From positions 2,294,001 to 2,358,000 of the forward strand of contig NC_089450.1 of NCBI RefSeq assembly GCF_026210795.1: 64,000 nucleotides of DNA. Direction: 5' to 3'. Within the stretch, counting starts at the first letter, position 1. Every line of letters starts with the position of its first letter. This DNA comes from Rhizophagus irregularis. Lineage: Eukaryota; Glomeromycota; Glomeromycetes; Glomerales; Glomeraceae. Under the pieces are notes generated by a model. The model was not told the origin of the DNA and did not search any database. It saw only the letters and a list, made by a program, of their open reading frames with translations. A program made the translations under genes and the position numbers. Shown one piece after another: positions 1 to 64,000 of the stretch.

Positions 1-285
1 TACATCTTTCTTTGTTGCATATTGCAGATCTAATCAATTAATTAAAAATTTATATTAGCCAAAGTACCAATCACACAGAGTTATTATGCCTTAAGCATTT
101 TAATTTGCTGAAAATTTAATCGAGAAAAAAACGAGGTTATTTTCAAGTTCAAAAGTAAAATTTAAATTCATGCCAATAAGATGAACTAAAAAAATATATA
201 TATATAAACTATATCAATAAAATATTTTAGTGATTTTCAAATTCTAACCATAAATTGATAATTAATAAAATTATAATCAAAATGC
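1..285. other. AT-rich 5' flank of the first gene
   Basis: No coding potential seen. It holds poly-A runs and a short TA repeat near 195-208. It may carry the promoter of the gene starting at 286, but no element can be assigned. Confidence 0.4.
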
Positions 286-1116
286 ATGTATAAAACTTAT
301 ATAAAGCACCAGTTTCTCCTTGAATTTGGAACTTGTCCCTCAATTACTAGAATTAAAAAGAAAATGTTCAATTTAGCATTAACTCATCGAACCCGTTCCA
401 TTATCGAAAAAAATTCTTATGCCAAGATTGAATTGTTGCTACTAGTGTATGCGTTGATCAACGCGATAGATCTAGGGACCATTTTTATCGATATTAAACT
501 CTTTCAAAAAATTCAAAATCTCTTGAAGAAATTTGAAAGACATGATCAAAATTTGACTTATCAATTCGAAATTTATAGTTCTCGGAAAATTAAATTACTT
601 TTTAAAGGTAATTTGCCTTCAAAAGAAAATGATCTAGAGTTACAATTTTATTTTCACTCCATTAGTCTTCGTCATGTCCCTAAAATGTTGAGGAATATTG
701 GAGTTTCAATAAATAAAATTGGCATATCTCTGCCTAGACAAAAGTCAATTCAATTAAATTTTAGTAGAGAACATCGACTCAAGATTCGTCATAAAAAAAA
801 ATTGTATCAAGGAATTTCTTTAAGGTATAATCAGTTAACTTTGATGTTAAACTTAATATCGTATTATATTATTTCATTCATTCTAATTTTTCTAAACTAT
901 GAAAATTTAAATCTTTTCCTAAACAATGCATGTCTGGTAAACAGACCTTTAACCGTCTTAAATAAACGGGTTAAACAGAGAAGGCGAAATCGATTTAATC
1001 GATTTACAAGAAAACAATGTGAACACGCAAGATTTATAAATCGGATAATAAATCTTACTCGACAAACCGCGAGTAATCCATTAAGAAATCAGTTTTTCAA
1101 CGGATTTACGTTTTAA
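286..1116 (+). CDS. Basic protein with C-terminal QFFNG tail (276 aa)
   Basis: Unrecognised protein, function unknown. The first 200 residues are mixed, with Lys- and Arg-rich patches. A hydrophobic stretch around residues 185-210 could be one membrane segment. There is no N-terminal signal peptide. The last 50 residues are strongly basic (RRRNRFNRF), followed by an I-N-L-x-R-Q motif and the ending QFFNGFTF. The same layout ends three other predicted proteins in this window (31701-31429, 17302-16994, 23874-24032), which is the main evidence that the frame is real. The ATG chosen is the first in the open frame; an internal start, such as the Met near residue 27, is possible. Neighbours give no functional hint. 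The basic tail could bind nucleic acid, but that is inference. Confidence 0.55.
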   Translation: MYKTYIKHQFLLEFGTCPSITRIKKKMFNLALTHRTRSIIEKNSYAKIELLLLVYALINAIDLGTIFIDIKLFQKIQNLLKKFERHDQNLTYQFEIYSSRKIKLLFKGNLPSKENDLELQFYFHSISLRHVPKMLRNIGVSINKIGISLPRQKSIQLNFSREHRLKIRHKKKLYQGISLRYNQLTLMLNLISYYIISFILIFLNYENLNLFLNNACLVNRPLTVLNKRVKQRRRNRFNRFTRKQCEHARFINRIINLTRQTASNPLRNQFFNGFTF

Positions 1117-4100
1117 AAATTTCTTTGGCAAACAAATTGGCAAATCTGACAGGCAAAAAGTGAACATTATTTTTTAGACGAATCGTCATACTAAATTGTA
1201 ATCGTTGGCAATTCTTTTCTTAACGTATTTTATAGTGGCACTCATTATATTATTACTACTTTAAATCACCCTAAACATTAAGCTTTCTTTCGCTCGCAAA
1301 TGTGTTTTAAAAAAAAAAAATTTCAGATTTTTCTTACGAAATAAATGTTTAATTTATCATTTCGTTCTTATTCGTTTTCTGTAATGTATAATCGACATAA
1401 ACAAGTCAGTGATTACAATATTATATCACAACATTTTCTTTCTCCAATGACCCAAATAAAATGTTAGACTCTGTTTGTTTTTTGACTTTACGATAAATGT
1501 TTATAATATAATTTATATTTTAAGATTTCAAAATATAATTATGATACCACATATAATAATATATATATTATATATTTCGTACTACAGTAATTATAAGATT
1601 GTTGATTGATTTGTTTACAGATAAAAAATATCATTATGATTGGCGTTTCCTTCCTTAATTTTCTTATCAATTTATCTTTATAAATTGATATTAATATTTT
1701 TTTTTGTCCGGAGCGAAGCGAAGGACAATATATGTCTACGCACTATGAAAAAAAAAATCGGTCACGTGAGTTTCTCTGTCCGCCACGTGATCGTCACCCA
1801 ATGAAATCGGCAAATTTTAGTTTTTCGTTCCGGACTTACAACGGTTCCCGTTTCCTAGTTTATCTTCAAATTCAGCAGTAAATATTGATTGCAATGTTAT
1901 GTTTCGTTCAGTTCATTATATCTGGTTTTATTTAGTTGTTGACAGTTTAATTAAATACGCGTATATATTCATTATACCTACATGTATGCATGTAGTAAAA
2001 AATTAAAATAAAATTTTCAGTTGAATTTTGGGGCAGGTTAAAACGGATCCTTATCTATCTTTGATATCAATCTTTATAACAGACTGAAAAATAAGTTTCT
2101 CCGGGTTCAACTTATCCTCTATGATGATATATATATCGGTTCCTAATTTAAAGAAATATACCATACATGAAATATGAATTTTTTGGCGGGGTTTCTTTTC
2201 ATTAACTTTGGATTTTGCTAAATAAAATCGGCCACTTAAATAATTTACCATGAACTTCTCATGAAAACTTCATTAAATATTATAATGTTATTTTCATTGT
2301 ATTTTTTTAATATATTTTTAAAACTTCGTTTCATTTTATCTTAGTGACCAAATTTTAATATATTCGCATTTTATTCGGAATACTTACTTGTTAGTACTAC
2401 TAGTAGTAATTTTCATTTAAGGATTATGATAGAGTTTCTAATTTGATAGTTACATGTTTATTGAATTATAGTTAATTAATTATCATTTGCTGCGTAATTT
2501 GTGTGACGGTTGTAACAAACAACTACTAAGTAATGTATTTTACATCCAAATTTGGATTTTATATAGTATATTGAATTTCATTTAATAAATTAATTTGGTT
2601 AGCCCGTTAGCGCCATTAACGTTTAATCTGTTGTGAAGCGTGTCCCGGTACATCTGTTACTTTTCTTAAATATTGAATCAAAATTTAAATAAATATTTTT
2701 ATAGGGCTGAGATATTCTAAATTTTTATTGACAGGGGTTTAACATTACAAATTCTATATATTTGCTATTGTTCATTCATACAATGAAAAGCATCTAAACG
2801 GTAAATGAAAACAATGAAGCAAAAAATTATAAGTAGGTTAATTTTGTTCATACCCTTTTGAAATTTTTGAATTTTTGATCATATAAAAAAAAATAGATTA
2901 ACAACGCCTTGCCATTTTAAGGCTTTATTGTTTATTTTGTTTTACAGATTTAAATTGATATACAGAGAGGATCATAATAAAAAATTTTCGTTAATTAGGA
3001 TCGCTAAATTGCAGATCTGTTGTATCTGTATTCTGTATAAGCAATCGGCTCAAAGTACGATATTAATCTTGTACTATAACTCATCTGATTGATAACCATC
3101 TGGTCTATTGTGCGATGTATTAAATTATATTAATACCGTGGTCTAATGTGCGATGTATTAATTAAATTTTATAAATATTATAAGAACTTTATTATTTAAA
3201 TACAATATTGCTCTCGCCCATTTGTCTTAAAATCTTAAAAGAACGTGTTGTTTTGTTAAATATTAAAATGCAAGATTTTTTATTAACAGTAAAAGAGCAA
3301 ATTTTTCTTCATTAAACTGAATTTATAAGAGAACAATTAAATATTAAAGAACAACATTAAAAATTCTGAAATGTTAAAAATATAATAACAGAGTTTTTTG
3401 GGGCTTAGTCGAACTCTATATTCGCTCAGAAAATAATATTATGTAGCTTACTAATGGTTATATTTTAATACTATTTTAATATTTTAATACACAACGCGTA
3501 AATCGGAAAAAAGTATACTGTGAATAATTTCATATAACGTTAATGTGATCGTTCATGCTGATACTGTAGTATATAAAAAGTATAATTTGGTGTTATACTG
3601 ATATATATGTTAATGTTAAAACTTATAAATTTAACATTAAAAGATTAATTCGTATATAACCACTTCTGTGGATTACCACTATGATTTTGACTACTCTTTA
3701 ATTTATTCCTAATAATTAACGTGATTAAAATTTAAAACATCGCTCATATTTGAGATATTAAATTATTACAAGTCCGATTAACATAAACAAAAATTTTATG
3801 AAATTCATCATCATCTAATAATGCAAGAAAAATCATTGCGGAAGTTAATAACTTTTTCCGATTTGTATAGTAGTAATAGCCGAACTATTTATAAACTATT
3901 GTATTTTTAATATAATAATTATCAATCAAGTTATTGAAGATACGTTAGATACTATAAATGTAATCTAAATTTAATAATAATCCTACGGTCACCGGTCCAA
4001 CTTTATAAATCATATTCATCCAAAGAAAGGAGATAGATTAATGTCTTAAATGGAGTGGTGAGTTGTCGATGAATTTACCAAGAGCCACCATGAGATTATT

Positions 4101-4383
4101 TAGTTGATAATATATTCCGAATTTGAATAATTTTCAGTTATTATTTTTATGAAATCACGTGACAGAAAGAATTATTTGTCGCATGACAGAAAAAGAAAAT
4201 GATGCTTTAAATATTATTGGCGATGGGTCCAGTACAACATTTTGCAAGAAGTTTCGAAATCTTTTTAAGGTATAATTTTGTCAAAATACCGTCTTAATTC
4301 TAATTCTGGCCTGCTTTAATTTCGCATTAAAAATTGTTTGAAAATCACGTGACTTGTGGCTCATATCAGAATAAAAACACATC
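1117..4383. other. Long AT-rich intergenic stretch
   Basis: No convincing gene seen. It contains poly-A and TA tracts, a small inverted-repeat element at 1706-1835, a direct repeat of about 20 bp (GTGCGATGTATTAA) near 3112 and 3149, and TCACGTGA palindromes at 4155 and 4345. A 66-codon minus-strand frame at 2251-2051 is not supported by composition or relatives. Confidence 0.5.
1706..1835. mobile_element. Small inverted-repeat element (MITE-like), GTCCGGARCGAA ends
   Basis: The left end reads GTCCGGAGCGAAGCGAAGG. The right end, read in reverse, begins GTCCGGAACGAAAAAC. The 130-bp interval carries two CACGTG cores, at 1763 and 1784. The left end also folds on itself (GTCC with GGAC). No clear target duplication was found, so the boundaries and class are uncertain. 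Confidence 0.4.
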
Positions 4384-4760
4384 GTTAGATTCGGGGCGCT
4401 GGTCCCCAACGTGGACAACGGATTTAGGGGGGATACCGGTAAGATGGTTTCCAGCAAGGTAGACTCTCAAAGAAAGAAACAACGTGAGAAATTCCAAGCT
4501 ACAATTAGAAAAATTCTAGATAGATTCTATGACGTTAGCAGCCTTTCTGAAGTGGACTAAGGTAAATTTTATATGGGTTATGGTTGGAACCTCCCGCATA
4601 CCAACGTTACATATAATGGATCCTTACAGTTCTCTCCATAATCAACTAAAGATGAAACTATGGCAGTTCTTACTGCGCTTATTGCTTAGCCACAATCCGG
4701 AATTATCAACGTCATCAAAGCTCAACCCTATCTCACCCCGAAGACAATATAACAAAATCA
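4384..4760 (+). pseudogene. Degraded LINE-type reverse transcriptase/RNase H remnant
   Basis: This stretch is clearly richer in GC than its surroundings. One frame over about 4570-4700 reads GYGWNLPHTNVTYNGS and then STKDETMAVLTALIA. That resembles the start of the RNase H domain of fungal non-LTR retrotransposons, where a G-W start is followed by a strand and then a helix of the S-T-K-x-E-x-x-A type. The acidic residue of the E-T-M-A helix is present. In-frame stops occur just before STKDE and after TALIA, so the copy is dead. An upstream frame ending near 4559 is Lys-rich and may be linker. The assignment rests on recalled family resemblance. Confidence 0.45.
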
Positions 4761-4919
4761 ACATCAATATTCTCTGTTTATATATCACATTTTTTTTTTA
4801 ATCTAGTTTATTATTGATTGTAATAAAAGGTAATAACGTAAAGAACATGATTTTGTTCTTTTCTATATTCCAATAAAGATATTTGACTTTATAGTTCGTA
4901 TCTTTTTTAAGAAGAAATT

Positions 4920-6460
4920 TATTATCTGATTGTTTCTTTACTAAAGTTAGATTTTTTCTTTGTTGATAAATTTTAAAGGGCGTCTTTTAAACATTTATAA
5001 AAAATAAACAGGTAAACGGAATAAATTTGTCTTTATTTCCGTTTATGATTTTGCTTTTACGCTAAGATTATAAAAGTTTTATTTCCGTTCATCATTACTG
5101 ATTACTACAAATAATTTAATTAAATGCGTGAAGACATCACTATGATGTAAAAGGACATAAAATCATATATCCAATTGTAATTATTTTTATTTTATAATAT
5201 AATTAATCATTTCCTCCCTTTACTAGTATCTGTATTACATCGAAAAAATAGATTATCAGTAAGTCGACAATCGTATATATATAAATATATACATGTATAT
5301 TGTGCGTTACACACTTTGTTATGTTTTTAAAAGAAATTAAAAATAAATTTCATCTTTACAAACTTAAAAAATTTTTTTGAATAACGTAAACAATGGTTAT
5401 TTAATATATGGTATCACATATTATAGTGTTGAAATAAAAAAATTTCCTTTCTTCTTTCAAGGGTTTGATTTATAAAAAATTTAAATCGATTTACTAAATA
5501 GTATCATTCAATAATGTACCGCAATAGCCGAATTATTTTATAAACAAATCGTATTAATGAATTTTTTTTTTTCTGTATGACAATAACGGAAGATATAATA
5601 AAGGTATTTATTTACAGTAAGTTATTATCGTTCAATTTTTATTCCGAATTTATTATTTTTATTATTATTACAGGAAAAGTCGCCGTATAATGCAGGCCAT
5701 AGTCCCCCATGCATAAGTATTCGCCCCCTCTTTCACTCGAAAAAATGGTTTCATTTTCTATTGATTTTATTATTTAAAGAATATATTTTACTCAGACATT
5801 ATATATAAATATTTTTCTGATTACTATATAAGCATTTTATTCATAATAGCAATTAAGAGTGGTGTTACAAGAAATTTGTAACTCGCAGTATACGGTGCAT
5901 AGAAAAATGGCTAGCGATAAACTAAATGTAGTAATACGTAAATTTTATATAATTATAGTAATTAATAAACAGAGCTGCCCTTCAGGCTTTCACAAAGTTG
6001 AACGACTCAACTTTATAACCCGAGCAAGTGAAGTTCTAAGGTGAATAGTTGGTTCTGTCGGTGAATTTTTCAAATGCTACCGTGAAGAATATTGAAAGAT
6101 TTTTATTTCGAATTTGATAAGAAAAAAATAAAAATAAATGTTATTTATCGTTATAACTTTTTTTCGAGTGATATTAACCACGAATCGCACCTAAAATTCA
6201 ATATCTTGGATTTTTATTAGTAAAATTGCAGATACTGTATATTCTTTGTCATACATACAATTTAATGAATATGTAAATCCAATTGAAGTAGGTGGAACAT
6301 TAATTGCATAGTTATCTGCACAACGATATAGCAGATATAGCAGAAAATCGATTAATAAACTGCCTCGGAGATTATTTGTAGTTTGTTATTAAGGTGATTT
6401 TTATAAATACATTTAGCTGTTTATCTGTATAATCGTGATCGCAGATAAGAGATATTAGGT
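4920..6460. repeat. Segmental repeat, inverted partner at 33990-35235
   Basis: Blocks along this stretch match the reverse complement of 33990-35235 in order: a block around ATGCGTGAAGACATCAC (5130), one around ACAATGGTTATTTAATA (5390), one around CTAGCGATAAACTAAA (5911) and one around GTGGAACATTAATTGCATA (6292). It is an old duplication with many indels. Several short frames here, such as 5859-6044, are not maintained in the partner, so I do not call them genes. Confidence 0.6.
5280..5760. repeat. Direct repeat, partner at 9470-9950
   Basis: Shared blocks in the same orientation include GTAAACAATGGTTATTTAAT, TTGAAATAAAAAAATTCC-like sequence, AATAGCCGAATTATTTTA and GTATTTATTTACAGTAAG. A third, inverted relative of part of it lies near 34760-34860. 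It is noncoding in all copies. Confidence 0.65.
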
Positions 6461-6539
6461 CGACAAAGAATAATATATATAGAATATTTAAAATTTAAAA
6501 ATTTACCAAAATAAGAAATAATCATCAATTTTGAATATT

Positions 6540-7260
6540 TTGAAGCTTTCTATTAAGCAACTTTATAATTAAAAATATTTTTTTTATTCGACCCCCAACA
6601 ATTCTAGAATCAGGTTATGTACTAAACTTTAAATCATAAATAATAAAATAATTTTTTGTTTATATTATTTATGTTTGATTATAAGAATTGTAATTTCTAT
6701 GAGTGTATCTTACCATTTTTATTTACTGCATGTTATCTATGTCTACCTAAGGCTATATTACAAGAAATTTTTAATTTTTGAAGTTTTAAAAAGATTGATA
6801 AAATTTATCCATCAATCTTTTATGAGTCTGATCGAGCTTTTTTTGATTTAAACTATAAAGATATTTTTTTCATAATAAAGACTATATAATATATATTTAT
6901 TTTATTTAGGTTTGTTCAATAGAAAGGATATACTGTACATGTAACTCTAATCCTTGCAAGGATAAATAAAGCTTGATTTTACTGACTATTTTTTTATAAA
7001 AAAAGTAATCATAGTAGATCAATACATCTGATATATGAATCAACAGATGAGATAATCAAATTTTTTTACGTTTAAATAAGAATCGCTTTATGGTTGGCAT
7101 CTTTTCTTTTTGTTTATTCATTTTTTAAATGAATTTACAATAAAAACTTACATTTGCATTTTAGTATCTATTGTAGTTTGTATTTTTTCGGAAATTTCCG
7201 GTGGTTTTAAAAAAAATTTTCTTATACTGTCAATTTAAAAATTAATTTACTCAATTTATA
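6540..7260. repeat. Dispersed repeat with relatives at 25320-25640 and 33180-33730
   Basis: The 5' half, around TCTAGAATCAGGTT, matches 33220-33310. The part with TCAATCTTTTATGAG and GATTTAAACTATAAA matches 25340-25400. All copies are in the same orientation and AT-rich, with no open frame. It is probably an old transposon remnant; no ends were identified. Confidence 0.55.
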
Positions 7261-8041
7261 TTAAGACTTATCAAGAATTCTAACGGGTTTTGTGAGTGTT
7301 TTGTAATACTTTAAAATTTATTCCTAAATTAATATAATTGATGATTCCACTAACTGTTAATTTTTGTGTGATTACGGGAATTTATGTAGATATGTACGAT
7401 TTTAAAGTATTACAACATGCTATATATCAGAATAATGAAATTCTGATCGAGTAGTCGGGTGGTACAATAGGAATCGTACAATAGAACAATAGATTAATTA
7501 TGAAATGATGTACAGAACGCCTATATAAAAACACCATCTGACCTTGTCAAAGGTTTCACCATTTATTATTAATGATTTAATGTCATTACACAATATTGAT
7601 AATTTTTAAGATAACTATAAAAAATTATCTAATCGTTGAAAAGATAGGATCGCAAATGTTGTTCCCAAAATAAATAAAAAAAAGCTTTTCCTTCCGAACT
7701 ATAATTACGTTGAATAAAACTTAAAATAAACTTTAGATTAAATAAAAAGAATAAAATAAAAGATTAAAATGATTTAGTTTCTTGACAGTCAATTGAACTC
7801 TGATTGGAAGCGATTCTATTTAGTAACTAGGCTTCACACTTGACTTATATAACTTTTATTATGTTCTATAGTAAAACAATTCATGTAACTATTAAAAGAC
7901 ATCGTTGTTACACAAAATTATATATGAGTTAAAAATAACCGAGACCCATTTTATTTTTTTTATTTAAATACCCCAAATACCCACATAAATGATAATTTGA
8001 TCTGACAAAAACCATATCTTAATTAATATACTGTAATTTAC
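7261..8041. other. Upstream region of the Asn/Ser-rich gene
   Basis: AT-rich with no gene seen. The last 100 bp carry a motif shared with the other family members (see 7956-7975). Confidence 0.35.
7956..7975 (+). promoter_or_regulatory. Candidate core promoter motif TTATTTAAAyaCCC
   Basis: A TTTATTTAAATACCCC motif lies about 70-85 bp before the ATG at 8042. The equivalent TTTATTTAAACCC occurs about 60-75 bp before the start of the copy at 14129 (minus strand) and of the copy at 49534. Conservation at the same distance in three paralogues suggests a TATA-like core element; its function is inferred. Confidence 0.45.
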
Positions 8042-8617
8042 ATGTATCCTTCACAAGACAATATTACTAGTCGAAGTGCCCACGAATCCAATATTACTGG
8101 ATTCATGAATAATGATTGCGCAACAACAGCTATTCAAACAGAACATCCTCCAAGTATTAACTGCAATTCTTGCAGCCACAATAATAGCATTTCCGGTATG
8201 AACAAGGATGACGATATTTTTCTCTCACATGCTATTATTTCTCCCGACCATAATAACTATCAACAATCCATGCCCAATAACATTTCAAATAATAACGATA
8301 TTATTTCGCCTGCCCATAATGATTACCAGCGGCAAATTTCTAATGACGCTTCAAACGAGAATGTTACTAATATTTCTCCTGGTAACAAATATCAGCAACC
8401 TGTGCCTAATAATGTTTCCTCTTCCCAATTTTCTCCGCAATACAATGATCAAATTTCACCTCGTTCTAATGTCTTTCCTTTACTTAAGTCACTCGGAATA
8501 ACTATAAATTCTCCCCGGACAAGTATTAATATTAATATTATTGTACCATCAACTAGTTCAGATATTCTAAATTTGCTTCAACAAGATGATAGTACCTATT
8601 CGAATAATTCTTCCTAA
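8042..8617 (+). CDS. Asn/Ser-rich low-complexity protein, family copy 1
   Basis: Intact 191-residue frame, function unknown. It begins MYPSQDN and is dominated by Asn, Ser, Gln and Pro, giving a prion-like, probably disordered composition. Conserved blocks shared with the proteins at 14129-13557 and 49534-50092 are: the start (M-Y-x-x-Q-[DE]-N and H-E-S-N-x-T-x-F), a small Cys cluster (I-N-C-N-S-C), the repeated N-N-D-I-I-S-P and Y-Q-Q-S units, and the end N-V-F-P-x-L-x-S-L-G-I-x-I-N-S-P. No signal peptide, membrane segment or known domain is visible. The conserved start, the conserved upstream motif and the maintained frame support a real gene. The +2 overlapping frame at 8208-8501 is a shadow. 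Confidence 0.65.
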   Translation: MYPSQDNITSRSAHESNITGFMNNDCATTAIQTEHPPSINCNSCSHNNSISGMNKDDDIFLSHAIISPDHNNYQQSMPNNISNNNDIISPAHNDYQRQISNDASNENVTNISPGNKYQQPVPNNVSSSQFSPQYNDQISPRSNVFPLLKSLGITINSPRTSININIIVPSTSSDILNLLQQDDSTYSNNSS

Positions 8618-9469
8618 CTTAAAAGACTTTTGTAATGTTTAGGATTTTTTTTTACTTATTTCTTTAATTTTAATTTTATTTTACTTTTATTTATTCACCT
8701 AGTGTAAAAAATCATAGTAGATATTTTGTCTTCAATTGAATAAAATTATTAAAACTTAAATTTAAAGTATTATATACAAGACTTTTGTGTACTGCGATTA
8801 ATTTACCATATCTAATGCTGGTAAAGTTAGTAGAATAAGCAAAACTAAATTGCCAAGCATTTAATTGTTCCAAGTTTAAAAGAATATTAATTTTTTACTG
8901 TGTTAAAATTTTTTCTTTATTCATTCACACGTAAGATTTTTTTGTTACAAATGTAGAAGATGTGCGTATATAATTTCTATAAATTAAATCAAAGTTTGAA
9001 TAACAAATTTTTGAATAAAGATGACTACGGAATAAAATAAATGTTCCTTTAATTAAGGGGTTATTTCTAATATAATTAATGACGTAAAGAATACTCCATA
9101 TAAGTAAGGTTCTAAGTAGGTTTTTTTGAAAGAATTTTTTTTAAGTTCAAACATTGGTACATTGTTTGGTTTGAAAACTTATTTTAAAAATTATTAATGT
9201 TACCCATTTTTCGCTGTATTTGCGTTTTTTCTTTTGACAAAATTTTTTATTTTCGATATTTATGATATTTCCTGCTGACTTGGTAATGAAGTTGACTTTT
9301 TTTTTATATATATATATGTATATATTTATTATCAAAAAATTTTGTGATCATTAGTCCGAACTGTAACGAAGGATTAAATACTTCTACGTTCGACGAATGA
9401 CGATGCCTTCATGTCGAAATCCGGTAATTCCGGTAATTCCTAATATTATTCTGTTCATCTAAACATGAT
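8618..9469. other. AT-rich 3' flank, nothing recognised
   Basis: No gene or repeat end recognised. A short TA run lies near 9308-9320. The minus-strand frame at 9335-9147 is a poly-Lys/Ile artefact of AT-rich DNA. Confidence 0.4.
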
Positions 9470-9950
9470 ATACAGTATATACTAGTATATACTGCATGTT
9501 GTATGTTACACACTTTATCATGTTTTCATGGATAAATTTATTAGGATTTCTTCGTTATATTTTTAAAAGAAATTAAAAACTAGCATCTTTACAAATTTTT
9601 TTTGAACAACTGAACGTAAACAATGGTTATTTAATACATGATAACACATTATAATGTTGAAATAAAAAAATTCCTTTTTTCTTTCAAGGGTTTTATTTAT
9701 AAAAAATTTAAAATTTTATTTTCGATTCACTAAATATCACTCAATAATGTACCGTAATAGCCGAATTATTTTAAAAATGAAAAATTGTATGACAATAACG
9801 AAAGATAGAATAAAAGGTATTTATTTACAGTAAGCCATTATCGTTCAATTTTTATCCCGAATTTATTATTATTATTATTGCGGGCCAATTGAAAGACCTC
9901 CCATGCATCCCATGCATAGTATTCACTCTTCTTTCATTCGAAATTATAAT
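9470..9950. repeat. Direct repeat, partner of 5280-5760
   Basis: It matches 5280-5760 block by block, including TGTACCGTAATAGCCGAATT and TTTATTTACAGTAAGCC. Here the end runs into CCCATGCATCCCATGCATAG, a short duplication of CCCATGCAT that the partner has once. Confidence 0.65.
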
Positions 9951-9954
9951 AGAT

Positions 9955-10075
9955 ATAAAACGTCTATTTTATTTATGGGGTTAGTCTTACAAGTTGAACG
10001 AATATGGAACTTTTAAAAATTTTTTTTTTATACCATAGTGTGCTGTATGAAGTAATAATAGTGTAAATAATGAAA
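9955..10075. repeat. Inverted repeat partner of 15405-15570
   Basis: The GGTTAGTCTTACAAGTTGAA block and the TATACCATAGTGTGCTGTAT block occur as reverse complements at 15545 and 15430. It is a noncoding dispersed repeat. Confidence 0.6.
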
Positions 10076-10164
10076 AAAGTTTCCATTTTTATAACACAGT
10101 ATTCTTTCTTATTCTATTTTTCCTTTTTCGGTTTATATAGAAAAAATTTGAACGCCTGCATTTG

Positions 10165-10275
10165 AACGCACCCCCTTTTTGGAAATTTTTAAGTAGTAAA
10201 TTTGTCGATCATTTATGATCACTTCATGATCAGCAAATTTTACTAATTTCCAAGGGAGGTGCGTTGCAACGCACC
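10165..10275. mobile_element. Hairpin-forming MITE-like element
   Basis: The left arm (ACGCACCCCCTTTTTGGAAA, continuing through TAGTAAATTTGTCGATCA) pairs with the right arm (TGATCAGCAAATTTTACTAA, then TTTCCAAGGGAGGTGCGT). This leaves a loop of about 15 nt. Immediately at the right end is the perfect 18-bp palindrome GGTGCGTTGCAACGCACC (10258-10275). No target duplication could be fixed. A minus-strand frame across the hairpin (10321-10133) is a by-product. Confidence 0.5.
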
Positions 10276-10499
10276 TGCGTAAAATTATTATTTCCTTCTT
10301 AAAATTGTTATTACCGAACATCTTTTTATGAAAATAACATTCAAATATGCTTTAAATTCATGATTTTCATCTTCACGGAAAAATCTTTTTTATTGAGATA
10401 AAAGGTAATTTTCATACACACGCTCCGATTACGTTTTCTTCCGATTCAGTATATTATAATGATTATTACTATTAATGCAATATAAAATAAAAAATTCTT

Positions 10500-10690
10500 A
10501 ATTGAATTATATACAATTTTTGATTCACGGGAATTGTGCTTATTATTCCTATTGTAAATTTGAATAAAATGATTCTAGATTCATTATTGTCCGCTCTTTA
10601 TATCATTTTGTCAACATTTATATGGTAAATAAAGAAAATGAAATAAAAAATAAAATAACCTAAAATATTTTATAAAGTTTTTTTCGTATG
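10500..10690. repeat. Dispersed repeat, partner at 32640-32790
   Basis: Shared blocks in the same orientation: TTTTGATTCACG, ATTGTGCTTATTATTCCTAT (one mismatch in the partner) and AATTTGAATA. Noncoding. Confidence 0.55.
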
Positions 10691-12899
10691 AAGATATTAA
10701 TAAATAAAAATTTTTTTTAGTAATTTGTGCATTAAGGGCGGTGTGGCGTTTTGTGTGATCAAGAAATCACAATCAACCATGTAACATATAATAGCCGAGC
10801 CCTGGGAATATCATACAAATTTACATATTTACATGTGATCTGCATCTTAACGCCACAAGGAATGGTACACAATAAAATTACATTATCGGACAATTATTAT
10901 ATTGGAAAATAAATTTATTTGACATATCATGACAAAATTGAAATTCTCGGGGTTTGAGTACTTATTTATATACAAATTGTACACTAGTCGATCATTAGTG
11001 TAAATCAAATTTTAAAGACGTGTTGTTACATATGTTCTAAAAAACTTAGATTAAGCGTTAAAGTATTATTACTAATTGAATGAATTATGGAAAACTATGT
11101 TTAAATAAAATATTTTATTATATTATTATTTTATGAATTTGTTTTTAAATGCACGATATGAGCAGTAGTAGAAAGAAATGTAATAAATGTAGAAAAGTCA
11201 TAGAATAGTGAAATTTTATCTGACTACATAAATTATAATAGTTATATTTAATAGCCTTCGTTGTGAAATTATTATTATGCAATATATACTAATAATTTTA
11301 TATTTATTGATTCAAAAAAAAGTGAAAAATGTTCACAATTTATTAATATATTATAGAAATCAGAGTTGCTAATAACTCCCTAAACGTTAATTTCCTTTTA
11401 ATAATTGATAGAAAAATGGATGAGTTCTAAAGAATCATTTTCTTTTATTCTGTTGTACGAAATAAATATAAATGCCTTATGGCTAAATTTATATGTCAAC
11501 ATATGACAAATATAATTTTAATCAAATGAAATCATTCAAAGAACGCCTAAAATTGACTTATTGGTTTCAACCGGATTTAAACATTTTTTCCATTTTAAAT
11601 TTTTATTTTATTATTTCAAAGTCTTCATATATTCTAATTTAATTTGTAAGCTAATAGAATAAAAAAAAATTTTTTTGCTATACTGTACGCGAATTTATTT
11701 AATTATACTAATTTAGCATTTTCTTGAAAAATTATATTATATAGTTATGGAATTTTACCACCCTTTTTGAATATTTATAAATTAATAAAATTGATTATGT
11801 TACTTAACAACAGTATTGTAATGTACCATTATTACCGCCCAACGCCCCATTGAGATTTCTTCAAATGCAAAAAATTAAAACATATATATATATGTTTCTT
11901 TTAGATCCAAATGAAAATAAATTTTTACTCACTTTTCGTAATTATAATTATTATTAACTTAATTATAAAATTTGGAAATTCAATGTTATTATTTAATATC
12001 TCGTATTATATTTAATGTTTATGCGCGTCAATTACATAAATTATTCTGAAAGTGAGGTGAAAAAAACTTTAAGAACTAAATTACCATAGTCCGTAGCCAA
12101 ATGATTCCGGTTCGGTAAATCGTGGAACCGATACTACTGGCCTGATACTGAAACTGTGTAACTGCGGTTCGGTTCGGCTATTTTGTTGGTAAAAATACCA
12201 GTGAGTAGTGACCCAAACTCAACGTGTTAATGTTATTATTATATCTTGTATAAAAAAAAAAATCACTTGAAGTAATGTAAAAAATATACTACACATATAT
12301 GTATAAATAAATAATTACGGCTTTACGTTCAGACACAAATAAACTTCCTTTTTTCTTTCACATTTTTATTTTATTTATGTCGATGTTTTTAAACCGACAG
12401 GAAATGATTTCATAATTTTATTTTCTTTGCTGTTAAATTCCTTTTTTGTTATAAAATCGAAATCTTTTAATAAAAACTTTTTAAGAGAGTAGGCTATTAC
12501 AACGGCAAATATGATATTTTAGGTTAGTACGACGGAGGCGTTATGCATGGCTCGTATCCGCACAAATGCAAAAGTCACGCTACATCGTTACACGGTAAGT
12601 CATTTATGCAGAATTTTACAATTTACAGTATGAAAAATTTTAATGAAAAAAATTAATATTATCAATAAACCATATTATAATTTATAAAATGAGAAATTAT
12701 CGTAACTATTCGGATATTAGTTTCGAAAGATTTATCATTATTGACCCTCATTTGTCTTCGTATAAAAGCTGGAATTATCATATATGTGTGCATTTAGTTA
12801 ATAATCATGCGATGAAAAATCTAAGTATATCAGAAAATTTTCCAAATTCAAGATTTCTACAATAATAAAATCATTAATAAAAGGTAAAATATTTCCTTC
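10691..12899. other. AT-rich intergenic stretch without a recognised gene
   Basis: Two GC-richer patches stand out. One is at 12090-12225, with several GGTTCGG and CCGATAC words. The other is at 12520-12595, where a short frame starting MARIRTNAKV is followed by GTAAGT. Neither could be extended into a gene. Confidence 0.4.
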
Positions 12900-14290
12900 T
12901 CAATTATACTACTTTGTTTTATGTAGCTTTACTTCACTTTAACGGTAGTCGACTAATTATAAGTATCTACATTCTACCGCCGGTTATTTATAATAATTCT
13001 TTGCCGAAACACAATTTAGTTAGATTTAAATAGAAAATTTTATTTTGTTCGATTCCTTTAGTTATAGAGGGTAAATTATTTATTAATTTGCTTTCTAAGT
13101 GTTTTAAAAATTTTTGTAATTTGCTCTTCGTATAATTGCTTAAATTAATAAACTGTAAAAAAAAAAAAAATAATAATTCTTTGCCGACACCGACAACGGG
13201 TATTTTATTAAATCCGGAAATTATTAACGACTATAATGAAAGTTTACTTGCATATAGATATGGTGTAAACTTGTAAACTAGCAAAAATAGTCATTAAAGT
13301 ATTAATGAAAAAAAAGGGTTGACCTTTTTTAATATTGAAAGAGAGCAGAAATTTGCAATGAGTAAAAAGTATAGTATTCCATAACACATTATCTCTTGAC
13401 AACATTCTTTTTAAAACAATATTTTATTTAAATGTACTGGTTAGTAGATTACAATATACGATAAATTGAATAAAGAAATAAAACAAGTACAAAAATATAA
13501 GTAAATAAAAAGCTAAACGAATCATCAATATCCTAAATTTCTACATATTTTTTAATTTATTGTTTAAATTGAGTTTGTAAATTATCAGTGATAGAATGAT
13601 TCGGGTAAGCATCTTGTTGACGATTTGGCATAATGATAACGTATGTTTGAGGAGAATTTATAACAATACCAAGTGAATTAAGTGAAGGAAAGACATTAGT
13701 TTGAGGCGAATTTTGATCAATGTATTGCGGGTGGAATTGTGGTGGCGGAGGTGAAGTAGTATTATTAAACATAGATTGCTGATATTTGTCGTTGGGAGAG
13801 ATATTAATATTATTGTCTGAACCGTCATTAAAAATTGATTGCTGATAATTAGTATTGCCAGGAGAAATAATGTCGTTATTGTTTGAAATACTGTGAGACA
13901 TAGTACTATGATCAAGAGAAATGGTCGCATGCGCAACTGAAAAATTATTATTATTCATCACGGAAGCATCATAATTACAGTTACAAGAAGGATCGTTGCA
14001 GTTAATATTTTCCGGTTGAATAAAAGTTTCTGCAGTTGGTTGTGATAACCTATTGCAGTTATGATTAGTGAACCCAGTTAAATTGGATTCATGAGCACTA
14101 TTGTCAATATTTTCTTGTGAATGATACATATTAATGTATTTTAAGTTTAATGAAATGTTGAAAAATGATAATTGCTGGGCAATTGTTGTGGGTTTAAATA
14201 AAAAAACAAAAAATGATCATCATTAACTCAGTGCTAACTCGGATCCAAGTTAAAGTTTGTGTTCCCAGCTTTGAAAAAAAAAATAAATGT
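12900..14290 (-). repeat. Segmental duplication including gene, promoter and 3' flank; inverted partner 49385-50960
   Basis: The gene at 14129-13557, its upstream 160 bp and its downstream region to about 12900 all match 49385-50960 in inverted orientation. Upstream matches include TTTTCAAAGCT, ACACAAACTT and TTATTTAAACCCAC. Downstream matches include TTCTTTGCCGA and ACGACTATAATGAAAGTTT. The whole transcription unit was duplicated, not only the coding part. Confidence 0.7.
13557..14129 (-). CDS. Asn/Ser-rich low-complexity protein, family copy 2
   Basis: Intact 190-residue frame, function unknown. It begins MYHSQEN and has H-E-S-N-L-T-G-F near residue 15, a Cys cluster (I-N-C-N-D-P-S-C-N-C-N) around residues 43-53, Asn/Ser/Gln-rich repeats with N-N-D-I-I-S-P-G and K-Y-Q-Q-S-M, and a Pro run near residue 130. 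The conserved C-terminal block N-V-F-P-S-L-N-S-L-G-I-V-I-N-S-P-Q-T-Y-V-I-I-M-P is shared almost exactly with 49534-50092. The candidate core motif TTTATTTAAACCC lies at about 14202-14190. The overlapping frame 13936-13658 is a shadow. Conservation of frame and promoter argues for a functional gene; a role in condensates or transcription would be speculation. Confidence 0.65.
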   Translation of the reverse strand: MYHSQENIDNSAHESNLTGFTNHNCNRLSQPTAETFIQPENINCNDPSCNCNYDASVMNNNNFSVAHATISLDHSTMSHSISNNNDIISPGNTNYQQSIFNDGSDNNINISPNDKYQQSMFNNTTSPPPPQFHPQYIDQNSPQTNVFPSLNSLGIVINSPQTYVIIMPNRQQDAYPNHSITDNLQTQFKQ

Positions 14291-16155
14291 AACCAAATAA
14301 GGCTAAATATAAATATTTAAAATTTACCTTTCTTTTAAATAAAAGCAAAGTAATAAAATTCTTACATAAAAATGAATAAGACATCTATTAAACGTTAAAA
14401 GATTTTGGACGTACTAAAGTCTTCAAACTATAGAATAGAGCGATAATAAAAAAATAAAATTATTTTATTTTGTTTAACAACAAAAGAATGTTATTATATA
14501 AAAGGTGATACATGTATAAAAAAAATGAAAGAAATTTTTTTTTAGAATATTATATTAATTAGAATATAATTGATTTACTGTATAAGTCCCACCAAAAAAC
14601 AGTCAGAGCACTTGATTTTAAAAGCTAAAATGGTGCTGCGCTATCCTACCTCTCAGCTCTAAGCCTTGGAGCCCTTCTATGAGGATTTATTCTAACCTTT
14701 CTGTTCTTACCTAACTTCAATGTCAATGATAATTATTATATCGGGGATGCGAGCAATATATAAACAAGAGATCGGCACAAATAACAAATTTATTTCAAGG
14801 CCTAATGCCGCCTGTCATTATCCAAAAAAGGAAGGTTTTGTTACCTTTTTATGTATTGTTCGGCTCTGTACATTATATCATGTGACACAGCTTTGTTTCT
14901 CGAACCAAAAATTTTTCAACTCATAATTTCATTTATTTTTTCATGAAAAATAACAAAATTGAAACTTTGAAATTAACAGTGGCTTAACACAGCAAAATAT
15001 TTTCCAGTAGCATTAATTAAGTTATTATATAACCCATTATCTTCTTCAGTTGATACATCATATAATTTCTAATCATTCGATTATATGTATTCTAATTATT
15101 ACGCTCAGAAATTTAATATCAACAATTCTAAGATAATATTTTGGTTGTCAATTATTACAATTTAATTGCATAACACCTCTATAACTATATCAGATGATGC
15201 TTTAAATGATTAATTATTTTTCTAATAGAAAGAATATTGATTAAGGAAGGTAATAAGACTTGTAAGACGAAAAAGCTGCAAATAATAAATAAAGAGTAAC
15301 AATTAGTACTATTTTCATATAAAAAAAAAAATTTCAAGTCCCTAGAATAATTATCAAATTGAAAAAAAATTCACTTCGTGACAAAATTATTCCTAATCCG
15401 AACCCCTCATTATTTACACTATTATTACTTCATACAGCACGCTATGGTATAAAAAAAATATTTTTTTATATATATAATCACGTAAAAAAATTTTTAAAAA
15501 TCGGAATATAAGTTTACATACTCTTTCAACTTGTAAGACTAACCCCATAAATAAAATAGACGTTTTACCATTTAAATGTAACTTTTACGTATCTTAATAA
15601 ATCGTGGTACACGTCCCTTTTTGTTAATTACAATATGATTTGGATGAATACGTTTTGTAACTTTTATTGTGAAGTCACGTTAATAACATCTTAAAAAAAA
15701 GAACAATAAAATTATGCAAGCGTTTAAATCAAAGAAATTTTCCAAAAATAAAACTGCTGTTGTGATTATAATACGCGTAATCTTTTATTGAATTATAAAT
15801 AAAACTGTTATTGATGATTTATGCATTTATTTTAGATAATTATGCAAATTACATATCGTCATGTGCACTATAAAATATTTTTTTAACTTTTATATATATA
15901 GTAGTAGTACTTTATGCTGTTAAATACTTGGAATTATGAATTTAGTAATAATATACTATATACTTATTGTAGCAATGCTCTGCTGTTTTCGATTGAAGCC
16001 ATTTCGCAGGCCGTCAAATTGTTGAAATCAAAAACAGCAAAGTATTGCCTATAAAGACCTGTACAATAAGTATTTTATATATGGACTCTCCCGAACACAC
16101 TATAAAATCAGACACAAGTTTATTTATAGTCTATTTTAATGATTTTAATGACGAG
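14130..16155. other. Intergenic stretch with a small GC-rich island
   Basis: No gene called. An island at 14615-14720 contains TGCTGCGCTATCCTACCTCT and TTGGAGCCCTTCTATGAGG. It is unlike its surroundings and may be a SINE or exon remnant. 15405-15570 is the inverted partner of 9955-10075. The frame at 14720-14926 lacks support. Confidence 0.4.
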
Positions 16156-16492
16156 TAGGGTGTCCAGGATTTCATGGTGTGATGGCCCGAAAAGTGTGGT
16201 GTGATTTAAACAAAAAGTGTGGTTTGGTGCGATTTTTAATTCTGGCCAGATTTAGCGTAATTTCGGCTGGAATTAACATAATAATTTTAACTTCAAATTC
16301 GCTATCTTAATTCGAGCCAAAATTTGATAAACGAAAACCAATCATGTGATCATCAATCGACCAATAAAACTCAATTTACTGCGGATAGTGTGAAAAATGT
16401 GAAACTTTGCCAAAAAATGCGGCCACACCAAAAGTGTGAAAAAATAACAAAAAGTGTGAAAAAGGTGTGACCGTTCTATCCTGGACACCCTA
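16156..16492. mobile_element. Non-autonomous hAT-like element with 8-bp target duplication
   Basis: The ends are perfect inverted repeats: TAGGGTGTCCAGGAT on the left and ATCCTGGACACCCTA on the right. They are flanked on both sides by ATGACGAG (16148-16155 and 16493-16500). A TA-G-G start and an 8-bp duplication fit the hAT superfamily. The 337-bp interior has many GTGTG words and no coding frame. The intact ends and exact duplication suggest relatively recent insertion. Confidence 0.85.
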
Positions 16493-16649
16493 ATGACGAG
16501 GTATTTATTTATTACATATAGTATATCATTAAAAAAATGTATAGTGTGATCTTTATATTAGGACATAATAAAATACTTTAATTACTATATAAAAAGTTTG
16601 TCGGTTAAAGTATTGGCACATGATCATATATTGTTGGTGGAAACTGAAA

Positions 16650-16780
16650 ACTTAATAAGTGATTAAATTCGTCTTATAATAAATTCATATTTCAACATTG
16701 ATGTAAATTGAAAACTTAATAAGCTTAACAATTGTGATTAAAATTCGTCTTATAATAAATTCATATTTCAAAATTGATGT
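16650..16780. repeat. Tandem duplication of about 75 bp
   Basis: GAAAACTTAATAAG followed by ATTCGTCTTATAATAAATTC and ATATTTCAA occurs twice in direct order. The second unit has a 12-bp insertion near AGCTTAACAATTG. Noncoding. Confidence 0.7.
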
Positions 16781-16993
16781 ATCTTTACACCTCTATAACT
16801 TTGAATCTTTTTCATTAAATTCTATAAAAAATTATATATATACACACATATATATATATTAAATTGCCTAATATATTATTTTACGGTTTATGTCGATCAC
16901 CAATCTGCCCATGTTTAAAAATAAGACAGTTAAAATTAAGTTAAAATTAAGAGTTATAAATAAGTAATATAATCATACTTACTATATTAAAAA

Positions 16994-17302
16994 TTATTTA
17001 AGGGAAGAAACCCCATTAAATAATTGATTTGTAAACGGATCATTCGTAATTTGCAATGGTAATTGCGTAATTAGATTTGAAAATGTATTTGCGTTATTGG
17101 TAGATATATGTCTTCTATATGTTCTATTAATAATTCTACATCTAATTCTTCTATTCATGTTTCTTTGATGACGTCTACGAACAATATCATGATTAAAATC
17201 AATAAATGAAATTAAATTTCTGTAATTATTTAATGGCATTTTTATATGAAGGAGTTGAAGATGATAATTTAATATAATGAGAAAAAGAAAATCTGAGGTC
17301 AT
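16994..17302 (-). CDS. Small basic protein with C-terminal QLFNG tail (up to 102 aa)
   Basis: Function unknown. It is related through its C-terminus to the proteins at 286-1116, 23874-24032 and 31701-31429. An Arg-rich block (IVRRRHQRNMNRRIRCR) spans residues 41-57. Asn/Thr-rich sequence follows, and then the ending N-Q-L-F-N-G-V-S-S-L-K. The first 20 residues are hydrophobic and could be a weak membrane or signal segment. A second Met at residue 22 (MPLNNY) may be the true start, giving 81 residues. Position and composition of the tail match the other three members, which is the reason for the call. No neighbour suggests a role. Confidence 0.5.
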   Translation of the reverse strand: MTSDFLFLIILNYHLQLLHIKMPLNNYRNLISFIDFNHDIVRRRHQRNMNRRIRCRIINRTYRRHISTNNANTFSNLITQLPLQITNDPFTNQLFNGVSSLK

Positions 17303-18419
17303 ATTTATAAAAAAATTAGATAGATAAATCTAAAAATATCATATGAAAATAAATAACGCGATCGATTAAATTAATGAATAAAATACTGCACAATTACGTA
17401 GGGTTAGAGTAACTAACAAAATATTAAATCGTGAATGAAAGTAAAAATGGATAAAATGAACTAAAGACAATAGTAAAACTCCAGGCGTTGTTTATCAGCG
17501 CAATCGATTAATTCAACAAATCAGAAGAATAAAAAGTACTGCACAATTGCGTAAAATTTGTAATTAAAGCTTTAAATAGTCAAATTATGAAGGCAAATCG
17601 TTAAGGCAATTTTATAAAGTAGTAATTAACATAAATAAAGATTGTTTCTCCGATATTTACCGAATTCATAAAATTGTAATATTTAAATGTACAATATAAA
17701 AATCCTTAGCATACAATGAATGGCATATTCCAGTACCTAAGTGGCTGAGTCCTTGCCTACACTTGAATTATCTGAACTTAGTAGTAAGATAGTTTATTTG
17801 AAAGAATACCATGTGATACTATATTGTTTTTAAATAACTTTGTCTTAAATTTCTGTATGTATGATATTACAATCAAAATAGATTATCAATTTTTTTATCT
17901 AAATGAACAGCACGTGTCGATCATTTTACATAAATGTTACATGCGATATGCGTAAAGGTAAAATTTTCACCTTTAGTTAAAAGAAGTATGATCATAGAAC
18001 GAAACGCTTACGTAATCAAATATACATAATCTACACGCGTCCGAAACATTTTTCGCCACTAAAAAATCCTAAGCCTCTGGATAACATGACAAATTACATA
18101 CAGTCACGTGTGTGCATAACTTTCTTACTAGTCAAAGTTACGATTTACGAAGGGTGGGCTTCTTATGGGCGAGCGGGTTTAATTAATTATGGTTAACCTT
18201 TTAATACAATGTATTTTATACCTCCTGTCTTACTGTCTACACATAGTTAATCAAACTGATCACTTTACTTGGGATAAAAAAAATTTTAGTCAAGGTTCAA
18301 AAAAAAATATTCCATTGATCCCATTAAATTTACTAATTTAAGGTCAGACAGATAAAACCTTTAGATATTCATAAATTTTTAAAATATTGTGGACGAGCGC
18401 TTTTATTTTACATATGTAA
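17303..18419. other. AT-rich intergenic stretch
   Basis: No gene seen. A short imperfect tandem repeat (TACTGCACAATTACGTA at 17383 and TACTGCACAATTGCGTA at 17536) lies downstream of the basic-tail gene. An AC-rich patch near 18000-18110 contains CACGTG. Confidence 0.4.
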
Positions 18420-20030
18420 AAAATTTTAAATGTAAATTTTTTATACACCATATGAATTGCAAACTTTCGTTCACAAAATTTTTATATTAAATCATGTGAT
18501 TATATATATATATGCAACTATTCGGCCTAATGAATATGATTCTTTGGATTAATATTATGATCTACGCAGAGTGATACAAAGTACGTGTAAATAACATCCT
18601 TAATTTAATTAAATGTTTATTATTTGAATATTTTTAATATAGTTTACATAAATAAAATGTAACACAAAATAGTTAAACTTTATTTTAAGCGTATTACAAT
18701 TATTAATCAGAAGAGTAACCTTTTTTGGATATTTTTTTTATGCTTATCCAATAACTATAATATTGTTCGACTGATAAGTATAACAAGAGCTCCTAATTGG
18801 TGCATCTCATGGATAAAATTTTTAGATAACAATCATACTCTATCGCAATCATCTATTTATACGCTTACTTTTTTTATAAAATGTTTCTTTCACTTTTATT
18901 TGTTTTATTCATAGGGAAGAATCTTCTAACGAAAAAAACCTAAAACTGAAACAACAAAAAAAATGGTTTGTCACACAAATCAATAATCACCTACTTATTT
19001 ATTTGCGAATAGGATTGCCATATAAAAGTTCACAATTTAATGTGAATATACCCATTATCGGCTACAAAATTATTGGAGGTTCTGAAGAAAGAATCATTAA
19101 CGAAAATAGTAATAAATAATACTCTGACTAACTTGGAATCTCATTGATATCATTAAATGAGGTTGGTTTTCCGATTACTGTGGTAACTAAACCAAATTTA
19201 AATTCAATCAAGGTTCAAAGTCGTTCAAAAATGAAACGACAGAAACCTTACTTAACTGTTATAAAATGACTCCTTAACTAATAAATAAAAAATTTGTAAA
19301 AGGAAAAATCCTGTCTAATTCCGTTGGCGTCTCTTTAATGATTCAAATGTTACGTAAGTTTTTTTTATTAACTGATACAAACACCCCTTTATACTTTCTT
19401 GTATATATTACAAAAAATTATATGCGCTTTTATTTTTCTTTTTTTAGAAAATATTTAAATATATATAAAAAAAACTTTATCTCCGAAACAACGGAACCGT
19501 GATTAATTAAACCCGATTGCTATAATTATATTAAATTTTTTTTATTAAAGCATTTATTGGTACCTACATTCAACTACATTCGATTTGCTACTATAAAAGC
19601 AAAATTATAATAGATGCTTTGGTGTAAAAAAAAAGTATTATAGGTAATACAATCTTTATAATCAACATCTTAATTTAATACGTTGGGTGAACTAACAAAG
19701 TCAAGTCATATAGTACTAATTAAAATTTGGTCACAGCTTAGTTTTATTTGATTATAAATCCTTTCATTGCGTCTAAATTGCGTCTAAATTGTCGTTTTGG
19801 TTATTGTGAACTCATATGCTTGCATTTTATGACTTCCTATTTAAAGAAATTACACAAAGATGAATATTATAATGTTCAATAGTAGGTTTCAAATTACGTA
19901 GAAGTTTAAATAGGGTTCATGCATTAAAAAAGACGCTTAATTTCCTATTTGATCAATTGAAAAACTTTTTTCACGAATAGAAGCGTTTAATCATGAGATA
20001 AATGATAAAAACTAATATCAAAAAAAAATT
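18420..20030. repeat. Segmental duplication copy A (first part), partner 27810-29325
   Basis: Collinear blocks: TAAATGTAAATTTTTTATAC, then TATTAAATCATGTGATTATA, GTTCGACTGATA, TGCATCTCATGGATAAAATT (one mismatch), and TTATCTCCGAAACA-like sequence. It has drifted through many small indels. Frames open in one copy are closed in the other, so neither encodes a gene. The match stops near 20030, before the material that contains the element at 20537. Confidence 0.65.
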
Positions 20031-20536
20031 AAAAATTTTTGCAATGATACGTACGTACGACATTAACTAACTCGGTCATTTGCGTTAAATCAAAAATTTT
20101 ATTTCTTAAGTATATGATTTACCATATTTTGCGGAATTAAGCACCTGCCGAAAGTAATCACTCCAGGCCATAATTATGGCGTTATGGCGATGTGCGCTTA
20201 AATACCGCGAAATATGGTATTATAACTTTGTATCATAAACCGAATGTTAGATTTTAAATATATATTGTATCACAATCGGATTTATATATTTTTTCTCAGT
20301 CACACGTTTCTCCTTCTACAGAGATAAGATTTTCATATATTTCGGAAAAAGAAAAGATAAACTGAAGACGCAACTAGTTTTGTGCAATATATTGGTGAAA
20401 CTTGTGTAAATGTGACCAAGATTACTTTCATCAAAATCCTAAACCGGCAACAGAGTCAAGCAAAATATTTCCTTTTACAATCATGGGCGCAAAAACAAAA
20501 ACACAATTAAACAATGCCCTGAATAGATAAGATACA
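20031..20536 (+). other. Unique stretch with an orphan open frame
   Basis: This stretch is absent from the duplicated partner. A frame of about 41 codons ending at 20530 reads CKCDQDYFHQNPKPATESS and then MGAKTKTQLNNALNR. Its composition is less AT-biased than random frames here, and it could be an exon remnant. No start codon or splice site could be fixed and no family was recognised. Confidence 0.25.
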
Positions 20537-21099
20537 CATCGGGAAATTTTTATAGAAGATATACATCAATAATTATCACTTTATCGATAATTATCCCATT
20601 TTATCATACCAAATAAATCGATAATTAACGTATTATGATGATTATCAATAAATAACTGGGATATTTAACATTAATGATATTTATTGATAATTATCTGAAA
20701 AAATATTTAATGATATTAAGTGTTAAAAATTTTACCGATGAATTTCTATAAGATATTTAACATTAATGATATTTATTGATAATAATCTGAAAAACAAATA
20801 ATGATATTAAGTGTTAAAAAGATTTTATCGATAAATTTCTGTAAGTTATTTAATGTTAATGATATCTATTAATAATTATCTGAAAGATAAATAATGATAT
20901 TAAATGCATGTTAATTTAGGACTGATAGGACATCCTTTAAAAAATTTTCTTGTGATTATGTAACATGATACTATAATTAAGTTACGAGGTTCTTTATTTG
21001 ACAATCACGTGTATCATATCATGTGACATGACTTTCAGCTACTAAGACGCGACGCGATAAGTATTTTTTTTTAAACTTTTTTTTTAAAGTTTAATTAAA

Positions 21100-21400
21100 C
21101 ATTTCTTTCGCCCTTTCCCATTCACACTCTTCTATTTCCTTCTCCCTCTAACCTGTCTCTCTTTCACACTTTCCCTTTCACCACTTCACCCCTTTTACGC
21201 TTTCCCTTTTCTTTTTTTTTCGTTTTCACCTTTTGTTTCATTTCATTTTTCCATTTTTTTCATTTTTGGCTCACTTCTGTTTTTCCCTTTCCTTTTTTTC
21301 ATTCCGTTTAGTCCCCTCTCCCTCTCCCTCTCTTTCATTCCTCTCTTTCATTCCTCTCTTTCAACCTTCCCTTTAATTTAAACACTTCTTAAAAAATTAT
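21100..21400 (+). repeat. Pyrimidine-rich (C/T) tract upstream of the array
   Basis: About 300 bp are almost purely C and T on the plus strand, with CTCCCTCTCCCTCTC and TTTCATTCCTC repeats. It lies just before the first splice-like unit. In the element at 51038 a shorter C/T-rich tract (minus strand, about 52205-52140) holds the same relative place. CT-rich tracts are common in fungal promoters, so it may be a promoter; this is inference. Confidence 0.6.
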
Positions 21401-21439
21401 AAATTTTTTTTTAAGTTACGTTTTCGTTTCAGTGGTTTC

Positions 21440-23335
21440 CTTGTAGAAATGTAAGTAAATTTTTGAGATTTTAAACTTATTTTTTTTCGCATTAGTACTA
21501 ATCTTCCTTTTTTTATAGAATTTGTCTTCATTTCAGCCTTCGGATGTTTGGGAATTCGCGTTTCTGTTTAGAAGGCCAAAAAATGTGTGACGCATCGGCT
21601 TTTTGACTCAGGATTTTATTTAGTAAGACACTAATTTTTTATTAATATTTTTTATTTAACGAACTTTACTAAAAGTTCATTTCTTTTTCTTTTGTAGGCG
21701 GTTCTTCAGCTCTTCAACAAGGGATTTCGGTAAGACAATATGATGATATTTTTTCTTTCTTTATTTCTTTAACGAAAGTTAACATTCATTTTTTCTTCTT
21801 TCTTTAGGTGTTTCTTTCGGTCTTAAAAAGGAGATTAGTGTGTTTAATTTTTTTTCGACTTGGGATTTTGGTAGGCTAATTATTTTTACTTTAAGTTATT
21901 CTTTAACGAAGTTTACTAACTAACCGTTCGTTACTTTTATTTTATAGATGACTGTTCTTTGAAAGGCGAGTATCTTTTTTTTATTTATTTTTTTATAAGA
22001 AATGTAATTCATTTCTTTTTTTTTGTAGGTTCATTTCGCAAAGTTTCATTTCATTGCGAAGCTTAAATTTCTTTTCTTTGAGAAACGTTATACTAACGTT
22101 TCTTCTTTTGTTCTTTGTAGGTACTCTTCGGATTATGTGATTAGATTTTGAAGTTTCATTTTGAAACTTCGAATCTTCAGTTTTTTTTTAATATTATTAA
22201 AGAAACATTACGTTTCTTTATTTATTTTTTTTGTAGGTTCCCTTCAGCTTTCGATTTTGGGTTGGAATGCCAGGTAAGCTTCGAAGAAGCTATCTTTTTA
22301 GTTTTTCTAAAAATGTCTTATTAACATTTCTTTATTCTTTTTTGTAGGTCCCTCCATCCTTCTGGCTTTGATCTCGGATTGCTATTACGGGTAGTTTCAA
22401 AATATGGTTGGTGAAGTTTTCGTTACGAAACTTTAAAATATTTTTTTTTGCTTTTTAAAAGGAATGTTTCTAACGTTCTTTATTATTATTTTTTTTAGGT
22501 TTTGTCCAGTATTGAGTTATGGATACGGAATCGGTAAGTTTCGCAACATTTTGTTGTGAAACACAATTTTTTTATTTTATTTTATTAATAGAAACGTTTT
22601 TAACGTTTCTTTTTCTTTTCTTGTAGGGTTCATGAGGATTTGCTGGATCAGGTACCATTGGAATGTGGAAATGGTAAGTTTCATTATGAAACTTATCATT
22701 ATATATATATATAATTAGAAACGTTAACTAGCGTTTCTTCTTTTATTCTTTTGTAGGTGCTCTCCGGGCTCTTTTTAATATTGGATAACGGTTAGTTTTC
22801 AAAGTTCGTTTCGAACTTCGATTCTTTTTTTTAAAAAAAATTTTCTTTTTTAAAGAAATGTACTAACGTTTCTTTATTTATTTTTAGGTTTCTTCTAGCC
22901 TTGATCTTGGATTGGGATAGCAGTTTTCGTAAGTTTCGGGAGATGGGTAGGGATTCGAGAAGACTTGAAGTTTCATAACAGTTTTGTTACGAAGCTTTAA
23001 AGTTTTTTTTTTTGCATTTTAAAGGAACGTTTCTAACGTTCTTTATTTTTATTTTTTTTTGTAAGTTTTGTGATTCAACATTCCGAAATGGTAAAATAAT
23101 GGTAAGTTTCTCATTACAAAACTTAATTTTATTTTTGTTTTTTACTAAGAAATGTTCGTTCTAACGTTTCTTTTTTACTTTTTTATTTTAGGTACTTTGG
23201 AGTTTCAAGTTCGCTAATTCGCTGAATCGGAACTGGTAAGCTTCTTAACTTACCTTTTTATTTTTTCAGAAACGTTTAACGTTTCTTTTCTTTTATTCTT
23301 TAGGCTCTAAGACTATTTGGGACGTAAACTTCACT
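21440..23335 (+). repeat. Array 1: about 14 exon-like segments separated by intron-like spacers
   Basis: Acceptor-like (T)nGTAG or TTTAG sites recur at about 21697, 21808, 21946, 22028, 22120, 22236, 22348, 22498, 22626, 22756, 22889, 23192 and 23303, at a spacing of roughly 110-150 bp. Each is followed by a 25-50-nt segment, often starting GGTnCTC or GGTTC, and then by a GGTAAGTTTC-like donor. Spacers carry TACTAAC or TCTAAC branch-site motifs before the pyrimidine tract. Many spacers contain two palindromes: one over the donor (AAGTTTCATTATGAAACTT, 22677-22695) and one over the branch site (AGAAACGTTnnnAACGTTTCT). The segments have no shared reading frame, so this looks like a spliced noncoding transcript or an intron-derived repeat. 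Confidence 0.65.
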
Positions 23336-23873
23336 TGTAGGTTTAGATTTGATTAGATTAGTATATATTTAGTATAGATTTAAAAATGTATCATTTGTTA
23401 TTGAATAATGCGACAAATAAAATAATCTAATTTAATTATTTAATCATGAATAAATACAATGATACTTAACTATAGATAATATAACAATTTAACCTGTAGT
23501 GATAATTATCGATTTTTAACTAGAGATAAATATCGATTTTAACAGTATTGATGATTATTGTCAATTTAATCTGATTTCTCCATATCGATACTATCGATAT
23601 ATGTCACGTGATCTTTCCATCGATATATATCCCCTGAAAAAATTTCCTGATGCACTATAAATAATATATATTATTAAGACAACTTCATATACACTAATAT
23701 ATATGTATAGATGGATGTTTATTGTATCGATTATCTGTCATTATCTATACGCAATGTTAAATATTTAAATGTTATAAATACGTCGTTTTCTTCGTACCTT
23801 TTTTTTTTCTCCACCTTAAATATACGCATATTATTTTATCTCCTCTTTATTAATATACGTTATACAAACGAAA

Positions 23874-24032
23874 ATGTCTTCTCAAAAAAGGCAGAAACAA
23901 CTAAGAAGACAAAGAATTATAAGAAGGCATTTTCGACCTAACATACACACATTGAGACTTATCGCGAACCTTCCACAGCAAAGTACAAGTGTTTTATCAA
24001 TTACTCAATTTTTCAACGGATTTTTTTTTTAA
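23874..24032 (+). CDS. Small basic protein with C-terminal QFFNG tail (52 aa)
   Basis: A 52-residue frame that consists almost entirely of the shared tail. It begins MSSQKRQKQLRRQRIIRRH, passes through an I-A-N-L-P-Q-Q segment and ends T-Q-F-F-N-G-F-F-F. The C-terminal layout (Arg-rich block, [IL]-x-x-L-x-[RQ]-Q, variable spacer, Q-[FIL]-F-N-G at the extreme end) matches 286-1116, 17302-16994 and 31701-31429. It is too short for default gene callers. It lies about 220 bp downstream of the TIR element ending at 23652, and the overlapping frame 23711-23941 is a shadow. Function unknown; an Arg-rich peptide of this size could bind RNA or DNA, but that is inference. Confidence 0.5.
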   Translation: MSSQKRQKQLRRQRIIRRHFRPNIHTLRLIANLPQQSTSVLSITQFFNGFFF

Positions 24033-24409
24033 ATTATAACCAATTGAAAAATGAATAAATTTGGCAAGTAAGAAATTTATTAATCCGAATTTATTTATTT
24101 ATTTATTTTTTATTATCTATAAATTTGTTTCTTTTTCAAAAATATTGTGTTATGCATTGTATGTATCTCCCTTGATTTTCTTATTCCATCCATTATACAA
24201 TTCTGACTACTATAAGATATTACCAATTTTATTTTTATCTATGACATAGTCGTTCTTATGTTTAATGATTACTGTAATTTCACTTCACTATATGCAATAT
24301 TAATTCAGACCGAACCTACTTATATACTATGTTACACCGATCACGTTTCCACAGAAATATCGAATTTAAGAGAACTTTTTTATATATAATTTACTATTGT
24401 TATTCGAGA
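24033..24409. other. AT-rich stretch, nothing recognised
   Basis: Short frames at 24061-24249 and 24329-24523 are hydrophobic by AT bias and are not supported by the duplicated partner. Confidence 0.4.
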
Positions 24410-25200
24410 CCAATTTGTAACAATGTTGTGAACAAATTACATAATAATAAATTATTAATTTCTTTGAAGGTTACGAATATGATGGTAAATGAAGATTTAC
24501 TATTGTTATTCATGTGCGAGTAATAACTATAAATATAATTTTTTTTTTATATAATGGATTTATAAATCAAATTATATAATAATACGAATTCTAATTACTT
24601 CAATCATATATTCATGCCTAAACTGCAGCTCTTTAATAATGCAAATTATTTGTAAATCTAATAGTTTTATTATTACATAAATGATTAGAAAGCTAATCAC
24701 ATATATTCTTGGCAATAATAATTTAGTACTCCTTAAATTTAAATTTGTCAAGGATTGAAACGACTATACGACCATACTAATTTACTTTAAAATGTTACAA
24801 AAATACTACCACGATAACGGATACTTATCCCTCAAATTTTTGGAATACAGTTCTTAGATTTATGATAATATTTGTATAATTGTAGTTAATGAACAATTGC
24901 CATTATTATATATTATTATAACGAAGAATACAATCGGATATTTCACAAGTAAGAAGTTAAATTACAGAAATAATGTAAGATTCATCATATAATGCAATAA
25001 TATTCAAACATGCCTGAATTACAGCTTTCGGTTATAGTTTATTATATATTAATACTGTATATTGAATTGCTTTTTCTACAAAAAAATCTAATTTTCCAAA
25101 ATCAATTAAGTTGATAATTATCAAAAATTTTATATATATAAATAATTATTTTATATTATTTTCTTATCAAAAATAATAAATGTTTCTTCACAAATAATTT
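24410..25200. repeat. Segmental duplication copy A (second part), partner 29555-30330
   Basis: Collinear blocks with the partner: TTCTTTGAAGGTTACGAATA, AATCTAATAGTTTTATTATT, GGATATTTCACAAGTAAGAA and AAACATGCCTGAAT. Together with 18420-20030 this shows one ancestral segment. Copy A is interrupted by about 4.4 kb (20031-24409) where copy B has only about 230 bp. Confidence 0.65.
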
Positions 25201-25319
25201 TAATGTTTAAGAATCTGAGGACGGAGATTTGCAGCGTAAACGAAAGATCGACCAAGGTAACGCAAGCTATCGTTGACAAAAGATTGATGTCCGTATGATA
25301 CTTGGATTAACTTCAATTA

Positions 25320-25640
25320 AACAAGATTGATAAAATTTTGTCCGCCAATCTTTTATGAGTATGATCAAGCTTTTTTGATTTAAACTATAAATATAAAGAT
25401 TATATTTATTTTATTCAAATCTTGATCTTTATTGACTATATTTTATAAAAAGAATTCAACTATAATCATAGTATAATCATAGTAGATCGATACATCTTGA
25501 TATATAAATCAACAGCAGATGAGGGGATAATCAAATTTTTTTACAGTTTTGTATTGTTTATTCATTTTTCAAATGAAGTCTTATCATTTGTATTTTAATA
25601 TCTACAGTATTATTATACTTACGATTTAAATTATTTCTTC
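25320..25640. repeat. Dispersed repeat related to 6810-7200
   Basis: It shares AGATTGATAAAATTT, CAATCTTTTATGAGTATGAT and GATTTAAACTATAAA with 6810-6860, and the ATATCTACAGTA region with the 3' part. Noncoding. Confidence 0.5.
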
Positions 25641-25699
25641 GCATGAGATTTGAAATAAACGTATTAATGATCAGGTGATATAGTTTAAGTAGTGTAATT

Positions 25700-26964
25700 T
25701 AGTGGTGCAGATTTTTGAACCTTGGGTAGTTACATCATTTTTTTTCAACGTCCCGTCAGTAGCGTCACATTGTCGTATGACGCCATAAATGACTTCGCCA
25801 TAGATGGGTAAATGGATTGCGTGAAGAACTAAATATACCTAATACTAATAAAAAAGTTAATAACAATATGGAATTTAATCCTATTGAAATACTAGTTGAT
25901 AATGTTTTAAATACTAGATTAGAGTAAATTGTTTACATGCTATCATTATGAATTTATATCCTTCGTTTATCATATGGGCTAATCCCAACTCACCAACCAA
26001 ATGTCACATGAAAATAAGTGTGACAATATCGAACCAATCGAATTTAGTGTAACAAGCGAAAAAAAAATCAAAAAAAAATATTTCGAACGCTTCTTTTATG
26101 TAATAAAACCATTATAAAATACCGTCAAAAATAAAGAATAACCCTTAAAAATATGCTGTTTATTATATAAATACATATAATATACAATAATTACAATAAT
26201 TATTAAACAATAATGCCTAAAAAATAAAAATAAACCTATTAATATATTTAAAAAAAGTTTTACAGCGTAAACTGCTGTTTAAAATGCCTTAATAAACGTA
26301 ACAATGTGCAAATAATGTTATAAAAATAGAGCACATTATACTAACTTTAACATGTCACATATTTACAACATCCAATAGGAAAACGATTCCCTGACGATTC
26401 CCCACCATATTGTTTTTTTGTAGAAAGCTTATCTAAGTTTATTTTATTTGCAGATCATCACAAATTTCATATATTCCTCAATTATATCACCTGATCATTA
26501 ATTAATGAAATGAGTCATATGTATACTAGTAATAGTATAGAAAAATGTTAAATAATGCTGTTAATTAAAAGAAGCAGTAATTGTAATTATATTTATTAAA
26601 AAATATGCTAATTTATTTAATATTTTTATTTGTTTTAATTATTTAATTATTTTTTTAATTACGTCATACGTCAAAACTCAACTACCTAGTCGCACCGACA
26701 AAAAATTTAGCGCATGGCCGGCGTTACAGCATTATGTATGATCACGTGAAATAAACAGTGAGTGACGAATAAGTTTTTACCTACTCGAAAAAAACTGTCC
26801 CTCAAACATAAACGGTGAAACTCGGACGAGGGTGTGACTATGTGATAAATTAAAAAATATGTCACGTGATAGCAAATTTTTGCTGGTGCGACTGGACTAG
26901 TTAAGTTACGTCCATTATGTTACGCCACTTGAGACCGCATTACTATCAAAAGTTTGCACCACTA
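25700..26964. mobile_element. hAT-like element, 1.27 kb, with 8-bp target duplication
   Basis: The left end is TAGTGGTGCAGATTTTTGA. The right end in reverse is TAGTGGTGCAAACTTTTGA. The flanks on both sides are GTGTAATT (25692-25699 and 26965-26972). The TAG-type start and 8-bp duplication fit hAT. The interior is AT-rich without a transposase frame and carries two TCACGTGA palindromes (26742, 26862). It is a non-autonomous derivative. Confidence 0.85.
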
Positions 26965-26972
26965 GTGTAATT

Positions 26973-27809
26973 GCATTGAATAAGAAACGCCAATCAGAGA
27001 CAATTTAAAATCATTATATAGTATAATAAACTAAATAAAACGCCTAATTTTTCTATTGTCTATAATAAGTCATTGTTAATAAATAAAGAAAATGCTAGAG
27101 AATAATAAGATTAATTTAAATGTAATGTAAGAACAGTTGGTTGTGCAGAAACCAAGGTGATCCTGAGTTATTTTCGCTGAGAAAGAAAAACCGAGTTAAA
27201 TAATTCCAAAAATTGAAATTTTAGTTAACTTTTTTTATATGCACAACGAGATTATTTGAGCTCCCTTTACTTTACCTAAATTATTATATTTATTTATAAA
27301 AGGTTCTTTTATGGGCTCATTCAATTTTGATTAGTTTCAAATTCTGTAAAACTAAGTTGGAACAATTAAAAAATAGAATAAATAAATTTACGAATTTTTT
27401 AAAACAATCCGAACGCATTATATAGCAATATATATTCTATTATACATTACGTTACATTAATGAGTTACTAAAACGTCTCTAATTAAGTAATAGTAAGCAA
27501 GTGCGTTTAGCCATAATTAAGGTAAAGTTTGTTTATAACTTTATTGCCTTCTTTGCTTGAGTTCTTTAAATGATTAATATTATTTTATTTTTAGCGTGAG
27601 ATTTGTTTTTAATAATAAAGAATTTATAATTATTTCATTCTAACATGGTTGATTACGTATAAATAGTATAAATATTATTTGTTTTGCTATATAATCAAAC
27701 AATACCTTTTTTCCGGCTAGAGAAAACTAAAGACAGTTGACTGCGTCGAAATCACATGACTAGTGTTTGGCACACGTACACACGTACAAATAGAAATCGA
27801 ATCGTCTAT
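26973..27809. other. AT-rich intergenic stretch
   Basis: No gene or repeat end recognised. A small palindromic patch, CACACGTACACACGTAC, lies near 27771. Confidence 0.4.
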
Positions 27810-29325
27810 TTTTATACTGTATATATAGAATGTTTAAATGTAAATTTTTTTATACATCATGTGAACTGCAAACTACTTTCATTCGCGAAATTTTTATATT
27901 AAATCATGTATGATTATATATATAAAAATATTCTTTTCATTTACGTTATCGCCTTCGTCATGTAGTCACTATTGTACCAGTATACTATTTTTCCGGACTT
28001 AACATCCCTAGTTTAATAGATCCGCAGGCGCAGAATACAGTAACCTTGAATTTTATTTAAGCTTATTTACTATTATTATTCGAAAGAGATAATGGTACAA
28101 ATAGAGTAACTTTTTTAAGCAATAAAAGAGCACAATCGATCCGATGGATTCGATTGGATTTGTTGATTTGTAATAAAAGAAACAATATATTATTACATCG
28201 TTCGACTGATAGGGTATAATAAAGCTCCTGATTGGCGCATCTCATAGATAAAATTTTTATGTATAAATAATTATACTCTATTACAGCCATATATTACACG
28301 TTTACTCTTTTAGTAAAAATTTCCCCTTCCCTTTTATTTGAGGGAAGAGTCTTCTAATGAGAAGAATTTACTACTGAAACAGCCGAAAAAATGTTGTGTA
28401 ACACAAATCAGTAATGAATAGGATTGTTATACAAAAATTCACAATGGAATTTACTAATGTACCCATTGTCAGCTGCAAAATTATTGGGGTTCTAAAAAGA
28501 AAGAATCCTAACGAATATGATAATAAGTAATACTCGGCGAAAGAAAAACCTTGTTTAAATAGACTAACTTGGCTTCTCTTTAGTTGGTGATTTCTACGAT
28601 AACAAAACAAAATTCAAACTCTCTCCTTAGTTTCTCTAAAACGGATGAAACCTTATTTAATTGTTAAAGTTTGTCCTTTGCTATATAAACGACTCATATA
28701 AAAATTTGCAAAAGGAAATAAAAACCTGTCTTTATCAACTGCCCCTTTATAATTTCTTATTTATATTACACAAAAAAAAAATATTACACGCGCCATTACC
28801 TTTCTTTTTAGAAAACATTTAAATGTAAAATAAAAAGATTTTATCTCAGAAATAGCAGAAGTGGTTAAATAAACCCGATTGTGTTGTCTATATATTAAAT
28901 TTTTTATTATATAAAGCATTTTTTATATATTATATTCGGTTACTAGTTACTACTATAAAAACAAAAACTATAATAAAACTTTGGCGTAAAAAAAGTATTG
29001 GAGTAATACAATCTTTATAATCAACACTTTGGTTTGACAAGTTGAATATTACAATGTTCAATAGTATGTCATGCATTAAAAAAAAAAAGACGCTTAATTT
29101 GGTAGTTTAAATGACGGGTCCGACCTGACCCGCATGATGCATTTTACAATAAGGAGATCAAGATGATGGCATCAGGAGGATCAAGTCCGATACTTTTTGC
29201 GTTTAAATAGGGTTCATGCATTAAAAAAGGCGCTTAATTTCCTTATTTGATAAATTGACAAATTTTCTTCACGAATAGAAGGGTTCTAATCGTGAGATAA
29301 ATAATTAAAATTAGTATCAAAAGTA
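27810..29325. repeat. Segmental duplication copy B (first part), partner 18420-20030
   Basis: Same order of blocks as the partner. A segment at 29101-29210 (GACGGGTCCGACCTGACCCG) is extra here. It sits between two copies of ATGCATTAAAAAA, at 29067 and 29216, as if inserted with duplication of its flank. The minus-strand frames 28290-28063 and 28610-28371 are not conserved in the partner. Confidence 0.6.
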
Positions 29326-30330
29326 TGTACATATTTACCAAGCATGTCGATCGCGTATATCGAATTTTTTTTATTGTATCATTGTCAGCAAAATCACCTC
29401 ATCTCCTCTCGATCCCATTCGTTCTTCAAACTTCACCACACTGTACGCTGCGCCACATTGTAGGAGTTGATTAAAATTAAACGTGATCACCTGATCGGTG
29501 TAACGTTTCACTCGGTCCAAAGCGAAGTTACATTCAATAAATCAAAATAAAGTATGTATGAGTATTGTAACAACCTTTTCGAATTACATAATGATATTTT
29601 TAACTTCTTTGAAAGTTACGAATATGGCAAATGATACGAGAAACTATAAATATAAAAATTTTGATTATGTAATCATCTTGTAATCCAATTATATAATAAT
29701 ACATCAATAAATTTATTACTCCAATCATATTATTCATGCCTAATATTGTAAATTATCTATAAATCTAATAGTTTCATTATTATTTTTATGATTATCGTTA
29801 CATATATTCTTGGTAATGACAATGTACCCTCGATTTTAATTTTTGCTAAGAATTACAAAAAATACTGATACTTATCCTTCAATACAAATCTTAGATTTAT
29901 TATGATCATCATAACATTTGCAGATAATGAATTAACAATGCTATGATTATTATTACAATTGGATATTTCACAAGTAAGAATTTGTAAAAAAGAAACTAGA
30001 AAATTACAAACTACAGTAATTTGTTAAATTATCAGATAATGTCATATAATACGATGATATTTTTAAACATGCCTGAATGACAATTTTCGGTTATAATTTT
30101 CCAAAAATCAATTAAGTTGATAATTATCAAAAAATTTTATAATTTTTGTTTTTTAATCAAAATATGTGTCTTTCTTGAATAAAACAATTATTTCGTTATT
30201 ATTATTCAGTTTCTTTATTCATTCTTAAACATACAATCAAAAATAATAAAACTATGAATAATGTTTCTTCACAAAAATAATTTTTGATATATGATTTGCT
30301 GTGTAGACGATAGAGGTCGAACAAAGTAAC
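29326..30330. repeat. Segmental duplication copy B (second part), partner 24410-25200
   Basis: The match resumes at about 29555. Between 29326 and 29554 is a unique stretch with a GC-richer patch (29395-29530) containing TCACTCGGTCCAAAGCGAAG; its nature is unknown. Confidence 0.55.
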
Positions 30331-31428
30331 ACATTTATATTTACTGTATGTATGTCAAAAAAGGTAAGACCCGGAGTGGGCTGCATTCAAATGAAGTGCT
30401 TTTTTCAAATCTAATAAGGGGTAAACAATTCTGCACTCCTTTATTATCCCTATAAAAAATTTTATCTTTTCATTCACGGAAAATGTAAATAATTCGATGG
30501 ATTTCGTGACATAAGATTATTAATTCCGGAAATATGAGCCTTTTACGGAAAAAAGATGGGGTATAAAAAACGGATTGATTTTTTTTACAGGGTATTTTTA
30601 TTATTAAGTCATTTAATAATTTCGACACGAATGATAAGTATAAATCATTTATTTTAACATACTTAAAAGAATAATTAAGCACTTATTAAAAATACCCCTG
30701 AAATAAATATTTTTATAAGTTGAAATATTCCAAATGCTCATATACTTAAAATCGATTGTTTATTTAGGTATTTTATTTTATATTACATGTATTTCTTCAG
30801 TGTATTGATTATATGATAATAAAGTGCGAGCTTGCGATAAAAACTCTCAAGAGTTTTAATTCAACTTCCCAAAAGTCTTTCAACAGACACTAAGTTTTTT
30901 TTTTTTTTTTGAGTAAAAAAAAAAGGAATGTATAAATTACGTGAAGAATTAAAATGAGCAAAACTATGATAGTGAAAAAATATCCGACGTTGTTAAACGG
31001 ATATTCAGCCTTAAATAATCGGATGGTCCGAACGAATAGTAAATAAATACAATTAAACTAATAAAAAAAATAATTTCATTTCATTTATATAGAATCAAAA
31101 CTAGTTTTATATAAACGTGAATTTTTAAATTGTAAGTCGAGATATTCCAGAACTTAAACTCTCTATAAATTGTTCCATTTTCGAAAAGAAAAATAAATAT
31201 TGTTTTTGAATGGAGCGAGAAAACGTAAATAATTGAAAGGAATATAGATTATGTACGAGATTACATTGATGAATCAGCATTATAAATTTAAATTTCGAAA
31301 TGATTTTGCCAACGATAATTGAAATACGGATTGAAGAAATAAATTTTGCCATTTAATTCAAAGGTAAGTTTTCAATAATATTTGAAGCACGAATTAGAAA
31401 GGATTATTTGAATTAAAAATAAGATATT
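30331..31428. other. AT-rich intergenic stretch
   Basis: No gene called. A poly-T run lies at 30897-30910. The frames at 30682-30470 and 31352-31125 have no family resemblance. Confidence 0.4.
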
Positions 31429-31701
31429 TTAGAAAATAGACCCATTAAATATTTGGCTTGCGAATTGATTGTTCGTGTTCTGTCTTGATAACTGTCTAAT
31501 GTGAATCAACGTATAAGTATTAATTATACTTCTATATCTTATTTTTCGTTGAATTCGACGGTTTCTTATACGATAGGACAATGAGTTGGGCATAGGAAAA
31601 GATTGAGTCGAAGCGTCATCCATAAAAGTGGACTCTTCATAATCGTTAGTTGAGTAAAATGTTTGATTTGAAAAATCGCGAGAAATATTTGAATGATTCA
31701 T
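31429..31701 (-). CDS. Small protein with C-terminal QIFNG tail (90 aa)
   Basis: Function unknown; fourth member of the Q-x-FNG tail set. It starts MNHSNISRDFSNQTFYST. The first 40 residues are acidic and Ser/Thr/Asn-rich (YEESTFMDDAS). From residue 45 it turns basic (R-I-R-N-R-R-I-Q-R-K-I-R-Y-R), followed by I-R-Q-L-S-R-Q-N-T-N-N-Q and the ending S-Q-I-F-N-G-S-I-F. The basic block and ending align with 286-1116, 17302-16994 and 23874-24032, while the N-terminal parts do not. There is no signal peptide or membrane segment. Confidence 0.55.
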   Translation of the reverse strand: MNHSNISRDFSNQTFYSTNDYEESTFMDDASTQSFPMPNSLSYRIRNRRIQRKIRYRSIINTYTLIHIRQLSRQNTNNQFASQIFNGSIF

Positions 31702-32413
31702 CGTAAAAACTAAAAATTTTATATGAACTAAAGGAACGGATTATTGGGTACAGGATGGAAGAAAATAATTTTATATGAGTAGAACGTCAAAGAAGATCAA
31801 GTTATATATATATTTTTTCCACTAAATTTTATGGTCATATTTGGTGACTACACTCATAACGGTACAATAAACGGTTTATAAAGAAACAAACTCTCGTTTT
31901 TTTTTATTTATATTATATTATATTACGTTATATATATTACATTATTTTATTATAAAATACTATTAACATTAATCAATAATCTTTTTTTTATATAATTACC
32001 ATTAGAGGCTTTATTCAAGAACAATTTTTTTTTAAAGTTTTAAGTTGAGTGGTTCCTTTGAGATTATCTATCAATCAATAAAAATTATTTCTATGATGAA
32101 ATAATATCACTTTATATTAATTGATTTTTAAGTCTTGTAATAATTTGATATTTCTTTGAAAGAATATAAAGCGAATAAAATATTTCCCTTTCACAAACAG
32201 TAAAACAGTACCTTTACAAATGTTACGCCCAAAATTGTAAACCTTATTTTCAAAAAAAATCGACCAATTGGAATTAATAAATAGTACGTTAAGTAAACAA
32301 TTTTCTTTGTTCTTTCGATTACATTCTATTACCTGATTTATGAAAGCGCGAAAATCCATGGTGATCTAAACAAAATTAATTATTTTTTGATTGTTTTTAC
32401 AATTGATTTCATA
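31702..32413. other. Intergenic stretch with a weak 80-codon frame
   Basis: A minus-strand frame at 32359-32117 (MDFRAFINQVIECNRKN start) is followed closely by GTAATAG and has no recognised family. I leave it uncalled. Elsewhere there are poly-T and TA tracts. Confidence 0.3.
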
Positions 32414-32639
32414 ATGTACGAAGCCTAATCATTTTTACTCATTGCCGAGAGATACTTAACACATTCTGTAAAACTGGGTAAAGCTTAGAATAGGATAAAA
32501 AGTATATCATTGGATTTCGGTGCATCTGTGCCGAGTACAATGGTAATGTATAGTTTTCGTTTTATTTTGAACCATACCGAATATTATCGAGTCTCTGTCT
32601 CTCGGCAAGGAGTAAAAACTGACTTAGTGTTCCGTACAT
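32414..32639. mobile_element. MITE-like element with long inverted ends and TA flanks
   Basis: The left arm includes ATGTACG and then TTTTTACTCATTGCCGAGAG. The right arm in reverse has ATGTACGG and then TTTTTACTCCTTGCCGAGAG. The arms are about 50 bp each. TA flanks both sides (32412-32413, 32640-32641), which fits a Tc1/mariner-type target. The symmetry extends a few bases beyond TA, so the exact end is uncertain. Confidence 0.6.
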
Positions 32640-32790
32640 TATAAAATCAGCTGTAAATTTTGATTCACGATAATTGTACTTATTATTCCTATTGTATAAA
32701 TTTGAATACATAATTCTAGGTTCTTTATCGTAACTCCTTTGAGTGATATTTTATATATTTTATATGATAAATAAGTAAATGAGGTAAAAA
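32640..32790. repeat. Dispersed repeat, partner of 10500-10690
   Basis: It shares TTTTGATTCACG, CTTATTATTCCTATTGTA and AATTTGAATA with the partner. It begins directly after the MITE at 32414-32639. Confidence 0.5.
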
Positions 32791-33179
32791 TAAGTAACCA
32801 AATTAATTTAAAAAGTATTTTTGGCCTTTTTTGTGTAATTAAAATCGTTATCTCGTTATTGGGTTGCAGACATTTCTTATGATAAGGGTAACTACCAGTT
32901 ACGTCTTGACTTATGTTAGTTTAAAATAAAAAATTTGGCACGTGATTTAAAAGCACGCAAACACTCTGCAAACTGCGTATTTTACTCGTCGAATCTTAAT
33001 CATTGTTATAGGATCGCTAGACATATCGCTCGTAGAGCAGGAGCTTATTGCTACTCGATTCTTCTCAATGGAATAAATTCAACAAGTTATACTAGAGTTC
33101 ATTGGATGGAAATATAGCATATTGCAAAAAATAACAGTAGATGTAATGGGATCATCGATTATATTGACTTGTGAATGAA
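32791..33179. other. Stretch with an isolated, unsupported frame
   Basis: A 60-codon frame at 32935-33117 (start MARDLKARKHSANC, end RVHWMEI) is less AT-driven than most, but no family was recognised. It may be an exon remnant. Confidence 0.25.
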
Positions 33180-33730
33180 TTACAAACTTATTCTATTAAG
33201 GATTTTATAATTAAATTAATTTTTTATTCGACCAAACAATTCTGGAATCAGGTTGTGTCACGGAACGTTAAATCATAAAGAATAAAATAATTTTTTATTT
33301 ATATTATACCTTTTATGGGTGTAATCGATAAAGCTTACTTTTTTTATTTGGAATTAATAAATTTATCTACCAATCTTTCAGTTCATGGATTATCTTGATT
33401 GACTATTTTTTTTTTATAAAAAGATTCAACTGTAAAACAATGGGGTACATTTAATATAAAAATCACAGATGGGAGATAATCAATTTTTTTTACGCCAACA
33501 TTTCTATTTTAGTATCTATATACTTTCAAATTTGGTAAGGCTTAAATTATTTTTTTTTCGCATGAAAGAAATAAACGTATTTTTGTATTTGTAAACATGT
33601 TATCATTCAAAGAAATTCCAAATGAGTTTTACGTTAAGGAATAGTTAGAAGCGGGAAGGTGCAACTGGCGTTTTCCCCTTCTTTTATTGAAAGATTCCGG
33701 TGTTTCAAATAAAATTTTCTTATATTGTCG
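33180..33730. repeat. Dispersed repeat, partner of 6540-7260
   Basis: It shares ATTCTGGAATCAGGTT, AATAAAATAATTTTTTATTT and the TAGTATCTAT region with the partner, in the same orientation. Confidence 0.55.
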
Positions 33731-33989
33731 ATTATATTGAGCCAATCAATTCCAAAATTAGATGTTTATTTCCTGATTTGGTAAATTTTTTAATTTTTTA
33801 ATATTCTATATTTATATATTTTTGACGACCAAACGATTTGCGATCACGATATACAGATAAACGGATAAACGGAACAAAATATTTTTCTAGTAACAAACAT
33901 GATTTAAATTAGATGTTCTGCAAAAGCATGTCAACCATGCGTATATCACGAGATCGTGAGTCAAAACTCCTGTTATAATTCTCGGTACA

Positions 33990-35235
33990 CAAATTACACT
34001 GGTTTTTTTCTAAACAGATAAACAGATAAACAGAGTTAAATGTTATTTTCATCATTATTAATCAATTGTACTACAGTATATCGTTGCGCAGAATCAGCCA
34101 CAAAACTCAGATAGCGTATGCAATTAATGTTCCACGTACTTCAATTGTCATAAATAAATAAAATTCAAATATTGAATTTTAGATACAATCCGTGATTATT
34201 GTTATCGCTCGGTAAATGCTATAACAGTAAATAACATTTACTTTTTCTTATCAAATTCGGAATAAAAATCATTCAATATTCTTCACGGTAGCCCTTGAGA
34301 AATTCTCCGACAGAATTCGCCTTAGACCTTTCAAGACATATTTCTTTCTTCATCTGCTTTATTTCCTTTCTATGGATTAGTCTAGGTTATAGAGTTGGAC
34401 CATTCACCATTCAACTTGGCAAAGGCCCGCCTAATTAACTTTTAAAATAGAATTTACGTATTACTTTTAGTTTATCGCTAGATATTTTTCTATGTACCGT
34501 ATATTGCGGGTCACAAATTTCAGAGGCACCACCATGAATTGTTTATGATAAAATGCTTATATAGTAACCAGAAAAATGTTTTTTCCTGAAACATAATAAA
34601 ATTAATAAATTCGGGATAAAAATTTAACGAAAATACGTACTGTAGATAAATATCCCCTTGTTCTTTTATTATTGTCATGCGGACTAGGCTAAATCGAAAA
34701 TAAAATATGATCATTATCTTTTTTTTATATAAATAAAGCTTCGATTTTTTTTTATTTCTTATAATGTGTGATACCAAATGTTAATAACCATTGTTTACAT
34801 CGTTCAAAGAAAAAAAAAATCAAAGTTTGCAAAGATGAAAATTTTTTTTGCGTTAATGACCCCAAAAGAAATATAGCACATATTTCATTTTATGAATGAA
34901 AAATAAAGTTTGAAACTTTCTATATAGTACTGTATGTATATATATGTACTTTATAACAATAGAATTCATTTTGATTTTATATCCATCGAAAATAATTGAC
35001 TATTAAATTAATAAAACCAAATCTTTTTCAGATTTTCAGATTTGCATTATTATACATATAGTGATGTCTTCACGCATTATAATCAATTTATTTTTAGTAA
35101 TCAAATAAAGGATTTAAATGTTGAACGGAGATAATGACAGAATTATTCCGTTTTCATAGATTTTAAGGACGTCCTTTAAAGCTTATTAATAAAAAATCTA
35201 ATTTTAGTAAAGAAACCAATCAAATAATAAAATAG
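33990..35235. repeat. Segmental repeat, inverted partner of 4920-6460
   Basis: Blocks in reversed order include GTGATGTCTTCACGCATTAT, TTATCGCTAGATATTTTTCT and ACGTACTTCAATTGTCA. The frame at 34777-34520 is not kept in the partner. Confidence 0.6.
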
Positions 35236-36489
35236 ATTGATTGAAATTATTAAAAAGGTCTTGTGCGACCTAATACTCGTTATTGATCGGTTATTTAATT
35301 TCTTATTTTCCTTTTTTGTTACTATGGCGGGTTATATGTACATTTTATTAAAAAATTATTATTTTTATCAGTGATTAAAAAGTATAATTATGGAATTTGT
35401 TTTTTGCTCACTCGCGCAAAATATACATGGAAGCGAATTAGGTTCAAGCCATGTCGAGATATTACGGCATATTACGGCATATTACACCAATCCGGAAAAA
35501 CACCGGTGTAATACTGGTGTAATACTATTTTAATATAAAAAATTTAAAACTGATGAATTAAAAATACTCACATATTCATTCTGTTACCAATATATAATTC
35601 AATGTTGAATTATATAAGTTATTCATATATATATATATGATAATGTATACATAGTAGTAATAACTGCAATGAATAAAGCATGACAAAATAAGACGATAAC
35701 TTAAATTTTAACTATTTAAAATTCCGCTTATTTTGGAGAAAATGTCAAAAAACCACTAACTCTGGTAAGATGACAATCACCAGCGGTGATATTCACTTTA
35801 TTTTTCTATTTTGAATTACAAGTTAACTAATCAAAATCGCTAAATTAGTATATACGTTGACGCTTTATACGTTACACAGAGAAATTTTATTCGTTCCCGA
35901 ACAATGATTTTTTATCTCGTGATTAAACGTGAAATTTTCGTTATTTTGAAAGGTTTGCATCATCATTAATGTTAAACAATGCACCTTTAATTGATCATAA
36001 AAGGAATATTCTTATTGGAGTATGAAGTTTTTTTTATTTATCGCCTTTTTCGAATTAGTGCGATCCCTACATAACACCCCCTAAAAAAAAATTGATTTCC
36101 AAAACTTTGCGATTACCGGCAATTTTATTGTTACCATTAGATGAGAAAAAACAGAGACCTTTTTATATTTATTTTTTTTATACAATTTATTTTCTACAAA
36201 ATAATACAGCAGGCGTAGGGTCTAAATGAAATTAATAAAGATTTCAGAATTGCAAAGTTACGATTGGCTGCCAATCGACACCAATCAGAATAAATATTCA
36301 GAACTAAATCATAATCACACTTCCTTATAAGCATATTTACGTTATAAATAAATTACCTATTAAATAATCAACGTTCGGATAGTTAGGATAGGAATGACCG
36401 AAAATGAAATATAATTAATAAGATAAATTAATTGCCAATCCGTCTAAAATCGGCACTGCGTTACTAATAAAATTCGGGGATAACAACAA
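35236..36489. other. AT-rich intergenic stretch
   Basis: No gene seen. 35462-35525 holds tandem ATTACGGCAT units followed by a GGTGTAATACTGGTGTAAT repeat that can pair with ATTACACC just before it. Confidence 0.4.
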
Positions 36490-37034
36490 CTTTGCAGAAA
36501 CCTCTGGTTTTCATAAAATATGTTAGCGATATTTTTAAAATATACCAGACATATGATATTCCTATTTATGTTATCTCTGTTTTAACTATATGCTGACAAT
36601 ATGTTGAACATATAATATAAAAATCTTATTTTTATATAGTAACAATATGTTAGAGACATGGTAAAAATATTATTTTGAATGTTAAATTAATATGGTTATT
36701 ATATGCCAAATATGTGTCAGAGATATGATAAAAATATTATTCAAAATATTAATTTTATATAGCTATCATATGGTAAATATGTATTAATAATATAATAGAA
36801 ATTCAATTTTATATAACAATCATATATTGAAAATATATCGAAGATAGAGTAATAATAACAAAATAATATAATAGCCATGTTTCAAAAATAATAAAATAAT
36901 ATAATGATTATATGATAAAAATTTCGATTTAAATTAAAATTTTCTCCAATAAATTCATGTACGACTTGATTTTTAAAAGAATTTCTCTAGTGTAATATAA
37001 TAACATAATGTTAGCAATATAGTTGTCTAGCTGA

Positions 37035-37461
37035 TTAAACTGCAGTATAATAAAAACTATTTAAAACATAACTTCGATTAGCCTCATTATGCTTGGTGCT
37101 ACATGTACTTTTACATTCGTGAATAAAGTGAACTTGAGACATGTGATCAATAAAATTGATTGGAAAGATTCAAAACCAACGTGATTCTTCCAGCTTCTGA
37201 TTATAAAGTGGGCATCTTGATATAGAATCAACAGAGTTCATCACCTGAAACTAATTAAATAAAAAAGTGTAAAATTTGACCATTGTTTGCTTTATGTTGA
37301 ATAATAAATTCAATTTTAGCATATGCGACACCTTTAGATTCTTCATTTAGATCTACAATATCTACAATATCACCAATATGAAGTTTTAATCGTACAGGTT
37401 CTTGATTGTCTTTAATAACCGTGTATGAAATTGAACTATAAAATTCTATGTTTTTGTTCAA
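37035..37461 (-). pseudogene. C-terminal part of a transposon-encoded protein, broken
   Basis: The first frame reads IGDIVDIVDLNEESKGVAYA and ends in a stop at 37255. After a one-base shift the reading continues through CPLYNQKLEESRWF and then IDHMSQVHFIHECKSTCS to N-S-F-Y-Y-T-A-V and a stop at 37035. One TGA and one TAG (where Trp would be expected) interrupt it. A C-terminus with I-D-H-M-S-Q-V-H-x-x-H-x-C resembles large transposon proteins I recall from this fungal lineage, possibly KDZ/Plavaka-like, but the class is not certain. It lies directly 3' of the intron-like array in the same orientation, within the inverted ends at 36490 and 39920, so it is probably what remains of the element's own gene. 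Confidence 0.5.
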
Positions 37462-37559
37462 TATTGCTGCACTTTAATTTAAATAATCTGTATGATGATT
37501 ATCAGCCAACTTTTTTCATACGTCTTGACACTCAACTTTTTTGGCACTCCATTAATCTT

Positions 37560-38290
37560 TAATAGCCACCTCCATTTCCAGAAAGAATCGCCAAAACCTA
37601 AAAAAGAAGAACCCAAAGAATAAACTGTTAATAAGTTTGTTAAAATAAAATTATTAAGAAAAAAAATTGAAAAAACTTACCGAAATTTCATATCCAAAGA
37701 TTTGGGAGAACGCCCTAAAAAACATAAAACGAACTGTTAGAAACCATCTGTTAAAAGGTGAAAAAAAAATTTGAAAATATACACTTACCAAAATCCAATA
37801 TCTAGAGAAATCCGAAAAACTGTAAAAAAAAAAAGAAATGTGTTAGAAACTGTTCGTTAAAAGATGGAAGAGTTAAATAAAAAAATAGTCAAAAACTTAC
37901 CAGAATGTAACCTCTAAAAAAACCTGAAAGAACCATCTAAAAAAAGAGAAGAAATGAACAGTTAGTAACTATTTTTTAAACTAAAAAAGAAAAAAATAAA
38001 ATTTTACTTGCCGAATTCCCACGTCCAAAGAGACTTAAAGAATTACCTAAAAAAAAAGAACTAAACTGTTAAAATGGTTCGTTAAAATATTAAAAAAAAA
38101 ATGAAAAATATATTTACTGAAATCTGGTTTCTTAAAAAAAAATAAGTTTTGCAAAAAATTGCGAAACTTTCTGTATTCAGAAAAAAATGGAACCTACAAA
38201 AGAAATGAGAAAAGTTAGTAACTTTTCTCAAAAAAAAAGTAAAAATTTGTTCGTAAAACTTACTATATCAAAATCGAACCCAAAAAGGAA
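37560..38290 (-). repeat. Array 2: exon/intron-like units on the minus strand
   Basis: On the minus strand, segments of about 35 nt ending in TTTTG or TTTCG and GTAAGT (for example donors near 37788 and 37680) alternate with spacers. The spacers contain TTAACGAACAGTTTCTAACA-like branch-site blocks and acceptors such as TTTTTTAG before GGCGTTCTCCC (about 37716). About six units are readable. The perfect palindrome GAGAAAAGTTAGTAACTTTTCTC is centred at 38209. The architecture matches the arrays at 21440-23335 and 54200-57450. Confidence 0.6.
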
Positions 38291-38830
38291 AAAGCTTATT
38301 TTTAGTTTAAATAAATAACTGCGGCTGTGGCTGCGGTTATATTAATATTGTATCACATGATTCATGTGACATATAATTTTATATAAAATAGGAGGCTTTC
38401 CCGAAATAAAATTTTTTTTTTTATATTTTTAATGATATTTATATATGTGCTCATATATATACACACATATATATATCTAATATAAATAATATGAATAATG
38501 ATATGTATTCGTCAGAGAATACATTATCAGTTATACTAAATATAATATCAAGTCTATTAAGAAGCTTAATAACGTTGCCTTGAGACTTTCATTAAATTAG
38601 AATAAACCATATACTTTAATTAATTAACTCATTTTATTCTTTATGAGCTCTGTATAATATTATATATTTTATACATTTTAAATGTTTATTTTACATATTC
38701 TTTACAATACACTTTTAGATTGAAACAATTATATTTTATTATTCTTTTAAATCATTTCATCTCTTTTTTAAAAAAAGTATTTAAAGCTAATCTTTGATGA
38801 GATTAGACAGGAACCACTAGAGTAAGAAGC

Positions 38831-38973
38831 TTAAATTTTTGGATTTCCGATGAATATTTGCTCTTTAGATGGATCTAGACGCGTAAAATTTGGTTGATAA
38901 TTGATATATTGATGATTGTATGGCTGTAATTTTTCCGGGATTGTCTGTACAAGTCTGAAGTGTGAACTGTTAT
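38831..38973 (-). pseudogene. Orphan terminal exon, unknown protein
   Basis: After an AG at 38975-38974 an open frame runs to a stop at 38831. It reads SSHFRLVQTIPEKLQPYNHQ and continues through YQPNFTRLDPSKEQIF. The codon choice is protein-like, not AT noise. No upstream exon was found. It lies inside the TIR element, so it may be a captured host fragment or part of the element's protein. Family not recognised. Confidence 0.4.
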
Positions 38974-39451
38974 CTCAATTGATACCATGTGATTATAAAC
39001 AAAATGAAAGTATTTTATTTTTTTTTATTTTAATTTAATGAATGTTTACTAATTGCTCATTTAATTTTTTTTTCTTTTTAGAGATTCTTTGAAGTACCAG
39101 GTCATAAGCTATCCCACCAGCTGGCAAAGTGTATGAAATTTCTTTAATTCACAAAGAAAGCCTTGCTAAAGTCATCTTTAGTGTAGGTCTAGTAATACAT
39201 TGCCTTAATTGAGCGTGGCTACGAAGTTTATGATTCTTAAGTAAGCTCCAACTATATATATATATCAATTTTATTTCAAATATTTTCATTAATGGATTAA
39301 TAAAAAAAATTGTTGTATTAACATTCTTATTGCCAAGTTGGAGTGAAAGGATCAAAAGGATATAAATTTTTTTTTTTTTAAAAAAAAAATAGTTGTATTA
39401 TTTAAAATTAAAAAAAATTGATTTCATACAGCCTTCATATAGCCAATATAG

Positions 39452-39535
39452 GACAGCCGAGACGAAAAAAAATGCCACTAGCGATCGACCTTATAGTCAT
39501 ATAGTCACATGCTAGAAGCGTTAAAGTTGCTAGTT
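39452..39535. repeat. Subterminal block shared with 59284-59370
   Basis: AAAAAAATGCCACTAGCGAT followed by CGACC, TATAGTCA, CACATGC and AGCGTTAAAGTTGCTA occurs at both sites in the same orientation relative to the right inverted end. It is diagnostic of a shared element family. Confidence 0.75.
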
Positions 39536-39922
39536 ATTCATATATCAACAACATATTCAAAATATATTATTCGTATATCAACAACAGCATTCAAAATATG
39601 TTATTCATATAACAACAGCATATTTGAAATATATTAACAACGTATTCAAAATATTCACTATATCATTAGTTTAAGTACATGTTTTAACATACTTTGAAAA
39701 TATTGTAAAAATATTTTATTCATATTACAAAATTATTTACTACATTATATTAGTTTAAGTTTAAATTTTAACATATATTAAAAATATTATAACATTATTT
39801 TATTAATATTACAAACATATTGCGTATATTAAAATATGTAGAACATATATATACCATCTGTTAGTAACATGTAGTGATTATGTCTAACATATTTTGCGAA
39901 AACCAGGGGTTTCTGCAAAGAA

Positions 39923-41363
39923 TAATAGCGTTTTTTACATCTCACGCGCGGGATAAACTACTTAAATAACCGAAAATTTCCCAAAAATTTAGGAAAATTC
40001 TGGGGTTTCCAGATTTGTGAAAACTAATTTCCTTAGTGACGTACAGGGGGATCGCACTAATTTGAAAACAACGATAAATTACTACTAGGGTTTTATTTTA
40101 GCTTCGCAATAAAAAAAAATTTTTTTTTATATTATTATTTTAAAGACAATAAAATAAAAAACTATCTTAATTGCTTTATTTAAATTCTATTAAATTAAAT
40201 TATTAATTAATATTTTTAACATTTTAAATTTACTTTAATTTACTTTTTTCTATTATATCAGTAAAAAATGGTTCAGTTTTAGAAAAAAGAAAAGTCAAAA
40301 AAAAAAATAAATAAATAAATATTGGAAAAAAAATTTCAGTTTTAACCAATTAAAAAAAATTTGGTTATAAAAATTGAAAAAAAAAAAATTAAAAAAATTC
40401 GGTAATACAATCGGTGATACAATAATCTGCTGCAGCTTTGATCACAGACTGGAAATAAATTATTTTATGTAAATAATAAACAACGCATCGCCACCAAAAA
40501 ATGGGGACCGGATTTATTTGCTGGTCATACATGCCAGTTACATGTGATTTTGGATAATTGTGTTAAATTATCGATTTAAAATCATATATTTTTTTCTTTT
40601 TCTTCATTATAATTTTTTTATAAACTCATATTTAAAAGAAGAGTCACTTAATTAGCCAAAATGATATTTGTGGTTAAAAAATGTTCGTTCAAATTTTAAA
40701 TCATTAGAGAAAATGAAAGATATTATAGTGCTAAAATCGTCAAACTATACCAAGAACCTGAAAAGGTTCTAATAAGAATACAATATATTTGGAATAATTA
40801 TCTTAGAAACATAAAGAACATAAATTTAAAATATTGCACATCGTAGTATATTATTCAAAACTATAACTATAAAAAAATTCTTTAAATATTTATATTTGTA
40901 AAAAATAATAATAAAATTCAATAACCTTAAAGTTTTATATAACGTACCATTTTTCAGGGTCGTTGTAAATAATACCAAATATCATATGACAATAAAATAA
41001 AATAATTACTCTTCATTCCACAAATTTAAATTATAAATAAAGTACATTAATGCTAAATTACTATTTCTCAAATACAACTATAAATTGACTCTTAATATGT
41101 AATACAAGCAATATACTGTAGTTAAATTAATAGTTAAGTTGAAAAATATTATTGGTCCACAACAATCCATTCTTGCATAAGCCTCATTAGTCTTAGCCTC
41201 AATTATTTATTTGTTTATTTATATTTAACAGCAAAATGCTAAGCTTTAGTTGGGTTTTGATAAAAATGCATATGATAACTTTTGTTATAAAGTTTAATTA
41301 TTATTCTAAAAAATAGTAATACTTATTAAATATTTTATATTATAAAAAAAACTTTCCATAATA
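39923..41363. other. AT-rich intergenic stretch
   Basis: No gene seen. Long A runs lie at 40100-40400. Nothing else recognised. Confidence 0.4.
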
Positions 41364-41779
41364 CACAGTGAAATTCGATAAACCGGATCGTTTTATCGGG
41401 ATATCCGTATAGCTTCGATACTATATTGAAAATCTATTATACTGGATTTTTAAAAAATTTTCATGCTAATAAAACAATATATACTATATTTTAGTTTTTA
41501 CATATTTTAATAGTAATATATAACTTCACCAGAATTAAAATTTATATAATTCTGACCAAAATTAAGATTTACCGCATCACGTTACTTAAATTTTATTTGT
41601 CTATGGTCACGTGATCCGGTTTATCGAATCATTTTTACCTATAGCTTGTTGGAAAATTGACTAGTAAACTCCGGCATATCGAAACTATTTTAATATACGT
41701 GATTTGGTTCCAGCAAAAAAAGCCTGGTTTAGGCCCAAATCCGGTTTATCGAAAACCCGGTTTATCGAATTTCACTGTG
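41364..41779. mobile_element. Tc1/mariner-type MITE with perfect 23-bp ends and TA duplication
   Basis: The left end CACAGTGAAATTCGATAAAC (plus CGG) is repeated exactly, inverted, at the right end. TA flanks both sides (41362-41363, 41780-41781). The right end repeats the GTTTATCGAAAnCCGG motif internally. The length is 416 bp and there is no transposase. The frame 41657-41872 runs out of the element and is not a gene. TCACGTGA lies at 41607. Confidence 0.85.
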
Positions 41780-41781
41780 TA

Positions 41782-42744
41782 CCTCCAGATGATTTGCGCC
41801 TCATTTGATATTTTCACAGCCCACAAAGAAGCCCATCCAAGCCCCTGTTGTTGTACAACCAATTATATGTAACCATAATGAATAAAAATTGTTATAAATA
41901 AAACATAATATTAAAATTTTATTGTTATCATTATAATTTTTAATTATATAACTGATAATTTTTTCAAATTAAAAAACCTTTATTTTTACTCACATAAAAT
42001 ATATTAATGAAATTTGCAAAGCTAATTTTGTTACCAAACTAAATGCTAAATATAAATAGTAACTTCAGAAAGATCCTATAGCTCCACTTTTCAAATCTTA
42101 ACAATTGCTTTAAAATGCATTAAAATCAATAATTCCAGGCAAAAGTTCAACTTACCTAGCAACTCATTCCCAAAGTGCAAAACAATAAAGACAACTTCTA
42201 GGATAATTCAAATAGCAACTCAATTTCAACCCATTCTCCATACATTTATTTTCAATGGTATTAATATATTTTATGAAAAAATTCTTGAAAAAGTTAATGT
42301 AGATGATTATCATTGGTACTAGTACAGGGGAAAGTGTACATATACATGGAATTGGAAAGAAGAAAAATGCACCTAAAATCAACTTGAATACATTGAAAGA
42401 AAATGAAGATGAAATAAAAAGAAGGATTCCTATTAGACGTAATTATTTTATTTAATTCTCCACGTTTAGATGAGCGCTGATGGAGTATCTGGAGAAACAT
42501 TTTTCCGAAAAATCATGTGACTTATTAGTTTATGATATTCCGTGATTTATTAAGTTATTACATAGTTTGGTCTTTGGGTGACGTGATTAAGCCCTATTTC
42601 AATTCGCATCATCATTTTGACTTGGCCTAGTTTAATAACAATAAATAACAAATTGAAAATATTTTATGTAATTGCATTAAGTCTGAAAACAATTTAAGCA
42701 AGTGTAAGATATTTTATTTTAAAATTGCATGATAAAAGTCATTT
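41782..42744. other. Intergenic stretch, nothing recognised
   Basis: Overlapping minus-strand frames at 42382-42164 and 42500-42294 are hydrophobic and unsupported. Confidence 0.35.
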
Positions 42745-43336
42745 ACAAAATTTTTGGAAAGGTTAAAAATGAAAGTATCTGTCATCTCGAAGGAAAACAT
42801 GATCAGGATCTTATTAATTCATTAAAAATTATAAGCAAATGGATTATTTAAACTAATAATATACAATTACGAAAAAAAATTTTAAATTTTATTACTCCAG
42901 TCTTACAAATTCTTGATTTTGAAAATAATGAACAAATAAATGAACAAATAAATGAACAGACCAACACGACCACTGTACCATCTCAAACATTGAGTTTATT
43001 TTCTATACAAACAATATTTAAATTATATAAAATTAAAATAAATGATTCAATTTTAACGCCCGAAGAATGTTCACAAATGGGTTGCAATTTAGCTAGAGAT
43101 CTTAAAAAAACTTGTAAAGAATTTCGGGATTTTCAAGCATTAGAATCACCTAATTCTTTAAATGAATATCAATAGATGAATGATGAAGAATTAATTATAT
43201 TAAATTTACAAGTAAGATATAACAAAATTGGAGCTTAAATATAAATAAGGAACAAAAGAAATATAAGATTATTAATGAAGTTTTGAAAAGAAGTATTGAT
43301 TTCCTGGACTTTAATGTAATAAAATTTATATTTTAA
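42745..43336 (+). pseudogene. Degenerate coding stretch, unknown protein
   Basis: A protein-like reading runs through HLEGKHDQDLINSLKIISKW, a stop near 42849, then LNFITPVLQILDF and a tandem N-E-Q-I repeat. It continues through IKINDSILTPEECSQMGCNL and DLKKTCKEFRDFQALESPNS to a TAG near 43173, then MNDEELIILNLQVRYNKIGA. After a frame change it ends EVLKRSIDFLDFNVIKF. Charged, helix-prone composition and continuity across the stops indicate a decayed gene. GTAAGA at about 43211 would bound an intron of only 38 nt, too short to rescue the frame. No family recognised. Confidence 0.5.
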
Positions 43337-43904
43337 TTAATATTTACATCACATGCTACTGTAATGATGTGTTTCAATATATTAAATATACTAGACAGCA
43401 ACTGACAAAATTATTTAAAATTTTAAAATTATTTAATATATCTTTTCTTTGTAATCAGTTTAAAATGTAGATAAAAAATTTTTTTAGCCGAGCCCGATTT
43501 GTTCAATCACCAAGAGTTCTATGCTTAGTGGCAAATGTTGGCATTTTAATTTGCTGAAAAATTAATAATTCAAGAAAAATGAAGTTGTATGTTCAATTCA
43601 TACCGATGAGGATGACTATGAAATTAACTTTATTAGTTAAAAGTCGTTCGATAATTTAAAGTATTGTTAGTTTATTGATTTTTTTTTTTTGAAAAAAAAA
43701 ATTTATTGAATGCTCGAATCTAAACTTTAGCTAATAAAGTGACTTTAATTTGTACTAACATACAATATTAATCTTTTTTCTTAATATAATAGAAGAATCA
43801 AAATCAATATTAAAAAATTTAAATTAACTCATTAAAAGTTTATTACAAAGAAAAAAAAAGAAAAAGTTAAAAGCTATACTATATATTTACTAATATGATA
43901 ACTT
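43337..43904. other. Intergenic stretch before the Mutator-like MITE
   Basis: AT-rich, poly-T near 43680-43690; nothing recognised. Confidence 0.4.
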
Positions 43905-44344
43905 AGGGATTAGAATCGATTCCCATTATTAGAATCGATTCTAAAATCGATTAATCGCGATTAATCGTTTCGCAAATACCGATTTTTTTTTATACTATTT
44001 ATAATAGGTGTGTTTAAACACATATCACGTGATTACAAAAAATTACAGTGATCGACGAACAAATTTCCTTTTTCGGAAATTTGTACAACCTTGTGCGATA
44101 GCAACCTGAATTTTATTGGGAGATAAAATTTCCTTTTTAGGAAGTTTGTGTTCCGTCACGTGATTCGCGGGCGGAATTATGAATTTGGCCAAAATTAACT
44201 ATTATGAACAAATAATAATTTACGGTCAAATTAACGAAACTGCGCCACAATAAGTAGATTCGATTTTTATTCGAGATTCGATTTAAAATCGATTCTTATC
44301 GATTTTCGATAGTTTCGATTTTAATCGAATCTTTTCCGATCCCT
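43905..44344. mobile_element. Mutator-like MITE with 10-bp target duplication
   Basis: The left end is AGGGATTAGAATCGATTC. The right end in reverse is AGGGATCGGAAAAGATTC. ATGATAACTT is duplicated exactly outside both ends (43895-43904 and 44345-44354). A 10-bp duplication is typical of the MULE group. The subterminal regions are stacked ATCGATT/AATCGAT words. The 440-bp element carries TCACGTGA at 44025 and 44156 and has no coding frame. Confidence 0.85.
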
Positions 44345-44880
44345 ATGATAACTTAAAATTTATCAGATAACAAATTCTAAGTAATCTTATTGTTCTAATC
44401 TTAATATCGAAAATATATCATTTGCTGATTTGTTACATTGCCTTATAAGTTTCTTAATAATTTTAACGTAAAATCAATATTAACAAGGGATTATTGTAAA
44501 AAATTTGACAATCTAAACTATTTATTATAAATAAAAACAAATTTTTTAACATAGAACGCGTGCATAGTATCTTATTATACTTTCATGATGAAGCAATTCG
44601 GATGATATTTTAACCCCCCTAAAATAATCATGTACAACGAATGGAATAATCTGTATGATTTCATGATTTATAATGTTTATGACATAAATTTACGTTAATA
44701 ACGTTAAGATACTTAATTTTCGCCACGGTAATAAATATATTTAATAATTTGAATAAATTTATTAAAATTATTTAAATTACAAACTAAGAATTTTGTACTC
44801 TAGTCTTAGTGTTTAAATAATCCAAGATAAAAAAATCAATGATAATAATTTAAAATATAAAAAAAACATTGTTAAATGAT
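44345..44880. other. 3' flank of the kinase gene
   Basis: AT-rich, no gene seen. It may hold the polyadenylation region of the minus-strand kinase gene. Confidence 0.4.
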
Positions 44881-47261
44881 TCAAAATCCATCTAAAGTCA
44901 AATTATAAATTAATTATTTGCTTTAAAAAAGAAATCTTATTTATTTAAGAACTTACCATCAGGAATTTCCAATTCATCTTGTTCTTTTGAATGAAGATTT
45001 GGATTATTATATACTTCATCTTCATCTGTAAGAAATAAAGTAATTAAATTAAAAAATAATAAAAAATCAAATTAAAAATTCGCATACCATCAATATCACC
45101 AATATTTTGTCTTTTCATTTTTTGTTGAATTATTTCTTTTTCATTATCTAAATTTTTAAATTTAAGCTACATTAAATAAACATATTGGCAAAATAATTTT
45201 TACTTTTTTTGCTTACCATCAATATTATTAATATCTTTCCTTTCCATTTGTTGTTGAATTATTTCTTTTTCGTCATATATTATTTTTAAAATAAAAGTCA
45301 CGTTATTTAATAAATGAAACTGATACAATGAATATTTTTTACTTCATTTATTTACTTACCATTTGAATTTATTTGTAACTTTATAAATTCTTTGGGTAAT
45401 TTTTCACTATCACCTAAAATTGAGAACATAGAAATAGATTTAATATTTAATCTATTATTTCAAACAAATCACCTTTAATTATACTTGATGATTTCTTACT
45501 ATACTGCTTATTTGATCCATTAAAGTCGTTAACTAAAATAAATATTAATTATTAAGCATTATTATGTAATACTTCAACGCTATGGCATTAAATACAGTAC
45601 TTACTATTGTTAGGAATGTTAAAATCATACAATTTACTATGAAACCCTATTAGTAGTAAAATAAAAACTAAATTATTATAGCAACCAAAAAATGGTAGAA
45701 ATTATTATTTATATGGCTATACCTTCTTGTTCTTCTATTAAAATAAAAAGATAACATTAATAATGTATTTTAAATAAAATATTCATTAATAAAATATTAT
45801 ACACTTATACCTTCTGTTGCATTTTTTGGTTCAGGTAGATTTTCAAAGTTGTGAATTTTACTTGTAAATAATCTGTTACTCGTATAATTTTCTTCTACTT
45901 TATTCACTTCTAAATTATCTATTTCTGATTTGAATAATTCATCTGTCATATTTTGATAATCTAAATTAATTCTTATCATTTTTTCCCCAAGTGCAATAAC
46001 GTCAGGTCTTTTTAATGGATCGGCATCCCAACATTCTTTCATTAAATTTTTATATTCTAATGGAGTCCCCGGCACAATTTTTGGTCTTATACCGTTAATA
46101 ATATTCATTACAATATCATTTTCATGTTCATAATTTATAAATGGTGTTTGTCCAGATGAAATTTCCCACATAAGAATTGCAATACTATAAATATCAGATG
46201 CAAAAGTATGTTCTCTTCCAACAATAACTTCGGGTGCTATGTAAGGAAGATTTCCATATATACTTGTTGAACATTTATCAGCAGGTCCACAAAATCCAAG
46301 ATCACTAATATACCAGGAATCATTAAATTGTGAATATAATATATTTCCAGAATGTAAATCTCTATGAATTGCTTTCTCATCATGAATATAATAAAGTGCA
46401 TGAATTATTTCATAAGTAATATTAATTCTCTTTTTCCAAGTAAGTTGATTATGATTTTGTTGTAAATATTTTCTTAAATCTATATCCATTTTCATCATTA
46501 CCAGCATATAATTTCCATTTGATGGATTTTGTGTTAAACCATAACATTGAACAACATCTGTCCATTTGTTACTTATAGTTAAATGTGATTTAGCCTAAAT
46601 GACAACATGCTATTGTTAATATAAAATACTTAAATTTTACGAATAAATTTATAAATACAATTATACAAACCTCTTCAAACCAACTTTGATTTGCACTTAC
46701 AACATTTTCTAATTTTTTTAATATTACTTTGAAATTTCCAAATCTTTTTAATTGTTTTTTTTCAGAATCCCATTCATCATAATTTCCATTAATCCAATCT
46801 GCCGTATAAATTTCTGAGAATCCACCTTTCGTTAAATATTTAGTATTTTCTAAATTACTATACGGGATCCATTCAATTACCACATTTGGCACAAGTGTTT
46901 CCATTTGACATTCCTGTATTAAATTATCAATATCATCATTCCCGGATGTCCAATTTGGAAAATTTTCTTGTAAATAATTTCGAACACAATATTCACAATA
47001 TAATGTGGCTAAACATTCTTGGTAACAATTTTTACAAATTCTTCTTATACCATCATCGTTCATAACTTTATCTCGATCATAATTTTTAATTAATAATCTT
47101 ATTGCATAAGTTTTTTCATAATTTGTAAGAATTTTATCAGCAAGGACTGTTTGTTTTTGAAATTCAAATTGTTTGTGTATATCATCGTAAATATCACCAT
47201 CTGTTAATGTTGTTGCTCTATTATTTGTTGCATAAATTAACTCATATCGAAGAGCGGACAT
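44881..47261 (-). CDS. TKL-like protein kinase, ten exons
   Basis: Cytosolic serine/threonine or tyrosine-kinase-like enzyme. Exons on the minus strand: 47261-46671, 46594-45811, 45734-45723, 45646-45605, 45532-45473, 45413-45360, 45276-45217 (doubtful), 45147-45088, 45025-44957, 44891-44881; 580 residues with all exons, 560 without the doubtful one. Residues 1-110 have a Cys cluster (C-K-N-C-Y-Q-E-C and C-E-Y-C). The kinase domain follows: glycine-rich loop (T-K-G-G-F-S-E-I-Y), Lys in F-K-V-I-L-K-K, catalytic loop H-R-D-L-H-S-G-N, D-L-G in place of D-F-G, A-P-E, and an R-P-D end. The tail is Lys/Glu/Asn-rich, built from small exons that are all phase 1. I chose the ATG giving MSALRYELIYATNNRA because it matches the usual start of this family; an upstream in-frame ATG at 47420 would add an unlikely leader. 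Exon 7 lacks an AG acceptor and may be skipped without loss of frame. Confidence 0.85.
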
Positions 47262-49384
47262 AATGTAATCAATAAGAAAGAAAGAAAGAATTATTTTAAG
47301 TTCGTTACTCTGAGCGAAAGGAATCCAATGATATATGGCACAACTTTGTACGATCACTAGATGGACGGCTATTCGATTTTTCAAATTAGTAAAATGCAAA
47401 TTGTTGATCAAAACTCCCACATAAATTTTGTGACCTCGAGATTACGCCTCATAACCAAAAAAAGAAAAACATTATTATTGCACTTTTACTATATTTAGTA
47501 TGATAATTTAAAATTTAAAATTTACTTTTTTTTTATTTTTTTTTTCAGCGAATACAATTTGTGTTTAACAAATTTGATTGTCAAACTTATTGAATAGATA
47601 GTCCTTGATTATTGATTAATTTGATAAACAAAATCAATGATTATTTATTGTTATTTTTAAATCTTATTTAAAAAATCAATATAAACATGATTGATGAAAA
47701 GTCAATTTAGTTATTTTCAATTGAATTTATTTTAAATAAACAACGTGGCGAATAATGAACATGAAAGATTATAAGAAACCATTCATTTTATTATTTTTAC
47801 TAAAAAAGTCATATCTAAGAGAAGAATTTCTATAGAATTATAATTATTGTTTTTTTTTAAGATGTAATGATGAATCGCAAATATAGGTTTAAATAAAAAT
47901 ATATGGTTTAATAAAAAAAAATAAGTTTGAATGAAAGAAACGATTACGTCACGATTTAGTGTAATAATAATTATGACACGGTTTTCATGTTACACAATTC
48001 AAATTATTTATATGGAGACTATTCTAAACGGCAGCAGATAAAATTTTTTGTTATATAGATTAGAAAAATTCTCATTCACCAATTAAATGAATATTAATTA
48101 AAAGGGGGGATTCACCCAATTTGTTCTAATTGTTAACAACGCATGATTGATTATTGATCTTAGAATTATACCCTTCAATTGTTCTAACTGAACTTATTAT
48201 TTATCAGTTTTCCATTCAAGTAGACCGTTTTTGTTTGCACATTTTGCGACTTTCCATCTACTTTTTCTACAGCTCAAGCACCCTATTCGCATCAAATTCC
48301 AAAAAAAGTGGCCAAATTCTTTTAAGCGATTTTCACGCGAAAATCACGTGATATTTGGCCTGAATTATAAATTAGCCATAATTTTAGCCAGCACTAAAAT
48401 ATAACAAATTTCTTTAAGTTGATTTGCGAGTATAGTATGTGATTTCACAAAAGCTATAGCCTAAACTAAACAAGTTCACTAAATAAAATTATTCAGCACT
48501 CTCGAAAATGGTTAGAAAAAAGAATTTGAATAATACTTTTTTTTTTGTACTAGAGATTTTGCGAAATAAAAAAAAACTTATAAAAAATATAAGTGAAGTT
48601 TATGGCGCAACATTAAGTTATTTGATGTGAAATATTATTATTAAATTAATAGAATCAGCTCAGCTAATAATATAGAATAAAAAGTTAGGGTAACAAGTAA
48701 CAAATAAAAAATACATATAACTGTGGTGTCGTCGTGTCGAACACTGCGGTGTGAAATATAATTTTTGAAAAAAAAAATTCATTATGTAAAATTTCCTTTA
48801 TAACTACAAGTTAATAGAATCAACGTTAATAAAAAAAAATATTTTATTTGCTGTATAAATTTGGCGCTATCTATAAGCTCATCAATCATTGGATGAAAGA
48901 ATAAATATACACATTAACATTTAACAATGATGCAATTTGCAAATCTGTACAATTGTGTAACTCCGGTTAAACGTGAACTATGTGGTTTAAAAAAAATAAA
49001 AAAAATAATAATAATTAAATGCGTTTTATTATTATTAAATTCCACTACTATTTAAAAAGTATATATTAGTGATATTACGTAAAATATATAGAGATTTATA
49101 TAGTAAAATCAATTCTATTTTTAAAAATTTCTTTCATTTGTACTATTGTATGAGTATTGTATGTATCACTACTTTATGTAACAATATCTTCTTTGTTATA
49201 GAACAAATAATATATATATATAGTTATAATCTAGCTCTGAAAACTTATGTATTAATCAGCTCGTTTAACGCCTAATAGACTGACATCTTGTTTATTTTTA
49301 TACAAGAAATTCATTATTTCGCTTTATTTAAAAAAAAGGACTAATTCAATTTTAGATGTCATTTAGCTTTATTTGATGTTATCT
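47262..49384. other. Intergenic stretch upstream of the kinase
   Basis: It holds the presumed kinase promoter (not defined), poly-T and poly-A runs, and TCACGTGA at 48344. Frames at 48154-48351 and 49069-49275 are not supported. Confidence 0.4.
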
Positions 49385-49460
49385 ATTTTTTTCAAAGCTT
49401 GGAGCACAAACTTAATTTTGGATTTGAGTTAGCACCGAGCTAAAGGTGATCTTTTTTTTT

Positions 49461-49475
49461 ATTATTTAAACCCAC
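49461..49475 (+). promoter_or_regulatory. Candidate core promoter motif TTATTTAAACCCAC
   Basis: It is identical in core and spacing to the motif before the intact paralogue at 14129, about 60 bp upstream of the ATG. Confidence 0.4.
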
Positions 49476-49533
49476 GAAAATTGGCCACATTTTTCAAAAT
49501 TTTCGTTGAACAAACTTACAAAATTACATTTAT

Positions 49534-50092
49534 ATGTATCCTTTACAAGACAATAATGGTAACAGTGATCACGAATCTAATTTTACTGAGTTCATTAATG
49601 AAACAACTGCGACAACTATTACTCATGCGGAAAGTATTAACTGCGGTAATCCTTCTTGTTACTGCAATCGTAGTGACATTTCCGTGGTGAATAATGATTA
49701 TTTTCCTGCTGCACACGACCAATTTTCTCAATTACAATAATTACAATCAATCTATAACTCAAAGCACATCAAAAAATAATGATATTATTTCTCCCGGCCA
49801 TAATTATCAGCAACCAACTTTCAATGACTTTTCAAACAATAATTTCAATATCTCTCCTAATAACAAATATCATCAGCAATCCATGTCTTCACCTCGGCAA
49901 TTCCACTCGCAATATATTGATCAAAATCCGCCTCAAACCAATGTTTTTCCTTCACTTAATTCACCTGGTATTGTTATAAATTCTCCACAAACGTACGTTA
50001 TTATTATGCCAGTACCGGTAGCTAATCCAGATATTCGTCAACAAGATACTTGCTCGAATTATTCTATCACTGATAGTCAATTTAGACAATAA
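49534..50092 (+). pseudogene. Asn/Ser-rich family copy 3, frameshifted
   Basis: The first frame (49534-49740) begins MYPLQDNN and contains H-E-S-N-F-T-x-F and the Cys cluster I-N-C-G-N-P-S-C-Y-C-N, then stops. The remainder of the family sequence is in the next frame to 50092: K-N-N-D-I-I-S-P-G, then S-P-N-N-K-Y-H-Q-Q-S, ending with N-V-F-P-S-L-N-S-P-G-I-V-I-N-S-P-Q-T-Y-V-I-I-M-P. One extra base, somewhere in about 49715-49735, explains the break. No intron fits the gap. It may be a true mutation, a programmed shift or an assembly error. The promoter and flanks are those of the intact copy at 14129. Confidence 0.65.
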
Positions 50093-50403
50093 ATTAAAAA
50101 ATATTTGTAAGTTAAGAATATTGAGGATATTGAGGATTCATTTATTTTTATTTTTTATTTTACTTTTATTTTTGTATCGTTGTATTTCTTTATTCTTTTA
50201 GTAATAGTAGATGAGAGTATAATGTATCTACTAGCCAGAACATTTAAATAAAGTATTATTTTATTGTGTTATGGAACTCAATGCTTTTGAACAATTTTCT
50301 AAAAGTGTCCTGTAGGTTATGGAAATATCACAGAATTTTACTTATTACAAAATATCATTTTTCTGCTCTCTTTCGATATTGTGCGTAAAAAAAATTAACT
50401 TTT

Positions 50404-50596
50404 GTTTTATAACATTTTAAATATACTTATTTTATCTCTCGATTATTTCGATTATTTAATAATATTTAAATATACTTATTTTATTTCTCGATTATATATA
50501 ATATTTTAAATATACTTATTTTGTTTATCGATTATTTCGATTATTTAATAATATTTTAAATATACTGTACGTATTTTATTTCTCGATTATTTACAT
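50404..50596. repeat. Tandem repeat of about 50 bp, four units
   Basis: TTTTAAATATACTTATTTT plus CTCGATTATTTCGATTATTT recurs four times with small indels. It lies in the 3' flank of the frameshifted gene and is absent from the other copy. Confidence 0.75.
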
Positions 50597-50960
50597 TTAC
50601 AAGTTTACAATGAAACGGTTACGTCGTGAGTTCCCAAAAACCATTTGCCTGACGTAGTCTTCACTCATTTTTGAGAAAATGTCCTGTTGGTATAATACCA
50701 TATGTTGGAAATAGTATTCGGTAATTATGTTGTGTCAGACGATCCGTCGTTGTCAAGTAAAAGGTACATCGGGAAAATTATTATCGGTAAGTTGTTGAAA
50801 TTACGATATTTATATGCAAGTAAAACTTTCATTATAGTCGTCAATCAATAGTTTTGTTTCGAATTGTCATCGGCAAAGAATTTTTTATAAATAATCGATA
50901 GAATGTAAAACAAGAATTTATAATAAAGCTACATAAAAAGAAATTAGCCATAGGAATTAC

Positions 50961-51037
50961 TTAGATCATCATTATTACAATCAATAACGAGATTAATGGA
51001 ATTATAAGCTTGAAATGTCTTTTTTTATAGTTTGATA
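50961..51037. other. Short spacer before TIR element 2
   Basis: Nothing recognised. Confidence 0.3.
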
Positions 51038-51359
51038 CCCTATAAAAAAATTGGATACGTTTTTTATAAAGTTTTTATACGATTTTTTTTCCTTAGAAAT
51101 AACGTATCATAATAGGATACGGAAAAATGCACAATTCCGTATCACTAAAAATATGCTTTGGATACAGAATTTGCACGGGATTTATATGGAATTTACATAA
51201 TTTGATCACTGATTTTATCACTTGTATTACAGTTTACTATAATTGTATTTACACAAATCTAATTTTACTTTATTAAATTAAATAAAAAATAAAAAATAAA
51301 CAAAGTACAAATACATTATGAAAATTCCCTCCTTATTAAAACCACCTATTGCAACCAAA

Positions 51360-51800
51360 ATTATCTATAAGTTTAGGTTCATTTGGAGTCAAACAACCTA
51401 AAAGAACAAAAAAAAAAAGATTGGAAACAAAACCCCATATAGTATCTGCAATCGTCCAAGTCACCAAAGGTCAGCATTCCTACAAAAAAAGAAAGAGAAC
51501 TCCAGAATGTCTGACCTACATAAAAGAAAAGAATTATGAGGCGTCTAATGAAAAGAAACCAAAACAACAAAATAAATCCAAAACTAACCTACAAAAAAAG
51601 AAGACTCTGAAGCAACAAAACTGAAACAACCTACAAAAAGAAAATAATCTGAACCCAACTTACAAAAAAACAAGCAAATTTGAACTGACCTAAAAAAAGA
51701 AAAAAATCCTGAATCATCCTACAAAAAAAAGGACTCCCAAACTGATCTACAAAAAAGAAAAAAGAAACTGAATATTCTCACAAAAAAAAATCTGCTGGCC
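51360..51800 (-). repeat. Array 3: compact (T)nGTAGG units
   Basis: On the minus strand, TTTTTTTGTAGG or TTTTTAGG recurs every 35-50 bp (about 51785, 51745, 51718, 51690, 51665, 51630, 51590, 51520), each followed by about 20 nt of mixed sequence. Donor-like GTAAGT appears only once (near 51661). It looks like a shrunken form of the arrays at 21440 and 54200. The Lys-rich frame read on the plus strand (51349-51624) is a by-product of this array. Confidence 0.5.
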
Positions 51801-51839
51801 TATGAAATTAAATATAAATAAAAAAGAAAGGGGAATAAA

Positions 51840-52140
51840 GAATAAACCAAAAAAAAATATTTTTTTAAAAAGAGGGGTAACGAAGTTAGGAAAGTTAAAA
51901 AAAAATTTTTTTTTAAAGGGAGGACGAAAAATAAAAAATTTTTTATAAAGAGGAAATAGAAATAGAAAGAAGAAATTTTTTTTAAAAAAAGAAGAGTGGG
52001 AATAAAAGAAAAAATTTTTTTTTAAGGGAGTGACGAAAAAAAAATTTTTTTCAAAGGAGAGTGACGAAAAAAAAAATTTTTTTAAAGTGAGGTACGAAAA
52101 ATAAAATTATTTTTAAAAGGGGGTGACAAAGAAAGAAGAA
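51840..52140. repeat. Ladder of A-run/T-run units
   Basis: Seven or so imperfect units of GAAAAAAAAATTTTTTTTAA and then GGGAGTGAC repeat every 30-45 bp. Each A-run/T-run pair is self-complementary. The G-rich spacer is most regular at 52025-52125. Confidence 0.7.
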
Positions 52141-52521
52141 AAATTTAGAAAAAATAACAAAAATAAGACAAGAGAAAGAGAAAGGAAAGGAAAGACAGAA
52201 AGGAAGATCGGAAGATCAAACTCATCAAAGTAAGGGTTTATATAAAAAACAAAAAACGTATCATAACAAAACAATAAACAATCATGTGATCTCGTGTTAT
52301 GATACGGGATTTTTGTAAAATTATCTTCTAAAAATATTAAGTTTAAAAATTCCGTATACATTCCGCATGATTAATTTTTTCTGTATACATTTCTTATACA
52401 TTAGTTTTTTTAAAAAATGTTCAAAAATGAATTGCTTATTAAATATACGGAATTTGTATACGGAATCTATAGAAACGTACAAAAATGTATCCTTTCCGTA
52501 TACATATTTCTTATAGGGATA

Positions 52522-53578
52522 TTAAGCAACAGATTTTCTTATTTATTTTTTTTTTTATTATAATGATAACTTGAGTAAAAGTAATATTTGTATCATATTC
52601 TTTGTCATTTATTTGCATTAAAGCAAAATAAAAATTTTTCTACGTTGAAAAAAATCTTACTGAGAACTTATTTTTGCTATATTAATAATAAAATAAGAGC
52701 GTTTTCTATCAATTGAAAAAGATGGTTTTCAGTTCAAAATAGGAAACTCTCCTTTTTTGACCAATCAGATCGCTGAGATGCACTCGGTATACGATTGGAA
52801 CTAATGAACGTCCTAATCAATTTAATTCATTATTTTATTTTGTTTGAAAGACCAGACAAAGAATTAAAAGAATGTCGCCCAACTTATTTATGCTTTTTAA
52901 CATAATCATAATCGTAACATGTTAAATTATTTTTGATTAGAAGGTTTTTAATAGATATAATAAATCATATAATGTAACGTAAAAGCCACATATTTCTTTG
53001 TGTTTTTTTTTCTTTAAGTCTGGGTTATAGCCGAAATTAACTTTTAATAAAAAATAATGGGACTAACAATCAATTTAATACTAATCATTGTATCTTAGAT
53101 AAAGATCAATCTATTTTGTCCTAAAGTATGTCAGAATGAAATCATTGAAAATAATTTTAACAATTAAGGATATGATTGAGACTCAGATAAAAAGAAATCT
53201 CTATACAACAAGCTAATCATTTTATGCAGAATTTATCTAAAGAAAAATGAATTTTGTAGCGCCTTTCTACCTTTATGATCTTTTGGCGTTTAAATAATGA
53301 AAAAAAGCTAAAAATAACTCCATGTTATTATATATAAGATTTTAACATCCATGTTATCATATATTTTTTGATCACCATGCTTACATCACCGGTTATGAAA
53401 AATTCACTGGGGGTGAATTTTGTTTAACTGGGGTGAAATGAGATATTAATGAGATCACCGTTAGGAGTTTAAAATGTGGCTTATAATAAACTACAATAAA
53501 CTTTTTTTCTCACGACCTTTCTTTTTTTCTTTACATTTTTTCTTTCGTCATTTCATATTAACTTTCATTTATTTCACA
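52522..53578. other. Upstream region of the FAR1-MULE gene
   Basis: No gene seen. 53384-53450 has CCGG, GGGGGTGAATTTT and GGGGTGA words that reappear, in the same direction, at 62459-62505 beyond the gene. 53474-53578 is probably 5' leader with TATA-like TTATAATAAA. Confidence 0.4.
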
Positions 53579-53772
53579 ATGGATATCCAAGAACTTTCTT
53601 CACCTTTGATTCCTATTGAATTTTATAATAATACTCATGATGAACCTTTAAACAATTTTTTTAATGAAAATATGAATACAAAAGACAATTTATCTGATGT
53701 TAGTGATGACTTTATAAGCGAAGAAAATGATGGTAATTTATCACTTCAAAAGGGACAGACCTTCGAAACCTT
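53579..53772 (+). pseudogene. FAR1-MULE transposase, 5' part (disrupted)
   Basis: Start MDIQELSSPLIPIEFYNN, then an acidic Asn/Asp-rich region (LSDVSDDFISEENDG) and LSLQKGQTFET, which leads into a FAR1-type DNA-binding domain. The coding sequence is cut after the second base of a Phe codon by the element starting at 53773. The frame resumes in register at 59391 after 5618 inserted bases, one TT being the duplicated target. The open frame beyond 53772 (TETCKIGTV) belongs to the inserted element. An upstream in-frame ATG at 53474 would add a hydrophobic leader not expected in this family. Confidence 0.75.
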
Positions 53773-53934
53773 CTTTACTGAAACTTGCAAAATCGGGACT
53801 GTGTAGTAGCTATGTAGCCGCTATATATATTAAAAAAAGTAGTAGGCGTATCGCTATTTTATGTTTAACGTAGGGTATCCATATGGAGCAAATATAAAAA
53901 TACTGTGAATAATTTCGAGAGTCCAGCAAGTTTA

Positions 53935-54125
53935 TATGTAACAAATACAATGCAAAAATGTAGTTTATTTAATGTAAAAATATTGCAAAAATGTAGTTTA
54001 TTTAATGTAAATATATTGTTTATTTAATGTAAAAATATTGCAAAAATGTAGTTTATTTAATGTAAATATATTGTTTATTTAAAGTAATATTACAGTTTAC
54101 TCAAAGTTATAATACAGCTTTATTG
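53935..54125. repeat. Subterminal AT-rich tandem repeat
   Basis: ATTGCAAAAATGTAGTTTAT followed by TTAATGTAAA and TATATTGTTTATTTAA recurs three to four times. Subterminal repeats are expected transposase-binding regions; that role is inferred. Confidence 0.65.
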
Positions 54126-54199
54126 TATCAACTATCTAAATCTATATTAAATCTATTTTGTATCGATATTAATCTATACTAAAAAAAAGCTAAAAAAAT

Positions 54200-57100
54200 C
54201 TTTTTTCTAAAGTTTCAAATTCCTTTTTTTGAAACTATACTTGGGATTTTGGTTTCCAAGCTGGAGACAAAAAAAAAAGGAAATAAATTAAAAAAACCTC
54301 TTTCTATAAAGTTTTGAATTCCTTTTTTTTCGAAACTTACCTATCTCACGCGAGCATCTAACTAAGAGTCGATTTCACCAAGATCCGTGTCTGAGCCACC
54401 TAAAAAAAAAGGAAAAAAAAGAAATTAGCAACCGTTTTTAAAAGATGAAATAAAGATGGAATAAAACAAAAAAAATAATACTCCCACCAAAGTCCCTCGT
54501 CCAAAGAATTTAAGAACTGTCTAAAAAGAAAAAATAACAGTTAGAAAATGCTTGTCAAAATAAAAATCAAGAAAAAATTGCCAAACTCACCGATCACGAT
54601 AAAACAAAATTTTTCTCAGTAAAACTTAATTTCTTTGATAAAAAACACGAAGTAAATCGATTACTATTCCTTTGAGATCTTCAATAATTTCATTTCGAGG
54701 ATCCTTATTAATAACACTAAATCTTCCGTATCTAGTAGCTTTTGAATCCAATGAGACACATACAGCTGCAATACTTGGCCTATTATCACCTCTTCCAGAA
54801 TGGAAAATGTCAGCGCCAAATATCACTGTTGGTTCTGAAGATACAAAATCAATTTGATCATTGGTTAATATTACATTTTGTCCACCTAATTTTGCGTTTA
54901 CTTTCAAAAAGATGTTTGAACAAATTTAATCGATTCCATTTTTTCTCGCTAATCGTTTGAGTAAAATACATTGAGTTGGAACACCCAATTGCGTGTCCCC
55001 AATCCTTTTAATTTCTCCATATATTGGACCCGTTGATCCCAAAATACATATAATGATATGTGGATGATAATTTTTGTTAAACAAAGATTTGTGACAAGCA
55101 ATATTCAACGCCATAGTAATTTCGCCTTGAGGATTCGTATACATGACGTAAGGATCATTCGGGATGTCTAAAGACAGTCTTCTAAAAAAAATAAAATGTT
55201 AGTATACGTTACGTTAAAGAAATATATAGAAACATAAACATTGTCCGATTTCTCACCAAAATCCCACATGTTTGAAGGGTGAAACGAAAATAAAACCTAA
55301 AAAAGAAAGTTTAATAGTTTAGTACCAAACAAAAGACGACAAAAAAAACCAACAAACAATAGAAAAAACCCACCTTAATTCCCACAAAAGAGACATTGAA
55401 ACATAAAAAAGGAAATACCAAAACCTAAAAAGAAAGATAACACTGAAGGGGTCACCAAAACCTAAAAAGAAACCAAATCTACAAAAAAAAGAAAATCAAA
55501 AGTTAATGACGAATACGAAGAAATAAAATGGCAAATCTAAAAGAGAAAAATGAACCTTTAATAGAGTTCGTTAAAATAAAGTAATTTATGAAAAAAAATT
55601 ACCCACCAGAAGAATCCCAATGTTAGAAACTGTTCGTTAAAGGAAACGGTGGTGAATACTTCACTGAAGGAAGGTAGTTCAGAGCTGATATGGAAGGTGC
55701 GGAATTACAGAGACTAATAAAGAAATGCAGAGCAATTGTTAAAAAAAATCCCGAATGCCAGTTCCTAAAGGAAAAAAAAGGAACGTTAGTGACGTTCCTA
55801 TAACAAAAGGACCATATGCTTAACTTACCCTTTCACGAATTCAAGTTTGGGTGACGGTTCCTAAAGTATTTCCGTAAAAAAATAATTTTTTTAATAATTA
55901 AAGACTGAACTTTAGTGGTCCAAAAAGAAACGTTAAAATGTTTCTTAATTAATAAACACATCCACACACACCACTCCTCATTTACCTCTATTCCTGATCA
56001 TCACCGTTTCAAAAGCAGAGACGTTCCTAAAGAATAAGAATAAAGTGAGTAAAGAAAAAAATAAATAAAAAAAATGAAAGTAAACGAAAAATATACTAAC
56101 CTCCCGTCTATTTTGCATTCTTAGAAATCCACTGAAACTGCCATTCCAAAAGAAGAGATCGTTCCTAAAGAAATAAAAATAAGGTGAGTAAAGAAAAAAA
56201 TAAATAAAAAAAAAATGAAAATAAATGAAATAAACGAAAATATACTAACCTTCCATCTATCTTGCATTCTTAAAAATCCACTGAAACTGCCATTCCGAAA
56301 GAAGAGACCGTTCCTAAAGAAATAAAAATAAGGTGAGTAAAGAAAAAAATAAATAAAAAAAATGAAAGTAAACGAAAAATATACTAACCTTCCCGTCTAT
56401 CTTGCATTCTTAGAAATCCACTGAAACTGGCGTTCCGAAAGAAGAGACCGTTCCTAAAGAAATAAAAATAAGGTGAGTAAAGAAAAAAAATAAATAAAAA
56501 AAATGAAAGTAAACGAAAAATATACTAACCTTCCCGTCTATCTTGCATTCTTAGAAATCCACTGAAACTGCCATTCCGAAAGAAGAGACTGTTCCTAAAG
56601 AAATAAAAATAAGGTGAGTAAAGAAAAAAATAAATAAAAAAAAAATGAAAGTAAACGAAAAATATACTAACCTTCCCGTCTATCTGTCATTCTTAGAAAT
56701 CCACTGAAACTGCCATTCCGAAAGAAGAGACTGTTCCTAAAGAAATAAAAATAAGGTGAGTAAAGAAAAAATAAACAAAAAAAAATGAAAATAAACGAAA
56801 AATATACTAACCTCCCGTCTATCTTGCATTCTTAGAAATCCATCAAAACTGCCATTCCGAAAGAAGAGATCGTTCCTAAAGAAATAAAAATAAGGTGAGT
56901 AAAGAAAAAAATAAATAAAAAAAAAATGAAAATAAATGAAATAAACGAAAATATACTAACCTTCCATCTATCTTGCATTCTTAAAAATCCACTGAAACTG
57001 CCATTCCGAAAGAAGAGATCGTTCCTAAAGAAATAAAAATAAGGTGAGTAAAGAAAAAAATAAATAAAAAAAATGAAAATAAACGAAAAATATACTAACC

Positions 57101-57450
57101 TCCCGTCTATCTTGCATTCTTAGAAATCCACTGAAACTGCAGTTCTGAAAGAAGAGACCATTCCTAAAGAAATAAGAATAAAGTAAATAAAAGAAAGAAA
57201 AAACCGAAAATCATAAAATAAAAAAAAAGAAAAAATATATATATATATAACGAAAAAATATACTAACCTTCCCGTATCTCTTATATTCGTTCCAAAAGAG
57301 ACAATTCCTAAAGAAATAAATAAAGTAAGCAAAAAAAAATGAAAAAAAAAATGAAAAGAAAAAATGAAATATACTAACCTTCCAGCTTCCGCACCTCTTG
57401 CATTCTTAGAAGTCCAAATCGCCATTCTGAAAGAACCCGTTCGGTCCGTT
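54200..57450 (-). repeat. Array 4: exon/intron-like units, part strongly homogenised
   Basis: From about 57450 down to 56020 a unit of about 140 bp repeats ten times, eight copies nearly identical (unit marks GTTCCTAAAG at 56161, 56310, 56450, 56591, 56733, 56872, 57021, 57160). In minus-strand reading each has an acceptor (TTTATTTCTTTAG), a 65-nt segment (starting GAACGGTCTCTTC) and a GGTTAGTATATTTTTCGTTT donor side. A TTTACTCACCTTATTTTTAT stretch leads to the next acceptor. Below 56020 units are diverged: the palindrome GGAACGTTAGTGACGTTCC at 55780, CTAAC branch motifs, and GTGAG/GTAAG donors. The 65-nt length shifts frame each time, so it is unlikely to be translated as one protein. The PIWI exon at 55181-54591 is one member of the series. 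Confidence 0.65.
54591..55181 (-). pseudogene. Argonaute PIWI-domain exon with two in-frame stops
   Basis: Argonautes cut or bind RNA guided by small RNAs. This exon covers the first half of a PIWI domain: DIPNDPYVMYTNPQGE, then I-I-I-C-I-L-G, Y-G-E-I-K-R-I-G-D-T-Q-L-G-V-P-T-Q-C, N-A-K-L-G-G-Q-N, and V-I-F-G-A-D-I-F-H-S, which includes the first catalytic Asp. It ends I-L-F-Y-R-D with the second Asp. A TAA at 54928-54926 stands where Gln is usual, and a second TAA lies at 54628-54626. The exon has proper edges (AG before 55181; GTGAGT from 54590). No PAZ, N or MID region and no 3' catalytic His were found. The flanking exons are array segments, not Argonaute, so the exon appears captured. It is a non-functional fragment. 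Confidence 0.8.
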
Positions 57451-57922
57451 CTTGAAGAAACTGAAGAAAAAAAATTAATTAAAAAAAGATCAGATAATCA
57501 AATCTGATCATCCAATCATTTTTTTTCAAGGAAAAAATTTATTGAAGACCGAATGTTAAAGATAATGTGATCATCATGTGATTAGCCGCAATTACGTCAG
57601 GGTAATTTAATTAGACATTTTCAAAACTTGCAACCGTGAGAAGTATAAAAAAGTTTATTTATTAAAATATATATATAGAAGCTTATTTATTAACATATAT
57701 GGGTTTTATATATTAAAGTTTTAAATTTAAATTATTCGCCTAAATAAACTTAAACATATAGACTTTTTCTTATATTAAGTTTAAAAATAAACTTTTATAA
57801 ACTTTTGTTTCTTGATAATAAAATTAGTAATAAAAAAATAATTTTTTTAAATTTCGTAACTAGTACAGTACTTCCAATTTTATAAAAAAAACATTTTTAA
57901 ATTATTATTTATTTTTTTTAAA

Positions 57923-58638
57923 ATGACAAGAGTACGAAAAGAACAAAAAACTACCATGCAAAATGAAGCAGAAGTCACAAGTAAATATTTTTTATATAAA
58001 ATTGCAATATAATATGATTATAATTTTTTATTTAGTACTTTTTAATTTAATTAGAAGGTCGTGGAAAAAATGGTGGTGGACGAGGTCGTGGTTGTGGTCG
58101 TGATCATAGTAGTGATATACATCAACCAATTGAATCTTCTGTAAGTTCAACCCAAGTGCTAAAGACTACTGCGGGTAATGTCTTCAGAGTTCAGACTTTT
58201 TTTTAAAAAAAATTAGTGATAATTTCTATTTTAGCAATTTTTTCTCAATTTCTGATTTGCATTTACTTTAATTCAGTGATCGTATCCGGGGTAATAAAAA
58301 ACAAGTGATTAAATGTGATACTCCGATTCAAGAATATGAAGCTGAAGCCGGTAATTAATTTTGAAATTTACCATTATTTTATTTTTGTAAATTTCAAATA
58401 TTGATTTAATGGATCTAAACCAGACCTTAATGTCATTTCTATTTCTGACGATGAATTAGGACCAGCATTTGATGATACACTCAATGATTTTAGCATTTCT
58501 GGGCCTTTCAAATTAGATTATAGTACAATTATGGATAATTCTGAAAAGATTTGTGATGATGATCATGAAATAGAAACAGAACGTGACATACACCCATTTT
58601 ATATATATTCTTTAACCATGTACATTCTTAAAATTTGA
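57923..58638 (+). CDS. Small spliced RG-rich/acidic protein, unknown
   Basis: Exon 1 (57923-57980) encodes MTRVRKEQKTTMQNEAEV. A 74-nt intron (57981-58054, GTAAAT...TTAG) joins in frame to exon 2, a Gly/Arg-rich stretch (KGRGKNGGGRGRGCGRD) followed by PIESSVSSTQVLKTTAG. A later exon pair, ending at 58350 and resuming at 58424 across a 73-nt intron, encodes RIRGNKKQVIKCDTPIQEYE and then an acidic end (DLNVISISDDELGPAFDD, ending near K-I with stop at 58638). The junction between exon 2 and the third exon (start about 58277) could not be made in phase, so the gene may be damaged there or have an unseen exon. RG repeats often bind RNA. It lies inside the TIR element at 53773-59390 as cargo or as part of its gene. 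Confidence 0.45.
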
Positions 58639-59283
58639 AATAATTGTATTTTATTCTTGAATTCTTTATCGGGTTCCCACCTTGTTATGGTTGTATCACC
58701 AGGGGCGCTATGTCAACGGAAATTTAGTACGTAGATCGCTTAAAAATCCGCGGCAATCCAATTATAACAAGAGGAATTAATTTTTACATTAGATAATTTT
58801 ACTGTATTTGATAATTAAATTTACAATATTTACAATTAAATTTTAGAATATATTTTACAGCAACTTACAATGTTAGAATTAGAAATCACAAAATTAATTT
58901 TCTTTTTCTTATAGTTTTAGATTAGAATACATCATATGGGGAGTTATAGGGGGTTACAAATTTTTTTTTGTTTCACTCTATGTATTTTCTTCATGTAGTC
59001 AATATATTTTATATATAAATATTACATAATAAAATGCGTTACTGTTTTTTTTAAAAAAAAAGTTATACTACAATTAAAGTCAATAGAAAACGTTAGGTTG
59101 TTAGAAAAGTAAATTGTTGTATTAATGTTCCTTATCGCCTCTATAAAGCAGATATGAAGTGAAATGATGGAATCTATAATTCCATGTTTTTTTTTAAAAA
59201 AAAATAATCGTATTTTCGTAAATTAAAAAATAATTAAGTTTCATATTACCTCCATGTAGAAAATATAAAGTAGTGAGGTAGAA
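58639..59283. other. Non-coding part of TIR element 4
   Basis: AT-rich apart from a GC-richer patch at 58670-58770 (GGTTGTATCACCAGGGGCGC). No gene recognised. The minus-strand frame 59491-59246 crosses the element end and is spurious. Confidence 0.4.
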
Positions 59284-59370
59284 ACTGGACAGTTGAAACA
59301 AAAAAAATGCCACTAGCGATCGACCCTATAGTCACGTGATAGCCACATGCCAGCAGCGTTAAAGTTGCTA
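59284..59370. repeat. Subterminal block shared with 39452-39535
   Basis: AAAAAAATGCCACTAGCGAT plus CGACCCTATAGTCACGTGAT and AGCGTTAAAGTTGCTA. It lies 20 bp from the right inverted end here; the partner lies about 385 bp from the right end of its element. Confidence 0.75.
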
Positions 59371-59390
59371 AATCAGAGGTTTCAGCAAAG

Positions 59391-62275
59391 TTTGAAGAAG
59401 TAGAGAAATATTTAAAACAATATTGTGAGCAGAAAGGTTTTGAATATCGTAAGAGAAGAGTTGAATATGATAATGATAATATTGTACGCAAACGTACTTA
59501 TGAATGTACTAAAGCAGCTCAATACCAACCAAAAAAAGATAAAGATCCTGAAAAACATCGTCAACGAAGTTCTGGATCAATTGGTTGTCAGTGGCATTTA
59601 AATGTAACTTGTCCAAAATCAACAGAAGTTATTAAAATCTCCACAATAGTTGATGAACACAATCATCCTTTAAATCCAAATATTATGATTCATGGAGTTC
59701 AATTTCGTCGGTTTTCAGAAGAAATGAAATCTGATATATTAGAGTATCTCACTGCAGTTCCAACTATGGGTGCTCAAACTATATATAGATTATTAACTAA
59801 AAAATATCCAGACATTTATATTCATCGCAAAAACTTATATAATGCAATACAAGAAGTTAGAAGATGTAAGTGAATAGAAGAAAAAGATGATGCAGAAAAT
59901 ATGTTGCAAGATTTGTATAACCTTCAAAAGGAAGATCCAGGTTGGGTAATTGAAACACGTATAATTGGGAATGATTTTCATTTAGGAAGTGTTCTATGGA
60001 TGTCGCCACAACAAGTCCAACTTTGGATGAGATTTCATGATGTGGTTATTACAGATGATACCTATAAAACAAATCGATATGATATGGCATTATCATTATT
60101 TATGATAATTGACAACTATAATCGAACTCGTGTTGTAGCGCAAGCTTTGATAGAAGATGAAACTTACTCAACTTTTCAATGGATTCTTGATTGTATATTA
60201 CGTGCAACTAATTTTTCATTTCCAAGAGTCATTTTTACAGATGGAGATTTGGCAATGGCTGCAGCCATCAAAGCAAAATTGCCTGATACTCACCATTGTA
60301 TCTGCCTTTTCCATATGAATCAAAATTTTATAAAGCAGTTAAAAGGAAAACTTCATGATGAATTTACTTCTTGCCATCAATTGTTTATTAAAACTCGAAA
60401 TAGTTCATGTGTTGAAGATTTTGAAAGAAGGTGGCAACGGTTGATAACTAATTACCCTGCTGCTAAATCTTATCTGCAAAATAAGTTATATCCAATACGA
60501 TTTTCCTGGGCGTATTGTTATACACAAACCCGATTTACAGCTGGTACTACAACGACTCAAAGGGCTGAATCTGAAAATAATACCATTAAATTAGAAGGAC
60601 TTCATACAGCTTCATTAGTTTATCTTACTCAGCAAATCCATATGAGATTGGAAAAGGAACGACAGTATGCTGAATTTGAAGATCAAAAAACTCGAAATAT
60701 TATGACTAGCATACCACATATTGATGAGAAATTCTTTGGATCTATTATTCAAATATTAAAAGAATTTCTTACACCAAATATACTAATAATTGCAAAAAAA
60801 GAAATTTCTGAAAGTATTTTATATGAAGCAATTCAAATTAGTTTGAATTTAAATTTAGATACTTTGGTAAGTTAAACTAAAAATAATAATAATGCGCAAA
60901 GTATGGTAAGGGAGTGTATTATTAGTAGTGAATTAGCGTTGAAAAAGGAGTTATTTAGGGTTAGGGTAAGGGAGTGCGGCATAGTGAATTTGCGTTGAAA
61001 AAGGAGTTATTTAGGGTTAGGGTAAGGGAGTGCGGCATAGTGAATTTGCGTTGGAAAAGGAGTTATTTATGGTTAGGGTAAGGGAGTGCATCATAGTGAA
61101 TTAGCATTGAAAAAGGAGTTATTTAGGGTTAGGGTAAGGGAGTGTGGCATAGTGAATTAGCGTTGAAAAAATAGTTATTTAGGGTTTGGGTAAGGAGTGT
61201 GGCATAGTGAATTAGCGTTAAAAATGAGTTATTTAGGATTAGTGTAAGGGAATGCAGCGTAAAATTAACATACTTTGGCGCAGGATATAGATTTGAATGG
61301 GATATTTGAATGTTATTAAACTTTATTTATTATTTCTTTTTGTAGGATTTTGAATATACACCTCAAGATGATGCTATTGAAAACAAATATGATTACAAAA
61401 AGGCATTACTCAAAGACTTAATGAAAAATATACCAAATTCCTTTATTATTGAAGTATGGCGAGTACAACCATCAATTGGTGCACAACCATGGCTCACACA
61501 ATACGTTATACTTTTACAAGATGGAAGTCACATATGCACATGCTTAATGTTGATCAATAAAGGAATTATTTGTCATCATTTTATCAGAATTCTTACAAAA
61601 AGTGCGTCAGCATTTTTTAATATTTCATTGATTCCGTCAAGGTGGTATAATGATCAAGCTGCACAATTATCTGAAAGTGAAATACGTGCTTCACCATCAA
61701 TTCAATTATTTAATACTTCTCAAAGTGTACCAACTCATTCAAATCTTAATTTGGAATATTCTTATCCAGATATCGTATGTGGAGGAAATATTTTTACACC
61801 AGAACTAAAGGAAAACGTAACTGATCGTCAAAAATATGCAAAAGCTTGTGGATTACAAAAAAAAGCATATAATCTTTCTAAACAATTAGGTCAAGAATTG
61901 GAGTATATTAATCTACTTAATAATTTCATACTTTCTATGGAAGTTAATTTGAGTGAAATGAATGATAAGGAAAATACAGATGAGTTTCAAAGAAAAATTT
62001 CAAATCCAATCTATGTAAAACCTCGTGGAAGACCACTTCAAAAGAGATATAAAAGTTCTTTGGAACAGCAATGTATTAGTCATACAAATGCTGAACTTCG
62101 TACACCTTTAGGAAATGCATGTCAAAATGTTGATTATTCTTTATCTGATAAATTTTCTGAAAGTAGTGGGTCGAATAATTCTAGACAGATGAAAAAATGC
62201 GGAAGATGTAAGCAATATGCAATGCACAATAGGCGTACATGTAATGTAGATTTGTCAAATTTACAACAAAATTAA
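59391..62275 (+). pseudogene. FAR1-MULE transposase, 3' part, with one premature stop
   Basis: Mutator-like transposase. The reading resumes with a FAR1-type zinc-binding domain (CEQKGFEYRKRRVEYDND, later Y-E-C, G-C-Q-W-H and a D-E-H-N-H-P end). The MULE DDE domain follows: Asp in T-D-D-T-Y-K-T-N, Asp in F-T-D-G-D-L-A-M, the C-x-x-H of H-C-I-C-L-F-H-M, and Glu in Q-R-A-E-S-E-N-N. Next come a SWIM zinc finger (C-T-C then C-H-H, in 61530-61580) and a terminal knuckle (CGRCKQYAMHNRRTC). A phase-0 intron spans 60867-61345 (GTAAGT...TTTGTAG). A single TGA at 59871-59873 interrupts the otherwise continuous frame between the FAR1 and MULE parts. With the 5.6-kb insertion upstream, the gene cannot make a full protein. 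Confidence 0.85.
60905..61260 (+). repeat. 56-bp minisatellite with telomere-like TTAGGG core, inside an intron
   Basis: About six and a half units at a 56-bp spacing (GGTAAGGGAGTG at 60905, 60965, 61021, 61077, 61133, 61189). Each contains TTAGGGTTAGGGTAAGGGAG and AGTGAATTnGCGTTGAAAAA. It fills most of the 479-nt intron of the transposase. Confidence 0.85.
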
Positions 62276-63590
62276 TTTTATTCTTTATAGACAAATCATA
62301 ATGTAAAATATGCTAATTTAATATTTCTTTCAAAAATGTAATAAATGACGCGTAATTTTAATAATACAATATTAAACAAATTTTATATGCATATTTAGTG
62401 AGGTTAATATTAACCGGAATTGTTATTTTTATGTATATTTAAATAAGGTTAATATATACCGGATGGGGGTGAGTTTTCACGGGGGGTGAGTTTTAGCAAC
62501 GCCCTTAAATAATATAAATATACAAAATTCATATTTTTGAATAATATATTCGACCGATTGTTAGCTGGTGTAACATAAATGACGTAGTGCTTTGAAAATG
62601 ATCAAAGCCACGTTTTTCATTGAATCTCTCTCATAAATGAAGTTATTCATGTGTAATTGTTTTTAAGGAATAATAATTAGCTCTGACGGACTTAAACGTT
62701 GATTTTTATCCGATATTTTTTGTTTTATATTATTATAATAACTGATTCTAATTCATTATGTTAATATATTATTATATAATTTATAAAAAAAAATCTCTAT
62801 ATGTTATCAACACAAATATATATTACACTTTTAAACAGACAAGAATAACTTTATAATTTTAAATTTTTTTTTTTGTTATAACCAAAATTCCTTTTAATAA
62901 AACTTTTTTGTCATCATGAAACGAACAATCGAAATTTAAACTAATCAATAGCAACGATCAATATGACTTTCTATGGATGACTCATACAGGATAAAATCTC
63001 AGAAAGTCACGTTATGTCATTACACAATTAAAATCATACGTTTTACTCTGTAAATATCCAATCTCGAGCCATTCTTTTTTTTTCAGATGTTGGAACCTTA
63101 AGACAATTAACCGGTTAAGGCATCATCTTAAAAATCGGTTAACCGGTATAATTTTTTTTTTATTATTACAGTTGGTATTAATTAAATCTTTTAAATCTTC
63201 AAAGAATAACACTATTTAATTTCGGCATTATTAATTTCTTTAGGAGGTGAAACGAGTGAAAAGAATATAGAAAATATGACCCTTTTTTTAAATTAAATGC
63301 GGAATAAAATTACATATCTGTAGAAATTTGAAAAATTATTTGCAATAAAATATTTAATACAAAGTTGGAACCTTTAGGAATAAACCTGAATAAAAACTTA
63401 ATGTCATTTGTTTCATTTGAATTTATTAAATCTGAATCAAAGATCAAATGATTAATAATCTTTAGACCATATTATTCATATATTAATATTTGCGAAAATT
63501 AAAAATTGATAATCAGAATGATAATTATAGATGAGAAATTAAATATAAAAATTTTATTTTTAATTTATATTTAGGCAATTTCTATTTGTA
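62276..63590. other. 3' flank of the transposase gene
   Basis: AT-rich. AGGTTAATATnnACCGG occurs twice (62401, 62446). A GGGGGTGAGTTTT pair lies at 62465-62500. No gene seen. Confidence 0.4.
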
Positions 63591-63823
63591 CACGGGGTGT
63601 TTAAACACGGGTCATATTAGTAGATTAAAAACAGCATTCAAAACCTCCTTTAATGCCTTAAGTAAACTTGCAGAGCAGGTGAAAATACATATATTTATCT
63701 GTAATATAATAAGAATAAAAAGTAAAAGAGTATAATGTCGGTAGCATTCAATTTCAAATTAAAAAACAAAAAATTAGTCTATTAAAAATTATATTTATAT
63801 GACCCGTGTACAAACACCACGTG
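63591..63823. mobile_element. MITE with TA flanks and CACGGGGTGTTT ends
   Basis: The left end is CACGGGGTGTTTAAACACGG and then GTCATAT. The right end in reverse is CACGTGGTGTTTGTACACGG and then GTCATAT. TA flanks both sides (63589-63590, 63824-63825). The length is 233 bp, noncoding. It is probably Tc1/mariner-derived. Confidence 0.7.
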
Positions 63824-63825
63824 TA

Positions 63826-64000
63826 AACTTAGAAATTTTCTTATATTTATATATATATTTTTAATAAAAGTGAAAAAAATCGTTACTATTTGTCGCTAAC
63901 TTAGCCAAGTCTTTTAAAAAAACTTGTTGTCCTAACATGATCACCAACGTTGAGGTGCAGCAACATTGATCAGAAAGGGAGAGAGTGAAGGGAAAAGAAA
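63826..64000. other. Window end, nothing recognised
   Basis: AT-rich, then a GC-richer patch (AACGTTGAGGTGCAGCAACA) at the edge that could belong to a feature beyond the window. Confidence 0.3.

Follow-up and report, generated by a model that had tools for sequence, protein, structure and literature searches.

Rows of micro-exons and intron-like units with splice-signal hairpins inside inverted-end mobile elements of Rhizophagus irregularis

Micro-exon genes, such as the schistosome MEGs and the aphid bicycle genes, code for secreted proteins, and Pack-type elements carry pieces of host genes, an intron array not being a known feature of them. Non-autonomous CACTA/EnSpm elements (CMC, Plavaka) resemble the clearest array elements described here in their CACTGGTC/CACTAGTC ends and 3-bp target duplications, but differ in that the interior of the array elements is a row of intron-microexon units. 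Introners, in the relevant sections of PMC9860276, likewise link inverted-end DNA transposons to spliceosomal introns; they are, however, single introns in genes, whereas here many introns lie inside one element that has its own leader and AATAAA, and the arrays do not take the form of single introns inserted into host genes. Symmetrical stwintrons of the Hypoxylaceae, as portrayed in part of PMC8469720, are comparable as proliferating fungal introns with inverted repeats and possible double-stranded RNA, but they sit in host genes without target duplications, whereas the hairpins here surround individual donors and branch sites and the introns lie in transposons with duplications. Within the open PMC literature (subscription papers and preprints being outside its scope) we found no account of such intron arrays; a term search over portions of two R. 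irregularis papers, PMC11075540 and PMC8647823, returned no occurrence of the word intron, and over portions of PMC10234402 the word came up only in connection with gene models, methods and references. What lacks a counterpart in this limited literature search is the array; its carriers are ordinary inverted-end elements.

The window, by which we mean the whole stretch of 64,000 nucleotides of R. irregularis DNA that was analysed (contig NC_089450.1, positions 2,294,001 to 2,358,000), holds one such element on its plus strand, with the following parts.

20537..23652 (+): focal non-autonomous inverted-end element, delimited by aligning copies and comparing ends and flanks
20537-20551 and 23638-23652: focal termini, CATCGGGAAATTTTT and inverted CATCAGGAAATTTTT, with the 2-bp flanking repeat CA
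20660..20903 (+): 93-nt AT-rich tandem repeat close to the left end
21100..21390 (+): CT-rich tract, putative transcription start region
21440..23335 (+): array of about 14 micro-exons and U2-type introns, with branch sites often within hairpins
23336..23652 (+): 3' part of the element, with two AATAAA at most 150 nt past the last acceptor

Structurally, the element runs from the 93-nt AT-rich repeats through the CT-rich tract and the array to the two AATAAA and the right end, and the best 80 nt of the CT tract are 93% pyrimidine on the array strand versus 59% on the opposite strand. The introns (about 75-95 nt) all run in a single direction with short exons between them and carry strong donor, branch and pyrimidine-TAG signals; with donor, branch site, pyrimidine tract and YAG in order, they are U2-type by sequence. 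A looser chain finder read 12 donor-acceptor introns in the array, and not every unit of this copy still has both its donor and its acceptor. In the genome searched (146.7 Mb, 32 contigs), the focal element gave at least 149 matches (40 of 410 candidates scored), and its ends recur in copies elsewhere, the end pattern having 75 matches at two mismatches or fewer versus 0 for the reversed control. Eight distinct two-ended copies were compared, L028 being an inverted duplicate of L027 and counted once with it: the flanking repeat is 2-bp in five (CA in the window, TA in L018, TG in L019, AA in L020, TA in L021) and 3-bp in L017, and no repeat flanks the ends of L015 and L027. With CATCRGG rather than CACT at its ends, a mostly 2-bp flanking repeat and a 3-bp duplication in only one of the eight copies, the focal element falls outside CACTA/EnSpm by these criteria. 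Five relatives were aligned to it, one of them without the left end; the number of units differs among copies of the family, and alignments of repeated units, in this family and in the CACTG loci, may place some units wrongly. By eye, differences within the family often look like C/T or G/A transitions, many at CG, as methylation decay would give.

An earlier note on this DNA had described an ordered array of about 14 units at 21440-23335, and that array is real. Defining a unit as yTAAC, then at least 8 nt at 80% pyrimidine or more, then YAG, we counted 10 units on the plus strand, nine of them with a donor word upstream, against means of 0.27 and 0.07 and maxima of 3 and 1 in 300 dinucleotide shuffles; a random control of the same composition, one of the two tests by which the note proposed to judge the array, gives no similar series, and the opposite strand holds no unit of the same definition. 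Strong acceptors number 16, above all 300 shuffles (maximum 13), and the exon starts share more than shuffles do across 14 columns, with columns 3-14 alone only about 2 s.d. away. Over the whole window and both strands there are 26 units versus 2.75 in 20 block shuffles. The window has a G+C content of 23-32% in 2-kb windows, and it yielded no Rfam match at gathering scores and no tRNA.

Equivalent arrays had been claimed at three further places, with all four said to lie within inverted-end elements. The features at these places are listed below.

37560..38310 (-): short array of about 6 related units, with inverted arms at 36490-36526 and 39884-39920
51360..52250 (-): pyrimidine-rich leader with a weak acceptor-rich array
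54200..57500 (-): mixed array of tandem units, scattered units and a Piwi fragment
54629..55063 (-): Piwi-domain fragment with an internal stop, inside the array element

The units at 37.5 kb look like focal units, and that array is plausibly a short version of the focal type in an inverted-end carrier (arms at 36490/39920), but by unit count alone it is within chance: 37560-38290 (-) has three units, two with a donor, against shuffle means of 0.23 and 0.06 and maxima of 3 and 2, and its seven strong acceptors are within the shuffle range (maximum 9). Equivalence is weak for 51360-51800 (-), where strong acceptors (9 versus a shuffle mean of 2.76 and maximum of 7) and donor words (6 versus a mean of 1.92) exceed the shuffle means but no branch-plus-acceptor unit was found. 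At 54200-57450 (-), with four units (shuffle maximum 3), one of them with a donor (shuffle maximum 2), and 23 strong acceptors narrowly above the shuffle maximum of 20, the claim is partly borne out: a tandem set of intron-like units lies together with a Piwi fragment and scattered units. The tandem set, at 56012-57203 (-), comprises about eight near-identical units of 139-149 nt that read as 10 GTTAGT...TTTAG introns, and the stretch has 43 matches in the genome; six plus-strand 'branch' units called there are false, because the minus-strand donor GTTAGTATA reads TATACTAAC on that strand. Inverted ends are borne out for the first array and plausible for the second, and were not confirmed for the third and fourth. 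Single signals tell less than ordered units, and this bears on the reading that the pattern arose by chance in AT-rich, pyrimidine-rich DNA: in the arrays at 37.5 and 54-57 kb, single acceptor or donor counts lie within or close to what shuffles reach, which suits chance, but the focal ordered units, the hairpins and the genome-wide patterns given below far exceed their controls. For the focal and CACTG arrays chance is refuted, for much of 51360-51800 it is still possible, and as a general account it is extremely improbable.

The Piwi fragment consists of two stop-free pieces that, searched separately, gave E-values of 1.2e-5, which is below cut-off, and 1.1e-14. Over a length of about 4 kb that takes in the Piwi fragment, copies L003 and L004 show a similarity of 91-95%, the homology with L004 starting at about 58838, and the match of L002 stops before the fragment; as L003 and L004 both cover it, the Piwi piece travels with the element. 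The element at 54-58.8 kb is in this respect like a Pack-type element, with the fragment inside the copied unit, and the comparison is touched by a report, in part of PMC8647823, that MULEs occur close to AGO genes in R. irregularis. Adjoining the Piwi-bearing array element is a MULE-type transposase region at 59343-62275 (+), with FAR1 (E 1.1e-10) and MULE (E 1.8e-23) matches, and between two parts of that region, at 60926-61255 (+), a 56-nt unit is repeated in tandem about six times, with a TTTAGGGTTAGGG stretch that resembles telomere repeats. Elsewhere in the window, three related open frames occur in both orientations, at 13557-14216 (-), 49691-50092 (+) and 8027-8617 (+).

Genome-wide, the suggestion of a repeat class of micro-exon/intron-like units in mobile elements is upheld: the branch hairpin plus pyrimidine pattern GTTNCTAACNGTTCNTTTNTT has 800 matches at one mismatch or fewer versus 5 for its reversed control, and the donor-hairpin pattern GATTCGTAAG, followed by 2-10 bases and GAATCTT, has 682 exact matches versus 0. 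Patterns with reversed-pattern controls were used here, a covariance model having been dropped owing to poor alignment. The 100 matches listed out of the 682, grouped by eye, fall into 34 places on contigs 1-5, several of them with a single match, which by rough proportion would make about 230 places for the whole set. The elements that hold arrays have ends of two or more clearly distinct types, CATCRGG on the one hand and CACTGGTC with its CACTAGTC variant on the other, and a single end shared by all arrays was rejected because the end types differ.

Arrays are clearest in CACTA-like elements, which have 13-18 introns each; the L042 element, which gave at least 204 genome matches (40 of 457 candidates scored), contains 17 introns of 74-95 nt alternating with exons of 37-50 nt. 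Eleven two-ended elements were tested (L040-L042, L046-L051, L054, L056; L043-L045, L052 and L053 fall outside this set), with CACTGGTC at both ends, or CACTAGTC in L054 and L056, and 10 of them have a perfect 3-bp target duplication (L040-L042, L046-L050, L054, L056), which the L051/L055 element does not have. CACTA-type ends and 3-bp duplications being hallmarks of CACTA elements, the best carriers are CACTA-like. In the 10 elements with target duplications the best 80 nt are 0.96-0.97 pyrimidine on the array strand versus 0.61-0.62 on the opposite strand. An AATAAA follows the last intron by 108 nt in five CACTA-like elements and by about 360 nt in two (L042 not being usable for this), and none was found downstream of the array in L054 and L056. 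Transposase_21 and Plavaka genes occur elsewhere in the genome, and no transposase lies within the CACTA-like array elements. Transposase_21 genes were observed within about 2 kb of arrays at L054, L055, L056 and L057, and no autonomous array carrier was found among these four loci, which were picked by eye from the matches listed: at L054, L055/L051 and L056 the array element has its own ends and is a neighbour or nested insertion. At L054 the array element starts inside the transposase reading frame. At L043, near position 617, a CACTGGTC end lies inside a second array, which suggests that array elements insert into each other.

The arrays have a further property that the earlier note had not recorded, namely hairpins at the branch sites and, in CACTA-like elements, at the 5' splice sites. 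In CACTA-like arrays a perfect stem has the donor in its loop or next to it, with an exonic left arm and an intronic right arm (CCAAGATTC-gtaa-GAATCTTGG), and the branch site lies in a second stem (GAACGGTTA-ctaa-TAACCGTTC). Of the 236 introns at 16 loci, 199 have a stem of 7 bp or more at the donor, 165 at the branch site and 148 at both. The first six CACTA-like loci (77 introns) have donor stems in 84% and branch stems in 75%, versus 3% each with shuffled flanks; the eight focal-family loci (44 introns) have branch stems in 48% (2% shuffled) and donor stems in 2%, the focal array itself (10 introns) 60% and 0%, and the 37.5 kb array (6 introns) 33% and 0%. Ordinary introns, taken from CCT-chaperonin genes, have branch stems in 4% and no donor stems; only 15% of them have GTAAG and 7% CTAAC/T, so the array signals are the stronger. 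Of 100 introns predicted at six loci, these 27 were retained, as lying inside the matched gene intervals of five loci with predicted borders, and 73 were dropped (L033 on the wrong strand, others reaching into flanks). Array introns were picked by donor words and pyrimidine-YAG, which makes GTAAG and YAG over-represented among them; neither the branch motif nor hairpins served as criteria, and as the scans took whole loci, a few introns may be flanking DNA (one in L042).

The hairpin arms change together. Of 170 distinct units, 146 carry a 6-nt complement of the exon arm within their own intron, versus 2331 of 12044 pairings between arms that share no 6-mer, and branch arms match their own partner in 65 of 182 cases versus 6.4% of 30464, both comparisons being uncorrected for the relatedness of units; the branch-arm test reads the last branch-like word only and so sees fewer stems than the main count. 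Mean folding z is -3.99 for CACTG arrays (43 introns, three loci) and -1.43 for the focal array (10 introns), and no folding beyond shuffles was seen in the 37.5 kb array (+0.81, 6 introns) or in the 27 ordinary introns (0.00). Predicted openness at donor and branch is 0.63 and 0.68 in CACTG arrays versus 0.42 and 0.56 in ordinary introns, so that CACTA-like hairpins seem to display the signals and not to bury them; the focal group, with donors predicted to be more closed than in ordinary introns (0.21 versus 0.42), departs from this pattern. The closed focal donors would suit a silencing decoy or trigger, in which poorly spliced introns feed stalled spliceosomes or hairpins into the host small-RNA pathway, as would the many hairpins per RNA and a host thought, in part of PMC8647823, to have many AGO genes. 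Against such a decoy, donor and branch bases in CACTG arrays are more open than in ordinary introns and array signals are stronger, not weaker, than ordinary ones, and we regard it as distinctly unlikely.

Evolutionarily, the bases of the splice signals vary less than those of the exons. Counting donor GT, positions +3 to +5, the branch five and YAG as splice-core sites, six focal-family copies vary at 15 of 132 such sites, 61 of 225 exon sites and 171 of 738 other intron sites, and 11 CACTG loci at 33 of 185, 223 of 503 and 143 of 556. Matched by base in the CACTG loci, G varies at 0.081 in the donor GT and 0.064 in the acceptor versus 0.201 in exons, and A at 0.000 in the branch versus 0.090 in exons; the few majority-C sites at donor +3 to +5, at 0.429, run against splice-base conservation. 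In the CACTG loci, sites in branch stems show no conservation beyond that of other intron sites, and the element ends are conserved too (0.032 at the 3' end). Exons evolve fastest, as expected if splicing, and not exon content, matters. That they are non-homologous as a rule, as described earlier, is not borne out: in the 56-57 kb and CACTG arrays they are near-identical.

Such a row of exons could belong to a protein-coding micro-exon gene, for example one from a family of secreted effectors whose short exons are symmetrical, and the arrays are indeed like micro-exon genes in their many very short consecutive exons. Stop-free runs are mildly long in L041, L046 and L047 (reached by 33, 12 and 23 of 300 shuffles; the L042 spliced-frame figure and element length, which include flanking DNA, were left out), and short indels are multiples of three in 17 of 63 exon cases versus 22 of 201 in introns. 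However, exon lengths fall in all three phases, 46 of the 63 exon indels break the frame, exons vary most, and the joined-exon stop-free run of the focal array is ordinary (reached by 79 of 300 shuffles). Phase-compatible exons with a conserved frame were not found, a coding gene is very unlikely, and the array exons are probably non-coding.

Another rival reading is a repeat that needs no splicing, in which the palindromes would be protein-binding or replication-derived DNA motifs (transposase-binding ones, for example), amplified from one intron-like ancestral unit, with matching arms restored through template switching at imperfect palindromes and not through selection on RNA. In its favour, the stems are palindromic as DNA too, many units closely copy one another, branch stems have no special conservation, and the element ends are conserved as much as the splice bases. 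Such a repeat does not predict that palindromes centre on GTAAG and CTAAY with pyrimidines and TAG after them, that donor, branch and acceptor bases vary less, or that focal-family arrays have splice signals but no donor palindrome, and we think it rather unlikely. The related proposal of the earlier note, an intron-derived satellite, fits the apparent growth by tandem units, but a pure satellite predicts neither the lower variability of splice bases nor an array bounded by a CT tract and an AATAAA. Among the readings that note had offered, spliced non-coding transcripts fit best, being favoured by the mixed exon phases and by exons that vary most and splice-signal bases that vary less; that the arrays hide or express the element's RNA is possible.

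We therefore come to an explanation built on sequence comparison, to which we give about an even chance: the array would make up the body of a DNA transposon that is non-autonomous and encodes a non-coding transcript with many introns. Transcription would start in the CT tract, the spliceosome would take out the introns one by one, and arrays would grow through tandem duplication of the unit, with hairpins confining the splice signals to local loops and so keeping near-identical units from cross-pairing. Most speculatively, copies that splice well might leave more progeny because an RNA from which many introns are spliced is taken for host mRNA and withstands silencing by small RNAs. Non-autonomous DNA transposons can move without a transcript, which makes a benefit from spliced RNA less obvious. 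In Caenorhabditis elegans, introns act as a barrier against nuclear RNAi, according to part of PMC5554785, and AGO-loaded small RNAs of 24 nt occur in R. irregularis, according to part of PMC8647823; within the present material the sole link between arrays and RNAi is the Piwi fragment in one element. Only tentatively, and as somewhat improbable in its full form, do we posit a class of protein-less transposons whose introns present the branch point (and in one group also the 5' splice site) in a covarying hairpin of their own, the array having moved between families with different ends and being kept because serial splicing shields it from RNAi.

The interest of the arrays lies in their unusual anatomy. 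They could help to classify the unclassified repeats of R. irregularis, which make up 24% of the genome with high-copy genes set aside (in the portion of PMC8647823 concerned) or about 30% (in that of PMC11075540). If spliced, they would offer a natural test bed for the effect on splicing of hairpins at branch points and 5' splice sites, a single genome holding hundreds of related units. They would then also be a case of selection on splicing in protein-less elements, and would allow a direct test, in a fungus, of whether introns protect transposons from RNAi.
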